DNA from: Planctomycetes bacterium syqfu
Lineage (GTDB): Bacteria > Planctomycetota > Phycisphaerae > Phycisphaerales > Phycisphaeraceae
Length of the DNA stretch: 64,000 nucleotides
Reading direction: 5' to 3'
NCBI GenBank assembly: GCA_020974905.1
Contig: CP087563.1
Span: 6,448,001-6,512,000, forward strand
Shown piece after piece: positions 1 through 64,000 of the stretch. Under the pieces are notes generated by a model. That model did no database searches. It saw nothing but the letters and a program-made list of their open reading frames with translations, and was not told the DNA's origin. Both the position numbers and the translations under genes were made by a program. Numbering within the stretch: the first letter of the stretch is position 1; every line of letters begins with the position of its first letter.

Positions 1-1
1 T

Positions 2-963
2 GATCCACGGTGGCTGTCGGTGCTTACCCATGCATTGGATCACCGTACATTTGTGATCACCGCCCGTGAAGGTCAGCAGTTGGTGGGATACCTGCCTTTG
101 GCATTGGTGACCAGTCGCCTGTTTGGCCGGTTTCTGGTGAGTTTGCCTTACCTGAATTTAGCGGGTGTGGTGGCTGAGAATGATACGGTTGCGACGGCTT
201 TGATTACTGAAGCGTCGGACCTGGCGCGCGTGCATGATGTGCAGTACATGGAACTGCGACATGGCAATGCTCATGCCCATGAAAATCTCACCAAGCAGCG
301 TGATGAAAAAGTCCGCATGGTTTTGGATTTGCCCGGGGACAGTGACACACTCTGGAACAATCTCAAAGCCAAGGTTAGAAACCAGATTCGCAAGGGCGAT
401 AAGTTCGAGCTGAGTATGCACTGGGGCAGCATGGATTTGCTTGATGACTTTTACAACGTCTTTGCCATCAACATGCGTGATCTGGGCACACCGGTTTACC
501 CGCGGAAGCTGTTTGCCCAAATCGTTCAAACCTTCCCGGACACCGCCGAGTTTGGGGTGGTGAAGCATGAAGGTCAGGCCATTGCGGGGGCACTGTTGAT
601 TCACGATCCATTACGCGAATCCGGTGGCATCACACAGGTGCCTTCTGCAAGCACGCTTCGAAATTTCAATCACACCAATGCGAACATGTGGATGTATCAC
701 CATCTATTGTGTCGCGCGATTCAGCGCGCGCAGGTCAGTTTGACTTTGGTCGCAGCAGCGAAGACTCCGGCACGTATCGCTTCAAGAAACAGTGGGGCTC
801 TGAGCCGATCCCAACGGTTTGGCAGTACCATGTCCGCCGCGGTGATATCAATGTTGTTCGACCGGACAGTCCGAAGTACAAGCGTCGGATCGAGACCTGG
901 CAGAAGCTGCCTGTCTGGGTGACGCGACTTGTCGGGCCGAGTATTGTGCGCGGGATTCCCTGA
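2..963 (+). pseudogene. FemAB-like protein, PEP-CTERM system-associated (5' partial, frameshifted)
   Basis: The reading frame is open from base 2, so the gene starts outside the window. The visible part matches the GNAT-fold FemAB family found in exosortase/exopolysaccharide loci, which are thought to modify peptidoglycan or polymer but lack a proven substrate. Family landmarks are the SRLFGRFLVSLPYLN region near the start and FDFGRSSEDSGTYRFKKQWG near the C-terminus, ending in the usual IVRGIP. The second landmark lies in another frame. Frame 2 runs to about base 731, and the conserved C-terminal half then continues in frame 1 to the stop at 961-963. One missing G in the run at 731-735 would restore a continuous protein. 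This is either a real inactivating mutation or a sequencing error. The family fits the exosortase and PEP-CTERM genes elsewhere in the window. Confidence 0.85.
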
Positions 964-1282
964 TTGGGATGCGCGTTTGCGGTGAGTCGTTCTGACTTGC
1001 CTTGGCTTCGAGTTTTTCAATTTCCTTACGAATCAACGCCACCGCCGATTCACGTTCTCTGAGTCGTTGCGTGGTACTCACGATTTGGTCTCCTTGCCAG
1101 GTGAGTCGTCCGTTGGTTGCGCGTTCCAGGAGCATGCAGTGTGTGCGCTGGATGCGCTGGTTCATCAACTGCGTTGAAATGTCCACCGATGGCTCTGAGC
1201 CGATGGGGAGCATTTCATTGTTCCGACAATCGCGATAGCTTTGCATGGGCTCGTTAGAGCCGTCGTCAAAATCATTGGGCAT
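848..1282 (-). CDS. hypothetical protein, phage-island border ORF
   Basis: This 144-residue ORF begins with an ATG preceded by AGGA at 7 bases. It has a charged, helix-prone stretch (RLRERESAVALIRKEIEKLE, about residues 75-94) that could form a coiled coil. I recognise no family. The last third runs antisense through the conserved end of the FemAB gene, so its Arg- and Ser-rich tail is probably not an evolved protein segment. The original stop may have been lost when the island joined the chromosome. It is the last minus-strand gene of the phage-derived operon and could be a minor phage protein or a chance ORF. Confidence 0.4.
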   Translation of the reverse strand: MPNDFDDGSNEPMQSYRDCRNNEMLPIGSEPSVDISTQLMNQRIQRTHCMLLERATNGRLTWQGDQIVSTTQRLRERESAVALIRKEIEKLEAKASQNDSPQTRIPIRESRAQYSARQVASPRQAASARSRSDACTSDCPVEQH

Positions 1283-1591
1283 TGCATCATCCTGGAAGGG
1301 CGGTGAGTTAAATCGTCTAAACCAAACGGGAGGGCCTGGATTGAACAGGCCGTCGGCCGGGCTTGCGGGAGTGTCTCAAGCCGTCCGTCCCCCGACCGCA
1401 GTGCTGAAATTCGTGATCTTTTCGCCGGTCCCACGATGTTGATTTTGCACACTGCGTAATTGTTGTTTGTCGACATTCGATATGTGTATGTTAGGTATTT
1501 GATTGGGTTTTGTCAAGGGTGTCGTGTGATTAAAAATGTTTAAAATCAACAATTTTGTTGACTTCTTGTCGGAAATGAGTTTAATAGATTC
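1283..1591. promoter_or_regulatory. AT-rich divergent intergenic region before the repressor
   Basis: This is about 300 bases without a credible gene, between the minus-strand border ORF and the plus-strand repressor. The half next to the repressor is strongly AT-rich and contains two short palindromes, TGTCGACA at 1468-1475 and TCAACA-N4-TGTTGA at 1546-1561. It is the natural place for the repressor promoter and its operators. I could not fix -35 and -10 boxes with confidence. Confidence 0.5.
1546..1561. promoter_or_regulatory. candidate operator of the XRE-S24 repressor
   Basis: The inverted repeat TCAACA-N4-TGTTGA lies about 30 bases before the repressor start codon, in an AT-rich stretch. 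Its size and position suit autorepression by a dimeric XRE-type protein. No second perfect copy was found nearby, so the assignment is inference. Confidence 0.35.
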
Positions 1592-2242
1592 ATGGCCCAT
1601 TTTGGTTCACGCATCCGAGCACTCCGCGCTGAAAAAGGCTTAAGTCAGGAAGACTTTGCCCAACGCTGCGGTCTGCATCCCAACACGCTTCGCAAAGTCG
1701 AACGGACTTGTGCTGCGCCGGATGAAATCAAGGAGTCGACCCGCGTTTGTCTGGCGCATGGTTTGGGCATTACACGTGACGAACTCGATCGTCTCTACAA
1801 GCCGGTGATCCAGCAGTACATCGGTGATCCGGATCGCGGTATTCCTGTGATCAATCGCGTGCAGGCTGGTGAGCCGGTGGACTACGAACACATGGAGTTG
1901 GACAACGGCATCGGCAGCGATTACATCTCACGCACCGGTTCGGGTGTCGATGATCCCAATGCCTTTGCGGTCGTGGTCACCGGTGACAGCATGACGCCGG
2001 AGTTTCGCGAGGGGGACACGATTGTCTGTTCGCCTGTCTCTGTCATTAAAGACGGCAACGTGGTCTTTGTTCGCTTTTCAGCAGAACGCGATAGTACGTG
2101 TACCCTTAAGCGTGTCTTTGATCGTGGAGACGAAGTCGAATTGGTTCCAGACAACCGCCGACATTCACCGATGATTGTCTCCAAGGAGCATATCGTTCGC
2201 ATGTCCAAAGTGGTTGCCAAATGGGTGCGTTATGACGGATGA
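1592..2242 (+). CDS. XRE-family repressor with S24 (LexA/CI-type) self-cleavage domain
   Basis: This 216-residue protein is a two-domain phage-type repressor. The N-terminus (about residues 7-65) is an XRE helix-turn-helix with the GLSQEDFAQRCGLHPNTLRK core. The C-terminal half is an S24 peptidase domain, with a plausible Ala92-Gly93 cleavage bond in VQAGEP, Ser133 in GDSMTPEFREGD and the general-base Lys173 in CTLKRVF. By analogy with LexA and CI, RecA-stimulated autocleavage would inactivate it after DNA damage. It lies opposite to the structural operon and overlaps the next gene by 11 bases, so the two are co-transcribed. It is probably the lysis/lysogeny or SOS-type switch of the island, though its targets are unknown. 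Confidence 0.85.
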   Translation: MAHFGSRIRALRAEKGLSQEDFAQRCGLHPNTLRKVERTCAAPDEIKESTRVCLAHGLGITRDELDRLYKPVIQQYIGDPDRGIPVINRVQAGEPVDYEHMELDNGIGSDYISRTGSGVDDPNAFAVVVTGDSMTPEFREGDTIVCSPVSVIKDGNVVFVRFSAERDSTCTLKRVFDRGDEVELVPDNRRHSPMIVSKEHIVRMSKVVAKWVRYDG

Positions 2243-2927
2243 CCCAACAGTCAACATGTTGCAAAGCGTCAAGCATCAACGCAACAGATGGCGGATGGCT
2301 GCCTTGTTGCTATTAAGTCTGTCACTGTTTGGTTTGTCCTGGCTGATCATTCACAAACGCCTGCCGACACCTGCTCCTGATCCTGTTCAACAGGCAGGTG
2401 TTCGCTTGATCCACACGGTGATGTCCGATGTGAAGCATCACCCCTGGGGCGGGACGCAACGAGCAGATGCTTTGCTTGCGGTGATTGATCAACTGCTTCA
2501 GGAAAAACGCATCCTCTTCACCAACGATATTGATGATTCGGGCTTTACCGTGCGAGGGCCACAAGGCAAAAAATGCATCTACATCAAGGTGGTCATAAGC
2601 GATAACGGGCAGTTTGAGCACCTTGATCTGGAATTGCTTTGCGATGTTGTTTTTCACGAAGCACTCCATGTGCAGGCTAATCAACCCAACTCCATTGAGC
2701 AGGAATCTGATGCATTTGTCGCAGGATTGGAAGCGGTTGTTGCTTTTAGAGACCGTGCACGTCCTCGACTGTTTCATATCGAAGGCAGACCAGTAGGTCA
2801 ATTCGTGCTGGACAAGTATCCGGAACTATCACGCGATGCGAAGTATCAACCTCTGGCGACGGACCTGAATTGGCTTTGGCAACAGTCTGGACTCCAAGCC
2901 TTGGCTACACAATCGCCGCGGCATTGA
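2232..2927 (+). CDS. membrane-anchored putative zinc metallopeptidase (HExxH)
   Basis: The 231-residue product has one transmembrane segment (about residues 23-41) after a short basic N-terminus, then a soluble domain. That domain contains HEALH (142-146) within a hydrophobic strand, VVFHEALHVQ, and an acidic QESD 12 residues later (Glu158), which could be the third zinc ligand of a gluzincin. I cannot place it in a named family. The start ATG at 2232 overlaps the end of the repressor gene, indicating translational coupling. A repressor next to an HExxH protein recalls ImmR/ImmA switches, but this protein is membrane-bound and does not otherwise resemble ImmA. Its role is therefore open. Confidence 0.6.
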   Translation: MTDDPTVNMLQSVKHQRNRWRMAALLLLSLSLFGLSWLIIHKRLPTPAPDPVQQAGVRLIHTVMSDVKHHPWGGTQRADALLAVIDQLLQEKRILFTNDIDDSGFTVRGPQGKKCIYIKVVISDNGQFEHLDLELLCDVVFHEALHVQANQPNSIEQESDAFVAGLEAVVAFRDRARPRLFHIEGRPVGQFVLDKYPELSRDAKYQPLATDLNWLWQQSGLQALATQSPRH

Positions 2928-4191
2928 GTCGAACGTTGGGCCACCAATTGATCGTCACATTTTCAGGGCGTGTTTGCACGCAATCAATCCCATTGGTGAA
3001 GCTGATACTCAGCGGATTGCCGTTATCCAGATTGATTGTTGCACCATTGTAAACTTGGCAGTTGCTTACCGTCCGACCTGTTGATTGATGTGATAGATCC
3101 AACTGTCCACCATGTCTGACAATCAGGTTGGTGATGTCACCGATATGCATCAAATCCGCCTGGCCTGCAATGGTGATGTTGTTTATGGTCAGCCAATCGC
3201 AGGTGGTCAGAATTCCCGCAGATTGTTGGATGTTCGTGACATCACATGCAAGTGTCACCATTCCACCGGCTTGTTTGAGATCGGATAGCGTGACACCTTT
3301 TCCGATGATCACGTTGGCATCACTGCCCAAACTGCCTGCTTGCCCGACATATAATTCACTCACGGTTGCCGTTTCACCGGGCAGATTACTGGCTATCCCG
3401 AGTTTGCCCCGCAAAATCTGCACGACGTTACTTGTGTGGCTACCGATCCAACGCACGGGCTGCTGGTTGTTATCCGCCGAAACGCTGGACGTGTTAAGAA
3501 CGTGGAGCGTGGTCTGTACGGCACCTGTATTGATCTTGATTCGACTGGTACCTGTAGGGGTAATCGAGCCAGCATGTTGACCAATCTCGATCAAGGTTGC
3601 GCCGATGGATAGATAGGTCGGGCGGTATTCACATTGGCTTGGTTCTAAGGTGTCTGCATCGACGGTGAATGATGCATCGTTTAAGCCAATTTTGCCGACA
3701 TAGCTTTGTTTGATGTGTAACGCAGCCAGTGTCACTGCGGATTGATTCAGGCCAAAGAGGACAGGGATGCTGTTGTTTTCAAAAATCACAATGTCACCAT
3801 TAGCAGGCAATGATCCAGTGGACCAGTTGGCTGGCGTCGCCCAGTCATTGGGCCCGCGATTGGTAGTTGTGGTGGTGGCGGTTAAGGTCGCACTACCCGA
3901 CCCACTTGTCGTGACTTCAAAGGGGACACCCGCGATATCTGAGGTCAGCGTCATTACACCTGCGTTCTGGCTGGCAGTGATGCTGACGTGATAGGCGTGT
4001 GTCGATGCGTTCCATAAATCCGTCAATGCCTGGGCGATGTCAGATGCCGTTTCGCTGGCGCCAGCGGTGTATGACAGACTGGTATCACCAACGGTAAGTG
4101 TGAATGTTTCGCTGGGCAGTGTACCTGCTGGTGTGATGGTTGTGACCTGTGCCACAGCAGGGGCGCAGCCTTTCCAGTAGAGCGTTGCCAT
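2905..4191 (-). CDS. putative phage tail or surface protein with beta-helix-like repeats
   Basis: The 428-residue product starts at the ATG at 4191, preceded by GGAG. A longer reading frame upstream overlaps the neighbouring gene and has no such site. The first 110 residues are Thr/Ser/Ala-rich and resemble a beta-sandwich (VGDTSLSYTAGASETASD). The rest has short hydrophobic strand repeats separated by Asn, Gly and Asp, such as ADLMHIGDITNLIVRHGGQL, as expected for a right-handed beta-helix. In this position, last of the structural genes, it could be a tail fibre or host-recognition protein. It overlaps the end of the converging metallopeptidase gene by 23 bases. No enzymatic motif is seen. 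Confidence 0.6.
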   Translation of the reverse strand: MATLYWKGCAPAVAQVTTITPAGTLPSETFTLTVGDTSLSYTAGASETASDIAQALTDLWNASTHAYHVSITASQNAGVMTLTSDIAGVPFEVTTSGSGSATLTATTTTTNRGPNDWATPANWSTGSLPANGDIVIFENNSIPVLFGLNQSAVTLAALHIKQSYVGKIGLNDASFTVDADTLEPSQCEYRPTYLSIGATLIEIGQHAGSITPTGTSRIKINTGAVQTTLHVLNTSSVSADNNQQPVRWIGSHTSNVVQILRGKLGIASNLPGETATVSELYVGQAGSLGSDANVIIGKGVTLSDLKQAGGMVTLACDVTNIQQSAGILTTCDWLTINNITIAGQADLMHIGDITNLIVRHGGQLDLSHQSTGRTVSNCQVYNGATINLDNGNPLSISFTNGIDCVQTRPENVTINWWPNVRLNAAAIV

Positions 4192-4195
4192 GGTT

Positions 4196-4495
4196 TTATT
4201 CTCCGTGATAGGGGATGTGTTGATTGAGTTGACGTTGACGTTTTTTGCAGGCATTGCAGGGCGTGATAAGACCTGCAGTGAGTTTGCTGATGACGCGTTT
4301 GATCGTATCTCCAAGTCCACGATCCGGTCCGTCATACTGATCACAGACATTTAAACAGATGCCATGTGAGGGCTGGCGATAAACATTGATGTTGCAACAA
4401 CCGCCATCTTTCAGCATACAATCCTGCCAATGCTTACAGGCAATGATTGGTGGTGATTGATCTGTATTTTCAGGGCTTTTTTGCATGACTGACAT
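4196..4495 (-). CDS. small Cys-rich phage-island protein
   Basis: The 99-residue product carries about eight cysteines. They are arranged as C-x5-C-x6-CC-x12-C-x3-C followed by a CNAC pair near the basic C-terminus, a pattern typical of metal-binding or disulphide-stabilised small proteins. It ends four bases before the tail-like gene and follows another Cys-rich gene, so it belongs to the structural operon. No good ribosome-binding site precedes either possible ATG (4495 or 4486), and coupling from upstream is likely. The family is not recognised. Confidence 0.6.
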   Translation of the reverse strand: MSVMQKSPENTDQSPPIIACKHWQDCMLKDGGCCNINVYRQPSHGICLNVCDQYDGPDRGLGDTIKRVISKLTAGLITPCNACKKRQRQLNQHIPYHGE

Positions 4496-4519
4496 TCTGT
4501 GTTTGCGTTTTTAGCTTGA

Positions 4520-5002
4520 CTAAAAGACCTGGAGAGTGGACATGTCCACGCAACCTGTGATCTTTGAGTAGGTTCCAGAGGGTGTGCTGCCAGTTGTTTT
4601 GGTCCCTTGCCACAAGGTGTTCTCGCTTGCTCCGTTGAAGCAGGCAATGGTGATAATCCAGTAGCAGTTGTATGGGTCAAGTCGGAGTTGGGTGTTGGAG
4701 AGATTCACACCATCAAGCTGCAGACATTGACCGGGTGTCCATGTCGTTTGATCAGCATTCAAACCGATCCAATTGCAGGCACTGTAAAGCTGGAAGGTAC
4801 CATCCCAAGTGACGGTGGTGGAGCAGTTGCCACCGATACAACTGACACATGTTTCAAGTGCACCGGGATTAATGGCATAACTGCCAGCCAGATTTTCCGG
4901 GCATAGACATGGTGCATCACCCACCTGGCAGGCATGAACCAGATGTCCCCCATCATTTCGCAACAGATGGCCGGACGTCGAATGTTTAAGGTGGTCGGTC
5001 AT
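4520..5002 (-). CDS. Cys-rich hypothetical structural-operon protein
   Basis: This 160-residue protein has about 13 cysteines, including CLC, CVSC and isolated Cys next to aromatic residues (CNW, CYW, ACFNG), plus several Trp. The predicted character is beta-rich, extracellular and possibly disulphide-bonded. The ATG at 5002 overlaps the stop of the upstream gene in an ATGA arrangement, so it is translationally coupled. It lies among head and tail genes and may be a virion decoration or tail protein. No known family was recognised. Confidence 0.65.
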   Translation of the reverse strand: MTDHLKHSTSGHLLRNDGGHLVHACQVGDAPCLCPENLAGSYAINPGALETCVSCIGGNCSTTVTWDGTFQLYSACNWIGLNADQTTWTPGQCLQLDGVNLSNTQLRLDPYNCYWIITIACFNGASENTLWQGTKTTGSTPSGTYSKITGCVDMSTLQVF

Positions 5003-5403
5003 GAGCAACTTTCTGTGTTGTCTACGGTGATACGACGTTCTGCTGAGACACCGATGAGTTGACCGAGACTGCTAAACGATAGATCGCGGACCATGGCATA
5101 GAGTGCATGCGTCCCGGTTGCGTCATATACCGTGGCAGTCTGCAGAGTAAGTTGGATGCCGGTGTTGTCCGCATCGCGCGTCCATGTCTGAGTGTCCGCT
5201 TCGATGGTATGGGATGAGCTATATGTGAGTTTGTCACATGTTAAAGCGTCAAATACACCCTCCGGACTTTCTGTGACTATCGGATCATCCTGGCTGTCAG
5301 ACGCGCTTAAGACAGATTCATCGAGTTCGATGAGGTAACGACCTGAGAGATAACTGACAAGAATGCCGTGTCCGCCTATTATGTGATAAAGCTTTGTGGT
5401 CAT
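4999..5403 (-). CDS. hypothetical phage structural-operon protein
   Basis: The 134-residue product has alternating hydrophobic and polar residues consistent with a small beta-sandwich (GIQLTLQTATVYDATGTHALYAMV). It lies in a chain of overlapping genes: it overlaps the upstream gene by 4 bases at 5400-5403 and the downstream Cys-rich gene by 4 bases. Such positions often hold tail tube, tail terminator or minor virion proteins, but no motif identifies it. Confidence 0.65.
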   Translation of the reverse strand: MTTKLYHIIGGHGILVSYLSGRYLIELDESVLSASDSQDDPIVTESPEGVFDALTCDKLTYSSSHTIEADTQTWTRDADNTGIQLTLQTATVYDATGTHALYAMVRDLSFSSLGQLIGVSAERRITVDNTESCS

Positions 5404-6134
5404 GATCCAAGTCCCAGATTTTTGAATTCTTCCTGCCTGTACAGCGACACTTTTTTAATCCCAACACCTGCAACCAGATCCGCAGGAGGACGGTTTGTTT
5501 TGGGGTTGGTGTAACTGACCGTCGGTTGCCACCCTTGGCTGTTGTATTGGAAACGGTAAGTCACGAGAAAGGTCACACCACCATCTTCGCTTTCACCGTC
5601 AATTGAGGTGCAAAGCCAGGTTCCCGGTTCGCCTTCAAAGATGGCTGTTCGGTTGACGGTGCCTGCATACATCCGGGCTGTTCGGGCGGGATGTGTGGTT
5701 TGCAACCGCGTCAGGGACATTTCGGTTTGCGGTTTGAGTACAGCCACACGGGCGCCCTGTGTAACCATGTTGGCAGCATCACCGGTTTGCGAATAGGCAA
5801 CTGTGATGCGATTGCCAGCCAGATCTGTTTCGGTGAGTTCCTGACGCAGTGCTGTTCCGACACTGACTTTAGGTTGTTCACTGCGCCCTGCTGGGCTGTG
5901 GTAGTTGATGGTGATGATCGCGGCGTTGGGGCCATCGGGTTTGGCGGTGATACTTTGGACCACCAACTGATGAACTTCCGGATGAGCTTGGCCAATGCGT
6001 GGCAAATCAGGATGGTCCAACGCCTGTTGCAGGTCCGTGATGCCGGTGATAAAGGCTTGTCGTTGTGCTTCTAAGCCCTCTGCGGTATGACGCAGAAGGG
6101 CGCCACTGGTTCGGTCCATTTTAATTTTTATCAT
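5400..6134 (-). CDS. hypothetical phage structural-operon protein
   Basis: This 244-residue protein has a helical N-terminal third (GLEAQRQAFITGITDLQQAL) followed by a beta-rich remainder with several Trp and Tyr (GEPGTWLCTS, VTYRFQYNSQGWQPTV). It follows the DUF3168-like gene by 22 bases and overlaps the next gene. The position is where tail-tube or major tail genes usually sit in HK97-like modules, but its sequence does not let me assign that role. Confidence 0.65.
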   Translation of the reverse strand: MIKIKMDRTSGALLRHTAEGLEAQRQAFITGITDLQQALDHPDLPRIGQAHPEVHQLVVQSITAKPDGPNAAIITINYHSPAGRSEQPKVSVGTALRQELTETDLAGNRITVAYSQTGDAANMVTQGARVAVLKPQTEMSLTRLQTTHPARTARMYAGTVNRTAIFEGEPGTWLCTSIDGESEDGGVTFLVTYRFQYNSQGWQPTVSYTNPKTNRPPADLVAGVGIKKVSLYRQEEFKNLGLGS

Positions 6135-6156
6135 GGCAGTTCTCTTTCAACTCAGT

Positions 6157-6573
6157 TCAAATACAACGCAGTTGCCAGTTACTTGTCAGCTTGATGCGGT
6201 CGTGCTCGATGTCGATATCCCTGATGTGTTCCAGCCAGCATTGCAAAAGGCGTTGGTGCGATTGCTCCTGAAAAACAAGCTGTTTTTGATCTATCAGTTC
6301 AACAATCGCCTCATGCATGTCTGAAAGCAATGCTGAGCCCCCGGACAATGATCCGACCAGGGATAGTTGCATTTGAGCTGCTGATCCTGAGGAATGTTTG
6401 GCATACGACACCTGATCCGTTTGATTCATCGTCAGGTGGAGATAAGGCAGGCTGACATGTTGCGGGACACGCTGGACAAAGACATTTGATGCAATGTCAC
6501 TGAGTATGGCATGATCAGATGCATGTTGGTTGAGCCATGTTACGATTGCTGAAGCCATGGGGAGAGGATTCAT
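6157..6573 (-). CDS. DUF3168-like tail completion/terminator protein
   Basis: The 138-residue product fits the size and pattern of the DUF3168 family, which occupies the tail-terminator or completion position in HK97-like phages. It has an N-terminal helix (ASAIVTWLNQHAS), a strand of the type VSLPYLHLTM, and a central helix with a repeated Gln/His pattern. A strong GGAGG precedes the ATG at 6573, and the start overlaps the head-tail joining gene stop (ATGA). Order after gp6-like connector and joining protein is exactly as in siphophages, which supports the call more than sequence alone does. Confidence 0.6.
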   Translation of the reverse strand: MNPLPMASAIVTWLNQHASDHAILSDIASNVFVQRVPQHVSLPYLHLTMNQTDQVSYAKHSSGSAAQMQLSLVGSLSGGSALLSDMHEAIVELIDQKQLVFQEQSHQRLLQCWLEHIRDIDIEHDRIKLTSNWQLRCI

Positions 6574-6896
6574 GGGTACACCTCCGTGGTCATGGCAGAA
6601 AGCACATGGCTGGGACGATCCTGGTTGGTAATCACAAGAACTTGAAACAGTCGACCGTCATGGGCAATACGATCAAGCTGTCGAATGTCAGTTTCCAATG
6701 GCAGGTGAAACTTGTAGTGCACCTTACCATCGCGTGATGCGCCGTATTCACTACCGAGTAACTCTGGTAAGGCAGGGACATTCTGGAGATGATCCTGCCA
6801 AACCAGATGAGGTAGGCCAAAATCATTGGTCTGACTCGTTGGGCGGAGAATATTCACACGCTGATTAAGCAGATGTGTCGGTGAGCGACTGGTCAT
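6570..6896 (-). CDS. phage head-tail joining (head closure) protein
   Basis: The 108-residue product resembles the phage head-tail joining family (SPP1 gp16/HK97 gp7-like adaptors). It has the typical LNQRVNILRPTSQTNDFG start (a beta strand carrying the R-V-x-I motif) and ends with strands forming a small beta-barrel (GRLFQVLVITNQDRPSHVL). Such proteins close the portal and connect the tail. It is preceded by the gp6-like connector gene at a 2-base gap and overlaps the DUF3168-like gene, which is canonical gene order. Confidence 0.75.
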   Translation of the reverse strand: MTSRSPTHLLNQRVNILRPTSQTNDFGLPHLVWQDHLQNVPALPELLGSEYGASRDGKVHYKFHLPLETDIRQLDRIAHDGRLFQVLVITNQDRPSHVLSAMTTEVYP

Positions 6897-6898
6897 GA

Positions 6899-8044
6899 TT
6901 AAACTCCCGAAAGTTGAAGGTTCATGTAGGGGCGAAGTCGCGACAGTTGATCATCGTTGAGACTGACCGCAGTGGACAAGCTGATGGCATGATCGCCCAG
7001 GGACTCACGTGTGAGATTGGTGTCGTGTTTGCCAAGGTGATACGCCTGGGTGACCAACTCGTTGGTGATCTGAACCAGGTCCGCGGGAATGATGTCGTAG
7101 CCTGCTTCGTAACTCACCAGGACCGGGCCATTGACAAAGGGACTTCCCAATCGCAATGAACCCGTCGGCCAATCCAAGCTAAATGCAGTGTCTGTACTGG
7201 CCGGGACATTGAGCCAGACACGTTGTGATTTGGCGTCAGCGCCGACCATCGGATGCAACTCGCTACTGGGGCCATCCTGTGTCAAGGTGCCATCCCAGCC
7301 TGTGATTGTGTCGATGACAGCAACGAGCATGGAGATGGTCGGGTAGTTGGCAAAGGCAAGCTCGTGGGTGGCAAGTGTCCCGCCTGCATCCAAAGTCCGC
7401 AAAAACAGGGCGGATGGACTGATTGCAAGACTCGCGCGGATGGCATCACCGGTGTATTGCACGGTCATGGCAGCTGCATTGCCGGTGCTCACACGATGGA
7501 TCGCGCGAACCGGGAAGTGACGCAGAACCAGATGAGCATGGTTAATATGATTGAACCGTTCATGGTGAACCTGTCGTTTGAACTGGCGATCGCAGATCAA
7601 TTGAATGCGTCCGCTGATCTGGTTGATGAGTTCAGCAAGCAATAGATCCGAATCCGTGTCAGTGATGCGCAGGTGACGCTTGACGGACTCAAGCGTGGTT
7701 AACGCATCATCATCCAGTTGGATGTCACTGACCGGGCTGGTTGTATTGCCGTTCCAGTCCAGGTCGTCGGTGCCAAGCAGCAGGTCATCCGTTGCAGGTG
7801 AACTTGCTGACATGCGGTAGAACAGAACACGGTAGCGACCGCTTGCCATATTGCCTGGCCAATCACCTTGATACAGATCTCCTTTCGCGTCGGTCAGTGG
7901 CAGGTCATAGTCCTGGATGTTGGCTGAGTTCCATGATTCAAACGCCAGCAGCGTATTGTTCCAGACCCAGGCATCGCTGTGTCGACGGATGATCGCATAG
8001 AGATTCGCTGAGCCTTGATAACTGAGTTGAAGTTGGTTGGGCAT
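6899..8044 (-). CDS. gp6-like head-tail connector with extra N-terminal domain
   Basis: The C-terminal 260 residues resemble gp6-like head-tail connectors: a helix LTTLESVKRHLRITDTDSD at about 113-131, the AELINQISGRIQ helix, and a late helix ADLVQITNELVTQAYHLG. Typical family members are shorter, about 100-200 residues. Here the first 110 residues form an additional Trp-rich beta domain (WVWNNTLLAFESWN) whose function is unknown, and a beta-rich insert lies between the two helical parts. The role is to bind the portal ring and mediate tail joining. A 94-base gap separates it from the capsid gene. Confidence 0.7.
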   Translation of the reverse strand: MPNQLQLSYQGSANLYAIIRRHSDAWVWNNTLLAFESWNSANIQDYDLPLTDAKGDLYQGDWPGNMASGRYRVLFYRMSASSPATDDLLLGTDDLDWNGNTTSPVSDIQLDDDALTTLESVKRHLRITDTDSDLLLAELINQISGRIQLICDRQFKRQVHHERFNHINHAHLVLRHFPVRAIHRVSTGNAAAMTVQYTGDAIRASLAISPSALFLRTLDAGGTLATHELAFANYPTISMLVAVIDTITGWDGTLTQDGPSSELHPMVGADAKSQRVWLNVPASTDTAFSLDWPTGSLRLGSPFVNGPVLVSYEAGYDIIPADLVQITNELVTQAYHLGKHDTNLTRESLGDHAISLSTAVSLNDDQLSRLRPYMNLQLSGV

Positions 8045-8138
8045 GTCATTTGACCCTTGTTTTACAGGTTTTTTTGAAGGTCAGGGCAAGTAATGGCTTT
8101 GCCTGCCGTCAAGCAGACAAAGCACTGGGCAAGGCAGA

Positions 8139-9467
8139 TTAGACGGTGACACGATCTTCAAGAATGACAAACGGGGACATGTCGTCGGCTGAGTTGTCCG
8201 GCGTGATCGGGGCATCAAGCCAGGGCTTGCCGGCCACACGGAAGGTGAAGCGGAAAGCGGTGATGTCGTAATCAAACCACAAGTGAATGCTGGAGTTGGT
8301 CTGTACGCCACCGGCCTTGGTCAGTGTGAGATACTGACTGAGATCGGCAAACATGATGTCACCGGAAGCACCCAGTGATTGGGCATGTTGCGAGAGAATG
8401 ACAGGGCGACCAAAGAGCATGCCAAACGGCGCGTCGGACACACCATTGGGCGGCAGGTAGATCGGCTGATTGCCCAGCGTCATCGTCAACAGCTGTGGCA
8501 GGACATCCTGGTTCATCAGCCACACCGCGTTACTCACATTGCTCGCAGGCATACGCGAATACATCTTGGCGATGTTGGCTGCAACCAGCGTGTTATCCGA
8601 CTGGCCCGACTCCTTGGAGACGGTTACGGTTGCACTGGAGTTGAGAATGCCTGTGGGCTTGGAAGAACCATCACCGTTGATGATGGCGTCATCGACTTTG
8701 TAACGAATCGCGCGGGCCGCTTCAGGACCGATGAAAGCTGACAGGGCGGTGACATCTTCAAGCAGTTCGTCGCTGGCAGGAACCAATGCAGCGAGCTTGT
8801 TGAGTCGCAGATTGCGATAGTCAAACGTCGGACGCGACTGCGTGATGGCAGAGCCTTCATCCGTCCAGTATGCCTGCACGCCGGTATTGCCCCACGCCGT
8901 TGCCGTACTCACCGGCAGATTCAGCGCATTACGCGAAGTCGGAATCTGGTTGGTGCGTGAGAGCAATGACTCCTTACCAAGAACCACCTGCCAGATCTGG
9001 TTGGACCACTCTTCGGGGACAAGATACCCACCTGCAGCGTCGGTGGTTTCGTTGGCAAAGGTGCTCGGTGCCTTGGTGATCAAACGCGGATCGCTGGGGC
9101 GTCCCGGGGCGCTGGACTTCTGGACGGCCAGGGCGAACTCACCGAAGTTGCCAAAGCCATGAGCTGTTTTGCGTGAGGCGGTGATGGCCGGAAGTGCCTT
9201 GTTTTTCGGGGTGTTTTCACCCAGCGTTGCCTTGACGGTCTTCTCGACGATACGCTGAATCTGTTCGTCATCAAGACCGTCGGACGCCTCGCCGATGACC
9301 ATGGCATCAATGCCGATGGGTTGGTTGTCATCGTCGACGATGGTGTTGTCCTGGGCATAAGCCTTGATGGCTTTGGTGAGTTGGTTGCCCGTGCCATAGC
9401 GTGAGATCATCTGTGGCAGGACGTCGGATTTGAACTGTTCGATGGTCATGGTTTGCTGCTCGTTCAT
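8139..9467 (-). CDS. HK97-family major capsid protein
   Basis: The 442-residue product is a major capsid protein of the HK97 fold. The first 110 residues are acidic and helical, as in a scaffolding delta domain removed by the adjacent protease. The mature part begins around the GGYLVPEEWSNQIW segment. It contains the P-domain and spine-helix signatures SDELLEDVTALSAFIGPEAA and DAIINGDGSSKPTGIL, and ends with the E-loop/A-domain-like FDYDITAFRFTFRVAGKP. The ATG at 9467 is chosen because AAGGAG lies ten bases upstream. A longer frame to 9542 has no such site. It follows the protease gene, as in HK97. Confidence 0.93.
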   Translation of the reverse strand: MNEQQTMTIEQFKSDVLPQMISRYGTGNQLTKAIKAYAQDNTIVDDDNQPIGIDAMVIGEASDGLDDEQIQRIVEKTVKATLGENTPKNKALPAITASRKTAHGFGNFGEFALAVQKSSAPGRPSDPRLITKAPSTFANETTDAAGGYLVPEEWSNQIWQVVLGKESLLSRTNQIPTSRNALNLPVSTATAWGNTGVQAYWTDEGSAITQSRPTFDYRNLRLNKLAALVPASDELLEDVTALSAFIGPEAARAIRYKVDDAIINGDGSSKPTGILNSSATVTVSKESGQSDNTLVAANIAKMYSRMPASNVSNAVWLMNQDVLPQLLTMTLGNQPIYLPPNGVSDAPFGMLFGRPVILSQHAQSLGASGDIMFADLSQYLTLTKAGGVQTNSSIHLWFDYDITAFRFTFRVAGKPWLDAPITPDNSADDMSPFVILEDRVTV

Positions 9468-9613
9468 GAGCTTGCTCCTTGTTGAAAGTTGAAGTGATTG
9501 ACAGCTTCCCTGACTGTTTGTCTGCTCTTTGGCTCTGGTCACGCGCAGGACAAGTGACTTGCCAACCCGGCAGGGCAGTCTGAAGTTTTTAGTAGGTTTA
9601 AACGGCTTTGCGG

Positions 9614-10279
9614 TTAATCCAGATACAACTGGCCGCGAAGTCTTGCGATGTGTGTTTGGGTTGATTCGGTGATCTGTTTTTGCCTTGACAAACTGGGTAC
9701 GACGATCATGACTTTGCGTTTATTCATTTGCATCTGAGGCCAATATGGGGTGATCGCTTCAGCGGATACGAGGCCTTTACTCACCGCCAATGCCAGGGCA
9801 TCCTGATTGGCCGGTAACGGTGCGACGGAGTATTCAAGCAGTTTCCATTTGCTGTGAACATGACTGACATGGTCCCCGAAAAGCTGCTTGTCTTTGGCAG
9901 TGGGTTTACGTCCTTCAATCGGTGCAAAACCCACGCTAAAGCCGTGAATCACACCTTGTTGAAAAAGCGAGAGCAACGTATCGGGCAACCAATCTCCAGC
10001 ATGATTTTCCGGGCGTTTGGCAAACACCGTGGTTGCTTGAAGCTGCGTTTGTGATCGTTTGATCGTGGTGCATTTGCCGATGGGCAGGTTGTAGTCATGG
10101 TTGAAAAACACCGTCGGAGACTTGAGGAAATCTGTTGCGTCGCAGCCTTGTGGGATGAGGACGTCGCCATCGCGATCAACACTGATACTGCTGATACTGG
10201 CTACGACACTACGGTCTTCAAGCTTCACTCCCAGATCGGCAACGAAGCGTTTACGGATGGTTGTTTTTGAATGGGACAT
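9614..10279 (-). CDS. HK97-type prohead maturation protease (peptidase U35)
   Basis: This 221-residue protein belongs to the herpesvirus-assemblin-like protease family that trims the capsid scaffold during maturation. The triad is visible: His61 in FFNHDYNLPIGK, Ser115 in GFSVGF and Glu149 in WKLLEYSVAP, with the conserved spacing and the PLPANQDAL segment after it. It lies between portal and capsid genes, the standard order. Its C-terminal 50 residues are basic and may be removed or contact the shell. Confidence 0.92.
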   Translation of the reverse strand: MSHSKTTIRKRFVADLGVKLEDRSVVASISSISVDRDGDVLIPQGCDATDFLKSPTVFFNHDYNLPIGKCTTIKRSQTQLQATTVFAKRPENHAGDWLPDTLLSLFQQGVIHGFSVGFAPIEGRKPTAKDKQLFGDHVSHVHSKWKLLEYSVAPLPANQDALALAVSKGLVSAEAITPYWPQMQMNKRKVMIVVPSLSRQKQITESTQTHIARLRGQLYLD

Positions 10280-10294
10280 GGGTTTGATCCTGTG

Positions 10295-11572
10295 TTAGTT
10301 GTTGGGCTGATCACCGCCGGGAATCGCGACAAGTCCTTCTTCGCGTCTGGCTTCGTTGATTGTCATGATGCCTGCTGCCACGTACTTGGTTCGCCGATTG
10401 AGTTGGAAAACTTTATCTTCAGGAACCGGATTGTCATAGGCAAGAAATGCGTCCTCCTCAATGCCATACATCGGCAGGAGTTTTTCGTTGAGTTTTTCTT
10501 CGTCCATCTGGCAGTAAGGCAGAATCGTGTCTCGCAACCAGGACCGATTGGCAACTTCTGCATTGGCGCGATTGGGATTGTTGGTCAGTAACTTGCTGAT
10601 GGGAACGCCAAAGCCTGCTGCAATCTCTTCAAGCACGCGTTCTGAATCACCAATGATGTCCACGGGCAAATTCAATGGTTTGGCTTCGACATCACCGGTG
10701 ATCGTGATGAACTTGCCACTGTTTCGTGGGCCACGGAGTTTGCTGTCGATCTGCTTTTCAAAACGATCCAGTGCATCTGCCGAAGCGCCTTGTTTGACTA
10801 CCAGCAGGTAATCTGGTCGAGCATGATTGTCGAAGCGTGCAGTATCCATCTCGCGTTTGGCGTCGTGCAACCCCAGGGCATCCCAGACCGCTTCCAATCG
10901 TCCCATGCCATAATGCATATCACTGAGATTGGGCAAACGGAAATGAATGACTTGATTGGCATCAAAACGGACTTGATCCAAGGGATTTTGCCCGTAGCTG
11001 TAGCCGGAGACGAATTGTTGCTTGCATGGGATGACACGCGTCCACTGGCTGGGCATCAGCCACAATTCACCGGGGCGGTTGAGTCGTTGATCCATTACCG
11101 GATGCAGATAGCAATTGCCGGTGATCTGCAGGTAAAGCATGCGCAGTACGGTTAACTCAAAACCGTTTTGATGCGGGTTGACCTGGTGCAGTAAGTCCAG
11201 CACCGGATGTCGATCGATGACCTGGTCGAACTGATCGCCCCAATGCGCAGCCTTATTCAGAACGGTTTGGCTGGGTCTTGAATCGTGAGCATTGTCACCA
11301 GCCAGATGCTTGCGTTGTGCGTTACTCACTGGTCGAGTTTTAAAGAGTTTCCTGCCTGCTCGTTTACGGACATACAAACGTAGCGGGACCGATGCGACGG
11401 CATTGGCATTGAGCATGGCTGCTGCATAGACCCAATGGCTGCATTGCCTGACTGCGGCTTCCTGGTCAAACGGTCTTGGCTTGGCGCCATGTTGTCCCAG
11501 TCCGTCCAGAACATGCATGGATGATCGTGTGTAGCGTTGACGCCCGAAGAGTGTTTTGAGTTTGTTGAACAT
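10295..11572 (-). CDS. HK97-family portal protein
   Basis: This 425-residue portal protein forms the dodecameric ring through which DNA is packaged. Landmarks include VRQCSHWVYAAAMLNANAVA near residues 35-55, the LRMLYLQITGNCYLHPV segment, the GASADALDRFEKQIDSKLRG wing helix, and ERVLEEIAAGFGVPISKLL followed by NRANAEVANRSWLRDTILPY in the stem/crown region. The start ATG at 11572 follows AAGGAA and lies after the terminase stop. The 34 additional codons of the longer frame overlap the terminase gene and are rejected. Confidence 0.93.
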   Translation of the reverse strand: MFNKLKTLFGRQRYTRSSMHVLDGLGQHGAKPRPFDQEAAVRQCSHWVYAAAMLNANAVASVPLRLYVRKRAGRKLFKTRPVSNAQRKHLAGDNAHDSRPSQTVLNKAAHWGDQFDQVIDRHPVLDLLHQVNPHQNGFELTVLRMLYLQITGNCYLHPVMDQRLNRPGELWLMPSQWTRVIPCKQQFVSGYSYGQNPLDQVRFDANQVIHFRLPNLSDMHYGMGRLEAVWDALGLHDAKREMDTARFDNHARPDYLLVVKQGASADALDRFEKQIDSKLRGPRNSGKFITITGDVEAKPLNLPVDIIGDSERVLEEIAAGFGVPISKLLTNNPNRANAEVANRSWLRDTILPYCQMDEEKLNEKLLPMYGIEEDAFLAYDNPVPEDKVFQLNRRTKYVAAGIMTINEARREEGLVAIPGGDQPNN

Positions 11573-11597
11573 GTTGCTAGTTCCTTGACGTGTTGCG

Positions 11598-12866
11598 TTA
11601 TTGGCCCAGGACACGCACATCCAGTGCGTTGTCTGCCAGTCCATCGAGGTACACCACCGCATAGCGCATGGCATCCATCCCGTGATCGTTGACCATGACA
11701 GGCGATTCTGAAATGTCTGTTCCGCGATGCCAGACGTATCCCGGGAACTCCTGGCAGGTCGAGGTTGGTTTTTGCTGCTCGATCAATCGTTGATCCGTCT
11801 GAATCAAACAGTCCTGCATGAGCATCAATCGCGGTTTGCCATCATCAGCTTTTTTTAAGCGCATGGTGACTGCCTGAATGCCGCTTCGCAGCGTTTTTTT
11901 AGCTAACGTGGTTGGGATGCCATACCGCTCAAGTGTCGCGCGGCCTTCGGCATCGTGGTCCGTGATGGTTGCTTCATAACTTTCACCTTCCGAGTGTTCG
12001 GCGATAGTTTGAGCGTGGTCTTCCACCAGGCCGTGACTCTGGTACAACTCGCGATATAAGATCATCCGGCCATCAGGATCAATGGCCCACCATTGACAGA
12101 CGAACGGGTTAGTGTAGCCAAAGTCAATACTGCGAATCCGCCTGTAATGCTCGGGGATTTTAACTTTTTCAATGACATGCACCGCCGGATCCCAAAGGTC
12201 ATAGACTGCACCTTCCTGGCCGGACCAAATGCCTTTGAACAAGCGGTCCCGGCGGACTCCGGTGAGTTGATTAAGCCGATTTTTGTAGGCATCAGTGACA
12301 TTGGGATTGTCATCATGCCGACTGAGTAATCGTACCATCTGACCGCGTTGTGCGCGCTGGTTCAGCCAGTGCGTCGGTGCATCGGGGTTCGTATCTGCAA
12401 TGGCCTGCTGGTAAGGCATCACACCATTACGCAGTCGGGTCAGTAATGATTCCCAATCGTCTTCCGTGAGTTCACGCGCTTCGAATGCAAAGATCATGTC
12501 ATACTCCGTGGACATAATCCGACTGGCACGATCCATTCCTGCGATGACCAGAACCGAGCCATTGGGATAGCGATAGCATTGGCGTTGACGGCGTGAGGGC
12601 CCTGTGAGCATCGGCCAACCATTGGGCAGAACTTTTTGCTCCAAGGTGACCATGACGGATTCGGTCATGGATTCGCGTGTTTTTCGCACGAGTAATGCAC
12701 GCATGCCCGGATACTTGATCGCACAGAGATTGGCTTTTTCAAGCAGTGCCCTTGTCTTACCTGTCCCCGCTGGACCTTCCATGAGTACTTCAGGCGACTT
12801 GCTGTACAGCAGGTCTTGTGCAACGCCAAAGGGGCGATAGGGTTTGTTGTCCGTTGTGTAGGTCAT
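11598..12866 (-). CDS. phage terminase large subunit (PBSX/Terminase_3 type)
   Basis: This 422-residue packaging motor has an N-terminal ATPase and a C-terminal RNase-H-like nuclease. Walker A is GPAGTGKT (31-38). The Walker B strand is YDMIFAFEARE (122-132), with Glu as general base. Nuclease acidic residues are likely Asp248 in SIDFGYTNP, Asp303/305 in ITDHDAEG and the late VNDHGMDAMRYA motif. Its ATG overlaps the stop of the small subunit gene. All catalytic motifs look intact, so this gene has probably remained functional or decayed only recently. Confidence 0.93.
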   Translation of the reverse strand: MTYTTDNKPYRPFGVAQDLLYSKSPEVLMEGPAGTGKTRALLEKANLCAIKYPGMRALLVRKTRESMTESVMVTLEQKVLPNGWPMLTGPSRRQRQCYRYPNGSVLVIAGMDRASRIMSTEYDMIFAFEARELTEDDWESLLTRLRNGVMPYQQAIADTNPDAPTHWLNQRAQRGQMVRLLSRHDDNPNVTDAYKNRLNQLTGVRRDRLFKGIWSGQEGAVYDLWDPAVHVIEKVKIPEHYRRIRSIDFGYTNPFVCQWWAIDPDGRMILYRELYQSHGLVEDHAQTIAEHSEGESYEATITDHDAEGRATLERYGIPTTLAKKTLRSGIQAVTMRLKKADDGKPRLMLMQDCLIQTDQRLIEQQKPTSTCQEFPGYVWHRGTDISESPVMVNDHGMDAMRYAVVYLDGLADNALDVRVLGQ

Positions 12867-13276
12867 ATCTTTTCGAGTTCCACTTCACTGATGACTTTGA
12901 CAAGCAGGTCGGTTGACTGTTTGGCCTTGATTTCATTGAGATTGCTGTTGAGCAGTTTGTGCTTGGTGTCAATGAGCTGTTTCCAACGGTCGATGGCTTT
13001 GTGATCACCATCGCGAACGCCTTTGGCCAAGGGCAAAAGCGCCATTTCAATTCGTTGCAGATCCACTGCCATTTCCAGGTCATAGGCATCTGCATTGGGG
13101 CTGACGATTGATCGGATATCCAGGAAAACGGTTTTGACACTCACGCCAACTGCCTGGGCGATTTGGGCATAGGTCATGCCTGCTTTGCGCATTTCCAGTT
13201 CACGCAGTCTGCGTTCGCGGAGGGCCTTGCCCCGATTGGTCAGTGTCTTGGTTTTCTTCTTTGGGGTGACTGTCAA
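12863..13276 (-). CDS. terminase small subunit-like HTH protein
   Basis: The 137-residue basic product has an N-terminal helix-turn-helix (GMTYAQIAQAVGVSVKTVFLDI, about 33-54, quoted in part) and a helical C-terminal half likely to oligomerise. This is the architecture of small terminases that recognise the packaging site. It starts with TTG, preceded by AAAGG at 8 bases and overlapping the stop of the ABC-GNAT gene, and ends overlapping the large terminase ATG. The call rests mainly on HTH plus position, since small terminases diverge rapidly. Confidence 0.75.
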   Translation of the reverse strand: MTVTPKKKTKTLTNRGKALRERRLRELEMRKAGMTYAQIAQAVGVSVKTVFLDIRSIVSPNADAYDLEMAVDLQRIEMALLPLAKGVRDGDHKAIDRWKQLIDTKHKLLNSNLNEIKAKQSTDLLVKVISEVELEKI

Positions 13277-14379
13277 TGCATTGCCTTTCGATATCGGAAC
13301 GATGCAGTCATGCGTCCGATGGAGCCGAATTTTTTACCAGTGCGAGCCAGGATGCCTTTATGTGCCTGACCGCATTTGACGACCTTGGTGCATCGCCATC
13401 GTTCGTTGCGTGACAAGCTGCGGATCAAAGCCGGATGTGACGTGACGATACTCACACGCATGGTTTGGGCTTCGTATTTGGCAATGCAATCAAGCAATGC
13501 TGTCCCGACGCCTAACCCTTGAAAGTCCGGTAAGACCACCAGGCGGTGGATCATGCGAAGGTCCTTTTGCCCGTACAAATGGAGTGTGGAGCAGAAGGCG
13601 ACGGGCTTGCCATCCCAAGTTGCCAGGTAACACCGAGCTGCCTTGTTGAGGTTGCTGCTCAGATAGTGATGACGCTTAAACAATCGCCATTGATCCTGCT
13701 TGCAGCCTCGGACTTGAAGTTCGATGGCTGGTCGCCGAACTGACCCCCAGTGCAGCGTTTGGTCTGCCATATCCAGATACCAATCCGGTTCAAGCCAATC
13801 GAGAATGTCGTAGTGACAGGTGATGGCAACAAACTTTTTGCATCGCGCCCGTCCAGCGCGCAATGTCTTGGCAACGGCAGCTGAACCAAAGCGAGCAACC
13901 TGACGATCCACCACGCTGGTAAACTCATCAAAAGCAACCAGTGGTTGATCCTTAAGCAGGGCATAGGCCAGATCACAACGGAACTTCTCCCCGTTACTCA
14001 AAACATGCCAGGGACGAATCCATGCTGGCGGTGAACTGAAGCCGACACTGTTGAGCATGGCGGTGACTTGTTTGCCCGGTAGCGATGCGTCGAACCCATC
14101 AATCACCGCTTTATCATGCGGCCAATCAACGCTGTCGAACATGCTTTGTGATGCGATGCAACCTTCCTCGCCAAAGGCATGTTTGGCAATTGTGCTTTTA
14201 CCTGAACCGGACGGCCCGACGATCGCGCCAATCGTCCAATTGCTGTCAAGACTTGGCAGTTCGACTTCAAATCGCTGGGTGCTTTTTTCCGAGAGTTGCA
14301 CATCGAAGAGACCTGCGACCTGGCGAACGCGGAAACTATCGAAGACTGGGGTTTGAACTAGAGCGTCAACACGCGGCAT
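13273..14379 (-). CDS. ABC-type ATPase fused to GNAT acyltransferase domain (COG2401-like)
   Basis: This 368-residue fusion has an ABC ATPase in residues 45-205: Walker A GPSGSGKS (55-62), a signature-like LSNGE (127-131), Walker B LVAFDEF (147-153) and switch His189 in ITCHYD. There are no membrane segments, so it is not a transporter. Residues 220-368 are a GNAT domain with HRLVVLPDFQGLGVGTALLD (279-298), where QGLGVG binds acyl-CoA. The combination matches the rare soluble class annotated as ABC-type ATPase with predicted acetyltransferase domain. It lies between a ParB-like gene, overlapped by 22 bases, and the terminase genes. DNA modification or packaging control is plausible, but the substrate is unknown. 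Confidence 0.8.
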   Translation of the reverse strand: MPRVDALVQTPVFDSFRVRQVAGLFDVQLSEKSTQRFEVELPSLDSNWTIGAIVGPSGSGKSTIAKHAFGEEGCIASQSMFDSVDWPHDKAVIDGFDASLPGKQVTAMLNSVGFSSPPAWIRPWHVLSNGEKFRCDLAYALLKDQPLVAFDEFTSVVDRQVARFGSAAVAKTLRAGRARCKKFVAITCHYDILDWLEPDWYLDMADQTLHWGSVRRPAIELQVRGCKQDQWRLFKRHHYLSSNLNKAARCYLATWDGKPVAFCSTLHLYGQKDLRMIHRLVVLPDFQGLGVGTALLDCIAKYEAQTMRVSIVTSHPALIRSLSRNERWRCTKVVKCGQAHKGILARTGKKFGSIGRMTASFRYRKAMH

Positions 14380-14936
14380 TGAAATCCCTCCTCATCCAGG
14401 CGTTCAAAAAGCTGTTTCTGTTGCGATTCGTCTTCACATGCAACCAGGACCTGATAGCTGTCAGGGATTGCGACATCGCGCATCGACTCGTCTTCAATCT
14501 GCATGGCTTTGTTGATGGCATCCTCAATCTGGGAATCATCAAAACCAGTGGTCAGATGGTCGAAATCCATCTCGTTCTGCAGGATTGCCAACTGCTGGGC
14601 GAGTTTGTCCATGTCCCAATCACTGGTGTCGGTGGTGCGGTTGTCGGCGATAGCGTAGGCACGGGCGCTGGAGCCGGAAAGGCCGGTTGTCACAGCAGCA
14701 AGATGGGTCCAGCCCAACGCCCGTGCCGCCAGTAGGGTGCCGTTCCCGGCCAGGCAGGTGTGGTGCTTGTCGATGACGATGGGTTTCTGTTGACCAAAGG
14801 CTTCGAGACTGCATTTGATGGCGTCAAGGTTTTGATCAGGATGCTTGCGAACGTTGTCCTGGTCGTTGTGAATCTGGCCGATGGGAACTGCAAGAGGTCG
14901 AAGGGAAGGTTCGATGTGTTGAAGGTGGTTTGCCAT
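14358..14936 (-). CDS. ParB/sulfiredoxin-like N-terminal domain protein
   Basis: The 192-residue product carries a ParB-type domain in its first 105 residues: PIGQIHNDQDNVRKHPDQNL, LEAFGQQKPIVI and the AGNGTLLAARALGW loop (63-76), where chromosomal ParB has GERRxRA. The Arg of that box is replaced by Thr. No ParB HTH or CTP-type C-terminal domain follows. Instead there is an acidic helical tail ending in a small alpha/beta unit (QVLVACEDESQQKQLFERLD). Phage relatives are often next to or fused with DNA methyltransferases. Here the partner is the ABC-GNAT gene that overlaps it. Segregation is unlikely, and nuclease or DNA-modification roles are possible. Confidence 0.8.
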   Translation of the reverse strand: MANHLQHIEPSLRPLAVPIGQIHNDQDNVRKHPDQNLDAIKCSLEAFGQQKPIVIDKHHTCLAGNGTLLAARALGWTHLAAVTTGLSGSSARAYAIADNRTTDTSDWDMDKLAQQLAILQNEMDFDHLTTGFDDSQIEDAINKAMQIEDESMRDVAIPDSYQVLVACEDESQQKQLFERLDEEGFQCRVLTL

Positions 14937-14955
14937 TTAGACTTCCATTTTTTTT

Positions 14956-15059
14956 ACCGCCAAGACGCCAAGAGCGCCAAGGTCGGAGAGTTTGTTTTTT
15001 GAATTGATTGTTTCTTTAAAATGTTTTTCTTTGCCTTGAAAACTTGGTGTCTTGGCGGT
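14956..15059. repeat. inverted-repeat element (ACCGCCAAGACGCCAAG family)
   Basis: A 17-base arm ACCGCCAAGACGCCAAG (14956-14972) is repeated in inverted orientation at 15043-15059 with one mismatch, enclosing about 70 AT-rich bases. This type of CCAAG-rich terminal repeat occurs as small dispersed elements in many bacterial genomes. It sits in the only sizeable gap of the phage operon, between the ParB-like gene and the small membrane protein gene. In RNA it would fold into a long hairpin. Confidence 0.75.
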
Positions 15060-15073
15060 TCAAACAAAATGGT

Positions 15074-15334
15074 TCATTGATCGGTCTTTCGCCGTTTGTC
15101 TGCCCATGTTTCCCGTAACCAGCGGACGTCGGTTTTGACCTGAATCAGGGAGTTGTGGATGACGATGAGTTTTTCATCAAGCATCTGGTTACGCTGTTGC
15201 ACTGCGGTGAGTCGGTTATCCATGTCATCAAGTTTTTGCTGCGTCACAGCGCGTTCTCCGGCCATGACCCAGACCCACCCCAGTGCAGTGATGCAAACCG
15301 AGAAGAGCCATGCGTATTGGTTGAGTGTTTTCAT
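15074..15334 (-). CDS. small membrane/coiled-coil protein, XhlA-like
   Basis: The 86-residue product has one N-terminal membrane helix (YAWLFSVCITALGWVWVMAG, about 7-26). A heptad-patterned coiled coil follows (DDMDNRLTAVQQRNQMLDEK), and the tail is basic and Trp-containing. This layout is like XhlA-type phage proteins that assist the holin or anchor at the membrane. No endolysin is seen beside it. Its start overlaps the upstream gene stop in an ATGA arrangement. Confidence 0.6.
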   Translation of the reverse strand: MKTLNQYAWLFSVCITALGWVWVMAGERAVTQQKLDDMDNRLTAVQQRNQMLDEKLIVIHNSLIQVKTDVRWLRETWADKRRKTDQ

Positions 15335-16044
15335 TTGCGTGTCGCTGCCTGAAGGATGGTTTTAATGTCGGATAGATCGCCGTTGGTAACAGGGGAGTCC
15401 ATGTCACCATCCAATCCAAGCCGGTAACGGATTTGCTGTTTCTCGGTGTCTGACCAATCTCTTGAACTTGAATCGGTGATGACTTTGTCGACAATTTCTT
15501 TGACAAGGGAACCGGCTACGGCGGCGCTGAATGTGCTGCCGGTGTTGGTGGTAAAAAAGTCCGTCAAAGCATTGGCAGTCAAGTTTTCAACAGTGACTGA
15601 TTCGCTGGTTGGATCGAAGGTGCTACGGGATGAGAGCGGTACATCGAGATTGGATAAAACACTAAAGTCCGTCACGCTGACATCCTCATCCGCCCATTTC
15701 CCGATGTTGACGGATTGGGTGGCTGGGTCGAAGTCCACCAAATCACCCGTTCGTTTACTGTCAATGATGAAGTGATCGACGATGGCGGTGTCACTTGTGC
15801 TATCGATGGTGGCATTGACGACGATTTGAACTAGGTCTCCATCGACATAACTTGCTGGGACACTGCCGGTGATCTTGTAGCGACCGGTGGCCAGGTTGGT
15901 GACGGTGAGAACGAAGCTGGCGTCATCCGTTCCGTTTCGTGTTGCATTGGCCGTTGGTAGAGCGTCTGCGTTGGTTGCAGCACCGGTCTCCGTGGCATGG
16001 GTGGTAAATTGCGCGGTATAGGCGTCCGATGGTTTGAGCATCAT
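15331..16044 (-). CDS. hypothetical phage-island protein, beta-rich
   Basis: The 237-residue Ser/Thr/Asp-rich protein has an Ig- or BppU-like beta pattern in its first 110 residues (GTDDASFVLTVTNLATGRYK, GDLVQIVVNATIDSTSDTA). A low-complexity link follows, then a C-terminal helical region (SGRDWSDTEKQQIRYRLGLD-like) that resembles segments seen in tail or baseplate proteins. AAAGG precedes the ATG pair at 16039-16044. It is coupled to the small membrane protein gene. The likely role is virion or host-surface related, but the family is unassigned. Confidence 0.6.
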   Translation of the reverse strand: MMLKPSDAYTAQFTTHATETGAATNADALPTANATRNGTDDASFVLTVTNLATGRYKITGSVPASYVDGDLVQIVVNATIDSTSDTAIVDHFIIDSKRTGDLVDFDPATQSVNIGKWADEDVSVTDFSVLSNLDVPLSSRSTFDPTSESVTVENLTANALTDFFTTNTGSTFSAAVAGSLVKEIVDKVITDSSSRDWSDTEKQQIRYRLGLDGDMDSPVTNGDLSDIKTILQAATRK

Positions 16045-16123
16045 GGGATAAACCTTTTGTGCTGGAAAACAAGGGTTAAGCGAACATATGGCGTGATGTC
16101 TAGTGTGACAATGCTGATTGAAC

Positions 16124-16639
16124 TTAAGTACTGGATGCGTTGGGATCAGTTTTGAGTTTGCTGATCAAACGGTCTTTGCGAAGACTGTCAAGGCCAAGTC
16201 CGACGGCTGAGCCTGCACTGATCAAGCTGATGATGGTGGTTAATGCGCTGATGGGATTGGCATTGCCCTGTGCAGCCTGAATTGCAAGTCCGCCGAGGGT
16301 GTCGATGATTTGTTGACGTTGCTGGGTTTGGGTTTCAAGGTCCTCGACTGCGATGGCTAATTGTGCATTGAAGTCCTGCTGTTTGAGGGTGAGTTCTTCC
16401 AATTCAATTTGCAATTGCTTTTCACGTTGGCGGTATTCCGATTCGATTTTGTGCGCTTCGGTTTGTAACTGACGACTTGAGACGGTTCGCGAAGGATCAA
16501 TCAGACTGTTGGTTTTCACTTCACAGCCAACAAGATATCCGCCAAGCAATAGTGCAAAGACCAGACAGAGAATCCAGTTGCGATAGTGATCCAGAAAACG
16601 GGTGACGTTGTGCCAAAGGTCAGGGAGTTTGAAGTTCAC
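16124..16639 (-). CDS. putative membrane-anchored coiled-coil protein of the phage island
   Basis: The 171-residue product starts at GTG (16639) with AAGGAA eight bases upstream. It has an N-terminal membrane helix (WILCLVFALLLGGYLVGC, about 22-39) that ends at a Cys. A long coiled coil rich in Glu, Gln and Arg follows (about 55-115), and a second hydrophobic stretch lies near residues 130-147. It could be a spanin-like or holin-accessory protein, or a lipoprotein attached through the Cys after YLVG. It is the first gene of the minus-strand island operon. Confidence 0.6.
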   Translation of the reverse strand: MNFKLPDLWHNVTRFLDHYRNWILCLVFALLLGGYLVGCEVKTNSLIDPSRTVSSRQLQTEAHKIESEYRQREKQLQIELEELTLKQQDFNAQLAIAVEDLETQTQQRQQIIDTLGGLAIQAAQGNANPISALTTIISLISAGSAVGLGLDSLRKDRLISKLKTDPNASST

Positions 16640-16750
16640 GATGTGTTCCTTGTGTGGTTCACATCATGGGTCGGCGATACGTTCAGTTTAGAGCTTGATT
16701 GAGATGGGCGTCAATGATTTTGTTTGGTTTTTGATTGGAAAAGTAAAAAT

Positions 16751-16780
16751 AAAAAACCACCGTGTTTTACAGTGGTTTTT
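16751..16780. terminator. rho-independent terminator after argJ
   Basis: AAAAACCACCGT and ACAGTGGTTTTT form a stem with one mismatch around a short T-rich loop, flanked by A and T runs on either side. It lies between argJ and the phage-derived operon and could act in both directions. Confidence 0.7.
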
Positions 16781-16795
16781 CGTGAATTGTTTAAT

Positions 16796-16821
16796 CGCAT
16801 CACAAGTGATGCGGCTAAATG
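16796..16821. repeat. 26-bp dispersed palindromic repeat, copy 1
   Basis: CGCATCAC-AA-GTGATGCG followed by GCTAAATG. The whole 26-base sequence is identical, in opposite orientation, to 32344-32369. It lies 12 bases beyond the argJ stop codon. The arms form an 8-base stem. Confidence 0.85.
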
Positions 16822-16832
16822 CTGTGACGCGT

Positions 16833-18047
16833 TTAAGTGGTGTAATCGGCATTGATCGTGATGTATTCGCGCGAGAGATCGCAACCTAACCACTCGGATT
16901 CACCTTTGCCCAGGTTGAGGTTGACGGAGAGGATGACCTCTTTGGTCTTCATGTGTTTTTCAACCTTGGCTAATTGGGCTTTGGTGAGTTGGGTGGGTTG
17001 GCCACCTTTGCAAAGTAGTGTCCCACCGATGGCGATGTCGAGCTTTTCAGGCTTGACTTTCGCACCACTGCGACCGACTGCCATGACGAGTCTGCCCCAG
17101 TTGGGATCGCAGCCGTGGACCGCGGTTTTGACCAGCGGTGAGTTGGCGATGGTCTTGCCGATGAGGTTGGCATCTTTGAGTGATGCGGCGCCGGACACCT
17201 GTGCACGATAGACGCGCGTTGCGCCTTCACCGTCTTTGACGATTTGGTAAGCCAGATCTTTACAGAGTTGTGTGAGTGCTTCTTCAAAGAGATCAAGGTT
17301 CTTGCCGGGCTTGTTGATGATGCGGTTGCCAGCTTGACCGTTTGCAAGAATCATCACCGAGTCACTGGTGGAGGTGTCTTCATCGACGGAGATGCGGTTG
17401 TAGCTGATGTCCGCAACGCGCTTGAGAACCTGCTTAAGCAATTTGGGTTCGATGGCAATGTCGGTGGTGATGAAGCTGAGCATGGTTGCCATGTTGGGGG
17501 CGATCATGCCTGAGCCTTTGGCAATGCCACCGATGTGGACGGTCTTGCTGCCGATCTTGAAATAGACATGGGCAGTCTTAGGCACCAGGTCCGTGGTGAG
17601 GATGGCTTTGGCGGTCGCGGCATCGGCTTGGGGTCCGCGTTTGAGTTTGGTCGCCAGTTGTTCGATGCCAGCTTCAATCTTGTCTATGGGGAGCATGTGG
17701 CCGATGACCCCGGTCGAACAGACCAGCACGTCTGACGGGTCAATGCCTAAATGTTGACCGGTTTGCAGGCACATGGTCAGTGCATCAGCAATGCCTTGCT
17801 GGCCGGTACAAACATTTGAACATCCCGAATTACACACGATTGCCTGTGCGGTTCCGTTGGCAACATGCTTCTTGGAGACGACCACCGGCGCGCCTGGCAT
17901 CTTATTTGTTGTAAAGACTCCGGCTGCTGAACAGGGGGTGTCCGAAGCGATGATCACCAGGTCGGGTTTTCCGGATGCCTTGATGCCACAGGTCAGCCCG
18001 CCTGCACGGAAACCCTTGGCAGCAGTAATGTTGGAAGATTTAGCCAT
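16833..18047 (-). CDS. argJ: glutamate N-acetyltransferase / amino-acid acetyltransferase ArgJ
   Basis: The 404-residue ArgJ transfers the acetyl group from N-acetylornithine to glutamate, in the cyclic arginine pathway. It is an Ntn-type enzyme that cleaves itself into alpha and beta chains at Ala187-Thr188 in GMIAPNMATML, freeing Thr188 as nucleophile. Other conserved segments are the oxyanion-hole TG of CSTGVIG (about 110-116), GGIAKGSGMI, ISVDEDTSTSD and the GCDPNWGRLVMAVGRSG block. The family NSGNANACTG block appears as NSGCSNVCTG. The gene is monocistronic and divergent from the aldolase gene. Confidence 0.95.
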   Translation of the reverse strand: MAKSSNITAAKGFRAGGLTCGIKASGKPDLVIIASDTPCSAAGVFTTNKMPGAPVVVSKKHVANGTAQAIVCNSGCSNVCTGQQGIADALTMCLQTGQHLGIDPSDVLVCSTGVIGHMLPIDKIEAGIEQLATKLKRGPQADAATAKAILTTDLVPKTAHVYFKIGSKTVHIGGIAKGSGMIAPNMATMLSFITTDIAIEPKLLKQVLKRVADISYNRISVDEDTSTSDSVMILANGQAGNRIINKPGKNLDLFEEALTQLCKDLAYQIVKDGEGATRVYRAQVSGAASLKDANLIGKTIANSPLVKTAVHGCDPNWGRLVMAVGRSGAKVKPEKLDIAIGGTLLCKGGQPTQLTKAQLAKVEKHMKTKEVILSVNLNLGKGESEWLGCDLSREYITINADYTT

Positions 18048-18263
18048 GTGTTACTCAAATTCTCACAATTTGCGGAGATAATGGGCCTGCAAAACATTGT
18101 TAATTATGGTACAATTACTCTTTTGATGGCAGTTCGACCGATTTGTCAGTCTCGGCTGCATTCAAAAAGTATACCAAACCCGTCTGGGGCAGTGCAGTGT
18201 GCTTGCCCGAGAATGAATAGTCAACCGCTTCCTCGAGAAGCTCTAGCAAAAGGAATTTGAGCC
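18048..18263. promoter_or_regulatory. divergent promoter region argJ / fba
   Basis: This gap of 216 bases serves both genes. An AT-rich part at 18095-18120 contains TACAAT (18110-18115), a possible -10 box for the aldolase with a leader of about 150 bases. No convincing -35 was found. AGGA at 18251-18254 sets the aldolase start at 18264. Confidence 0.4.
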
Positions 18264-19289
18264 ATGCTCATGTCGTCCAAACCCATGTTCGATCTCGCCT
18301 ACGATGGCGGTTTCGGTATCGGTGCTTTCAATGTGAACAACATGGAAATCACCCAAGGCATCATCGAAGCCTGTGCAGCTGAGAAGAGCCCCTGTATCCT
18401 TCAGATCTCCAAGGGTGCCCGTTCTTACGCCAACATGCGCTTCCTCCGCAAGATCATCGAAGCTTGCGTCGAAGAGTATCCGGAAGTTCCGATCTGTATC
18501 CACCTCGACCACGGCGACACCGTTGACCTGGTTCAACAGTGCATCGACGACGGCTTCACCTCCGTCATGATCGATGGTTCGCACCACGAATACGAAGAAA
18601 ACGTTGCCCTGTCCAAGGCCGCAACCGATCTGGCTCACGCTAACGGCGTTGTCGTCGAAGCTGAACTGGGTATGCTCGGTGGTATCGAAGAAGACGTTGT
18701 CGGTCTTGACGCTGCTGAATACGAAAAGAACGTTGAACAGTTCCTCACCGATCCCGAACAGGCCAAGGACTTTGCCGAACGTACCGGCATCGACAGTCTT
18801 GCCGTCGCCATCGGTACCAGCCACGGCGCCTTCAAGTTCACCTCCGAAGCCAAGCTGGCTTTCAATCGCGTTGAAGAAATCATGAAGACCTGCCCCGGTC
18901 TGCCCCTGGTGATGCACGGTTCAAGCTCCGTTCCCCAGGAATTCATTGACCTGATCAACAAGTACGGTGGCAACATGCCCAATGCCAAGGGTGTTCCCGA
19001 AGATCAGATAGCCATGGCTGTCCGCAAGTACGGTGTCTGCAAAGTCAACATCGACACCGACCTTCGTCTTGCATTAACCGCCAAGATCCGCGAAGTCTTC
19101 GCCACCAACCCGGCTGAATTCGACCCCCGTAAATATTTGGCTCCAGGCCGTGAAGCCATCGTTTCGATGGTCAAGCGCAAGCTGGACATGCTTAACTCCG
19201 CTGGCAAGGCTGATGAAGTCATCGCCAAGTGGGAAGCCGATGGCAAGACCATGCCGGCTTACTACAACAAGTCTGCTTGCTGCGGCTAA
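18264..19289 (+). CDS. fba: class II fructose-bisphosphate aldolase
   Basis: The 341-residue zinc-dependent aldolase interconverts fructose 1,6-bisphosphate with glyceraldehyde 3-phosphate and dihydroxyacetone phosphate, in glycolysis and gluconeogenesis. It resembles the longer class II subtype often labelled Calvin-cycle type. Zinc and catalytic motifs are present: HLDHGD, SVMIDGSHHEYEEN, the VEAELGMLGG block, GTSHGAFKF and LVMHGSSSVP. Its codon use differs visibly from its neighbours, with strong preference for C-ending codons (GAA-CTC, GGC, AAG, ATC), which suggests high expression. A second in-frame ATG follows at 18270. Confidence 0.95.
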   Translation: MLMSSKPMFDLAYDGGFGIGAFNVNNMEITQGIIEACAAEKSPCILQISKGARSYANMRFLRKIIEACVEEYPEVPICIHLDHGDTVDLVQQCIDDGFTSVMIDGSHHEYEENVALSKAATDLAHANGVVVEAELGMLGGIEEDVVGLDAAEYEKNVEQFLTDPEQAKDFAERTGIDSLAVAIGTSHGAFKFTSEAKLAFNRVEEIMKTCPGLPLVMHGSSSVPQEFIDLINKYGGNMPNAKGVPEDQIAMAVRKYGVCKVNIDTDLRLALTAKIREVFATNPAEFDPRKYLAPGREAIVSMVKRKLDMLNSAGKADEVIAKWEADGKTMPAYYNKSACCG

Positions 19290-19678
19290 TTCATCTGCTT
19301 GCATGCCAGTCTGAAACCATCACTGAGTTCGCGTGATCTTTCAGACTCAAAAATATAAAAGCCCTCAATCGTCATCATGCGGTTGAGGGCTTTTTTTATT
19401 GCGCGGTTCAATTGAACGTCACATGTCAAACCCTTTTTCTTGGATATGTGCTTGAACAGCAGACGGTCAAAACACCTTGAAACATAGGGCTAATTATCTA
19501 TGTCCAATCGTCTTTTGACATGATGCTGATGAATCTGCAACACGTTCTTCACTGGGCGCTGACATTGGCTGCGTATCATTTTACTCATCACCTAAATAGG
19601 TTAGCTCAAGCCGGCGAGTGACTTGTGAGGGTGCAATGTGTTTTGTGTTGACGCACCTTTTCCCATGGAGTTTTTCTC
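19290..19678. other. intergenic region fba - pseudopilin
   Basis: The first 110 bases carry the aldolase terminator at 19359-19398. The remainder has no credible ORF and no palindrome beyond that hairpin. The pseudopilin promoter should lie in the last 200 bases, but I see no clear consensus boxes. GGAG at 19667 marks the next start. Confidence 0.5.
19359..19398 (+). terminator. rho-independent terminator of fba
   Basis: The stem AAGCCCTCAA(T)CG / CGGTTGAGGGCTT with loop TCATCATG is followed by seven T. It stands 70 bases after the aldolase stop and is the strongest terminator in the window. Confidence 0.9.
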
Positions 19679-20623
19679 ATGTCTTCGACCTACAGACCCA
19701 GTAAGGGTTTTACGCTTATTGAATTGTTGGTGGTGATCTCGATCATCGCGTTATTGATTGGTATTCTCTTGCCTGCCTTGAGTGCTGCCCGTGCTTCTGC
19801 GCGCACCAGTGTCTGCCTGAGCAACTCACGCCAGCTTGGCATTGCTGCCATGTCCTACAGCACGGACAGCAAAAACTATTTCCCGACCAGTTATTATTAC
19901 GTGAACAATTCCACCAGTGCAGATGGTTATGTTCAATGGTCTGGTGTTTTCATGTCTCAAGGTTACTTCTCATCCAAAGATGGTTTTGTCTGCCCGGAAG
20001 ATTCCATTGGTGGTTGGGCGCCAACGGACTTCACCAGCACAACGGTTCCCGAGCCCCCCGCAGGACAGGTGTCCAAGAACTCGGCGATTGATGATATCCA
20101 GGCACCGCGTTTGAGTTATGTTGCCAACGAAGCGATCATCCCGCGTTTCAAGTATTCAGCGCTTGCCAATCGAATCAAGCTGGTCCGTGCAGACGAAATC
20201 ATCAAGAGTTCGGGCACGATTCTCTTTGCCGAGTACAACGAGAACATTGCCAATATCGCAGGCAATTCACCCACCGGTGGTGTTGCGCTCAAAACCCATC
20301 GCCCGACCCATGGCGTGAAACATGCTGGGGGCAAATTCGATGGCGAAAGCTACACCGCAGGCACACCCGTTCAGTCCATCTCGTTTTCTGAAGCTCAAAA
20401 CTACATCGACAATCCAGCGGACAGCAATCCACATATCCAATATATTCAGCCCGATCGCCATGGTCGCACGTCCAACTACACCTTCACTGATGGACATGGC
20501 AGTGCCAAGACCTTGGAGCAAACGGTTGATGAAACCGACTTCCTTTGGGGCTTGCATGTCTATTCAGCAATCGACAAGCCGCAAGTCATGAAGTCATCGG
20601 ACACCAGTACCCCGGTGCAGTGA
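19679..20623 (+). CDS. orphan pseudopilin-like protein (prepilin N-terminal cleavage domain)
   Basis: The 314-residue protein has a class III leader [10 protein letters not shown] with cleavage expected between Gly10 and Phe11, followed by [18 protein letters not shown] and the helical [20 protein letters not shown] segment. The rest is a large extracellular domain with a [14 protein letters not shown]-type C-terminal region common to planctomycete pseudopilins (H-x-G near the end). These are exported by a type II secretion or type IV pilus-like assembly and are present in many copies in planctomycetes. No secretion machinery genes are nearby. It appears monocistronic, ended by terminators at 20708-20801. 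Confidence 0.85.
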
Positions 20624-20707
20624 TTTAATTTTTTTGTCTCGGTGTGTTGATCCGTATGTTCCTAAACACCATGAGCGAGCTGATTGATCATATATACATA
20701 CACACAG

Positions 20708-20740
20708 GACCAAAGCATCATGCTTCGGTCTTGTTTTTTT
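20708..20740 (+). terminator. rho-independent terminator after the pseudopilin gene
   Basis: GACCAAAGCA / TGCTTCGGTC form a ten-base stem with one mismatch and loop TCA, followed by TTGTTTTTTT. It lies 85 bases past the stop codon. Confidence 0.8.
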
Positions 20741-20766
20741 GACTGTCACCAGAGTTATTGCGCAAT

Positions 20767-20801
20767 AAAAAACGACTGACATATTTCTTGTCAGTCGTTT
20801 T
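20767..20801. terminator. bidirectional terminator between pseudopilin and PEP-CTERM genes
   Basis: AACGACTGACA / TGTCAGTCGTT is a perfect 11-base stem with a 7-base loop, flanked by six A and three T. It would end the minus-strand PEP-CTERM transcript and back up the plus-strand terminator. Confidence 0.8.
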
Positions 20802-20838
20802 GTCGTTTTGAGGTGCGTGTTGTTACTTGGTGGTGTTT

Positions 20839-21468
20839 TTACGCTGCACGTTCGCGACGTTTGCGACCCATCACCATGCCAACACCCAGGAGGATCAGGG
20901 CGGCACTGGCGGGTTCGGGAACTGTGACACCTGCGACGCCTGAGTCATTGCCGTTGTCGCCAACGCTCTGGAACTTGGCAGCAGCGAGATATTCGTTCTT
21001 ATCAGTGAGTTCCCATGCAAAGATATCCAGCGGTTCGAAAATCGGGTCGGTGGAAGTGTAGAGCACGGTCAAGGTTTCACCGAGCTTAAGACCGGGTTGA
21101 CCACCTTTACTCACCAGCGTCTGAAGAAATTCGAATTCGTCAGCACCATTGCCCGGCAGCTTGGAGTCGGTTTCGATCTGCCAGTCACCGTCCGTTTCGG
21201 CGTCGACGATATCACCGATGACAGTGTCGTTGGGAACCTGAATGCCGAAGTAGGTGATGCGGTTATCAGCACCGGCTGTGGTCGACGTGTTGGTGATCGA
21301 CACCTTGATTTCATAGGCGGAAACACTTTCAACATTGACTGTGGCAGTCAACGGCAAGTCAGTGTCAGCACCAAAACCGGTCAGATAAAGCACATCGGCT
21401 TTGACCTGGCCACAAACCATGAACAGCATGGCGAACGCGAGAGCAAATAACGGGAGTTTACGGTTCAT
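20839..21468 (-). CDS. PEP-CTERM sorting-domain protein
   Basis: The 209-residue secreted protein has a Sec signal peptide (MNRKLPLFALAFAMLFMVCG, cleavage near VKA-DV). It has a beta-sandwich body rich in Asp and Thr. The C-terminal sorting tail has VPEP, then the hydrophobic ASAALILLGVGMVM and then GRKRRERAA. This tail is the substrate of exosortases, and the exosortase gene at 56.2 kb is a candidate processor. The ATG at 21468 with AAGGAAAAGAAG upstream is preferred over a longer frame to 21552. The function of the mature domain is unknown. Confidence 0.9.
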   Translation of the reverse strand: MNRKLPLFALAFAMLFMVCGQVKADVLYLTGFGADTDLPLTATVNVESVSAYEIKVSITNTSTTAGADNRITYFGIQVPNDTVIGDIVDAETDGDWQIETDSKLPGNGADEFEFLQTLVSKGGQPGLKLGETLTVLYTSTDPIFEPLDIFAWELTDKNEYLAAAKFQSVGDNGNDSGVAGVTVPEPASAALILLGVGMVMGRKRRERAA

Positions 21469-21855
21469 CTTCTTTTCCTTGTGCAATGGATGATGTTTGT
21501 TCCGATTGCATGGAAAAGACCATGGCAAAATGGATTTGCCAGTTTCACACAAAAATTATCGTGTCTAAACCGGGTAGCCGGATGCGATGCGCCGTGTGAA
21601 TGGTTTGTGTGAGATGTTGTTTTTTTGCAACATCACGGTGATCAGGCCACAATCCGTTGCCAATCTCCCCGTCATGTTGTTATGCTGTTACGCTTCGTAT
21701 TCCCGCATCGACTGATGGACGGCCTGACTTTTGCGGTTCATCCTCGCTCACCAGTTCCCTGTTGGAATGATCACACATGCCCGCTTTGCGTTGGCGTGTG
21801 CTGTGTTCTTTGTCATTTTGGAAGCAGGTGAGTGATCTCACCGGGACGGTGTTTG
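21469..21855. other. intergenic region PEP-CTERM gene - SulP gene
   Basis: This divergent gap holds both promoters. Short open frames here show no conserved features, and one of them is only the out-of-frame start of the transporter coding region. I find no hairpin or clear promoter consensus. Confidence 0.4.
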
Positions 21856-23520
21856 ATGTTCAAACCCAAGCTCTTTACCGCGCTCAAGGGGTATTCCCTG
21901 AGTACGTTCGGTTCGGATTGTTTTGCTGGCATGACAGTCGGTGTGGTGGCGCTGCCTCTGGCCATGGCCTTTGCGATAGCCAGCGGTGTCGGCCCGGAGC
22001 GTGGACTCTACACCGCCATCGTCGCCGGTTTTCTGATCTCACTGCTTGGCGGCAGTCGCGTGCAGATAGGCGGACCCACCGGCGCGTTTATCGTCCTGGT
22101 TTCTGCCATCGTCTCACAACACGGCTACGAAGGTCTGGTTCTCTGCACCTTCATGGCAGGCATCATGCTCATCATCATGGGCTTTGCCCGCATGGGGGCG
22201 TTGATCAAGTTCATCCCGTTCCCCGTCACCACTGGTTTTACCACCGGCATCGCAGTCGTCATCTTCTCATCCCAAATCAAAGACTTCCTCGGCCTGAAAA
22301 TGGAGCATGTGCCTTCAGAGTTTCTGGTCAAATGGGGGGCATATTTTCAACACATCAAAACCGTCGATCCATCAACCGCAGGCATCGGCATTCTCACGAT
22401 TGTCACCATCATCCTTACGCGAAAATTCTTCCCCAAGATTCCAGCGATGCTCATGGGCATGATCGTTGCCACCGCTGTCGCGTCACTGTTTGGCCTGGAT
22501 GTCCAAACCATCGGATCACGGTTTGGTGATTTGCCCAGCACGTTACCCAAGCCGGACATCTCGCTGTTTGACTGGGGCCGGATGCGCGAATTGATCTCGC
22601 CGTCATTCACTGTTGCAATGCTCGCTGCCATCGAATCACTGCTTTCAGCTACCGTAGCAGACGGCATGACCGGCGGTCGTCATCGCTCCAACACTGAACT
22701 CATTGCCCAGGGCATTGCCAACATCGGCTCGTCCATCTTCGGCGGGATTCCAGCAACAGGTGCCATCGCACGCACTGCAACGAACATCAAGTCCGGCGGG
22801 AAGACACCTGTTGCGGGCATGATCCATGCGGTGACATTGATGCTGCTTTTGCTGTTCATGGCACCAATGGCCAAGCTTATCCCGCTATCCTGCCTGGCAG
22901 GGATTCTCATTGTCGTCAGCTACAACATGAGTGAACTGGATCACTTTCTGGATATCTTCAAAGCACCGCGAAGTGATGTGGTCGTCCTGCTTGCCACGTT
23001 CCTGTTAACCGTGTTGGTGGACCTGACCGTTGCTGTGCAGATCGGCCTGGTTCTTGCAGCAGTGCTCTTTATCCGACGCATGACGGAGATGGCAAACATC
23101 GGCAGCATCACCGACGAACTCGAAGACCTGGAAGATGAACCGACCACTAACGGACTGGATCGCAGCAGCGTTCCTGAAGGTGTCGAAATTTATGAGATCA
23201 ACGGTCCCTTTTTCTTTGGCTCTGCGGACAAGTTCAAAGAAACACTGCGCTCGATCTCAACGCCACAGGTCAAGGTGATGATCCTGCGCATGCGTCACGT
23301 CTCGGTGATGGATGCAACGGGCTTACACGTCATCCGTGAATACATGCATGTCTGTCGCCTCGGCCATATCCGACTGTTGCTTTCTGCACCACATACTCAG
23401 CCGATGATGGTCATGGGACGAGCGGGATTACTCGATGTACTCGGGACGGAAAACATCTTCCCCAACATTGATGACGCCTTGGCCAAGGCGCGGGAGTTGG
23501 TGGATTTGAATACCGATTGA
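21856..23520 (+). CDS. SulP-family anion transporter with STAS domain
   Basis: The 554-residue inner-membrane transporter of the SLC26/SulP family carries sulfate, bicarbonate or another anion. Its N-terminus MFKPKLFTALKGYS leads into the signature GVVALPLAMAFAIASGV, then GLYTAIVAG and GGPTGAFIVLV. About 12 membrane segments run to residue 420, including the IFGGIPATGAIARTATNIKSG stretch. A cytoplasmic STAS domain occupies about residues 445-545 (VEIYEINGPFFFGSADKF, MDATGLHVI). Start at ATG 21856 follows family length, though a GTG at 21832 is also possible. The resemblance to BicA-type carriers does not settle the substrate. Confidence 0.92.
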   Translation: MFKPKLFTALKGYSLSTFGSDCFAGMTVGVVALPLAMAFAIASGVGPERGLYTAIVAGFLISLLGGSRVQIGGPTGAFIVLVSAIVSQHGYEGLVLCTFMAGIMLIIMGFARMGALIKFIPFPVTTGFTTGIAVVIFSSQIKDFLGLKMEHVPSEFLVKWGAYFQHIKTVDPSTAGIGILTIVTIILTRKFFPKIPAMLMGMIVATAVASLFGLDVQTIGSRFGDLPSTLPKPDISLFDWGRMRELISPSFTVAMLAAIESLLSATVADGMTGGRHRSNTELIAQGIANIGSSIFGGIPATGAIARTATNIKSGGKTPVAGMIHAVTLMLLLLFMAPMAKLIPLSCLAGILIVVSYNMSELDHFLDIFKAPRSDVVVLLATFLLTVLVDLTVAVQIGLVLAAVLFIRRMTEMANIGSITDELEDLEDEPTTNGLDRSSVPEGVEIYEINGPFFFGSADKFKETLRSISTPQVKVMILRMRHVSVMDATGLHVIREYMHVCRLGHIRLLLSAPHTQPMMVMGRAGLLDVLGTENIFPNIDDALAKARELVDLNTD

Positions 23521-23538
23521 CGCAGATAAAGTCCGTTT

Positions 23539-23621
23539 GTCATTCCCGCACAGGCGGGAATCCAGTGGCATTCAGGGCGCACTGGCAAGTTTCACTGGAC
23601 TCCCGCCTGCGCGGGAGTGAC
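23539..23621. repeat. 83-bp dispersed inverted-repeat element, copy 1
   Basis: Two 29-base arms, GTCATTCCCGC...CCAGTG and its near-complement CACTGG...GCGGGAGTGAC, enclose 25 bases. Each arm also contains a smaller palindrome (CCCGC-N4-GCGGG). The same architecture and total length recur at 54280-54362. It lies 18 bases after the SulP stop. Confidence 0.85.
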
Positions 23622-23660
23622 GGAAGAATGTGCTCGATGGTTTAATAAACTAACTCAAAT

Positions 23661-23692
23661 AAAAAACGACCGGCAATCACCGGTCGTTTTTT
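23661..23692. terminator. bidirectional terminator between SulP and glycosidase genes
   Basis: AAAAAACGACCGG / CCGGTCGTTTTTT is a perfect 13-base stem with loop CAATCA. Both flanking genes converge here, and the symmetric A and T runs allow function on either strand. Confidence 0.9.
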
Positions 23693-23741
23693 GTTTGCGC
23701 TGGTTGTCAATGTCAATCTCGGATGACGATTGAGCCTTGTT

Positions 23742-26411
23742 TTACCGGGCTACAATCAGTTGGACTTCATAGGGCAGTAACTCAACATGCGGCGTCGCGG
23801 TCAGCCAGTGTTCTGAAACACTGTAACCCTTGGGGCCGATGCGGTGACAGGTGGCATTGCCTTCAAACGGATCGCTGGCAGGGAGCTTGGCATGAAGCAG
23901 TTGCATATTCAATGACTGCGCGGTGTCGGACTTGTTGATGATGAACAGACCTTGCTTACCTTCTTTGGTGACAAAACCGAGCACTTCCACCCATGTGTTA
24001 TCCGAGCGACTTTGCACGCGTTGGCCGTTCATGTAACGGTTGAGTATGTAAAGCAGTTGGCCGGTGGGGCGGACTTCCAGGGACTTACTCATCATGCCGA
24101 ATGTGCCACCGCTGCGGGAGTGCCAGCTTTGTGCAATGTCCATGTCGTTGATGAGCATGTGATAGATCACCGACGCCATCCACGTACTGCCGACATTGGT
24201 TGCCTGACGCGGATCATGGGGGCGCCAGTTGAAGTTGATGTGATACTCGGTAAGTGCGAGTTCGACTTTCTTGCCGGGCGTGATGTCGTTAACGAGTTTG
24301 CGAACGTTCTGAACATCAGTGCCGAATTGGCCTGTGTTTTTCATCAGGTATTCGGTTGGGGTTTCGGAGTTCCCCGTCGGATACTTATGCCAACTGATAA
24401 AGTCGACGTATTCATGGCAGTGTTGGTAGAAATCCTTCATCGCTGAGAGGATCGGCCAGCAAGGGGCATAGCCACCAATCTTGATCGTCGGATCAACCGC
24501 TTTCATGGCCTTGGCAGAGAGGTTATACATCTTCCAGTGACCGCGGTCTTCGGGAATCACCTTGGAAAAGGGTTCGTTGTAAATCTCCCAGTAAGTCACG
24601 CGGGTTTCGGGCTTGCTGTTCAGATGCTTGACCACCTTGGCACAAAGTTCAGCGAAGACTTTGCGGTCCGCTTCGACACTGGGATTGATGTATTCAGGTA
24701 CACGGTTAAAACACATCATGATGTCGCGGTCGGGCATGCCGTCTTTGAGGGCTTTGATGCGTTCATCAAGCTTTGCGAAATCACCTACAGTGTCCGGGTT
24801 GGGGAAGAGGGTCTGCAGACGGAAACCTGAATGCAGACGCATGTTGTTGGTGCCCATCTTGTCGATGATTTTTTTGTATTCATCGAATCGCTCATCTTTG
24901 CCTGAGAGCGTGCCGGTTTCATTGGTGCTGAAAACGCCGCGTGAAATCTCACCTTGCTTTTGAGCAAAGTCGATGGTGGCATGGCTGATGGCATTAACCT
25001 GTTCGTTCTGATCCGTGACGGACTGCTTGAGCAAGGCCATGGTGTCCGCCGTTTTGATCAGGCTCATGCTCAGCAGAATCTGACTGGTAGCATCAGCGAC
25101 ATTAAAGCCAAGCGTGGTGTTTTCTTCCTTGTTATCACGATTGATCTGGTTGGTGAAGGTGACTTTGGTGATGGTCTTGTTCGGATGCGGATTGGACCAG
25201 GGGAAGAGGATGATGTGATAGTCAACGCCTTCTTTGCCGACACTACCGAGGACTTGGGCCTGCGTGGTGGATGGGGGGCGGAGACTGCCAACGATGTTGA
25301 TTTCTTCACGCAGCATGACGGGGAGACTGCTGCCATCGTCATATTGGATGTTGTACATGGCGACTGCATGGAACGGATCGCGCTGCATGTATTGTGTGTG
25401 CACAAAGACAAGTCCCGCAGCCTTTTGGTTAACAGCAATGTCCACCGACTGAGGCAGGTCCATGAATTGCTTGCATTGCAGTGCAATCACGCCCGAGGCC
25501 TTGTTGATGTTCAGGTTTTCGTTGATACGGCTGTAGGCTTGATCCAAAGCTTTCCCGTTGAGAACGAACGGCATGTTGACTTTGTCCCATGGAGTTGAAA
25601 GCTTACTCAGGTCGATGGGTGATGAGGCCTGCTTGTTGAGATTGATCGACACGGCTTGCTTGGGGGCAGCTTCGGTGACCGGTGCGGTGACTTTGACGCG
25701 ATGGGTTGCGGTGACGGTCTTGCCATCCTGAATCGCGGTGATGGTCAGGTCATGTTCACCGATGGTGGTCGGCAGGGTCGGCCAAGCAAAGACACTGGGG
25801 GCGGTAGACATCGTTTGGCTGGGTTTGAACTGGGAGTCCGTGGTGAGCATGACCGCATCAATAAGTCCGACTTTGCTGGGGGACTTCATGAGCATGAAGA
25901 CCTTGCCGACCTTCTTGGCGGTGACCGCTTTGAAACGACTCCATTGCCAATCGGTGCTGTTATGCCAATTCCACTGGATTTCTCGGGCATCTTTGCCGTT
26001 TTCAAAGTCCGAACCCTTGAGACAGAAGCTTGCTCCTTTTGAGCGGAACCAGAGGACGTAGGTTTTGTCATCCTGTGGGAACGGCGCTTTGATGGCGGTT
26101 TCGTATTGCTTGGTGACCTGGATGGCTTTGAAGTTTGAAGCGTCAGCATCTTCGACGATCTTCTTGCTGTTGCCGATGGTTTCAGCTTCAAGCCACATGA
26201 AGTTGGCAGGCAGGGTTTGCTCCTGGTTCCTGAACTTCAGTGTGATCGACTCATCCGAATCGCTCTGCACGTTGGCGGTGAGTAACAGTGTTTGGCCGGC
26301 TTGGATGGTGTCAGGTGCATCAATGCTGAGATTCAGCGATTGATTGGCCATCCCGATCGAACAGAAAAACAGGGCACACGAATAGACGAAAGCATGAATG
26401 CGAGTAAACAT
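23742..26411 (-). CDS. secreted clan-A glycoside hydrolase (GH39-like) with N-terminal accessory domains
   Basis: The 889-residue protein has a signal peptide (first 22 residues), a beta-sandwich, and a region around 72-195 (WLEAETIG...) that looks like a carbohydrate-binding module of the family 35/6 type. A long beta-rich linker follows, and then a TIM barrel from about 480. The acid/base is probably Glu613 in YWEIYNEP and the nucleophile Glu722 in LALTEYHINFN, the clan GH-A pattern closest to GH39. A beta-sandwich closes the C-terminus. It follows a pseudopilin gene and a LacI regulator, suggesting an inducible polysaccharide locus. The substrate cannot be read from the sequence. Confidence 0.8.
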   Translation of the reverse strand: MFTRIHAFVYSCALFFCSIGMANQSLNLSIDAPDTIQAGQTLLLTANVQSDSDESITLKFRNQEQTLPANFMWLEAETIGNSKKIVEDADASNFKAIQVTKQYETAIKAPFPQDDKTYVLWFRSKGASFCLKGSDFENGKDAREIQWNWHNSTDWQWSRFKAVTAKKVGKVFMLMKSPSKVGLIDAVMLTTDSQFKPSQTMSTAPSVFAWPTLPTTIGEHDLTITAIQDGKTVTATHRVKVTAPVTEAAPKQAVSINLNKQASSPIDLSKLSTPWDKVNMPFVLNGKALDQAYSRINENLNINKASGVIALQCKQFMDLPQSVDIAVNQKAAGLVFVHTQYMQRDPFHAVAMYNIQYDDGSSLPVMLREEINIVGSLRPPSTTQAQVLGSVGKEGVDYHIILFPWSNPHPNKTITKVTFTNQINRDNKEENTTLGFNVADATSQILLSMSLIKTADTMALLKQSVTDQNEQVNAISHATIDFAQKQGEISRGVFSTNETGTLSGKDERFDEYKKIIDKMGTNNMRLHSGFRLQTLFPNPDTVGDFAKLDERIKALKDGMPDRDIMMCFNRVPEYINPSVEADRKVFAELCAKVVKHLNSKPETRVTYWEIYNEPFSKVIPEDRGHWKMYNLSAKAMKAVDPTIKIGGYAPCWPILSAMKDFYQHCHEYVDFISWHKYPTGNSETPTEYLMKNTGQFGTDVQNVRKLVNDITPGKKVELALTEYHINFNWRPHDPRQATNVGSTWMASVIYHMLINDMDIAQSWHSRSGGTFGMMSKSLEVRPTGQLLYILNRYMNGQRVQSRSDNTWVEVLGFVTKEGKQGLFIINKSDTAQSLNMQLLHAKLPASDPFEGNATCHRIGPKGYSVSEHWLTATPHVELLPYEVQLIVAR

Positions 26412-26438
26412 GTTTGATATGGATCCTGAGTTGGTTGA

Positions 26439-27032
26439 TTAGAACTTGACGATGTCACTGTTGTGAATGTCGTTGTGATTGGAAACATGGCCATCAAAAA
26501 TCAGCGTGTTGGCTGAGCGGCTCAGATGACGGTAGTCAATACGACGGTCCCGCGGTTCAGGCCACCCATAGTCATAGCATGCTGAGGTGGTACTGTCTGC
26601 AAAGACGATCCGCCGGGTTGTATTCAGAATGAAAGTCGGGGCATGTTTGTTCTTGATAAGGTCATTAAAACCATAGCTCCATTTACCGTCGGCATTTTTG
26701 TAGTTCGTTGTGGTGTTGCCTTTAACAACGCAGTGATGAATGTCCGACTTGTTGTTGGTGTAAGACTTGAGCTGATACTTCAGGGGTTCGTAGGAGTTCG
26801 AGGGGCCACGGTCGAAGAAGTACTCCTTGTTGTCCAGCAGATAAGAGTGGACAGCTACACCTATTTGTTTAAGCTGCGACATACATTGCGTATTCTGTGC
26901 AGCTTTCCTGGCTCCGGCCAAGGCTGGCAGAAGGATGGAGATCAGCAGGGCGATAATGCTGATTACAACCAGTAACTCAATAAGCGTAAAACCGTGACGA
27001 CGTCTGGCATTTGGGACAAGGCAATAGAACAT
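26439..27032 (-). CDS. pseudopilin-like protein beside the glycosidase gene
   Basis: The 197-residue protein has leader [14 protein letters not shown] with cleavage at Gly14-Phe15, then [18 protein letters not shown] and [16 protein letters not shown]. The extracellular part ends with the short [16 protein letters not shown] motif typical of planctomycete pseudopilins. AAGGAG precedes the ATG at 27032. It stands 27 bases upstream of the glycosidase gene and 55 bases after the LacI regulator gene, all in the same direction. This suggests one operon in which the pseudopilin may help surface display or secretion of the enzyme. Confidence 0.85.
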
Positions 27033-27087
27033 GGTTTTTCTCCTTCTGGAAAGAGAAAGCGTCAAAAGTATTTAAATAAACGAAATA

Positions 27088-28119
27088 TCAGCCAGGCACC
27101 GGACCTGTAGACTGATGAATCATGAGTTTTTCATGACATTTATACTGTTCGTGATAGTTGGGGTTGTTTAATTTCTCCTGAATGATCCGGGCAGCATGTT
27201 CGCCCATCTCCTTCATGGGGATATCAATGATGGTGTATTCAAAATCGCTAAACAGATTCGGCGGCTGGCGGTCAAAGCCACATAGACTCAAATCGCCTGG
27301 TACGGTCATGCCATGCTGCTGAGCAATCTCGTGAAGCGCTTTCAGATATGCACTCTTGTACGAGATCACCGCTGTCGCGCGATGAGCTTGAATCACGTCT
27401 TCAAAGAACGGCTCGGGCTGAATGGGTTGATCGAAACCGGGGATGGGTTCGAGTCCGTGGGCATGCATCGCCTGGACATATCCGTTCATGCGGTTGGCCA
27501 GTGAACTGTGATATTCAAAACTCGGGCCGAAGTGCGTCTGGTTCATGTAAGCAATGCGTCGATGCCCCAAAGCATAGAGATGCTCCACCAGCATGTGTGA
27601 CCCCATCTTGTCATCGGTGAAAACATAGCTGACATCCCTGGGACCGACTTCGTTGATCAGTACGAAGGGGATGCGGTCCTGGGTCAATTTTTTGTATCGC
27701 AGATCCGTCAATGGTGGGATCACTATGGCTGCATCGGGCACCAGAGAAGACCATTCCGGACTACGGTCGTCGTCAGTCGCCAGGTCCATGAAGCAGGCCG
27801 TATTGACCTTGGCCAGATGCCCTGTGAGGGTGCTGACCATATCGCCGTAAACTGTCGGACCATCGTTGGTCATCCAGCAGGGATGGAAACCCAGCACCAT
27901 GACGATGGGCGTCTTGTTACTGCGAAGCGAGCGAGCGATACCGTTGGGTCGGTAATTGAGTTGGGCTGCCGCTTGATGGATCTTGTCGGAAAGCTCCTGC
28001 CGCACCGAGAATCCGGGCTTGGCATTGAGGACGCGACTGACGGTGGCTTTGGTCGTACCACAAAGCTGAGCAATGTCAGCCAGAGACGCGGTTTTGTTTT
28101 GACTGGCAGTTTGTGTCAT
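27088..28119 (-). CDS. LacI-family transcriptional regulator
   Basis: The 343-residue regulator has an N-terminal HTH (SLADIAQLCGTTKATVSRVL, about 12-31) and hinge helix (PNGIARSLRSNK). A periplasmic-binding-like sensor domain follows (MVLGFHPCWM..., GHRRIAYM, TAVISYKSAYLKAL, VPGDLSLCGFD). Binding of a sugar would release it from DNA. It is transcribed toward the pseudopilin and glycosidase genes and probably controls them along with itself, given the palindrome six bases upstream of its start. Confidence 0.92.
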   Translation of the reverse strand: MTQTASQNKTASLADIAQLCGTTKATVSRVLNAKPGFSVRQELSDKIHQAAAQLNYRPNGIARSLRSNKTPIVMVLGFHPCWMTNDGPTVYGDMVSTLTGHLAKVNTACFMDLATDDDRSPEWSSLVPDAAIVIPPLTDLRYKKLTQDRIPFVLINEVGPRDVSYVFTDDKMGSHMLVEHLYALGHRRIAYMNQTHFGPSFEYHSSLANRMNGYVQAMHAHGLEPIPGFDQPIQPEPFFEDVIQAHRATAVISYKSAYLKALHEIAQQHGMTVPGDLSLCGFDRQPPNLFSDFEYTIIDIPMKEMGEHAARIIQEKLNNPNYHEQYKCHEKLMIHQSTGPVPG

Positions 28120-28124
28120 GGCTA

Positions 28125-28151
28125 GGTAATCGGTTTCCGTAAACGGTTACC
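28125..28151. promoter_or_regulatory. candidate LacI-family operator
   Basis: The 27-base imperfect palindrome has GGTAA(T)CG and CGGTTACC ends around a central CCG, typical of LacI-family sites with a central CG. It ends 5 bases before the regulator start codon, ideal for autorepression. No second copy was found before the pseudopilin or glycosidase genes. Confidence 0.6.
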
Positions 28152-28598
28152 TAATTCTATCCAATCTTTGCGGCAAGGCAATGGGGGACGCTCAAAAATC
28201 TCATGGCAATCAGGGGAGAGGCCGGCTAACTCTGTTGATAAAAAGGATTTTTGTGCATGTCCCAGAAAATATTTTTGCAACTCCAAAAAATCAGATTATC
28301 TGGTCCTGAGTGATTGTTCAGTAATCAGGGTAGCTTGTTGGTGAAGCCACGCTAAGTCATGAATTTGTATAACGAAACACATAAAAAAGATTTGGAAGTT
28401 CTATTTAAGTGTTTGCTCGGCTGTCGTACAAAAATGACATAAATGAAGTCTAAACAGGTGTTTTGAGGAATGTTTCATTCTACAGTCGCGTTCACGAATC
28501 TCCGATGTCTATGGCGTACTTGAGATGAGTTATGTCCAGCTCATCAAGGCCAGGATGGCATTCTAAGTCTGATAATGCCAAGCATAGGGGTTCATTCC
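28152..28598. other. intergenic region LacI gene - chemoreceptor gene
   Basis: About 450 AT-rich bases contain the remaining LacI promoter and the chemoreceptor promoter. I see no credible ORF, no strong hairpin and no clear -35/-10 pair. AGGGG at 28585 precedes the chemoreceptor start. Confidence 0.4.
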
Positions 28599-30368
28599 AT
28601 GATTCGTTTTGCCAAGTCTCTGGGGTTGACGTCCAAGATTGTGTCGATGGTCGTTGCACTGATGCTGTTGGTCGCAGTGGTCATTAATGTGGTCTTCATC
28701 AGCCAGTATCGCAAGAGCATCACCATTTCAATGGTTGAGAAGGCTGCATCGTTTACATCTGTCGCTGACCAGACGAAAAACCATGTCTCCAAGCTCAATG
28801 AGTTGTCACTGATTAATGGTGACGCCATTGCCAAGGAGTTGGATGAAGTTCGTCGGAGCAAGTCTGACTACCGTCAGTCCAAGGCCTTTAACGCAATCCC
28901 TGTGGTCTCGGGTTGGACTGCAGCAGGTGATGCCGCCAGGCAGGAAGGTTTGAAGTTCAACATCATCGCCTTTAACGCTCGTAACAAAGATAACACACCG
29001 GCTGCCAAGAGCTTTCGTGCCCAATTGCTCACCGATCTTCAGAAGCAGGCTCGTGAATCCAACAATGACACGATTTTCCGCGTCGACAAAGAAGCCAACG
29101 AACTTCACTTTCTGCGTGCGATCCGTCTGACCGCCGACTGCATGGCATGTCACGGTCAACCGCATGGCAAGAACGATCCGGACAAAGACGGTCTGGACCC
29201 CTTGGGTTTTCCCATGGAAGGTTGGCAGGTCGGCGATGTACATGGCGCTTATGAAGTCACCTTGCCAATGTCGATTGTGGACAAACAGGTCGCCAGCTTT
29301 GCGATGACCAGTACGCTGCTGGTCGGGGGTCTGGTTGCCGGTGCCGTGGCATTGGTGATGTGGTTTACCCGTCGCATTCTTGGCAAACCGCTTCAGTCCC
29401 TGATTGCCTGCATGGATGAAATTCAACAGACCAATGATCTGACGTTACATGTCGATGCCGAAGGTCAGGACGAAGTGGGCAAGCTTGGCCGACGGTTTAA
29501 CAGTATGATCCAAACGCTGCGGCAGACGCTCGGTCATGTGCAGATCGCATCCACCGAAGTCGCCTCAGCGAGTACTGAAATTGCAGCAAGTTCCGAACAG
29601 ATCGCATCGGGTATGCGACATCAAACCGATCAATCCACCAATGCCGCAGCAGCGGTTGAAGAGATGTCCTCGACCATCGTCGAAGTTGCACAGCAGTCTG
29701 CCCAGGCCGTGAAGTCTGCCAACGAAGCCGGTGAAAAAGCCAGTGAAGGTGGCAAGGTCGTCAAGGACTCGATCCAGAGCATGCGTAGCATTCACACGGT
29801 GGTCAATGAGTCTGCTCGTGCGATTGACGAACTGGGTAAACGCAGCGAACAGATTGGTCAGATCATCGGTGTGATTAATGAGATCGCGGATCAGACGAAC
29901 CTGCTGGCACTCAACGCTGCGATCGAAGCCGCCCGTGCCGGTGAGCATGGTCGCGGGTTTGCAGTGGTCGCTGATGAAGTACGTAAACTCGCTGAGCGCA
30001 CCACGCAAGCCACCGAAGAAGTCGCTGACTCCATCAAAGCCATTCAAAATGAAACACGCACCGCCGTCGAACGGATGAGCAGTGGCACCAAGACCGTTGA
30101 AGAGGGCGTTGAGCTCTCCAGCCGGACCCAGGAAGCACTTGAGGCGATTGTCAGTTCGTCGCATCAGGTTGCCAGCATGATCCAGGCGATCGCCGCTGCC
30201 GCCGATCAACAGTCGGTTGCCGCCGGCCAGATCGCATCAAGTGTCGACAGTATCAACACGGTTACCCGCCAATCCGCTGAGGGTGTCACCCAGGCCGCCG
30301 ATGCCGCGACCCAACTCTCCGCCAAGGCTGAGACCCTTCAACAAATGGTGGGCAAGTTCAAGATCTGA
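28599..30368 (+). CDS. methyl-accepting chemotaxis protein with c-type heme motif in the sensor domain
   Basis: The 589-residue chemoreceptor has a first membrane helix (about 13-36), a periplasmic domain to about 230, a second membrane helix (about 235-258), a HAMP segment and a cytoplasmic signalling hairpin tipped by [20 protein letters not shown]. The periplasmic domain contains [11 protein letters not shown] (CxxCH at 181-185), expected to bind c-type heme covalently, in a Tll0287/DUF3365-like sensor. It may sense redox state, oxygen or NO and control CheA. Start 28599 has AGGGG upstream; the frame opens 8 codons earlier. No other che genes are nearby. Confidence 0.92.
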
Positions 30369-30806
30369 TCCACTGACAATACAAGTACAATGCAATGGCA
30401 AAATCACCCCCTGTGCCCATGGGGTGATTTTGTTGTTATTTGAGCACCTTTCTTGTTACCCGGACGGCCTGTTTTGTCGTTTGGCATTGAACAGAACATG
30501 TATCAGACGCTGCGACCAGGCCTGCAATGGCTTTCTGGCAAGATGGGTGAATAATGTTAAAGCACTTACGGATCAGTCTGTAGGATCGTTTGTCTCTCAA
30601 TGAAGCAGAAATAATCAGATGCTCAGCATGCATGCTATATCCATGATTGTGATTGCTGCTTTTCTAGGCAATATTGGGGTAGATGACAGAAATGTGCCTT
30701 TGAATTGCGCTTGTAGCGGTATCATAAAGTGGCTAAACAACGATTTTTGCGTTCGGCATGGTTCTTGCATATCGGTTTATCGAGATGGCATAGAGGTGTA
30801 CAGAAC
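30369..30806. other. intergenic region chemoreceptor - ATP-grasp operon
   Basis: The region holds the chemoreceptor terminator (30400-30434) and then about 370 bases with only short, non-conserved open frames. The promoter of the ATP-grasp/Anbu operon must lie in the last part. No clear consensus was seen. Confidence 0.4.
30400..30434 (+). terminator. rho-independent terminator of the chemoreceptor gene
   Basis: AAAATCACCCC / GGGGTGATTTT is a perfect 11-base stem with loop CTGTGCCCAT, followed by TTGTTG. It begins 31 bases after the stop codon. Confidence 0.85.
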
Positions 30807-32294
30807 ATGAATTTCGATACATATGATCCAGAAGGGTTCTATGACGAGTTGATCCTCAAATCCGGTTGTCCAAGAGACTATGCAAAGATGCTCACCCAGC
30901 GTCTTAGCGATATGGAGGACACCGATCTGATCAAACGTCAAAAGGCAGCCGAAGCCGTGCTGCTGCAGATGGGCATCACATTTACTGTCTACGGTGAAGC
31001 CCAGGGAACCGAACGTATCTTCCCATTCGACATTGTCCCACGAATCGTTCCCGCTGATGAATGGGATCGGATTGAGAAAGGTCTGAGACAGCGCATCTAC
31101 GCACTGAACCAGTTCGTCGATGACCTGTACCATGACCAGAAGATCGTCAAGGACAAAGTCATCCCCGAACATGTGATTCATTCGGGCAAAGCCTTCCGGC
31201 CTGAGTGTTCGGGGCTCAACCCCCAACGCGGCATCTGGTGTCACATCACCGGGCTGGATCTGGTGCGGGGCGGTGATGGTGAGATTTATGTCCTGGAAGA
31301 CAATCTGCGTGTGCCTTCGGGTGTCAGCTACGTGCTGGAAAATCGGGCGGTTCTCAAACGCACCTTTCCCGAAGTCTTCCAGGCCATGAATGTCCGACCG
31401 GTTGAAGACTATCCCAATAGACTGCTCGAAACGCTGCAGTTTCTTGCACCGTCTTCCCTGTCGCATCCCAATGTCGTGGTCCTTACGCCCGGCATGTATA
31501 ACTCTGCTTACTACGAACATTCCTTCCTGGCTCAGCAGATGGGTGTCGAACTCGTCGAAGGTCGGGACCTGGTGGTTGATGATGGCTTTGTCTACATGCG
31601 TACCACCAAAGGCATGGAACGTGTCGATGTGATTTATCGTCGTGTTGATGACGATTTCATCGACCCCAAAGTTTTCCGCAAAGACTCGCTGCTGGGTGTC
31701 CCGGGCATCATGGATGCCTACCGCCAAGGCCATGTCGCATTGGCCAATGCACCGGGAACCGGTGTCGCAGATGACAAGGTGGTGTATGCCTATGTCCCCC
31801 AGATCATCAAGTATTACATGGGCGAAGATCCGATTCTACCCAACGTCCCAACTTACCTTTGCTGGGATGATAAAGACCGAGATTACGTCCTTGGACATCT
31901 CCATGAACTGGTGGTCAAACCTGCCAATGAGTCCGGCGGAAAAGGCATGCTTGTGGGACCGCATTCCACAAAAGCCGAGCAGGAAGAGTTTGCTCAACTG
32001 ATCAAGGAAACGCCGCGAAACTACATCGCCCAACCGACACTCAGCCTTTCACGCGTACCGACCTTGATCGGTGAACAATTCGAAGGACGACACGTTGACT
32101 TGCGCCCGTACATTCTCTACGGCAAAGACATTCATGTGATCCCCGGTGGACTTACACGCGTCGCATTGGAAAAAGGTTCGCTGGTCGTCAACTCCTCACG
32201 TGGTGGTGGCTCAAAAGATACTTGGGTGCTGCAACACGAAAATCAGATGCAGCCACAGTCTCAAACGTACCAACAACAACAGCAGCAACAGTAA
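30807..32294 (+). CDS. circularly permuted ATP-grasp protein (COG2308-like)
   Basis: The 495-residue protein belongs to the permuted ATP-grasp family related to glutathionylspermidine synthase, presumed to form peptide-type bonds. Landmarks are [20 protein letters not shown], the [15 protein letters not shown] segment, [26 protein letters not shown] (quoted by parts), the nucleotide-binding [16 protein letters not shown] loop and the C-terminal [20 protein letters not shown]. It ends in a Gln-rich tail. It is the first gene of a four-gene set with alpha-E, Anbu and transglutaminase genes, a combination known from many bacteria. The start ATG has AGAGG upstream. Confidence 0.9.
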
Positions 32295-32343
32295 TGAGCT
32301 GTGATACATATTCCCACTTCCCGGGATACATCGGCAGTTTCAC

Positions 32344-32369
32344 CATTTAGCCGCATCACTTGTGATGCG
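32344..32369. repeat. 26-bp dispersed palindromic repeat, copy 2
   Basis: CATTTAGC followed by CGCATCAC-TT-GTGATGCG. It is the exact reverse complement of 16796-16821. It lies between the ATP-grasp and alpha-E genes, 35 bases before the latter start, and could form a hairpin in the operon mRNA. Confidence 0.85.
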
Positions 32370-32403
32370 TTATGACTGGCTCAAAATAACAGGAATCAGA
32401 ATT

Positions 32404-33375
32404 ATGCTCAGCCGCGTCGCAGACTCCATCTACTGGATGGGACGATACATCGAACGAGCCGAGAACGTTGCCCGGTTCATCAGCGTTAATCATCACCTTG
32501 CTCTGGACATGCCCGTTCAGGAAGAGGAGCAGTGGGAACCGCTGGTGACCGTCACGGGTGATATCGAATTGTTTACCGAACGTTACGGTGCACCGATCAA
32601 ACAGAATGTGATCCAGTTTCTGGCGTTCGATCCCATGTACCCGCATTCAATCCTTTCATGCCTCAGAGCTGCACGTGAAAATGCGCGTGGCATCAAGGAC
32701 GTTCTCTCAACAGAGATGTGGCAGCACTTAAACAGCATTTATCTCACCGTTAATCAGGTTGCACAACAAGCACAGAACCAGGAAGTCAGCTACAACTTCT
32801 TTGATCAGGTCCAGCGTAACAGTCACCTGTTTTCAGGTCTTGCGGATGACACCATGTCCCATGGTGAAGGTTGGCAGTTCCTGCGGTTGGGGCGACACGT
32901 CGAACGCGCGGATAAAACCTCGCGGATGTTGGATGTGAAATATTTCGTGCTCCTGCCGTCAGCTCAGTATGTCGGTACGCCGTATGACAACATCCAATGG
33001 GCCGCGGTGCTCAAATCCATCAGTGCACTCGAACCTTATCGTCAACGTTACCATCGCATCAGTCCGCAGCAGATTGTCGAATACCTGGTACTCGACCGCG
33101 TTTTTCCACGCTCCATTTACTACTGTCTGGCTTCGGCGGAAGATGCGATTCACAAGATCACCGGTTCGCTTCCCGGCACGTTCCACAGTGGTGCCGAACG
33201 TCAGCTAGGCAAGCTCAAATCGGATCTGAGTTATACTGACATCAATGATGTGATGCACGTTGGCATTCATGAATTCCTGGATGATTTCCAGGGCAAGTTA
33301 AACGACGTCGGCCAGTCCATCTTTGAAACATTCTTTGCCGTCCAACAGTCCCAGCCGCAAGCCGCATTGGTATAG
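32404..33375 (+). CDS. alpha-E domain protein (COG2307-like)
   Basis: The 323-residue all-helical protein has the characteristic start MLSRVADSIYWMGRYIERAE and the later LRLGRHVERADKTSRMLDVK and VFPRSIYYCLASAEDAI. The family has no established activity but nearly always accompanies the permuted ATP-grasp protein and a transglutaminase, often fused to the former. It probably works with them in making or transferring a peptide-like product. Here the gene is separate. AGGAATCAGAATT stands before the start. Confidence 0.9.
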   Translation: MLSRVADSIYWMGRYIERAENVARFISVNHHLALDMPVQEEEQWEPLVTVTGDIELFTERYGAPIKQNVIQFLAFDPMYPHSILSCLRAARENARGIKDVLSTEMWQHLNSIYLTVNQVAQQAQNQEVSYNFFDQVQRNSHLFSGLADDTMSHGEGWQFLRLGRHVERADKTSRMLDVKYFVLLPSAQYVGTPYDNIQWAAVLKSISALEPYRQRYHRISPQQIVEYLVLDRVFPRSIYYCLASAEDAIHKITGSLPGTFHSGAERQLGKLKSDLSYTDINDVMHVGIHEFLDDFQGKLNDVGQSIFETFFAVQQSQPQAALV

Positions 33376-33388
33376 GAATTGACTCCAT

Positions 33389-34123
33389 ATGACATTTTGT
33401 ATCGCTCTGAAAGTGCAGGAAGGCCTCGTCGCCCTGGCTGACACCCGCATTACCTCCGGTACCGAGCAAACCACCGCACGGAAGATGACCATTCATCAAT
33501 TCAATGGCAACACCATGTTCCTGATGAGTAGTGGTCTGCGTTCGGTACGTGATAAAGCCCTGACCTATTTCGATGAAGTCATCGAAGAGGGGCAGGCTGA
33601 TGTCGACAAGCTCTATAAGGCGGTGAACATTTTTGCTTCGCAGATCCGTCGTGTTGCCAAGGAAGACAAGGAAGCACTCGACGAAGCAGGGTTGTCCTTT
33701 AATCTCCATGCGATTGTCGGTGGCCAGATGGAACGGGATAAGGAACACAAGATGTACCTGATATACCCGCAAGCCAACTGGATCGAAGTCTCGCAGGGTA
33801 CACCTTACTTTTCCATCGGAGAGTCGGCGTATGGCAAGCCGGTGTTGGATCGATGCCTCACGTCGGAAACCTCGCTGGAGCGTGCGCTGAAGCTGGGGTA
33901 TCTTTCGTTTAATGCAGCACGCATCGCAGCCAATGACGTGGGTTATCCATTGGACGTTGCACTCTATCATGCTCAGAGTCGGAAGATGGTTGAATACCGT
34001 TATACTGAAGAAGCACTCCAACACGTTGCAGACTGGTGGCAGGAACGTCTGCGCACCGGCGTCGATCAATTGCCCGCTGACTGGGTCAATAGTGTCATGG
34101 ACAAAGTGTTTTATGGTGCGTGA
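33389..34123 (+). CDS. Anbu, ancestral beta-subunit proteasome-like peptidase
   Basis: The 244-residue Ntn hydrolase resembles Anbu (predicted proteasome-type protease, COG3484). The initiator Met would be removed to expose Thr2, in MTFCIALK, as nucleophile. Asp18 in ALADTRI and Lys32 in TARKMTIHQF match the Asp17/Lys33 pair of proteasome beta subunits. The rest follows the fold, for example IVGGQMERDKEHKMYLIYPQ. Structures of homologues show ring or helical oligomers. Physiological substrates are unknown. It is 13 bases after the alpha-E gene, fitting the known ATP-grasp/alpha-E/transglutaminase association. Confidence 0.93.
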   Translation: MTFCIALKVQEGLVALADTRITSGTEQTTARKMTIHQFNGNTMFLMSSGLRSVRDKALTYFDEVIEEGQADVDKLYKAVNIFASQIRRVAKEDKEALDEAGLSFNLHAIVGGQMERDKEHKMYLIYPQANWIEVSQGTPYFSIGESAYGKPVLDRCLTSETSLERALKLGYLSFNAARIAANDVGYPLDVALYHAQSRKMVEYRYTEEALQHVADWWQERLRTGVDQLPADWVNSVMDKVFYGA

Positions 34124-34198
34124 TAGAATGCCATACGCATCCCGTTGTGGTTATAGTCGAGTCATCATGACTCGCTCCTGAATATGACAAGGACGTTG

Positions 34199-35074
34199 AT
34201 GCGCTACACCATTCGACATACGACGCGGTACAGCTATGACCGGCCGGTTTATCTTCAGCCTTCGGTGATCCGTTTACGTCCGCAGACCAACGGTTGGCAG
34301 ACACTTGAACACAGTCATCTGAATATCAATCCGACACCTGCCGGCCAATCCTTGATCACCGATCTGGATGGCAATACACATTTGAGTATCTGGTTCCCAG
34401 CTGAACGTGCCTTGGATTACCTGTCGGTTGTTGCAACATCAACGGTTTGTTGTCATCGTGATAATCCTTTTGATTATGTGCTTGATAGTCAGTTCAACGG
34501 TCAATTGCCTGCCTGCTACCCAGCAGATGTTCAAGCTCTGATTCATCCTGCATTGTGCAGATTTGAGCCTGATCCGCAGATCACCGAATTGGCCAACCAA
34601 TGGGCGGTGGATGCAAAGCATGATGCGATTGCGTTTTTGACCACAACCAACCAGCGTCTGGCTATTGATATTTCGCAGGTTGTCCGAATGGATGGCTTGC
34701 CACAATCGCCGACACAAACCTGGCAAACCAGGCAGGGGGCTTGCCGCGATCTGGCGGTACTGATGATTGATCTGTGTCGCGCCGTTGGATTGGCTGCTCG
34801 ATTTGTCAGCGGTTATGCCCATGGTTTTCTACAGCAGGGGCGTGCAGAGTTACATGCCTGGATGGAAGTCTATCTGCCCGGTGGCGGTTGGCGTGGGTAT
34901 GATCCGACCATGGGCTTTGCGGTCTCCAATCGACATGTCGTTTTAGCCACCTCACCCAACCACACCTTGGCTGCACCTTTCACCGGTACCTTCACCGGCC
35001 GCAATGTCGCCCCGCATTTAATGTACGACATTGACATCACGCCAGTCGATGATACCACTGCATCTATTATGTGA
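34199..35074 (+). CDS. transglutaminase-like cysteine protease family protein
   Basis: The 291-residue protein has an N-terminal beta domain (MRYTIRHTTRYSYDRPVYL, typical for bacterial transglutaminase N-domains) and a transglutaminase core. Its triad is Cys in RQGACRDLAVL, His in ELHAWMEVYLPGGGW and Asp in GYDPTMG. It is the fourth member of the ATP-grasp/alpha-E/Anbu set and may cleave or transfer peptide bonds made by the ATP-grasp enzyme. AAGGA five bases before ATG 34199 supports this start over one five codons earlier. A hairpin at 34158-34174 (CGAGTCA-TCA-TGACTCG) separates it from Anbu. Confidence 0.92.
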   Translation: MRYTIRHTTRYSYDRPVYLQPSVIRLRPQTNGWQTLEHSHLNINPTPAGQSLITDLDGNTHLSIWFPAERALDYLSVVATSTVCCHRDNPFDYVLDSQFNGQLPACYPADVQALIHPALCRFEPDPQITELANQWAVDAKHDAIAFLTTTNQRLAIDISQVVRMDGLPQSPTQTWQTRQGACRDLAVLMIDLCRAVGLAARFVSGYAHGFLQQGRAELHAWMEVYLPGGGWRGYDPTMGFAVSNRHVVLATSPNHTLAAPFTGTFTGRNVAPHLMYDIDITPVDDTTASIM

Positions 35075-35137
35075 ACAAACAGTGCTTTTCGTACAATTGA
35101 TGTGCTTTACTCCGTGAGATAGGATGTCTGGGATTAT

Positions 35138-35557
35138 TTGTCATTTGATCAGGGCAGAATCTTGAAGCGTATTGCAGTAGGAATTACGACGGTGTGTTTT
35201 ACCGTGATGGCATTATGGCGCATGGGGCGATTGGCCACCGTTGATCATGATCAATTAAATTTGAATGCTGGTGTTGAACTTCTGGATTTAATGCAGACAC
35301 ATGCCATTGATTTTCAGGATAGACAGATTGATCAAATCGGATTGATCCTCGAGCAACCTTACACTGACTTGTTTGGCTTCGTGCAGCAGGGGTTGGTTCC
35401 TGTTGACGTGTGGAAAGATCGTGTTGATATGGAGTTTGTTCTTGTCATTGGCTATCAAGGTACACGCCACTATAAACTCACCCCGCATGATCATTGGCAG
35501 GTCGCTTGGCAGATTGCTTCGGATATGAAGGTTTTTCACAGGAAATCTGAGCCATGA
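35138..35557 (+). CDS. hypothetical small membrane-anchored protein
   Basis: The 139-residue product has an N-terminal hydrophobic stretch (RIAVGITTVCFTVMALW) that could anchor or export it. The soluble part has no recognised motif. The start is uncertain: TTG at 35138 or TTG at 35162, the latter with AGGGCAG upstream. Its end overlaps the following membrane-protein gene by 4 bases, so the two are probably expressed together and may act together. Confidence 0.6.
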   Translation: MSFDQGRILKRIAVGITTVCFTVMALWRMGRLATVDHDQLNLNAGVELLDLMQTHAIDFQDRQIDQIGLILEQPYTDLFGFVQQGLVPVDVWKDRVDMEFVLVIGYQGTRHYKLTPHDHWQVAWQIASDMKVFHRKSEP

Positions 35558-36981
35558 TTTTTCTCTCCGTCATGGTTGGTTTGGCTTTGAATCTACTGTT
35601 GGGACTTAGTCTGACAGTCTGTATTACACGCCATCGTTTCAAACAGATTGAGCCTATATCCCGTTGGTCCTTGATTTATCTGCTTGGTCAGTTGCTCGGA
35701 AGCATGACCTATTGGGTTTGGTTGCTATTGGGTGTTCACGCTTACGGCACGTGGATTTTGCTGGATTTGCTGGTGATTGGCGGGTTTTTATTTGTTGCTT
35801 ATCGACGTCGCCAGACTTTGTTCCCAGGTATTTTTCGTGGAGAAAGACTTAGCCAGCAGATGATTGTCGCATGGTACGTTATGGGGGCATTGTCACTGTT
35901 GATGATCTGGTGTCTGAGTTGGCATGTTGCCCGGATGCCATATGGTGCATGGGATGCAGCAGCGATGTGGAATTATCGTGTCAGCTACATCACCATGCCT
36001 CATGCGCAGTGGACTGATATTTTCGAGGCATCGGTGGGACATCCGGATTATCCCCTGTTGCACAGCATCTCTGCTGCCCGACTTTGTGCGTTGACAGGTA
36101 ACTGGCAGCCAACGGTGACAGCGTGGTTCGGTGTTGGACATGCACTGTTGGTGTTGATTCTGCTTCTAGGGACAGTCATGCAGCGTGTTGGTGTCTGGCC
36201 AGCCATACTTGGGGCAATGTTGCTATTGGCGTCGGATATCTGGTGGGAATATACGACATGGCAGTACGCGGATATCACGTTGTGTTGCTACATGTTCGCA
36301 TCGTTGGTCATGTTTTGTCATTGGTTGTCGCGACAACAGATGGATCGTCATGCCTTGCTTTATGCAACTTTGCTTTTACTTGGAACCTGTGCCTGGACCA
36401 AGAACGAAGGTTGGCCATGGGTTTTTGGGATAAGCATGGTGATTTTGATACGACTGTGTCTTGAACCGATTCCCAACAGGCGTCAGTTGATTTTCTGTTC
36501 GGCAGGTTGTCTGGCTTTGGTCTTGTGGATGCCGTTATCTGTGCACATGATGGTTCAACAGTCAAACGACATGGTCAGCGGCCTGTTATCTGATGGGGTA
36601 TTCCAACGTTTGATGGACACTCAACGCCTTGAGATGATCATTTCGTTTTATTGGCTTTATCTGAGATTGCTTTACCCGTGGGTGATTGCACTGTTGTTGC
36701 TGGGGATTTGCCTGTTCATCCGTCTAAATCAGCCACGTCCACGATCTCGCATCGGTTGGTTGGTAATGTTACTGTTTTTCGGGCAGTTGAGTGTCTATCT
36801 GTTGACGTTTATGGCAACCCCGCATGATTTGAAATGGCATTTGCACACGGCAGGCGATCGATTGTTTAATCAGGTTTGGCCGTTGTGGATCTTGGGGACC
36901 TGTCTGTTAGCGGGATGTGAAAAATCAGCGAAGTCGCAACATGGACCATCGTCAGCCTTGCATGCAGGTAATGAAGGTTGA
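35554..36981 (+). CDS. polytopic membrane protein, possible GT-C glycosyltransferase
   Basis: The 475-residue protein has about ten to eleven membrane helices. The extracytoplasmic loop after the third or fourth helix carries GAWDAAAMWNYR and later SVGHPDYPLLHS. Acidic and His residues in the first large loop are the hallmark of GT-C enzymes such as the PMT/ArnT types. I cannot name a donor or acceptor. It overlaps the small upstream gene and lies 39 bases before the arsR gene, though arsR belongs functionally elsewhere. Confidence 0.6.
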   Translation: MIFLSVMVGLALNLLLGLSLTVCITRHRFKQIEPISRWSLIYLLGQLLGSMTYWVWLLLGVHAYGTWILLDLLVIGGFLFVAYRRRQTLFPGIFRGERLSQQMIVAWYVMGALSLLMIWCLSWHVARMPYGAWDAAAMWNYRVSYITMPHAQWTDIFEASVGHPDYPLLHSISAARLCALTGNWQPTVTAWFGVGHALLVLILLLGTVMQRVGVWPAILGAMLLLASDIWWEYTTWQYADITLCCYMFASLVMFCHWLSRQQMDRHALLYATLLLLGTCAWTKNEGWPWVFGISMVILIRLCLEPIPNRRQLIFCSAGCLALVLWMPLSVHMMVQQSNDMVSGLLSDGVFQRLMDTQRLEMIISFYWLYLRLLYPWVIALLLLGICLFIRLNQPRPRSRIGWLVMLLFFGQLSVYLLTFMATPHDLKWHLHTAGDRLFNQVWPLWILGTCLLAGCEKSAKSQHGPSSALHAGNEG

Positions 36982-37020
36982 TATCCTGTTTGCATCAATT
37001 GCGAAATGACAGGACGTTTC

Positions 37021-37395
37021 ATGCAGACCTTACTCACGATCACCAAAGCCTTGGCAGATGAAAGCCGTCTGCGTATCCTGCGTTGGCTGGCTCGGGGAGA
37101 ATTATGTCAGTGTCAGATTGTGGTCTTGATTGAGTTGGCGCCTTCGACGGTTTCAAGACATATGGGCGTTCTCGTTCAATCCGGACTGGTACAATCCCAT
37201 AAGGATGGGAAATGGACTTACTACCAGTTATCAAAAGCCAAGAACCCGACAATCATTCGCCAGACCCTCAAGTGGTTGGCAACTGCCATGGACGAGGATG
37301 AGCAAAGCAGGGCGGATATCAAACGCATGGATCAAATCCGTCGCCAGGATCCTGCACAACTCTGCGAAATCACATACGGGAAATCCGACACATGA
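37021..37395 (+). CDS. arsR: ArsR-family metalloregulator
   Basis: The 124-residue winged-helix repressor has Cys29 and Cys31 in the ELCQCQI segment of the helix where As(III)-sensing ArsR proteins carry CxC. The recognition helix is APSTVSRHMGVLVQSGLV and the wing HKDGKWTYYQL. Arsenite binding would release it from DNA. ATG 37021 has AGGA at a good distance; an in-frame ATG at 37006 lacks one. The stop overlaps the arsenate reductase start (ATGA), so the two are coupled. Confidence 0.85.
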   Translation: MQTLLTITKALADESRLRILRWLARGELCQCQIVVLIELAPSTVSRHMGVLVQSGLVQSHKDGKWTYYQLSKAKNPTIIRQTLKWLATAMDEDEQSRADIKRMDQIRRQDPAQLCEITYGKSDT

Positions 37396-37841
37396 CTTTA
37401 TCCAAACGCTACAACGTCCTCTTTCTTTGTACGGGTAATTCTTGTCGCAGCCAGATGGCTGAAGGTTGGGCCAAACATCTGGTTTCGGATCATATCCAGG
37501 CTTACTCCGCAGGCATTGAAACACATGGCTTAAACCCTAACGCTGTCACTGTGATGGCAGAGATGGGCGTGGATATCACGTCACAACAATCCCAGAACAT
37601 CTCTGAATTCATGGATATGGATTTGGATTTCGTGATCACCGTCTGTGGTCATGCACATGAAACCTGTCCTATCTTCCCGAAAAAAGCCGTGGTGCTGCAT
37701 CATGCACATGAAGATCCGCCCAAGCTGGCCAAGCAGTACAGCGATCTCCAATCTCAGTTGGCCTGTTACCGCAGGGTCCGCGATGAAATTCGAGACTTTA
37801 TTCTGATGCTCCCCCAGCGTCTGGAACAAGCATCGGCCTGA
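37392..37841 (+). CDS. arsC: thioredoxin-dependent arsenate reductase (LMW-PTP fold)
   Basis: The 149-residue enzyme reduces arsenate to arsenite using thioredoxin. The phosphatase-like loop CTGNSCRS (13-20) holds nucleophile Cys13 and Arg19. The relay cysteines Cys85 and Cys92 are in VCGHAHETCP, as in the Staphylococcus-type ArsC, which distinguishes it from a plain phosphotyrosine phosphatase. It is coupled to arsR. No arsenite efflux gene (arsB/acr3) is found beside it. Confidence 0.9.
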   Translation: MTLSKRYNVLFLCTGNSCRSQMAEGWAKHLVSDHIQAYSAGIETHGLNPNAVTVMAEMGVDITSQQSQNISEFMDMDLDFVITVCGHAHETCPIFPKKAVVLHHAHEDPPKLAKQYSDLQSQLACYRRVRDEIRDFILMLPQRLEQASA

Positions 37842-38216
37842 GATATAACTCGTGAGCCTCTGCCTGCCTCAATCTCAAAAGCCATCATGCACACGACACA
37901 TCTTTGGGGGGATCTGACCATCTGCCCAGATGGCTACCAAAATCATTATCGCATGTAAAAACACAGATTTTTCAGGTTGAGATTGTCCTGATTCCGTACT
38001 TCTCTGGTCGGTGTATTATGGCATTATATCCGCTACAAAGCCTACATCCGGACGCGCTTGCGATATAAAGTGTCGCTGCGATTTGTCTTTGCAACGTCCA
38101 GTGGTAAACCCATATAGAACTAAGAGAGCGCCTGTGTGCAGCGACCCCGTCAAGCTGCCGCATCCAAGTGGGTGTGTGTCTGTCGCACCAGATCACAGGG
38201 ACCGGAAAGGCAGAGA
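37842..38216. promoter_or_regulatory. long leader region upstream of the NusG-like gene
   Basis: The 375 bases have no credible gene. A hairpin CCATCTG-CC-CAGATGG (37918-37933) may end the ars transcript, although no T run follows. AT-rich stretches at 38010-38030 could hold the promoter of the exopolysaccharide regulator. The long untranslated region would suit control by the antiterminator itself. Confidence 0.35.
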
Positions 38217-38762
38217 GTGACGACCTTAACGCGTCCATCTTGTCATTTGGGGCAAAGTACCAAGACATCTACCCAAACCGGGCAGTGGTTCGTGTTGCAG
38301 ACCAAGAGTCGCCATGAAAAAGCGCTGGCACAATCTCTGGATGCCATGCACGTCACTTACTACCTGCCATTGGTTGATCAGGTTCGCATGCATGGTGGTC
38401 GTCGGGCACGTGTACAGATGCCACTGTTCCCTGGCTATCTCTTTTTGCAGGGCAGTCGCGATGATGCCTACACCGCTGATCGTACACGTCGCGTGGCACA
38501 GATCATTGATGTACCTGATCAACAGCGACTGGCTGAAGAACTCAACAACATCCGACTTGCCTTAACCAGCAGTCAACCGCTCGACCCGTATCCCTACCTC
38601 AAAGCTGGTGTCCGGGTTGTTGTGCGTTGCGGTCCATTGCAGGGCATGACTGGTAGGGTTGAAAGCCGGACCCAGTTAGATCGCTTGATACTCCAGGTCG
38701 ATGTCCTGGGGCAGGCGTGCAGCCTTGAAGTCGACGGCGCCATCCTTGATGTGATGGATTAA
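38217..38762 (+). CDS. NusG-like transcription antitermination protein (RfaH/LoaP type)
   Basis: The 181-residue NusG paralogue has an NGN domain (about 24-115: GQWFVLQTKSRHEKALAQSL, PLFPGYLFLQGS) and a C-terminal KOW domain (KAGVRVVVRCGPLQGMTGRV, about 130-149). Specialised paralogues such as RfaH, UpxY and LoaP keep RNA polymerase processive through long polysaccharide operons. Its position ahead of the 25-kb cluster supports that role. The GTG at 38217 is preferred because AAAGG precedes it and the NGN domain follows; the upstream frame lacks family similarity. Confidence 0.88.
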   Translation: MTTLTRPSCHLGQSTKTSTQTGQWFVLQTKSRHEKALAQSLDAMHVTYYLPLVDQVRMHGGRRARVQMPLFPGYLFLQGSRDDAYTADRTRRVAQIIDVPDQQRLAEELNNIRLALTSSQPLDPYPYLKAGVRVVVRCGPLQGMTGRVESRTQLDRLILQVDVLGQACSLEVDGAILDVMD

Positions 38763-38809
38763 CGGTGTCGACATTGGATCGTTTACACGGTCCACATCAC
38801 TGATCCATG

Positions 38810-38880
38810 CCCTCACGATTGCGTTGGACAGTGAGGGAAAATGAAACGCTGGTCTATCACTGCGCACCCAAACTGCGCAG
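38810..38880. other. two hairpins between the NusG-like gene and the sulfotransferase gene
   Basis: CCCTCAC-N14-GTGAGGG spans 38810-38837 and CTGCGCA-N7-TGCGCAG spans 38860-38880. Both stems are perfect 7-base stems and neither has a T run, so they are not standard terminators. They may be recruitment or pause elements for the NusG-like factor, or end points of convergent transcripts. Confidence 0.5.
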
Positions 38881-38948
38881 TTGACTTGGGCGGAGCCCGC
38901 GCGAGATACGATTGATCCCGAAAAACAAGGTGTTTTCGCCTGTTGGAC

Positions 38949-39878
38949 TTATCGCTTCTTAGGGGGCTTGTTCCAATGGGACAGATCGACATCCAGGAAT
39001 GATGCCAGTTGATTATTACCTTCCTTGAACCGTTCGAGTAGCCAATTGACATGCTCGTCGGTCATGGGAAGGGGATTGAAGGCCTGCTCCATTTTCTTGC
39101 CGTAACCGGTTTTCATCACCATGTTGTAAGCAAAGGTTCGACATGGTTGGGGCAAGGCGTAAGCGAGTGAGCGAATCACCGGATTTTTACGGAATGGTTC
39201 GGTGGTGTAGTAACGCAGTTTGTCATCGCGATGTTTCGAACCCTTGTTGTCGACGATCCGGCCTCGGGATGTCAGGTCGACTTGATCATCAATACCGACG
39301 AAGCGGCAGACTTTTTGTGTGAAGCTTCTTGGATCTTTGATCATCTCGTCAATGAAGCAAAAGAGCATTTGCTCACGATCAAACAAGGCAAGGTAACGCT
39401 GGATCTGTTTGTAGTAATCACTGCAATCCAGAATCAGCGGATCAATCTTGGCAAACTCCAGAACGTCATGTTCAAAAGGCTTGCCGGGAAAGAGTTCCTT
39501 GGTCTGACGGTGTGCGTAATGCGAGTAGGTCCGTGAAACCGGATGCCGCATCATGTAAATGAGTTTGCTGTTTGGTGCGAACTCATGAATCAGTTCTGGG
39601 GCATTGGGCGCATGGGGATAAAAGGTGTAGTTGGTTGAGCCTTCAGCAAGAAGTTGACCTTCCTGACGCTCAGACCAGAGACTGGCATACCAGTCCCAAC
39701 CTTTATGCCATCTCATGTTGGTATCAAAAAAGCAGGGCTCTTTATCTGATGAGAAGCAGACCTGTGGATGCTTGTCCAGATAGCGATAGAGCGTCGACGT
39801 GCCGGACTTGGCTGCCCCGATGATCAGGAAGTCAGGCACGAGTTTGTCGGACTTTACGGACGTAGCGGTATCGTTCAT
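38949..39878 (-). CDS. PAPS-dependent sulfotransferase
   Basis: The 309-residue protein has the sulfotransferase P-loop-like 5'-phosphosulfate site GAAKSGTSTLYRYLDKHP (21-38) and the 3'-phosphate site YMMRHPVSRTYSHYAHRQ (108-125, Arg111 and Ser119). It transfers sulfate from PAPS to a hydroxyl, here probably on a polysaccharide, since it sits at the edge of the glycosyltransferase cluster. It is transcribed opposite to the cluster and diverges from the first glycosyltransferase gene. Sulfated exopolysaccharide would suit a marine organism. Confidence 0.88.
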   Translation of the reverse strand: MNDTATSVKSDKLVPDFLIIGAAKSGTSTLYRYLDKHPQVCFSSDKEPCFFDTNMRWHKGWDWYASLWSERQEGQLLAEGSTNYTFYPHAPNAPELIHEFAPNSKLIYMMRHPVSRTYSHYAHRQTKELFPGKPFEHDVLEFAKIDPLILDCSDYYKQIQRYLALFDREQMLFCFIDEMIKDPRSFTQKVCRFVGIDDQVDLTSRGRIVDNKGSKHRDDKLRYYTTEPFRKNPVIRSLAYALPQPCRTFAYNMVMKTGYGKKMEQAFNPLPMTDEHVNWLLERFKEGNNQLASFLDVDLSHWNKPPKKR

Positions 39879-39961
39879 GAGTGTATGGCTCCATGATTGC
39901 TATCGGCAATTTGACGCTGAACTTGAACAAGAATTCCAGAAGCAAAACTGTCCAATAAAAA

Positions 39962-41377
39962 ATGAGCGACACATTGAAAAAAACACTTCATGATCAATCA
40001 GCTGATAGCAAGCCACGTGTGCTGCTCATCGCAGAGGCCGCGAATCCTGAGTGGGTGAGTGTGCCATTGGTGGGATGGTCACATAGCACAGCCATCAGAA
40101 AACTCACTGATGCTCATATTGTCACGCAAGTCCGTAATCGTGATGCTTTTGTGCGTGCCGGGATGTGTGAAGGTAAAGACTTTACCACTCTTGATACGTC
40201 ACGTATTGCCATACCGCTGGTGAGGTTGGCATACAAGCTCAGCGGGGGTAAAGGTAAAGGCTGGACGACCATCATGGCGTTCAATGCCCTGTGTTATTAC
40301 TACTTTGAACGTCAATTCTGGAAGACATTCGGTGCTGATCTCATAGCTGGTAAATATGATCTGGTCCATCGCATCACGCCCCTGAGTCCGACAGTCCCCA
40401 GTCTACTTGCCAGAAAGCTGGCGAAGATCGGGGTGCCGTTTGTTGTTGGACCGCTCAATGGTGGCTTGCCCTGGCCCAAGGGGTTTGATGGTGCACGCCG
40501 CAAGGAAAAAGAGTGGCTCAGTTATGTGCGTAACGGCTACAAACTGCTTCCAGGTTACAGTTCCATGCGCAAACACGCATCGGCTATGATCATCGCATCG
40601 CGCGCTACGTATGAGCAGATGGATTCAAGATCTCATGATCGCTGTATCTACATTCCTGAAAATGCAATTGATCCATCACGATTTAATGTCCACATTGATC
40701 GCAATCCCAATCAACCGTTACGTCTAGCATATGTTGGTCGCTTTGTGCCATACAAAGGGGCTGACATGTTGTTACATGCTGCTGCCCCTTTAATTCGGGC
40801 TGGGAAAATCGTTGTCGATCTGATTGGCGAGGGACCGATGCGTGGTGAACTTGAAACGCTGGTCAAGGAACTGAAAATCTCCGATGGTGTGATCATGGGT
40901 GGATGGGTCGAACATACCAAGCTTCAGGATCGTTTATTGCTTTCTGACGTTTTGGCATTCCCCAGTATCCGTGAGTTTGGCGGGGCCGTGGTACTCGAAG
41001 CCATGGCAATCGGTTTGGTTCCGGTGATCATGGACTATGGCGGTCCCGGTGAATTGGTCAATCCCGAGACGGGCTATGCCATCCCCATGGGCAATCGTCA
41101 GCAGATTATTTCACGCCTTGGTAGAGCATTCGAAGAACTGACTGCTGATCCGGCTCATCTCAAGCAGATGGGTGAAAAGGCACGCCAGTATGTGTTTAAT
41201 CATTTTACATGGGATGCAAAAGCAGCCATGACACTTGAGGTTTATCGTTGGGTGTTAGGTCAACGTGATGACAAACCTGATTTTGGCATGCCGTTGACGG
41301 ACGCTATTGAAGCCCAGACCCATGTCAATAACACAACACAATCCATGATTTTAGAACCTGTGACAACTGTTAAATGA
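39962..41377 (+). CDS. GT4-family glycosyltransferase
   Basis: The 471-residue GT-B enzyme has an acceptor-binding N-domain (FVVGPLNGGLPWPKGF) and a Rossmann donor domain starting around PLRLAYVGRFVPYKGADML. The nucleotide-binding E-x7-E is in REFGGAVVLEAMAIGLVPV. It probably adds a sugar to the growing polyprenyl-linked unit on the cytoplasmic face. It heads the operon and overlaps the flippase gene by 4 bases. The specific sugar is unknown. Confidence 0.88.
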   Translation: MSDTLKKTLHDQSADSKPRVLLIAEAANPEWVSVPLVGWSHSTAIRKLTDAHIVTQVRNRDAFVRAGMCEGKDFTTLDTSRIAIPLVRLAYKLSGGKGKGWTTIMAFNALCYYYFERQFWKTFGADLIAGKYDLVHRITPLSPTVPSLLARKLAKIGVPFVVGPLNGGLPWPKGFDGARRKEKEWLSYVRNGYKLLPGYSSMRKHASAMIIASRATYEQMDSRSHDRCIYIPENAIDPSRFNVHIDRNPNQPLRLAYVGRFVPYKGADMLLHAAAPLIRAGKIVVDLIGEGPMRGELETLVKELKISDGVIMGGWVEHTKLQDRLLLSDVLAFPSIREFGGAVVLEAMAIGLVPVIMDYGGPGELVNPETGYAIPMGNRQQIISRLGRAFEELTADPAHLKQMGEKARQYVFNHFTWDAKAAMTLEVYRWVLGQRDDKPDFGMPLTDAIEAQTHVNNTTQSMILEPVTTVK

Positions 41378-42867
41378 GTACACTTGAAACCACAACTTCA
41401 CCTGCTGGCTTAACCCAGTCCGCCAAGCCATCTCTTAAGAGTCTGGCATTGCGTGGTTCGGCATGGACCGTTGGCATGCAGCTTGTCAACAATTTCATGC
41501 GTCTTGCCAGCAACATGATACTCACGCGCTTGCTGGTTCCAGAAGCGTTTGGCCTGATGCTGCTTGTTGGTGTCTTTACCGGTGGGCTGCAGATGTTTAC
41601 CGATTTGGGCATCAATCAAAACATTATCCAATCGCCACGCGGCGATGAACCGGCATTTCTCAATACCGCATGGACCATGACCGTACTGCGTGGTGTGGTG
41701 TTGTGGATATTGGCTTGTTTGTTGACCTGGCCGTTTGCCATGTTTTATGAAGAGCCACAACTGCTGTGGCTGATTCCTGTGGTCAGTTTTACATCAGTGA
41801 TCTCAGGCTTCACATCAACACGCCTTGTGACACTAAGTCGAAAGCTCGAACTGGGCCGTGCAAGCATGGTTGATTTCGTCACGCAGTTGGCGTGTCTGCT
41901 TTCGATGGTTTGCTTTGCCCTGATTTATCGCAGTGTCTGGGCTTTGGTTTGTGGGGCTATCGTGATGCAGATCACCCGTATGTGCTTAAGCCACTTTGTT
42001 CTCACCGGGCATAAAGTCCGTTTTGCCTGGGAATCGGATGCTGTAAAAAGCCTGTATCGTTTTGGACGCTGGGTTTTTGTCAGCACGCTTCTGACTTTCG
42101 TCGCAAGACAAGCTGACAAGATTATGCTCGGTAAACTCATCGACAGCAATATGCTCGGCATTTATGGCATTGCCATCACATGGGCCCTGGTACCAACCGA
42201 GTTGCTTCAGAAAGTTGCCAACCAGGTGGCCTTCCCGGTGTTCAGTCGGCTTAAGGAATCACCCGACGGCTTGTCACATGCTCAGGCTGCTCGTGTCCGT
42301 CGACCGCTGAGCATTCTGGGGGGCATAATCTGCACGATACTCATTGTGGGTGGCGATGACTTGATGCATTTGCTTTACGATCCGCGATATGCTGCGGCCG
42401 GTTGGATGCTCCAGCTACTTGCCATTGGGATATGGTTTCAAATGTTAGGCAACAACTACGCACCAGCCCTTCTGGCATTGGGACGTACCGGATGGCTTGC
42501 CATCGCGCATAGCTCCAAGTTCATTTTCCTTCTGGCAGCGGTCCCCATTGGGTTTCACTATGGTGATATTCAAGGCGTTCTCATTGGCATCGCCATTTCA
42601 GAGATTGCCAAGTATGCCGTGTTTGCCTTTGCATTACAGCAATATCGCCTGGCTCAGATACCTGAGGATATTGGTTACACAATACTCATCGGTGCTTCTG
42701 CCGGTGCAGGCTTCGCACTTAATCACACAGTCGATTGGCATCCGGTGACATTGGCCTTTGCCAGCATTGCATTGGCGCTGGTTTTCTGGGCACCGTTTGT
42801 CACATCTGTCTTACGCATGATCAAACATAAAAATCGGTTTAACAAGGACGGAGAGATACAACAATGA
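41374..42867 (+). CDS. Wzx-type polysaccharide flippase (MOP superfamily)
   Basis: The 497-residue membrane protein has about 12-14 helices and the MOP signature near its start (GSAWTVGMQLVNNFMRLASN, ILTRLLVPEAFGLMLLVGVF). It would flip lipid-linked repeat units across the inner membrane. It is coupled through ATGA overlaps to the GT4 gene before it and the polymerase-like gene after it, a classic Wzx-Wzy arrangement. Confidence 0.9.
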   Translation: MSTLETTTSPAGLTQSAKPSLKSLALRGSAWTVGMQLVNNFMRLASNMILTRLLVPEAFGLMLLVGVFTGGLQMFTDLGINQNIIQSPRGDEPAFLNTAWTMTVLRGVVLWILACLLTWPFAMFYEEPQLLWLIPVVSFTSVISGFTSTRLVTLSRKLELGRASMVDFVTQLACLLSMVCFALIYRSVWALVCGAIVMQITRMCLSHFVLTGHKVRFAWESDAVKSLYRFGRWVFVSTLLTFVARQADKIMLGKLIDSNMLGIYGIAITWALVPTELLQKVANQVAFPVFSRLKESPDGLSHAQAARVRRPLSILGGIICTILIVGGDDLMHLLYDPRYAAAGWMLQLLAIGIWFQMLGNNYAPALLALGRTGWLAIAHSSKFIFLLAAVPIGFHYGDIQGVLIGIAISEIAKYAVFAFALQQYRLAQIPEDIGYTILIGASAGAGFALNHTVDWHPVTLAFASIALALVFWAPFVTSVLRMIKHKNRFNKDGEIQQ

Positions 42868-44267
42868 TGATTATCACGCATATTGCCATGCTCGGGTGGA
42901 TTCCCGTGGCCATGGGTTTGTTCCTGCTACTCAAACCGCGACGTGCGGTGATGGTGGGATACATCCTGGCCATGCTGTTTCTACCGAATTATCAGTACGA
43001 AATTCCCAAGCTCATGGACTACACCAAGTTCACCGCAGCTTCGATTGGTTTGCTCATGGCAGCCTTGATATTCGACTGGCGTACGATCACCAACTTCCGT
43101 CCGCATTGGGTGGATATTCCCATGGCCATCTGGTGTATCGTGCCGTTCATGTCATCCATGGCCAATGATACGGGCATTCACGATTACTACGGTTTCTATG
43201 ATGGCATGTCCAGTTCGTTGTATCAGACTTTTACATGGGGCATCCCGTATTTCTTCGGACGTGTTTACCTGACGGATCATCAGGCACTCAAGGAGATGGC
43301 CATTGCCATGGTTATCGCCGGATTGATCTACGCACCGCTTTGCTGGTTTGAAATTCGCATGAGTCCGCAGCTACATAACTGGACATACGGTTTTACGCAG
43401 CACAGGTTTGGCCAATCCCGACGTGGTGGCGGTTGGCGTCCAATGGTATACCAGCAACACGGTTTGGCGTTGGGGATGATCATGGCCATGGCAGCCATGT
43501 GTGCTGGTTGGCTTTGGCGTGCCAAGACGATCCGAAAAATCAGCTCGTTCCCAATGTCGCTTATTGCGATTTTCCTTTTGATTACTGTGGTTTTTGTTAA
43601 ATCATCATTTGCCTTGGTATTGCTGATGGTTGGGGTTTGTGCATACTATTCGATCAAGATCATGCGACATCCTTTACCGTTGCTGATCCTGATTTTCATG
43701 ATACCGACCTATCAGTTCGTACGAACCAATGGCAGCTTCACCGGTGAAACATTGGTGAATATTGCAGAAACCGTTTTCAGCTCTGATCGTGCGGGTTCAC
43801 TTCAGTTTCGTTTGGATAATGAAGATCGCATCATCGAACACGCGGTCACAGCCAAACCATGGCTAGGTTGGGGGACATGGGGTGAGTACATGGTTGATGA
43901 AGATACCGTTGCAGACGGTATGTGGGTGATTACGTTTGGTAAGTATGGTTTTATCGGGTTGGCGTCTCTGACATTGGCCTTACTTACACCACCGTTTTTG
44001 ATGGTGACGGGTTTGCCACGTAAGTATCTGAGAGTTCCCGACGCGGCGCCGGCATTGGTCCTCAGTACCTTGCTCGTGCTTTTTGCCTATGACTGTTTGA
44101 TGAACGCGTTCCCCAATACGATTTTCGGTCTGGCCAGTGGTGGTGTGGCTTGTGTTGCACGGCTGTACTGGATGCATCACGGCAAAGATCAACATTGGTT
44201 GCAGGTATTGCTCTGGCGTTTACTGCGTCGCAAACAGACGTCACAAGCAAGTCGTTCCTGGCAATAA
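42864..44267 (+). CDS. O-antigen polymerase/ligase-like membrane protein (Wzy/WaaL type)
   Basis: The 467-residue protein has about 11 membrane helices and a large outer loop. The family signature lies toward the C-terminus: RLDNEDRIIEHAVTAKPWLGWG resembles the R-x-x-x-W/G-x-G-x-G motif around the H-x-P-L/W-G block of the O-antigen ligase domain (PF04932). It polymerises repeat units or links them to an acceptor. In exosortase loci such proteins commonly occur next to the flippase. Polymerase and ligase cannot be separated by sequence. Confidence 0.82.
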   Translation: MMIITHIAMLGWIPVAMGLFLLLKPRRAVMVGYILAMLFLPNYQYEIPKLMDYTKFTAASIGLLMAALIFDWRTITNFRPHWVDIPMAIWCIVPFMSSMANDTGIHDYYGFYDGMSSSLYQTFTWGIPYFFGRVYLTDHQALKEMAIAMVIAGLIYAPLCWFEIRMSPQLHNWTYGFTQHRFGQSRRGGGWRPMVYQQHGLALGMIMAMAAMCAGWLWRAKTIRKISSFPMSLIAIFLLITVVFVKSSFALVLLMVGVCAYYSIKIMRHPLPLLILIFMIPTYQFVRTNGSFTGETLVNIAETVFSSDRAGSLQFRLDNEDRIIEHAVTAKPWLGWGTWGEYMVDEDTVADGMWVITFGKYGFIGLASLTLALLTPPFLMVTGLPRKYLRVPDAAPALVLSTLLVLFAYDCLMNAFPNTIFGLASGGVACVARLYWMHHGKDQHWLQVLLWRLLRRKQTSQASRSWQ

Positions 44268-44289
44268 CGTATTTTCTGTGAAAGCCAAT

Positions 44290-45264
44290 ATGCCTGATAA
44301 CACAGATATTCTGGTCGTCATTGTGAACTACCGAACCCCGGAGTTGACCGTTGACGCTTTGGCTTCATTGGAAGTCGAACGTAAGCATGTGCCTGATATG
44401 CATGTCATCGTTACCAATGCGCCTGCTGGTGATGATTCGGAACAACGTATTTCCGATGCCATTGTTGAGCATGACTGGTCGGCATGGGTGACGTTCAAAC
44501 CCTTGCCGAAAAATGGCGGTTTTGCCTATGGCAACAATGTCGGCATACAACCTGCCATTTGTTCGAGTAATCCACCTAAATACGTTCTGATGCTCAATCC
44601 CGATACGGTCGTACGAGAAGGTGCCGTTGCGTCTTTGCGGACATTCCTTGAAAAGCGACCCTATGCCGGCATGGTCGGTTCACGACTTGAGGATCCGGAT
44701 GGAACACCGCAAGCCTCAGCATTCCGATTCCCGGGCATCCTCAGCGAGTTGGTTGCAACCATGCGATTGGGCTTGTTCTCCAAGCTTTTAAACCGCTATG
44801 TGATGGCGCCACCTATTCAGAACCATGCTCATGAAACGGATTGGGTGGCAGGGGCCTCCATGCTGGTTCGTCGTGAAGTCTTTGAGCAGATCGGCTATCT
44901 GGATGAAGGCTATTTCCTTTACTACGAGGAAGTCGAATTCTGTCTCCGTGCCAAACGCGCAGGCTGGCAATGCTGGTATGAACCGGCAAGTCATGTCGTG
45001 CATCTGGTCGGTGCTGCAAGTGGGATTTCTGATACCCGGAAAAAAGCGCCACGTCGACCAGCATACTGGTTTGAATCGCGTCGTCGATATTACCTTGGAA
45101 GCTTTGGTAAAACTAAAACCTTGTTGGCAGATACCTGTTGGATGATTGGCTTTTCACTGTGGCGTGTTCGTCGTGCGATCCAACGTAAACCGGATAACGA
45201 TCCGCCCAAGTTTCTGTCAGACTTCTTTAAGCACAGTGTCTTTTGCAAAGGCTTTCACTTATGA
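44290..45264 (+). CDS. GT2-family glycosyltransferase (rhamnosyltransferase-like)
   Basis: The 324-residue GT-A enzyme has ILVVIVNYRTPELTVDAL at the N-terminus, the KNGGFAYGNNVGI loop, the metal-binding LMLNPDTVV, and WVAGASMLVRREVFEQIGYLDE followed by the FLYYEEVEFCLRAKRAGW acceptor-site block. This pattern is that of WbbL-type rhamnosyltransferases. The ATG at 44290 begins just before the conserved core. It overlaps the acyltransferase gene. Confidence 0.87.
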   Translation: MPDNTDILVVIVNYRTPELTVDALASLEVERKHVPDMHVIVTNAPAGDDSEQRISDAIVEHDWSAWVTFKPLPKNGGFAYGNNVGIQPAICSSNPPKYVLMLNPDTVVREGAVASLRTFLEKRPYAGMVGSRLEDPDGTPQASAFRFPGILSELVATMRLGLFSKLLNRYVMAPPIQNHAHETDWVAGASMLVRREVFEQIGYLDEGYFLYYEEVEFCLRAKRAGWQCWYEPASHVVHLVGAASGISDTRKKAPRRPAYWFESRRRYYLGSFGKTKTLLADTCWMIGFSLWRVRRAIQRKPDNDPPKFLSDFFKHSVFCKGFHL

Positions 45265-45803
45265 GTGACGGACTCTGGGCACAAATCAAGGAAGACTGGA
45301 TTGCCAATGGTCGCGATTGGACCAAGCCTGGTTTCCGTGCGGTCGCTGTCTATCGCTTTGGTGTCTGGCGGATGCGGATTAAATCAAAGTTGATCCGTGC
45401 GCCGTTTTCCATGCTTTATCGCATGATGTTTCGTCGTGTCAGAAATGGATATAGCATCGAACTGCCATATTCGGCAAGAGTCGGACGCCGTTTAATCATT
45501 GAACACCAGGGCGCGATCGTGGTCCATGGCAACGCAGAACTTGGTGATGACTGCATGATCCGCCAGGGCGTGACCATCGGTAACCGTTACATGGACCGTC
45601 CCAATGAAGCACCAACTTTAGGCGATCGTGTGAATGTCGGAGCAGGTGCAAAGCTGCTGGGAAAGATAACGGTTGGCGATGATGCTGCCATCGGTGCCAA
45701 TGCGGTGGTGTTGCATGATGTAGATAGTAATACCGCCGTTGCGGGTGTTCCTGCCAAACCCATTGGAACCAACAAACCACAACCTCAGGTGGTTTACACA
45801 TGA
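45261..45803 (+). CDS. serine acetyltransferase-like hexapeptide acyltransferase
   Basis: The 180-residue protein has a helical N-terminus and a left-handed beta-helix with hexapeptides (GRRLIIEHQGAIVVHGNAEL, GDDCMIRQGVTIGNRY, GDRVNVGAGAKLLGKITVGD) and the capping AVAGVPAKPIG motif. The relation to CysE is domain-level. In this cluster it most likely acetylates a sugar of the polymer. The start ATG overlaps the preceding stop, and its end overlaps the next glycosyltransferase. Confidence 0.85.
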   Translation: MSDGLWAQIKEDWIANGRDWTKPGFRAVAVYRFGVWRMRIKSKLIRAPFSMLYRMMFRRVRNGYSIELPYSARVGRRLIIEHQGAIVVHGNAELGDDCMIRQGVTIGNRYMDRPNEAPTLGDRVNVGAGAKLLGKITVGDDAAIGANAVVLHDVDSNTAVAGVPAKPIGTNKPQPQVVYT

Positions 45804-46849
45804 ATGAAATAACATCACAAAACACATCACACGCGACAACCGTCGGCGTGGTGGTGATCGGTCGCAATGAAGGTGAACGATTAAAACGCTGTCTTCGCTC
45901 GCTGATTAACTCCGTTGATTTAATGGTGTACGTGGACTCCGGATCGACTGACGGATCCGTGGCGTTTGCTCGCTCGTTGAGTGTGGATGTTGTGGATTTG
46001 GATTTAAGCAGACCCTTCACCATGCCCCGCGGTCGCAACGAAGGTTTTGATCGACTCATTGAATTAAAACCCGACGTTGATTACGTACAGTTTGTCGATG
46101 GTGATTGTGAAGTCGAATCCGGCTGGATTCAAACAGCAAGGCAGACCTTGGATGAGAATCAAAACCTTGTTGCCGTCTCCGGTCGGCGTCGCGAACGCTT
46201 TCCGGATGCTTCGTTGTACAACCATCTCTGCGACATTGAATGGAACGGCCCGACGGGGATCACGAACAACTGTGGCGGTGATGTGCTGATGCGAGCACAA
46301 GCTTTCAAGGAAGCTGGTGGGTTTAACCCTGCGATGATTGCTGGCGAAGAGGGGGAACTGACATTTCGCTTACGTGCCAAAGGGTGGCAGGTTTGTCGCC
46401 TGGATGTCCCGATGACATTGCATGATGCTGCGATGACGCGCTTTGGACAATGGTGGAAGCGTACGCTCCGTGCCGGTCACGCCTATGCCGAGGGCATGTC
46501 ACTACACGGTAAAAGTCCTGAACGATACAACGTTCGCCCAGTGATCAGTTGCCTGGTATGGGGCATATGCCTGCCGGTGTTCGCACTGGTGTGTTTGATT
46601 GCTTCTTTGTTCTGGCTGCCTGCGATTTATGGAATGATCGCGGTGTTGGGGCTAACGGTTATGACATGGCTGCGGATTGTGCGGCGTCGATGGATTAAAA
46701 CGCGAAACATGCGTGAATCGGTGCTCTTTTCGACATTTTGCATGCTCGCCAAGTTGCCTCAAGCCATGGGTGTGGCATGGTTCTACCGCAATCACCTTCG
46801 GGGAACCCGATCTGGATTGATTGAATACAAGACAGCCACCACCTCTTGA
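45800..46849 (+). CDS. GT2-family glycosyltransferase with C-terminal membrane segments
   Basis: The 349-residue protein has GVVVIGRNEGERLKRCLRSL, then YVDSGSTDGS, then the DxD-like QFVDGDCEVESGW. The GGDVLMRAQAFKEAGGFNPA block and EEGELTFRLRAKGW follow, which is a full GT-A core. Two or three hydrophobic helices follow residue 245, tethering it to the membrane. The sugar is unknown. It is coupled by ATGA to the acyltransferase gene. Confidence 0.87.
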   Translation: MNEITSQNTSHATTVGVVVIGRNEGERLKRCLRSLINSVDLMVYVDSGSTDGSVAFARSLSVDVVDLDLSRPFTMPRGRNEGFDRLIELKPDVDYVQFVDGDCEVESGWIQTARQTLDENQNLVAVSGRRRERFPDASLYNHLCDIEWNGPTGITNNCGGDVLMRAQAFKEAGGFNPAMIAGEEGELTFRLRAKGWQVCRLDVPMTLHDAAMTRFGQWWKRTLRAGHAYAEGMSLHGKSPERYNVRPVISCLVWGICLPVFALVCLIASLFWLPAIYGMIAVLGLTVMTWLRIVRRRWIKTRNMRESVLFSTFCMLAKLPQAMGVAWFYRNHLRGTRSGLIEYKTATTS

Positions 46850-46905
46850 CGCTCGGGGTTGTCTTGATGTGAGAGATAGAGAAAAGAGACAGGAGAGACG
46901 CACCT

Positions 46906-48174
46906 GTGATTCATTACATGACCACCAACGGCATTGGCAATGCTTGGGTTGCCAATGAGCTTCATCAGCTCGATCGCCATAAAATCCCTTTCAAACTCCA
47001 TGCCATGCGCAAGCCGAAGGAGCATTTCCACGCTTCGCAATGGGCCAAGGATATGGATGGCGCGACCAATGAACTGTATCCGGTGAGTCTGTTGACGTTA
47101 CTCATGGCGACACTCTCCGCTCCCTTTTTTTTTGGCCTGCGATTCTTTGGTGCAATGTTTAACGCCTTGTTTGCCAAACGTGAATCGCTTCGTGTTCGCA
47201 TTGCAGGCTTGTATCACTTTGCTGTCGCCTGCTATTGGGCACGCCAACTCCGTCATCAGAATGTCAGTCTGATTCATAGTCAGTGGATTCACTCAGGTGG
47301 AACCATCACCATGTATGCCGCGTGGCTTTTGGGTAAACCTTTCAGCTTCACGGGACATGCTGCCGATCTCTTCCGCGAGCGATGTGCTCTACAGGATAAA
47401 GTCGATCGTGCTGCGTTTATCGTGTGCATTTCTGAGTTTCATAAAGATCTGTTCATGAAGATGGGAGCACCTGCAGACAAGCTTCACATTGTCTATTGCG
47501 GTATTGATGTGTCCTTGTTTTCGCCCAAACAAAATAAGGATACCGGTAATCTGCCGCACATTGTTTCAGCAGGTCGGTTGGTCGACAAGAAGGGTTTTGA
47601 ATATCTGATTGATGCCTGTGCTTTGCTGCGGGATCAGAACATCGCATTCCAATGCACCATTGCGGGGAGTGGTCCCCTTGAAGATGCACTGAAGCAGCGC
47701 GTCAAAGATCAGAAACTTGAAAAAATCGTCACCGTCACCGGCAAAGCGCTCAAGCAGGAAAACATCCCCGAATTCATGAACATGGGTGATGTGTATTGTC
47801 TGCCTTGTGTGTGGGCTGCGGATAACGATGTCGATGGCCTGCCTCAGATGCTCATGGAAGCGATGGCATGTGGTGTGCCATGTATCTCCACCAAACTGGT
47901 GGGGATTCCCGATCTATTGATCCAAGGCGAAACAGGTTTACTTGTTGAACCCAATGATGCCAAGCAACTCGCCGAAGCAATGAATGTTCTGATGCATGAC
48001 AGAAAGTTGCAACAGACATTGGTTGCCAACGGTTTGGTGCATGTGAAAAAACAGTTTGACCTGGATACCTGCCTGGAACCATTGGTCGAACAGTATCGCA
48101 CTTTTCTGGGCAATGACCCCAAACATTCAAACAAGCAACAACCTCAGAGCACGGAAGCAAAGGTTCAGTCATGA
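46906..48174 (+). CDS. GT4-family glycosyltransferase
   Basis: The 422-residue GT-B enzyme starts at GTG with AGGAG ten bases upstream. N-domain features are HSQWIHSGGTITMYAAWLLG and FTGHAADLFRER. The donor domain carries IVSAGRLVDKKGFEYLIDA, IAGSGPLED and the GLPQMLMEAMACGVPCISTK block with the E-x7-E type contact. The product is unassigned. A 56-base gap with AG-rich sequence separates it from the preceding gene, and it overlaps the kinase gene. Confidence 0.87.
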   Translation: MIHYMTTNGIGNAWVANELHQLDRHKIPFKLHAMRKPKEHFHASQWAKDMDGATNELYPVSLLTLLMATLSAPFFFGLRFFGAMFNALFAKRESLRVRIAGLYHFAVACYWARQLRHQNVSLIHSQWIHSGGTITMYAAWLLGKPFSFTGHAADLFRERCALQDKVDRAAFIVCISEFHKDLFMKMGAPADKLHIVYCGIDVSLFSPKQNKDTGNLPHIVSAGRLVDKKGFEYLIDACALLRDQNIAFQCTIAGSGPLEDALKQRVKDQKLEKIVTVTGKALKQENIPEFMNMGDVYCLPCVWAADNDVDGLPQMLMEAMACGVPCISTKLVGIPDLLIQGETGLLVEPNDAKQLAEAMNVLMHDRKLQQTLVANGLVHVKKQFDLDTCLEPLVEQYRTFLGNDPKHSNKQQPQSTEAKVQS

Positions 48175-49154
48175 TTATCACTCAAAGCCCATATCGCGTG
48201 AGTTTTGCAGGCGGTGGCACGGATTTGCCAGCGTTTTACCGACAGGAATTTGGCGCGGTGCTCAGTGTGACCATCAACAAGCACATGTACTGCACTGTCA
48301 GTCCACGCTTTGATAAGACCATACGTCTTGCTTACTCCAAGACGGAAATTGTCGACACGCCGGATCAACTTGAACACGGCATTGTCCGTAAAGCCATGGA
48401 ACTTGCAGGGCTCAAAAGCCACCTTGAAATCACCACCATTGGTGATGTCCCCGCGGGTACCGGTATGGGGTCATCCAGCACGTTGACGGTCGGTATGCTC
48501 CAGGCTCTCTATGCCTACGCAGGTAAAATTGTCAGCCGCGAAACACTGGGCGCCCAGGCGTCGGAGATCGAAATCGACATGCTTGGTAAACCCATCGGAA
48601 AGCAGGATCAGTATGCTGCAGCCTTTGGTGGTCTGAACTACATCCGGTTCAATCCTGATGACACGGTTGATGTTGAACCGGTTCCCTGCAAGAAGCAGAC
48701 TCTTGAAGACCTTGAGAGTCGCACATTGCTGTTTTACACCGCACAACGTCGTGATGCTGACACTATTCTCAAAAAACAATCCGAAGGCACCGCAGACCGT
48801 ATGACCGTATTGCGCAAAATGCGTGATCTGGCAGATGACATGCGACATGCCATTGCCGGTGAAGGTGATATTGACGGCTTTGCTTCGTTGCTTCACGAAG
48901 GCTGGGAACTCAAACGATCCCTGGGTTTTGGCATCACCAACCCGATGGTGGATGAGTGGTACAACGCTGCACGCAAGTGTGGCGCGCAGGGGGGCAAACT
49001 CCTGGGAGCGGGTGGTGGGGGATTTGTCCTGCTGGTTGCACCACCTGAAAAACATGAAGCCATCCGAGAAGCCTTGGGACGACCAAAAGAACTCGAATTT
49101 TCCATCGACCAACGTGGAAGTCGCGTGATCTTCTTCTCGGAACGACATGGATGA
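48171..49154 (+). CDS. hddA: GHMP kinase, D-glycero-D-manno-heptose 7-phosphate kinase-like
   Basis: The 327-residue GHMP kinase has SPYRVSFAGGGTDLPAF at the N-terminus, the phosphate-binding loop PAGTGMGSSSTLTVGML and the C-terminal GAQGGKLLGAGGGGFVLL motif. HddA phosphorylates D-glycero-alpha-D-manno-heptose 7-phosphate at C1. The assignment is strengthened by the GmhA-, GmhB- and HddC-like genes within the next 4 kb, which complete the route to GDP-heptose. Confidence 0.88.
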   Translation: MIITQSPYRVSFAGGGTDLPAFYRQEFGAVLSVTINKHMYCTVSPRFDKTIRLAYSKTEIVDTPDQLEHGIVRKAMELAGLKSHLEITTIGDVPAGTGMGSSSTLTVGMLQALYAYAGKIVSRETLGAQASEIEIDMLGKPIGKQDQYAAAFGGLNYIRFNPDDTVDVEPVPCKKQTLEDLESRTLLFYTAQRRDADTILKKQSEGTADRMTVLRKMRDLADDMRHAIAGEGDIDGFASLLHEGWELKRSLGFGITNPMVDEWYNAARKCGAQGGKLLGAGGGGFVLLVAPPEKHEAIREALGRPKELEFSIDQRGSRVIFFSERHG

Positions 49155-49265
49155 ATCGAACAACAATCAACAAACAGGCCTTGAATAGAGACGCAAAAAT
49201 AGAAGAGACGACAGAGAGACGCACTGATAAACCCGCCGACTCCTCGGCAAATGGAGGGAATGACT

Positions 49266-49868
49266 ATGGCAGGAAACACCTGTTCCAATGCACGTACTTA
49301 CATGGACAGTATCGCCCAGCAGTTACAACTGGTTAACGATCTGGCCATTGACAAAGCCACCCGTGCGATTTTCGACGCTTGGCGTGGTGATCGTCGCGTG
49401 TTCATTTATGGCAATGGTGGTTCGGCGCACAGTGCCAGTCATTGGGCTTTGGATCTCATGAAAACCGCTGCCATTGACGGCCAACCCCGTCTGAAAGCCG
49501 TGAGTCTTGCTGATAACATCGGGACGCTGACAGCTGTCGGCAACGATATCAGCTTTGACGAAATTTTCCGGTATCCCCTTCATGCCTACGCTGAGGAAGG
49601 TGATGTTGCCATCGCCATCAGTTGTTCAGGCAATTCCGCCAACGTGGTTAATGCCAGTGAATGGGCACATACGCATGGCATGACCTCCATCACCTTGACT
49701 GGATTTAACGGAGGTAAACTCCGTGAATGCGGGGATATCAACATCCACGTTCCCAGTGACAACTATGGTGTGATTGAAGACATTCACATGGCCTGTGGTC
49801 ACATGGTTGCCCAGGGACTCCGACACATGATTCTCGCTGCTCAGGAAGCAAAGGTGACGACATGGTAA
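49266..49868 (+). CDS. gmhA: sedoheptulose-7-phosphate (phosphoheptose) isomerase, SIS domain
   Basis: The 200-residue SIS-domain protein resembles GmhA, which converts sedoheptulose 7-phosphate to D-glycero-D-manno-heptose 7-phosphate. Motifs: VFIYGNGGSAHSASHWALDL, DNIGTLTAVGNDISFDEIF, AISCSGNSANVVNASEWA and the His of IEDIHMACGHMVAQ. GGAGGG at 49253-49258 is best spaced for the ATG at 49266 among three in-frame ATGs. It overlaps the epimerase gene by 7 bases. Confidence 0.9.
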   Translation: MAGNTCSNARTYMDSIAQQLQLVNDLAIDKATRAIFDAWRGDRRVFIYGNGGSAHSASHWALDLMKTAAIDGQPRLKAVSLADNIGTLTAVGNDISFDEIFRYPLHAYAEEGDVAIAISCSGNSANVVNASEWAHTHGMTSITLTGFNGGKLRECGDINIHVPSDNYGVIEDIHMACGHMVAQGLRHMILAAQEAKVTTW

Positions 49869-50986
49869 TTCTCATCACCGGTGGTGCCGGTTTTATTGGT
49901 TCACATACAGCAGACGCACTGTTGGCAGAAGGCCACAGCGTTCGCGTACTTGATTCGCTTCAGGCACCGGTGCATCCCAAGCCCATCAAGCCTACCTATC
50001 TCGACCCGCGCATTGAATTCATCTATGGCGATGCCCGTGATGAACACGTGATGCTTCATGCGATGCAAGGTGTTGATGTTGTTTATCACTTTGCAGCGTT
50101 TCAGGATTATTTGCCTGTTTTTACGCGGTATTTTGATGTCAACGTCACTTCGACAGCTTTGATTTACGAATTAATCGTTCGAGAAAACCTGCCGATCAAA
50201 AAGGTGATTGTTGCGTCCAGTCAGGCGACCTTGGGTGAAGGCATGTATGTCGATGCTGTCGGCAAAGAATGTCTGCCCGACATCCGTACCAATGATCAAT
50301 TAATCAAGGGGGATTGGGAATGTAAGGCTCCGGCTGGCTTCACCGGCCCGATCAAGTGGGTTCCCACCAGGGAAACCGTTGCCAACCCGCAGAATCAATA
50401 TGGCATCTCCAAAATTGCTGAGGAAAAAGTCGCACTGCATCTAGGTAAGCGTTACGACATTCCTTCGGTGGCCATGCGTTATTCGATCGTTCAGGGTCCG
50501 CGTCAGAGTTTTTACAACGCGTACTCCGGCGCTTGTCGCGTGTTTTGCCTTGCTTTCCACCAGGGCAACAATCCGAGTATTTATGAAGACGGCAAACAGG
50601 TTCGTGATTTCGTCAATATCTTTGACGTCGTCGATGCCAATCTTACGGTGCTTCATGATGATCGTGCCAACTATGAGATGTTCCATGTCGGTGGTGACAA
50701 GCCAATGACAGTGATGGATTTTGCAGCTGTCGTCGCGGAAGTCTTCGGCATCAAGGACTATCAACCCCAGCCGTGTGGTCGTTATCGCTTCGGTGATACG
50801 CGTCACATCTGTTCGGATGTTTCCAAGCTCAAGGCATTGGGTTGGAAACCGCAGCGTGATGTTTACCGTAGTGTCGAAGACTACAAAGCATGGTTGGATC
50901 AAGCGGACAATATCGGTGACATCCTGGCTTACTGCAACAAGCAGATGGCCAAGATGAATGTTGTCCGTGATGTCGTTGCCAAGTAA
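49862..50986 (+). CDS. NAD-dependent sugar epimerase/dehydratase (extended SDR)
   Basis: The 374-residue enzyme has the NAD motif ITGGAGFIGSHTADALL, Ser/Tyr/Lys active-site elements VIVASSQATLGEG and NQYGISKIAEE (Y-x3-K), and the extended-SDR blocks RYSIVQGPRQ and RDFVNIFDVVDA. It most resembles dTDP-L-rhamnose or GDP/UDP-sugar 4-epimerases. In this context the substrate may be GDP-heptose or another activated sugar, but that is not shown by the sequence. Confidence 0.82.
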   Translation: MVILITGGAGFIGSHTADALLAEGHSVRVLDSLQAPVHPKPIKPTYLDPRIEFIYGDARDEHVMLHAMQGVDVVYHFAAFQDYLPVFTRYFDVNVTSTALIYELIVRENLPIKKVIVASSQATLGEGMYVDAVGKECLPDIRTNDQLIKGDWECKAPAGFTGPIKWVPTRETVANPQNQYGISKIAEEKVALHLGKRYDIPSVAMRYSIVQGPRQSFYNAYSGACRVFCLAFHQGNNPSIYEDGKQVRDFVNIFDVVDANLTVLHDDRANYEMFHVGGDKPMTVMDFAAVVAEVFGIKDYQPQPCGRYRFGDTRHICSDVSKLKALGWKPQRDVYRSVEDYKAWLDQADNIGDILAYCNKQMAKMNVVRDVVAK

Positions 50987-51041
50987 CACAGCTTGATTCG
51001 TAAGAGTGAAACGTCAGTGAAGAGGGGAGCATCAACGTCAA

Positions 51042-51767
51042 ATGAACACCGCCAAGAACAACAAGAAAGTCCTGCTATTGGCAGGGGGATTGGGATCTCG
51101 TCTCAAGCCGTTGACAGATGCGACCCCCAAGTGTCTGATTGAGATTGCTGGCAAACCGCTGCTGGACTATTGGTTTGACCGTTTTGCAACTGCAGAATTG
51201 TTTGATGTTCGTATCAATAACCACCATCTTCCCTTGCAGGTTCGGGACTATATCCAATCACGTAATGAACAAGGCACGTTCCATGTCTCCGAAGCTTACG
51301 AGCCTCAGTTACTAGGTTCGGCAGGTACGGTGCATGCCAACAAGGACTTTATCGCACAAGACGATCTGTGTGTGATTGTCTATGCAGATAATCTCAGCGA
51401 TGTTGATCTTGGCGCGATGGTCGCATTTCATCAGTCACATGATGATCCATTTACGATGCTGCTTTTCCGTGCTGAAAACCCCCGGAAGTCAGGGATTGCA
51501 ACATTAGACGATCATGATCGCATTATTGACTTCGTAGAAAAACCAGAGAATCCGACCAGTGATCTGGCCAACGCTGGCATCTACGTGCTTGATGGTAAAG
51601 CGTATCACGAGATTGCGGATATGAACGCGTTTGATCTTGGCTTTGACGTTCTTCCCAAGTTCATCGGTCGGATGCGCGGCTGGGAATGGCAGGGATATCA
51701 CCGAGATATCGGCACACATGCTTCACTCGAACAAGCTCAGAAAGATGTGTCGGGGGTATTGGCATGA
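51042..51767 (+). CDS. hddC: sugar-phosphate nucleotidyltransferase, HddC-like
   Basis: The 241-residue nucleotidyltransferase has LLLAGGLGSRLKPLTDATPK with the catalytic G-x-G-x-R and Pro-Lys, then GKPLLDYWFDRF, LGSAGTVHANKDF and VIVYADNLSDVDLG. Residues FVEKPENP and DIGTHASLEQAQ complete the family pattern. In this set it probably attaches GMP to D-glycero-alpha-D-manno-heptose 1-phosphate. A close alternative is a mannose-1-phosphate or glucose-1-phosphate transferase. It overlaps the phosphatase gene (ATGA). Confidence 0.8.
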   Translation: MNTAKNNKKVLLLAGGLGSRLKPLTDATPKCLIEIAGKPLLDYWFDRFATAELFDVRINNHHLPLQVRDYIQSRNEQGTFHVSEAYEPQLLGSAGTVHANKDFIAQDDLCVIVYADNLSDVDLGAMVAFHQSHDDPFTMLLFRAENPRKSGIATLDDHDRIIDFVEKPENPTSDLANAGIYVLDGKAYHEIADMNAFDLGFDVLPKFIGRMRGWEWQGYHRDIGTHASLEQAQKDVSGVLA

Positions 51768-52357
51768 GTCCCAAACGTCCTGCAATCTTTCTGGATCGCG
51801 ATGGCACGATTATCCGACAGGTCCATCATCTCTGTGACCCGGAATTGGTCGAACTGATCCCTGGCACGGCACAAGCTATCAAGGCATTTTCCGAAGCCGG
51901 TTATGTCTGTGTAGTTATCACCAATCAATCCGTCATCGGTCGTGGCAAACTAACCGACGAAGGTTTGGTGGAGATTAACCAACGGATGCATGAGCAGCTT
52001 GCAGCCGACGGTGCAAAGCTTGATGGTTTGTACTATTGCCCGTTTGCCCCAGCAAAGAATGGCGACCGCACGGCAGTGGAACATCCGGATCGCAAACCCG
52101 GGCCGGGCATGCTGCTTCGCGCAGCCGAGGAAATGAATTTGGATTTGTCCCGTTCGTGGATGATCGGTGATATGACCAGCGACATGCTTGCAGGGCGCAA
52201 TGCCAAATGCAAAGGATCGGTCATGGTTCTCACCGGTAACGCGACGGAGAAAGACTTTGTACACGCTGACCACATCGAGCCTACGCTTGGCGCGGCAGCA
52301 CAATGGATTATGCAACAAGATGGCTGTCTCACAGCCTTGGAGGGAATGAAACGATGA
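51764..52357 (+). CDS. gmhB: D-glycero-D-manno-heptose 1,7-bisphosphate 7-phosphatase-like HAD protein
   Basis: The 197-residue HAD phosphatase has IFLDRDGTIIRQVHHL (catalytic Asp pair), VVITNQSVIGRGKLTDE (motif II) and SWMIGDMTSDMLAGRNA (motif IV), with the Lys of HPDRKPGPGML. GmhB enzymes usually bind zinc with a C-x-H...C-x-C loop. Here that loop (YYCPFAPAKNGDRTAVEHP) has only one Cys, so it is a zinc-less variant. It would dephosphorylate the HddA product before nucleotidyl transfer. It is coupled to genes on both sides by ATGA overlaps. Confidence 0.83.
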   Translation: MSPKRPAIFLDRDGTIIRQVHHLCDPELVELIPGTAQAIKAFSEAGYVCVVITNQSVIGRGKLTDEGLVEINQRMHEQLAADGAKLDGLYYCPFAPAKNGDRTAVEHPDRKPGPGMLLRAAEEMNLDLSRSWMIGDMTSDMLAGRNAKCKGSVMVLTGNATEKDFVHADHIEPTLGAAAQWIMQQDGCLTALEGMKR

Positions 52358-53361
52358 AAATTTTAGTCACCGGTGGTGCGGGTTATGTGGGTAGTGCTTG
52401 TCTGCGATTTTTGCTCAGTCAAGGTGTTGATGCTTACGCATATGACAACCTGATCCAAGGTCACAGCGAAGCCGTTCCTGAAGGTCGTTTCATTCAGGGC
52501 GATATTGCTGACACCGATAGCGTCGAAGCTGCGTTAAAGCGCATTGATGCCGATGCCGTGATGCACTTTGCTGCTGCGACGTGTGTCGGCGAATCGGTTG
52601 AAGACCCCGAATATCACTACCGCAACAATATCGCAGGCACGATGAGTCTACTCAATGCCATGCGTAAAGCTGGTGTCAAACGCATGCTCTTTTCCAGCAC
52701 CTGTGCGACCTATGGCATGACCCCCAAGGTGCCCATGAGTGAAGACACGCCACAGGAACCGTTCAGTCCCTATGCCCGCACCAAGCTGGCTGTGGAATGG
52801 ATGATCCGCGACTTTGCAGATGCTTATGGTCTTGGTTTTACCTTGCTGCGTTACTTCAATGCTTCAGGTGCTTCGGCGTGTGGCAATTTTGGTGAAGACC
52901 ACAGTCCTGAAAATCACCTGATCCCGCTGGTGCTTCAAGTCCCACTTGGTCAACGCGACAAGATCATGGTCTTTGGTACGGATTACCCGACCGAAGACGG
53001 CACGTGTATTCGTGACTATGTCCACGTTGATGACCTTGCTTCCGCACACTGGCTTGCTATTCAGGCCACCACGCCAACCACGCGTGAAGTGTTCAACATT
53101 GGTACAGGCAACGGTCAATCCGTGATGCAGATCATCAAGGCCTGCGAAGAAGTCACCGGCCAATCCATCAAAATTGAAATCACTGACCGTCGTCCTGGTG
53201 ATCCACCCGCACTGGTAGCTGACCCCAAGAAACTCAAAACACAATTGGGCTGGGAACCCCAATACACCGACATCCGTGACACCATTGCCACGGCATGGAA
53301 GTGGCATCAGGCCCATCCCAATGGATACCTGACGGGAGAAACCTCATGCGCGACTATCTGA
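52354..53361 (+). CDS. galE: UDP-glucose 4-epimerase (GalE-like)
   Basis: The 335-residue extended SDR has VTGGAGYVGSACLRFLLSQ, LFSSTCATYGMTP, SPYARTKLAVEWM (Y-x3-K) and the long GalE blocks YFNASGASACGNFGEDH and EDGTCIRDYVHVDDLASAH. These match GalE closely. It supplies UDP-galactose, or N-acetylated equivalents, to the exopolysaccharide machinery. Its start overlaps the phosphatase stop and its end overlaps the next glycosyltransferase by 16 bases. Confidence 0.88.
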   Translation: MKILVTGGAGYVGSACLRFLLSQGVDAYAYDNLIQGHSEAVPEGRFIQGDIADTDSVEAALKRIDADAVMHFAAATCVGESVEDPEYHYRNNIAGTMSLLNAMRKAGVKRMLFSSTCATYGMTPKVPMSEDTPQEPFSPYARTKLAVEWMIRDFADAYGLGFTLLRYFNASGASACGNFGEDHSPENHLIPLVLQVPLGQRDKIMVFGTDYPTEDGTCIRDYVHVDDLASAHWLAIQATTPTTREVFNIGTGNGQSVMQIIKACEEVTGQSIKIEITDRRPGDPPALVADPKKLKTQLGWEPQYTDIRDTIATAWKWHQAHPNGYLTGETSCATI

Positions 53362-54269
53362 TTGTTGCACCCTGTCGGAATGAAGCCAAGTTTGCCCGCA
53401 AGACGCTGGACAGTCTGGTTAAACAGACCGTGACACCCAAGCTGCTTGTTGTTGTCGATGATGGTTCGACCGACGAAACCCCGCAAATTCTCGCGGAATA
53501 TGCTGCAAAATACGACTGGATCAAAGTCGTTCGGCGTGAAGACCGCGGCAAACGCAGTGTCGGACCGGGTGTGATCGATGCGTTTTACGCAGGCCTCGAT
53601 ACCGTGGACATCAAGCAGTTCGACTATGTCTGCAAATTGGATTTGGATCTGATTCTACCTGACGGTTACTTCGAAGGCTTGATGACACGCATGGAAAACG
53701 ATCCGCGTATCGGTACGTGCAGTGGTAAAGCTTATTACATCAACGATGCAGGCAAGCATATCTCAGAAGGTATTGCTGACGATGTGTCGATCGGTGCGAG
53801 CAAGTTTTACCGTCGTCAATGTTTTGAGCAGATCGGCGGCTTTGTCCGCCAGGTCATGTGGGATGGGATTGATAATCACCGTTGTCGCATGCTCGGTTGG
53901 ATTCCCTGCAGTTGGGATGATGAGGAGATTCGCTTCATTCATCTTCGCCCGATGGGATCGAGTCAGAAGGGCATTCTCACAGGTCGCATGCGTTGGGGAT
54001 ATGGCCAATATTTTATGGGCACTTCGCTTGCTTACATCACCGCCAGCGCGATATTCCGGATGAGTAAACCGCCTGTGATTCTCGGCGGTTTAGCGATCTG
54101 GTGGGGCTTTGTCTGGAGCATGATCAAACGCAAAGAGCGTTACGGTGATGCCGAGTTCCGTCGTTTTGTCCGTCAATGTCAGTGGTCATTTTTGATCAAG
54201 GGCAAGAAGACGGCGGTCCAGGAAATCAACCAGAAACAAGCGACGGCGTGGAAACCTGCTGGTGCTTGA
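53346..54269 (+). CDS. GT2-family glycosyltransferase
   Basis: The 307-residue GT-A enzyme has YLIVAPCRNEAKFARKTLDS, LLVVVDDGSTDETPQIL, the D-x-D-like YVCKLDLDLILPDGYF, ASKFYRRQCFEQIGG and a C-terminal QCQWSFLIKGKK helix. GGGAG precedes the ATG at 53346. It is the last gene of the overlapping operon before the repeat element at 54280. The donor and acceptor are unknown. Confidence 0.87.
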   Translation: MRDYLIVAPCRNEAKFARKTLDSLVKQTVTPKLLVVVDDGSTDETPQILAEYAAKYDWIKVVRREDRGKRSVGPGVIDAFYAGLDTVDIKQFDYVCKLDLDLILPDGYFEGLMTRMENDPRIGTCSGKAYYINDAGKHISEGIADDVSIGASKFYRRQCFEQIGGFVRQVMWDGIDNHRCRMLGWIPCSWDDEEIRFIHLRPMGSSQKGILTGRMRWGYGQYFMGTSLAYITASAIFRMSKPPVILGGLAIWWGFVWSMIKRKERYGDAEFRRFVRQCQWSFLIKGKKTAVQEINQKQATAWKPAGA

Positions 54270-54279
54270 TTTATTTATC

Positions 54280-54362
54280 GTCACTCCTGTGCAGGCGGGA
54301 GTCCAGTGAGATATGCAAGCGTCAACTGCATGCCACTGGATTCCCGCCTTCGCGGGAATGAC
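54280..54362. repeat. 83-bp dispersed inverted-repeat element, copy 2
   Basis: Same arm (29), loop (25) and total length as the element at 23539-23621. The left arm is GTCACTCC...CCAGTG and the right arm CACTGG...GCGGGAATGAC. It interrupts the exopolysaccharide operon between two glycosyltransferase genes and would give a strong hairpin in the transcript. Confidence 0.85.
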
Positions 54363-54404
54363 AAAACAATGATGTTGCAGTGGTATCCATTAGAGATATT
54401 GAGA

Positions 54405-55196
54405 ATGACTCAGACACAAACCAACAACTTGCCAACGGTCCGATTGATGGGAGTGACGCTGCATGCTCTGACGCAGAAGCAGTGTGTTGATCACATCCTT
54501 GATCAGTCACAGGCTGGGCAGGGCGGTTGGGTGATCACGCCGAATCTGGATCACCTGCGCCGTTTGGTGCGTGATGCGGATACGCGTGAGCTTTACAGCG
54601 GCGCAGACTTGATGGTGGCGGACGGTATGCCGTTGATCTGGGCGTCACGCCTGCAGGGAACACCATTACCTGAACGCGTTGCGGGTTCAGACTTGACCAA
54701 CACACTCCCCGCAGAGGCCGCCAAACGCGGTCGGTCGATTTACCTGCTTGGCGGTGCCGGTGATGCTGCGAAAAAGGCCGCAGATGTGTTGATGCAACGT
54801 CACCCGAATTTGAATATCGCTGGCATTCACGTGCCGGCTTATGGCTTTGAAAACGACCCGTCACAAATGGCGGCATTGGAAAACGCATTGCTTGCAGCCC
54901 AACCGGACATTGTTCTGGTTGCACTGGGCTCCCCGAAGCAGGAGGTGTTGATCAAGCATCTCAGGGAGAAACTGCCGGAGACCTGGTGGTTGGGCATCGG
55001 TATCAGTTTCAGCTTTGTATGCGGTGATGTGCAACGCGCACCACGTTGGATTCAAAAGCTGGGACTCGAATGGATGCATCGTTTGATGCAGGAACCCAAA
55101 CGCCTGTTCCGTCGGTATGTCATCGACGGTATCCCGTTTGGGATTGCCTTGTTGACCAACTCGTTTTGGTCAAGATTGGGACGTCCATCAGCTTGA
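54405..55196 (+). CDS. WecG/TagA/CpsF-family glycosyltransferase
   Basis: The 263-residue GT26 enzyme has VRLMGVTLHALTQKQCVDHI, the conserved TPNLDHLRRLVRD, DLMVADGMPLIWASRLQG and the ERVAGSDL motif. A later Rossmann-like part has YLLGGAGDAAKKAADVL and LVALGSPKQEVLI. The basic C-terminus RAPRWIQKLGLEWMHRLMQEP associates with the membrane. It transfers a hexosaminyl-type sugar to a polyprenyl-linked acceptor, usually the second step. No strong ribosome-binding site is seen; the start is the first ATG before the conserved core. Confidence 0.9.
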   Translation: MTQTQTNNLPTVRLMGVTLHALTQKQCVDHILDQSQAGQGGWVITPNLDHLRRLVRDADTRELYSGADLMVADGMPLIWASRLQGTPLPERVAGSDLTNTLPAEAAKRGRSIYLLGGAGDAAKKAADVLMQRHPNLNIAGIHVPAYGFENDPSQMAALENALLAAQPDIVLVALGSPKQEVLIKHLREKLPETWWLGIGISFSFVCGDVQRAPRWIQKLGLEWMHRLMQEPKRLFRRYVIDGIPFGIALLTNSFWSRLGRPSA

Positions 55197-55260
55197 GACC
55201 CTGATGGAATTATCCTCTGGGAGTTTTCACCAATAGAAACTTCCGGGGGGAGGGAAAAGT

Positions 55261-56163
55261 ATGACGCAAATACGCACACAGCATCCTGCTGCGCCGGCGA
55301 CGCGCAGTGCACAGCATATTCTCAGCCGAATCACCGAAGTGGTACTGCTTGCAGGGACGGTACGCCCGACACCTTTGCACAAGCAACTTCAGCGTAGCGG
55401 TCTTGACCTGCCCGTCGACGAAAGTCGCTCCATACTCAACCATTGGCAGGATCACATCTCTCATCTGGCAGATCGCCTCAGCCGTGACCATCTTGATACA
55501 CATGTGATGATTGATTGGACCGCTACGGCGCCGATCTCGGCATGGCCTAATGACAAGGCGGTTATCAATATTGAACGTGATCCGTTGGAACTGCGTGGGA
55601 CCGGCGGGGTATTGCATGACCTTGCCAAACGTTTTGATGATGAAGACTACCTTTTGGTGATCTCTGCCAATCAAATGTTGTTTGAACCGTTGGATCAAAT
55701 GGTGTTGGATATGGCCAATCTCGGTGGTGATGTCCAACTGCTTTCTTACGAAGACGGTACCCCGGCGGGGATGATGCTCTGTCGATGTGGTGCCTTGCGA
55801 GATATCGCGCCCATCGGCTTTGTGGACATGAAAGAGCAAGCCTTGCCTGTGATTTCGCGGCATCATCAAACATTGGTGTTACGCCGACAAAAAGCCGAAG
55901 TCCAACCTATTCGTACATTGGCCAATTATCTGGATGGTCTGCGTCGGATGCATGGACTTGATGATTCTGACATGGTCAACCAAGCTGCATTTAACCTGGT
56001 CGAAGTCGGGGCTGAAGTTGACCCCAAGGCATCACTTCGTGAAGCAGTGGTGTTGCATGGTGCTCGCATTGACAAAGGGGCTGTAGTTGCACGCTCACTG
56101 ATTGGCGTGGGGGCGCATGTCAAAACTGGACAGGTCATCGTGGATCAACTGGTGATGAAATAA
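55261..56163 (+). CDS. degenerate sugar nucleotidyltransferase-like protein with beta-helix tail
   Basis: The 300-residue protein has the shape of an NDP-sugar pyrophosphorylase: TEVVLLAGTVRPTPLHKQL, later IERDPLELRGTGGVLHDLAK, LLVISANQMLFEPLDQM and a C-terminal left-handed beta-helix (VGAEVDPKASLREAVVLHGA). The catalytic L-x-G-G-x-G-x-R-L and Pro-Lys signature is lost (LLAGTVRPT), so normal uridylyl or guanylyl transfer is unlikely. It may be a regulatory or scaffold protein, or a changed-specificity enzyme. It follows the WecG-type gene and precedes the exosortase gene. Confidence 0.7.
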   Translation: MTQIRTQHPAAPATRSAQHILSRITEVVLLAGTVRPTPLHKQLQRSGLDLPVDESRSILNHWQDHISHLADRLSRDHLDTHVMIDWTATAPISAWPNDKAVINIERDPLELRGTGGVLHDLAKRFDDEDYLLVISANQMLFEPLDQMVLDMANLGGDVQLLSYEDGTPAGMMLCRCGALRDIAPIGFVDMKEQALPVISRHHQTLVLRRQKAEVQPIRTLANYLDGLRRMHGLDDSDMVNQAAFNLVEVGAEVDPKASLREAVVLHGARIDKGAVVARSLIGVGAHVKTGQVIVDQLVMK

Positions 56164-56176
56164 TACGAATCGCGCT

Positions 56177-56193
56177 AAACCGCAATGCGGTTT
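56177..56193. repeat. short palindrome before the exosortase gene
   Basis: AAACCGCA-A-TGCGGTTT is a perfect 8-base inverted repeat with one central base, 20 bases before the exosortase start. The CTAA/CCGCA content resembles the 26-bp repeat family but is too short to assign firmly. Confidence 0.45.
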
Positions 56194-56212
56194 GCATGGA
56201 CATCAACGCAAC

Positions 56213-57094
56213 ATGAAACAACTGCCCAAAACATTATCACGCAACGGTTGGACACCGCGTCATTTGATGGCGGCACTGGTGATGACATTGCTTGGCATTG
56301 TCGTGACCATGGATGCTTGGCGTGACATTGTACTGATGATGTGGGGGCAGGAAGAGTTCAATCACATGCTCCTTGTGATTCCCGTTGCGATCTGGCTGGG
56401 TTGGGTGCGACGAGCGAGATTGCGCCTTTGCAGACCAACCGGACAGTTACTTGGCGTGGTGATGATTGCAATTGGATGGGGAATTTCCGCCTTTGGGTAT
56501 TACAATGGTATTGAAGCGCTCTGGCATCTTGGATCGCTATTGATTGTTCTGGGATGTTTCACATGCGTTGCAGGTGCGGAGATGATTGCGTATTTCCTGC
56601 CTTGTTTCGTGGCATTACTGTTTTTGATTCCCGCACCGGGCATGATCCGTACGTGGTTGTCGATCCCGTTGCAGGGATTGGTTGCCAGGGCGACAGAGTT
56701 TGTGTTCCAGGTGATCGGGGTGCCGGTGATACGATCCGGTTCCTTGCTTTCGATCAACGACATCGACTTGACCATTGCAGAGGCATGTAACGGCATGCGG
56801 ATGGTTTTTGCCTTGCTGCTGGTGGCTTATTGCTTTGCATTCAGTTTGCCATTGCGTCAGTACGTGCGTGGCTTGGTGCTGGTTATTTCGCCAATATGTG
56901 CAGTGATAAGCAACATTATTCGGACGGTGTGTGCGGTTTGGATGTATGCGAATTACCACGAAGCTGCGGATCTATTTCATGCCATTAGTGGCTGGGTGAT
57001 GCTGTTGGTGGCTTTTGGGTTATTGTTGGCATTGATCCGGTTGATGCGCTGGACATTGGTGCCGGTGACGCGATTTACATTGGCTTACGATTAA
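56213..57094 (+). CDS. exosortase (PEP-CTERM transpeptidase family)
   Basis: The 293-residue membrane protein has about 8 helices and the exosortase/archaeosortase catalytic set: Cys192 in AEACNGMRMVFAL, Arg237 in SNIIRTVCAV and His256 in DLFHAISGW. Exosortases cut C-terminal PEP-CTERM signals and probably attach the protein to a surface polymer. The EACNGM variant (Asn in place of Ser) suggests a planctomycete-type subfamily. The EpsI gene follows 9 bases later. The PEP-CTERM protein at 20.8-21.5 kb is a candidate substrate. Confidence 0.92.
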   Translation: MKQLPKTLSRNGWTPRHLMAALVMTLLGIVVTMDAWRDIVLMMWGQEEFNHMLLVIPVAIWLGWVRRARLRLCRPTGQLLGVVMIAIGWGISAFGYYNGIEALWHLGSLLIVLGCFTCVAGAEMIAYFLPCFVALLFLIPAPGMIRTWLSIPLQGLVARATEFVFQVIGVPVIRSGSLLSINDIDLTIAEACNGMRMVFALLLVAYCFAFSLPLRQYVRGLVLVISPICAVISNIIRTVCAVWMYANYHEAADLFHAISGWVMLLVAFGLLLALIRLMRWTLVPVTRFTLAYD

Positions 57095-57103
57095 GGATTG
57101 ACC

Positions 57104-57817
57104 ATGGTCGAGAAGATCAAAACTTCAGTCCGATATCGTGGTGCATTGCTTGCCCCCGTGTTAGGCGTGTTGCTTCTTGCAGGGATTATCACCGAGAAAG
57201 TGATGATGCACGAACCGATGATCGACGCTTCGCCATACCATGCCCACGTTCGGGATGTTGCGCAGAGCCTGCCGATGATCATGGGGGATTGGGTGGGAAC
57301 GGATGAACCTGTTCCCACAGCTGCTGTGACACTGCTGCGTCCGAACGTGTTGATATCGCGGCGTTTTGTGAATGTCCGCAGTGGCTTGGTTGCCAATGTT
57401 CTTTTGGTTCAATGTACGGATCGCAGAGACTTATTGGGACATTATCCTCCTGTTTGTTACCCGGGGCAGGGCTGGCGGATCACGTCCAATAACCTTTGGA
57501 ACGTCCGGGTAAAAGAGGTCACGATACCGGCCAAGACCTATAAAATGGTTAAGCCGAGTACCGATAAAGCCGAACGAATGATTGTGGGCAACTTCATGAT
57601 TATGCCGGATGGACGGCTTGTACGTGATATGACGGGCCTGGGGCGTCTAAGCGATAAAAAAAGTCACAATCCATTTGGTGCTGCTCAAATGCAGGTGGTA
57701 GTTCCGGGGTATCTGACTGCGAATGTGCGCGAGCAGATTTTTCGTGAACTGGTTACTGGGCACTTTCCTCTTATCCAAGCCATCGGGGCAGGGGAAAACT
57801 ACAAGAGACGAGATTAA
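57104..57817 (+). CDS. epsI: exosortase-associated EpsI-family protein
   Basis: The 237-residue protein has one N-terminal membrane helix (LLAPVLGVLLLAGIITEKVM) and an extracytoplasmic domain with SLPMIMGDWVGTDEPV and the family Cys motif GHYPPVCYPGQGWRI. EpsI proteins are fused to or follow exosortases and are thought to take part in polymer export or attachment. AAGG seven bases before ATG 57104 fixes the start. It is 9 bases after the exosortase gene and 3 bases before the Wzc-like gene. Confidence 0.88.
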   Translation: MVEKIKTSVRYRGALLAPVLGVLLLAGIITEKVMMHEPMIDASPYHAHVRDVAQSLPMIMGDWVGTDEPVPTAAVTLLRPNVLISRRFVNVRSGLVANVLLVQCTDRRDLLGHYPPVCYPGQGWRITSNNLWNVRVKEVTIPAKTYKMVKPSTDKAERMIVGNFMIMPDGRLVRDMTGLGRLSDKKSHNPFGAAQMQVVVPGYLTANVREQIFRELVTGHFPLIQAIGAGENYKRRD

Positions 57818-57820
57818 ACC

Positions 57821-60145
57821 ATGACAAACAAAACTCCCGACCAACTACTTATGGCCGAACCCAATTCGGATTGGGAAATCAGCCGTTTTGACATGACCAT
57901 GCAGATGTTGCGTGGGCGCTGGACACTGGTGGTGATCCTGGCATTGATCCTGGCAGTCACCGGTGCTTTTTTGGGATTTAAGGTTCCCAAGCCGATTTAT
58001 CGTTCGGAAGGCATCATTGAAATCAAACCGGTTGTACCCCGAATTCTGACTTCTGATGAATCCAATGACCTTCGTGCCCAGTTCGAAGGCTACATCGGTC
58101 AGCAGGTCGCTATGCTCAACTCCAAGGAAATCAAGAAAAAAGCCTTGCTCCGTGACGAGTGGCAGGAAGTTGCCCCCGGTACCTCTGGTGGTGATTTTGT
58201 GAGCTTTGAGAAGAATGCCATGGCCGAACGTCCCTCTCGCAGTCAGGTGATCGAAATCTACTTCTCCAATACCGACCCCGTTCTGGCCCAGAAGGGTGTC
58301 GAATCCATGGCCAAGGCTTATGAAGCCCTGATCAAGGAACGCGATGAAGAAGATAAAGCCATGGTCTATGACATCGTCGTCAGCGAACACAAACGACTGC
58401 AGCAGGAACTGCAAGAGGCTCGCAGTGCGATCAAATCTGAAACCAATGAAGTGGGTGCTGATTCACTTGAAGCCATTTATGGTCAGAAAATTCGTCGGCT
58501 CGAACGCCTTGAAGAAGATCTTGACCAGGTCCGTATGACGTTGATTGCCATGGATGAATTGACCCGTGGTGCAAACCGTACAGTCACATTGCAACTTATT
58601 GCTTCCAACGATCAGGAACTGCGTCGCTTGCTTCGTGAACAGTATCTGGTCAAGCGTGAAATGTCCCGACTCAGTGCTGAGTATGGCAGTGAACATGTTG
58701 TCATGCGACAGCAAAAGATGGTTCTGGCTAACCTGCAGGATCAGATCAGCATGTATGTCCAGGAAGTTTCCGGTGAAAGTGGAACCAACGGTAGCGGTGA
58801 AATGCTCCGTCTCAAGGCCCAGGAGAAGGGGCTGAAGGCGCTGCTTGGCCGAGTCAACGATGAATTGGCTGTCATTGGACGCAAAGAATTGTACTTAAGC
58901 CAATTGCGTGACAAGGAAGAAGCACTGCTTGAAAAGGTTCAACTTGCAGAAACTCGTATTGAAGAGTTGACTGCCGATGCTGCTGCATCGGGGCGTATCA
59001 AAGTTATCAGCTATGGTGACGTTCCCGCAGGTGCCTACTCTGACCGCCGCAAACTCGCAGCTGTTGCTGGCTTCATGTTCGGTGGCGTGCTCGGATTCGG
59101 CATTGTGCTCTTCATCGCCTGGCTTGACCCGAGCATCCGCAACATGGATGATCTGGAACTCACCGTGGCCTTGCCGCGTCTGGGCGTCCTGCCACAGCTT
59201 CCCGATGATCTAACCGATGCCGAAGCCATCACCACTGCTGCTCACTGTGTACACAACATCCGAACCAAGATGCAGATTAGTTCCGTCCGCGACAACAACC
59301 ACGTCTTTGCAGTTACCAGCTGCGGTCCTGCAAGTGGCAAGAGCTCGCTGGTCATGGCACTTGGTCTGTCCTTCTCGGGCACCGGTGGTCGCACACTGCT
59401 CATTGACTGTGACCTCGTCGCAGGTGGCCTGACTCGTCGCGTCGAAGACATCATCCCAACCCAAAGCCGTCATCCGCTGGTCAAGGCCGGCCTGGTCTCC
59501 GAAGCACAGCTTAACAAGGCACGTGTTCAGAGTCAGGAAGAAGGCCGTTTCCTTGTGGAAGTCCTCGTGGAAAATGGCGACATCAATGGTCGCGATGCCG
59601 ATCGTGCCAGTAAGTTACTTGAAGCTTCACAGCGTGGCCTGATGGATGTTATGAACGGCGACAACATCGAAGACTGCGTCCTTGAAACTGAAATCCCCAA
59701 CCTTTACGTGCTCTCGATCGGTAATGCTACCGAACACGACATCAGCCGCCTGTCCCTCACCGGCATGCAGCGTGTGTTCGAAGCAGCTCGTGAGAAGTTT
59801 GACAACGTTATCGTCGACACTGGCCCGACCCCCGGTTCTGCTGAAGCAGCCCTGGTCACCGCCGCCGCCGATGGTACCGTGGTCGTCATCACCCGTGGCG
59901 AAGATCGCCTCGAAGTCAAGCGTGCCACCGACGAACTCAAACGCAACAACGTCCACGTCCTGGGTATCGTCTACAATCGTGCAGATGACTCGGACATGGA
60001 ACTCTCTGGTGCAACCTCTGTCAGCCGTCGTTCCAATCGCCCGACGGGCCACAGCTCGCTGCGTGTCGATGACAGCTACAGTCACTCAAGCCTTGGAAAC
60101 CTTGGCAGCTCCGTTGCCATGGACTCGGGCCATGACAAAGCTTAA
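57821..60145 (+). CDS. Wzc/GumC-type chain-length determinant with BY-kinase-like ATPase and inserted domain
   Basis: The 774-residue inner-membrane protein has a helix at 34-52, a periplasmic chain-length domain with long coiled coils (about 160-390), a second helix at 411-435 and a cytoplasmic ATPase. Walker A is GPASGKSS (502-509), A' LLIDCD (526-531) and Walker B VIVDTGP (663-669). Between A' and GLMDVM lies an insertion (about 545-605), KAGLVSEAQLNKARVQS to LVEVLVENGDIN, that resembles the N-terminal domain of type II secretion ATPases. The C-terminal tail has a single Tyr instead of a Tyr cluster, so autophosphorylation control may differ from classical Wzc. Confidence 0.9.
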   Translation: MTNKTPDQLLMAEPNSDWEISRFDMTMQMLRGRWTLVVILALILAVTGAFLGFKVPKPIYRSEGIIEIKPVVPRILTSDESNDLRAQFEGYIGQQVAMLNSKEIKKKALLRDEWQEVAPGTSGGDFVSFEKNAMAERPSRSQVIEIYFSNTDPVLAQKGVESMAKAYEALIKERDEEDKAMVYDIVVSEHKRLQQELQEARSAIKSETNEVGADSLEAIYGQKIRRLERLEEDLDQVRMTLIAMDELTRGANRTVTLQLIASNDQELRRLLREQYLVKREMSRLSAEYGSEHVVMRQQKMVLANLQDQISMYVQEVSGESGTNGSGEMLRLKAQEKGLKALLGRVNDELAVIGRKELYLSQLRDKEEALLEKVQLAETRIEELTADAAASGRIKVISYGDVPAGAYSDRRKLAAVAGFMFGGVLGFGIVLFIAWLDPSIRNMDDLELTVALPRLGVLPQLPDDLTDAEAITTAAHCVHNIRTKMQISSVRDNNHVFAVTSCGPASGKSSLVMALGLSFSGTGGRTLLIDCDLVAGGLTRRVEDIIPTQSRHPLVKAGLVSEAQLNKARVQSQEEGRFLVEVLVENGDINGRDADRASKLLEASQRGLMDVMNGDNIEDCVLETEIPNLYVLSIGNATEHDISRLSLTGMQRVFEAAREKFDNVIVDTGPTPGSAEAALVTAAADGTVVVITRGEDRLEVKRATDELKRNNVHVLGIVYNRADDSDMELSGATSVSRRSNRPTGHSSLRVDDSYSHSSLGNLGSSVAMDSGHDKA

Positions 60146-60168
60146 CGGCTTTTGAACTTCAAAAACTC

Positions 60169-60203
60169 AACGAGCACCGAGTTAACGCCCGGTGCTCGTT
60201 TTC
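60169..60203 (+). terminator. hairpin terminator or attenuator after the Wzc-like gene
   Basis: AACGAGCACCG / CGGTGCTCGTT is a perfect 11-base stem with a 10-base loop, followed by TTC. It stands 24 bases after the stop codon and 77 bases before the next start, so it may reduce read-through rather than end the operon fully. Confidence 0.7.
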
Positions 60204-60243
60204 AAAACGGATGTCGTGAAAAGAGACGAACAGGTTCGACACC

Positions 60244-60268
60244 TTAGCAGCGACACCACGTGTCGCTG
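60244..60268. repeat. palindromic repeat related to the TTAGC family
   Basis: TTAG followed by CAGCGACAC-CAC-GTGTCGCTG, a perfect 9-base stem with 3-base loop. The TTAGC lead and hairpin resemble 32344-32369, with different stem sequence. It ends 11 bases before the sugar transferase start, so it could mask the ribosome-binding site. Confidence 0.6.
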
Positions 60269-60279
60269 ACCCCAGAACC

Positions 60280-61731
60280 ATGACGCAAGCAACCATACAA
60301 TCCACCGAGCTTCCGATTGCGGATCATCAAGATCCGACAATCTTCGGCTTAACACCCACACAATTGCATGACCGATTCTGGGCTGCACGTGGCGTGCAGG
60401 TGGTCCGGCAGGGCGAAGCCTCGCAGATCGTCCCCGATGCCGAGTTGTATTTGCTTGCTGATCCCCGAACGATGACCATCTTTCAGTTGCGCCCGATTCT
60501 GGATGTGCTCAACTGGATGAAACCCGATGTGCTGTTCCTGCGGTTGCATGACACCAACGAACATGGCTATCGCGAACGTGCGGTCGCCGATGAAGACGGA
60601 CGCTTCATTCGCTTCGAACGCATCTACGACGGCGGAGATTCACGTTTGGCCCGTGTCGCTTTGACAGAAGATCTTGACCTTGCCAAACGCTGGCAGTCCG
60701 CTACAACACCACGCGATGGTTGGCGGAATCTTCGCTACACCGTGCAGCGCCGCCTGCGCGCGACACGTTCGGTGGATGCATCGGTCTATGATCGGAGCCT
60801 TGAAGTCGAGCGAATGAAGTTCGTCGATGATCTGATCTCGGTTTGGCCGCACCCTGATGCCACCATTAGCCGTCTTGCAAAAGCTGGCGAAAGCGCCTGG
60901 ATCGATTCAGACGCAACGGTTGGCAAACAGGTCCAACTTATAGGTCCGGTTTGGATCGGTGCAGGTCGTATGATTGATGTCGAAGTGCCGGTTGTCGGCC
61001 CCGTTGCGCTGTGGGATGCCCCTGAGCACAAACCCGAACCTGAAGACATCCGCTGGTTAGCCATCGAACGTTCCAAAAGCTTTGCTCGTATCGGCAAGGT
61101 TAATGTCCGCGAACTGACTTCGCTTGAAGCCTTTGGTAAACGGACCTTCGATATTCTCTTTGCACTCACGTTCCTGCTGTGTACCACGCCGATTTATCCA
61201 CTCGTCATGCTGCTGATTTACCTGGAAGACGGACGCCCATTTTTCTTCGGACATATGCGCGAAACGGCAGGGGGCAAACAATTCCCTTGCTGGAAATTCC
61301 GATCCATGCGCAAGGATGCAGAGGAAATCAAAAAACGCCTCATGGCTGAGAATAAAGCGGACGGTCCCCAGTTCTTCATCGAAGATGATCCGCGCATGAC
61401 GCGCATCGGAAAGATCATTCGCAAACTTAATATCGACGAATTGCCCCAGTTCTATAATGTGCTGTGCGGTCATATGTCCATCGTCGGACCTCGGCCTTCG
61501 CCATTCAAGGAAAACCAATACTGCCCGGCATGGCGTGAAGCACGTTTGTCGGTTAAACCCGGTGTCACCGGACTCTGGCAGGTCAAACGTTCCCGACTCA
61601 AGGGACTCGACTTCCAGGAATGGATTCGCTACGACGTGCAATACGTTCAGGAACGCAGCTGGCGATTGGACCTGTGGATTATCATTCAAACGGTCAAAGT
61701 CACGCTGGGTGCGATTTTCAAATCCAAATGA
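60280..61731 (+). CDS. initiating sugar transferase (PglC/WbaP type) with long N-terminal region
   Basis: The 483-residue protein has a C-terminal bacterial sugar transferase domain (about 285-483). It has a membrane helix FDILFALTFLLCTTPIYPLV, CWKFRSMRKDAEEIKK, the ELPQFYNVLCGHMSIVGPRP signature and GVTGLWQV. It would transfer a hexose 1-phosphate to undecaprenyl phosphate, the first step of polymer synthesis. The N-terminal 280 residues lack the usual helices. They contain nucleotidyltransferase-like segments and a beta-helix-like VGKQVQLIGPVWIGAGR stretch, apparently a regulatory or scaffold domain. Confidence 0.88.
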   Translation: MTQATIQSTELPIADHQDPTIFGLTPTQLHDRFWAARGVQVVRQGEASQIVPDAELYLLADPRTMTIFQLRPILDVLNWMKPDVLFLRLHDTNEHGYRERAVADEDGRFIRFERIYDGGDSRLARVALTEDLDLAKRWQSATTPRDGWRNLRYTVQRRLRATRSVDASVYDRSLEVERMKFVDDLISVWPHPDATISRLAKAGESAWIDSDATVGKQVQLIGPVWIGAGRMIDVEVPVVGPVALWDAPEHKPEPEDIRWLAIERSKSFARIGKVNVRELTSLEAFGKRTFDILFALTFLLCTTPIYPLVMLLIYLEDGRPFFFGHMRETAGGKQFPCWKFRSMRKDAEEIKKRLMAENKADGPQFFIEDDPRMTRIGKIIRKLNIDELPQFYNVLCGHMSIVGPRPSPFKENQYCPAWREARLSVKPGVTGLWQVKRSRLKGLDFQEWIRYDVQYVQERSWRLDLWIIIQTVKVTLGAIFKSK

Positions 61732-63995
61732 TCTTGTACGGATCAAATACACTGACGCTGTTTGTCATGCGTAACACCATCATTGAAAAATCTCGACGAC
61801 GTCTTTTGGTGCTGACCATAGGGACACTTTTTGTCTCTTTGTTTGGTGGGGGACTCTTTGCGCTGAATCAATGGCAATCTGATAAGCAATACCAGTTGAT
61901 GCGGCGTGAAGTCCAGATGGCCATGCAGCAGGGCCGTTACGATGATGCGATCGAACAGTTGACACATGGGCTGGCATTCTGGCCAGGTGATTCGTTACTC
62001 CTCCAAGACTATGTCATAGCGCAGAAACATGTCCGGGATTCGGCTGATCAGAATCTGACGTTGACCATTGAAGTCCTCAGCCGATCCATGCAGTCCAATC
62101 CGCATATGCAGCAGGCTGCTGAGCAGTTGGTTTCATTGCATATGGTTAGCGGTGATGCCGCCCAGGCTTTAAAGGTGGCGGATTTCGCGCTTGAACATGA
62201 TCCTGATAACACACAGATGATCAAGCGTCGAGCGCTGGCCTATATTCGCATCGGAGACTTCAAACAAGCGATTGATGATGTGGATCAGTGTATTGTGAAT
62301 CTGCCAACGGATTATGATCTTTATCTGCTTCGACTTTATTTGGCAAAATTACAGAATGTTGGCGCACCACTAATGACCGAGCTGGTGGCATCCTGGCGTC
62401 CGCATTTACAAAATGAAGCCTGGTATCAAGCATTGATGGGTGTTAACTGCAGACTCAACCAACTCCATGAACAAGCGATTTCCTGGTTTACACAGGCAGC
62501 TTCTCAGAAGCTTGATGATCCAAGACTTATCCAATTACTCATTGGACAACTTGATAGTCTTGGTCAGTATCAAATAGTAGATGGTTGGCTGGAGACAGTG
62601 GATGTTCAGCAGATGCCAACGTTACTCTATGACAAAGCGTGGCGTCTCTGGCAAAACAAGTCCGATCAATCACTGCTCAAGCTTGAACATCAGGATCAAC
62701 CAGCTGTCATGGCGCTGCAAATTTTTGCATGCAAACGAACCGGGCAAGCACAGCGTGGTGATCATTTGCTTTTAAGATTAGCAAACCTACCATCCACAAC
62801 TGCCAATCGAAATTGGCTTAAGCTCATACACCTGTTGGTTAATGATGTGGACAGTCACCCCTTGCAAAGGATTGAAGCGGCACGGCAGGTGCGCATGACT
62901 TGTTCCAACCATGATCTTGCTGAGGTGGTACTCGCTCAGCAATATGAAAAGCTTGGTGAACAAGAAGCATCGTTGGATGTCTGGCGAACATTATCTAACA
63001 CCACGCCGAGATGGACTATGCCTCATCTTCAGCAGTCGCGTTTGTTGCTTGAAACGGATCATCCGATGGCTGCTGCAGCAGCTGCGAGAAAGGCGTTAGC
63101 TTGTGATCCCAGAAGTATTCATGCTGGCGTCTTACTGATTGAAGCCTTGCTTCGATCCGACCGCGAATCAACACAACAGATGGCACATTCCGTGTTCAAT
63201 GACATGGCTGATAGTCTATCTGCGGACACACGTCTGTTATTGCAGGCAAGGCTTTTTCAGCCACTTGAGGTTCGCCTGTCTGTTGATCAGGCGATTGATC
63301 AACGTCAAGTCATAACTCCCGAGACCTGGTTGGAATTGGCACAGATCAGCTTGGAGCGACAGGGGGATTGGCATGATGCTTGCCTAGCACAATTTGAGCA
63401 ACATCATCCAATCACACCGCTTTGGATGTTGCTCAAGGCCAAAGCGTTGCAGAATGAGGGGCAAGACATAGCCGCACGGGAGTTGATCAATCAGACGGTG
63501 CAAAGTCAGACACTCAGTCAACCGGAGCAGGTGCTTTCCTGGCAGTTGGCTCAGGCGAAATATCTGACAACCACCACCGACCTTTTGGCAAGTCACATTG
63601 CATGGCAGCATTTGCTTGAGAAATATCCGCATACGTTGTCTGTTTGTCAGGCAATTTTGAGTTTGCCAAGAGCTCAATGTCAACCGCAGCTCAGGGAACA
63701 GGCGGTCAGGCAACTCAAGGCACTTACCGGTCCATATGCGATTCGTTGGCGATATGAACAGGCTGCATTGATGTTAGATCAATCCCGTGACAACACAGCT
63801 CTGAGCCAGGCGACGTTGTTGCTTCATGACGCGTTGAAATGCTCCCCTTCAGCCATGAATTGTCGCGTGCTGTTGATGCAATGTTTACAGATGATCGGAA
63901 GTGAGCAGGGCGTACTCGAACAGGCACATGCCATTCTCAACATTGATCCATACCATCCTCAGGCGATGGAGATTCTCAAACAAGCCAGAAGTTGA
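61728..63995 (+). CDS. membrane-anchored TPR-repeat protein
   Basis: The 755-residue protein has one N-terminal membrane helix (LLVLTIGTLFVSLFGGGLFAL) and a long array of helical hairpins. Many resemble TPR units, for example GRYDDAIEQLTHGLAFWPGD, GDAAQALKVADFALEHDPDN and IGDFKQAIDDVDQCIVNLPT. It is probably anchored with the repeats in the periplasm, as in TPR proteins of exosortase/exopolysaccharide loci that organise export or polymer assembly. The ATG at 61728 overlaps the sugar transferase stop (ATGA). ATG 61767 is an alternative with the membrane helix still downstream. Confidence 0.8.
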   Translation: MILYGSNTLTLFVMRNTIIEKSRRRLLVLTIGTLFVSLFGGGLFALNQWQSDKQYQLMRREVQMAMQQGRYDDAIEQLTHGLAFWPGDSLLLQDYVIAQKHVRDSADQNLTLTIEVLSRSMQSNPHMQQAAEQLVSLHMVSGDAAQALKVADFALEHDPDNTQMIKRRALAYIRIGDFKQAIDDVDQCIVNLPTDYDLYLLRLYLAKLQNVGAPLMTELVASWRPHLQNEAWYQALMGVNCRLNQLHEQAISWFTQAASQKLDDPRLIQLLIGQLDSLGQYQIVDGWLETVDVQQMPTLLYDKAWRLWQNKSDQSLLKLEHQDQPAVMALQIFACKRTGQAQRGDHLLLRLANLPSTTANRNWLKLIHLLVNDVDSHPLQRIEAARQVRMTCSNHDLAEVVLAQQYEKLGEQEASLDVWRTLSNTTPRWTMPHLQQSRLLLETDHPMAAAAAARKALACDPRSIHAGVLLIEALLRSDRESTQQMAHSVFNDMADSLSADTRLLLQARLFQPLEVRLSVDQAIDQRQVITPETWLELAQISLERQGDWHDACLAQFEQHHPITPLWMLLKAKALQNEGQDIAARELINQTVQSQTLSQPEQVLSWQLAQAKYLTTTTDLLASHIAWQHLLEKYPHTLSVCQAILSLPRAQCQPQLREQAVRQLKALTGPYAIRWRYEQAALMLDQSRDNTALSQATLLLHDALKCSPSAMNCRVLLMQCLQMIGSEQGVLEQAHAILNIDPYHPQAMEILKQARS

Positions 63996-64000
63996 GTCAT

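Follow-up and report, generated by a model that had tools for sequence, protein, structure and literature searches.

Directly ahead of a set of phage packaging genes in the window, by which is meant the whole stretch of 64,000 nucleotides that was analysed, the gene of a ParB-like protein overlaps a gene in which an ABC ATPase is fused to a GNAT domain. The question raised by this locus is what such a pair acts on, and in particular whether it modifies the bases of phage DNA, as a sequence-only reading had proposed by likeness to Mom. From the associations described below, it is rather probable that these two genes of a temperate phage together encode a single machine for modifying DNA bases. 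The two linked genes are predicted to add an acyl group to phage DNA, probably so because the relatives of the ParB-like protein are usually coupled to a DNA base-modifying enzyme.

Gene pair and probable prophage setting

Both open reading frames were found on the minus strand with their overlap of 22 nt (Table 1), and Pfam, PHROG and a predicted model agreed with the initial reading that the ATPase and GNAT parts are fused in one gene. The fusion protein also appears soluble as claimed, its top 19-residue hydropathy being 1.34 with no sign of a transmembrane segment. The placement of the pair directly before the terminase genes was borne out as well: the HTH gene, which overlaps the ABC-GNAT gene by 4 nt, is followed by genes for the large terminase, portal, protease and capsid, and connector-type genes extend to position 6157. 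A Peptidase_S24/HTH repressor is located at 1592-2242 and, on the other side of the pair, argJ- and aldolase-like host genes were recognised by eye among the ORF translations from position 16833. Given these packaging and capsid genes, the repressor and the host-like flank, the element carrying the pair looks like a prophage within the 7.38 Mb genome.

Table 1. Features of the ParB/ABC-GNAT locus, in window positions
Feature	Positions	Strand	Basis
ParB/Srx-like protein, 192 aa	14358..14936	-	PHROG 620 E=3e-36; NCBIfam TIGR00180 20.7 bits against a cut-off of 58.45
AGNG loop, ParB residues 63-66, followed by Thr instead of Arg	14739..14750	-	Sequence; loop tally in 165 partner ParBs
ParB C-terminal tail C-x2-E-x2-Q ... 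G-x2-C-R, residues 167-188, candidate docking segment	14373..14438	-	Partner tally
ParB/ABC-GNAT gene overlap, 22 nt	14358..14379	-	Identical 22-nt overlap in 66/165 pairs
ABC ATPase-GNAT fusion, soluble, 368 aa (PHROG 11143)	13273..14379	-	Pfam, PHROG, predicted model
ABC ATPase part, about residues 1-205	13765..14379	-	Motif conservation; fold match to ABC NBDs
Walker A GPSGSGKS, residues 55-62	14194..14217	-	G55, S57, G60 and K61 in 170/170 aligned relatives
GNAT part, residues 212-368	13276..13746	-	Pfam Acetyltransf_1; model mean pLDDT 89.9; GNAT fold matches
HHY motif, residues 237-239	13663..13671	-	H238 and Y239 in 170/170 relatives; H237 in 149/170
Acyl-CoA motif QGLGVG, residues 287-292	13504..13521	-	Q287 in 169, G288 in 170, G290 in 169 and G292 in 157 of 170
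HTH protein, small-terminase position	12863..13276	-	Pfam HTH_23, PHROG 645; named from its position before the large terminase
Terminase large subunit	11598..12866	-	Pfam Terminase_3 1.6e-9; PHROG 2 2.5e-37

The ABC ATPase-GNAT protein and its possible substrates

The fusion protein is matched by Pfam ABC_tran (E=1.4e-8) and Acetyltransf_1 (E=1.3e-9), both over cut-off, and PHROG 11143 covers its residues 10-363 (E=1.8e-103). With this full-length profile match, the order of ABC then GNAT and intact motifs, it was assigned to the PHROG 11143 family. The conservation count covered 170 of 186 sequences, including 117 representatives taken at 72% identity. Besides Walker A, the ABC part possesses the signature LSNGE (127-131), Walker B DE (151-152), the D-loop SVVDR (155-159) and the switch H189; L127, S128, G130, D151, E152, S155, D158, R159 and H189 occur in 170/170 relatives, and the signature residues N129 and E131 are variable. 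The ATPase motifs and the QxxGxG acyl-CoA motif are intact in the window protein, and across the relatives the key GNAT residues are conserved as strictly as those of the ATPase. The predicted model of the whole protein (mean pLDDT 90.3, pTM 0.80) matches ABC nucleotide-binding domains and GNATs in fold. For ABC-GNAT dN/dS was 0.09-0.12, with 4 of 5 comparisons usable, and for ParB it was 0.08-0.19, with 3 of 5 usable; these estimates are rough, as dS exceeds 1 in several comparisons. Both genes are under purifying selection, and the pair is therefore not a chance feature.

The likeness to Mom, by which base modification had been proposed, was not found at the level of profiles, and it is from the partners of the ParB-like protein that this function draws its support. 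When the GNAT part was compared with 10 Mom proteins, the hhalign probability was 0.6%, and a search of the ABC-GNAT protein against the Pfam library, including PF25680, gave no PF25680 match up to E=1. The GNATs of 46 relatives match six Pfam families, all of them GNAT families, and Mom is absent from these six. Compared by eye, the Mom invariants D139, Y149 and H173 have no counterparts among the invariant GNAT positions. On the profile comparison, the missing PF25680 match and these other invariant residues, the GNAT was rejected as a Mom homologue; the Mom structure 8bv8 is not among the best 50 fold matches listed, a listing that excludes nothing. Mom of phage Mu is likewise a base-modifying member of the GNAT superfamily, its relatives adjoin this same ParB family, and an invariant HY pair occurs in both the Mom and the ABC-GNAT families. 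However, Mom is without the QxxGxG motif that ABC-GNAT has, and Mu Mom, unlike the window protein, has no ABC domain.

Modelled alone, the GNAT part gave many tied matches to ordinary GNATs among the best 50 listed, including 1y9k_B (Z 14.7, rmsd 3.8, 138 aligned), RimI 2cnm_A (Z 14.2, rmsd 2.4, 130 aligned), Ard1 and several small-molecule GNATs. The presence of RimI and Ard1 among these tied matches, together with the canonical acyl-CoA motif, favours the main rival to DNA base acylation, namely that the GNAT is a protein acetyltransferase, positioned on DNA by the ABC and ParB parts, whose target is some protein of the host or the phage, such as RNA polymerase, the terminase or a protein bound to DNA. 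In its excerpted text, PMC7824862 describes Rac, a phage GNAT that modifies RNA polymerase, and PMC5512222, as excerpted, regards the RimI-like GNATs in other phage proteins as probably acting on proteins. Likeness in GNAT fold does not give the substrate, however, as small-molecule GNATs score equally, and the partner slot of the ParB family is filled mostly by DNA base-modifying enzymes; a protein substrate is considered unlikely. The acyl-CoA site of the GNAT is itself intact, and the combination of an intact site with a known protein or small-molecule substrate, which would have told against base modification, was not found.

RNA cytidine acetyltransferases of the NAT10/TmcA type also join an ATPase to a GNAT and acetylate a nucleobase, with a helicase-type ATPase and an RNA substrate. 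Their sequence match is marginal (E=0.037), and they serve as a works-like analogy only. GNATs have many substrates, and this match, Pfam GNAT_acetyltr_2 in 2 of 46 relatives (best E=0.0022) and an annotated tRNA-methyltransferase adjoining the pair in one phage (L027) would fit a module acting on tRNA or on free nucleotides, or else an enzyme for host takeover or with toxin-like action, the phage DNA being left untouched. Such a role appears quite improbable, as the matches are marginal only and the pairing of ParB with DNA-modifying partners points to DNA.

The excerpted text of PMC7824862 predicts that an ABC ATPase-coupled GNAT makes an uncharacterised acyl modification of a DNA base, credits this prediction to Iyer and colleagues (2013) and names Tenacibaculum phage pT24 as the example. 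A region of pT24 was matched by the window protein in tblastn (37% identity over 87% of the query); the likeness is to this region, and its equation with the protein accession named in that excerpt is assumed. In pT24 a stop codon lies between the ABC and GNAT parts and ParB was not detected beside them, whereas the window gene is one ORF accompanied by ParB.

The ParB-like protein, its partners and its pairing with ABC-GNAT

Assignment of the upstream protein to the ParB superfamily was made by profile search, with PHROG 498 (1.5e-30) matched in addition to PHROG 620. This profile match, along with family partners that are base modifiers, places it with the proteins of the PHROG 620/498 type. 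Its score for Pfam ParB_N (16.2 bits) is under the cut-off of 26.3, as is that for NCBIfam TIGR00180 (Table 1). In ParB/Spo0J partition CTPases an Arg box (GxGR) is expected. The window protein keeps the AGNG loop and has lost the Arg of the box, as had been noticed from the sequence, the loop reading AGNGTLLAA (residues 63-71) with Thr in place of Arg. A partition CTPase was rejected on the scores below the Pfam and TIGR00180 cut-offs and the missing Arg box. The missing Arg was also dismissed as a special trait, since Arg-less loops recur in the family and are common among its methylase-type relatives; the loops of 165 partner ParBs include LIDGH (49), AGHGR (21), AGNGT (17) and others.

The C-terminal tail is found in 157 of 165 ABC-GNAT partner ParBs by motif count, in 2 of 25 other ParBs, in 0/47 of those fused to methylases and in 0/7 of those linked to Mom; the motif was written from conserved columns of the same 165 sequences, and the informative part is its absence from the last two groups. 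We read this tail as a putative docking segment for the modifying enzyme.

To describe the partners of this family, viral contigs were searched with the ParB protein and with an alignment of its relatives (ten sequences, four ABC-GNAT-linked and one methylase-fused; best 80 loci), giving 92 loci with some redundancy, which fall into 76 groups at 90% ParB identity. The tally omits L001 of the single-protein search, which has ABC-GNAT. A fused methylase motif was present in 47 loci, ABC-GNAT in 13, Mom in 7 and other genes in 25, where ABC-GNAT and Mom mean a match anywhere in the locus, the seven Mom next genes then being confirmed. All 47 fused methylases match PF01555. A Pfam scan of the seven Mom genes and of the next gene or own extension in 22 of the 25 others identified 7 C5 cytosine methylases, 7 Mom, 4 TET-associated glycosyltransferases, 2 N6/N4 methylases, 1 GIY-YIG and others. 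By family tally, a known DNA base-modifying enzyme is fused or adjacent in 67 of the 79 loci without ABC-GNAT. Confirmation locus by locus was obtained for 65 (47, 7, 7, 3 and 1), the fourth glycosyltransferase and the second N6/N4 methylase being counted by family only and not tied to a locus. The 12 loci in which this tally recognised no base modifier have a tandem or own ParB, a GIY-YIG gene, two methyltransferase-like and two unclassified partners, and three partners outside the Pfam scan (L264, L073 and L064), that of L264 being a C5 methylase by local profile.

As a control, the upstream neighbours were scanned in 66 of 67 loci that have at least 700 bp upstream: none matched the four base-modifier families and 4/66 matched general methyltransferase families. 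Two of the 90% ParB groups, built by single linkage, hold differing partners (one of them, for example, has a glycosyltransferase in L270, Mom in L279 and fused methylases in L296/L297), and partner exchange is therefore taken to be recent. The association with Mom is also seen in isolates: ParB overlaps Mom by 8 nt in Microbacterium phage Appa, one gene separates the two in Arthrobacter phage Martha, and both ParBs match the partner-ParB profile. ABC-GNAT thus fills a slot otherwise held mostly by DNA base-modifying enzymes. As most other partners of the same ParB family modify DNA bases, DNA is the expected substrate here also, and base modification is the best-supported reading of the pair, with its DNA substrate inferred through these partners.

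ParB-methylase fusions, 47 of the loci above, resemble the window pair in combining a ParB-like domain with a DNA base modifier, and differ in that the modifier is an N6/N4 methylase on the same chain and the ParB tail is missing. An example given in the excerpted text of PMC5512222 is Bacillus cereus Bce_0392, which is likened here by description, with no ParB subfamily membership implied. The Dnd phosphorothioation system, as described in excerpts of PMC10853773, also brings together an ABC ATPase (DndD), a ParB-superfamily protein (DndB, ParB-like) and a DNA modifier. Dnd differs in its backbone sulphur chemistry and in having an ABC ATPase of the DndD/CxC clade together with DndE, neither of these being seen in the window system. 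DndC and DndE families had no match among the prophage ORFs scanned with Pfam and PHROG, and membership of the Dnd system was rejected on this ground.

The pairing was followed in 186 ABC-GNAT loci gathered from viral contigs, genomes and phage records (best 80 loci in each scan), of which 169 with at least 600 bp upstream were counted and 17 with less were left out. A ParB-like gene lies immediately upstream in 158/169, a count that includes redundant contigs (L007/L158, L009/L160 and L011/L162 are the same contigs); by groups at 90% identity the figure is 145/155. Of the 11 exceptions among the 169, ParB, ABC and GNAT are encoded as one ORF in L083 and L228, ParB lies somewhat further upstream in L011, L162 and L125, and it is further away in L207. 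At five of the 169 loci (L012, L022, L024, L113 and L144) no ParB was detected, so ParB may not be essential. The exact 22-nt overlap of the window recurs in pairs from Pseudoalteromonas, Streptococcus and Lactococcus phages, which belong to other phyla of hosts. ParB and ABC-GNAT together are a conserved phage module.

Among 50,697 phage records the ABC-GNAT family was found in 68 at E 1e-5, with hosts in several phyla; 47 of these matches have at least 80% coverage, and some weaker ones cover the ABC part only. The closest relatives in genomes (best 80 of 427) are from Phycisphaeraceae and other planctomycetes, with 93% identity in L075, from which a planctomycete host was presumed, and the patchy spread of the family is seen in its presence in 17 of 294 genomes of the host's phylum.

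In the window and in SL25, P335, LE3 and Axumite the pair is close before the terminase genes, which is consistent with a packaging or partition device, where ParB would mark phage DNA, the ABC ATPase would work with the terminase and the GNAT would be secondary. Against this, pT24 and P12024S have no annotated terminase gene within 4 kb of ABC-GNAT, and the terminases of Jace are distant, the small one following after about 2.9 kb and the large one lying at the opposite end of the record. Searches with seven large-terminase queries, which give lower bounds, placed a large terminase within 4 kb downstream in at least 30/156 ABC-GNAT, at least 5/41 ParB-methylase and at least 1/7 ParB-Mom loci. 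These lower bounds do not establish the pre-terminase position as a general rule. No ParA family is among the matches of the scanned prophage ORFs, and the strict conservation of the GNAT residues also argues against a secondary GNAT; such a device is regarded as very improbable. From gene position, a self/non-self role in packaging, which had also been raised from the sequence, might be suggested.

Probable frameshifting in relatives and the proposed mechanism

The window ABC-GNAT gene is in a single frame. In a set of 93 loci around the Lactococcus and Streptococcus forms (scan limited to the best 80 loci), the GNAT is in the same frame as the ABC part in 51, out of frame in 40 and not near in 2. 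Among the 40 split loci, 34 have a GNAT frame at -1 that overlaps the ABC part, and the other six do not fit this pattern. No ATG, GTG or TTG precedes the invariant HY pair in the GNAT frame in 22 of the 34, so a separate start would lose the pair. A canonical X XXY YYZ heptamer is present in the ABC frame 60-95 nt before the HHY codons in 19 of 29 distinct split sequences (10 groups at 60% identity). By comparison, similar windows at other places in these frames average 0.077 heptamers, and 4/50 same-frame relatives have one at the site. The canonical heptamer was not found there in the remaining 10/29, of the Streptococcus/Lactococcus group, which partly have a T5 run there. The split isolates include P335, Javan523, MismyG, Vinitor-27 and Enterococcus phage 9184, and of these five the canonical heptamer occurs only in Vinitor-27 and 9184. 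Some of the split cases could be artefacts of homopolymer errors in the metagenome contigs. Judged from these sequences, a programmed -1 frameshift is likely in relatives of ABC-GNAT.

On the preferred reading of DNA base acylation, the ParB-like protein would be an adaptor that handles phage DNA, by binding or scanning it, and brings in the modifying enzyme via its C-terminal tail. The ABC domains would form a dimer with ATP that clamps the DNA or shifts its position, and the fused GNAT would move an acyl group from acyl-CoA onto an exocyclic amino group of a base, the base and the acyl group concerned being part of the prediction. Modification may occur late, just before packaging, because the genes directly precede the terminase genes, and the modified DNA would be protected against restriction by the next host cell. 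A wider scheme is offered tentatively and with some doubt, in which one ParB-like adaptor loads many base modifiers (methylases, Mom, glycosyltransferases and ABC-GNAT) by means of partner-specific tails, ABC-GNAT is ATP-gated and makes a new acylated base, and in several lineages a -1 frameshift sets the ratio of ABC alone to ABC-GNAT and so limits a modification that might be harmful to the host.

The prediction of base acylation by ABC-GNAT is already in print (PMC7824862, as excerpted), and the window pair is a further predicted member. The new leads are the swapping of partners beside ParB and the likely programmed -1 frameshift in relatives. In excerpted form, PMC7824862, PMC12839542, PMC10853773, PMC5512222, PMC12373910, PMC12707154 and PMC5219037 say nothing of ParB being paired with ABC-GNAT, of the variety of partners or of the frameshift, which may be in Iyer et al. 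2013 (doi 10.1093/nar/gkt573). Partner exchange beside one ParB family provides an independent reason to expect a DNA substrate, and Pseudoalteromonas phage SL25, Rhodococcus phage Jace and Lactococcus phage P335 are isolates suited to testing. If the prediction is true, an acylated base and an ATP-dependent mechanism would be added to phage DNA modification, and the ParB-like adaptor would be a marker for finding more modification enzymes.

Reading frames of the ABC and GNAT parts in relatives

In a number of relatives of the ABC-GNAT gene (L325, L023, L326, L327, L328 and others), the ABC and GNAT parts were found in different reading frames that overlap extensively, both remaining open throughout the overlap. 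Upstream of the codons for the GNAT motif HHY, at a distance of 60–95 nt, slippery heptamers (X XXY YYZ) were concentrated, occurring there in 19 of 29 distinct frame-split sequences vs. 4 of the 50 same-frame relatives. Given this overlap and the clustering of heptamers ahead of the HHY codons, the sequences indicate that a programmed -1 frameshift is likely in the frame-split relatives. No canonical heptamer was found in P335, Javan523 and MismyG, although all three are frame-split. The two parts in Tenacibaculum phage pT24 (L022:3974-5146) share one frame with a TGA between them, and are annotated as two genes in its record.

Annotation in phage records

The record of Pseudoalteromonas phage SL25 (L020:4522-6068) omits both the ParB-like and ABC-GNAT genes, and in three Streptococcus phages the short ParB-like gene is labeled a DNA modification methylase.

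Features in relatives' loci (positions within each locus)
Feature	Locus	Positions	Remark
ABC/GNAT dual-frame overlap	L325	4576-4678	
ABC/GNAT dual-frame overlap	L023	4576-4678	
ABC/GNAT dual-frame overlap	L326	1173-1278	
ABC/GNAT dual-frame overlap	L327	2079-2181	
ABC/GNAT dual-frame overlap	L328	1953-2088	
ParB-like gene labeled DNA modification methylase	L023	3504-4022	
ParB-like gene labeled DNA modification methylase	L329	104-622	
ParB-like gene labeled DNA modification methylase	L330	104-622	
Gene annotated formyltransferase	L025	5110-5727	
Gene annotated ASCH	L327	2617-2985	
GIY-YIG type gene	L063	3982-4707	Assigned by eye to the sole GIY-YIG match among scanned partner genes

Neighboring genes

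Locus L063 has no ABC-GNAT gene, but its ParB carries the tail typical of ABC-GNAT partners and is followed by a GIY-YIG type gene. Immediately 3' of ABC-GNAT, Pfam matches, counted for the whole set of 135 loci and not per locus, included a formyl transferase in two and two CoA transferase families with one match each. These small numbers possibly hint at another acyl donor. An ASCH gene holds the same position in 3/135 loci (Pfam, likewise a whole-set count). The ASCH protein YqfB is described as hydrolyzing N4-acylated cytosines (PMC12707154), and the ASCH neighbor may therefore recognize or remove an acylated base, as a reader or eraser, which we consider a lead.
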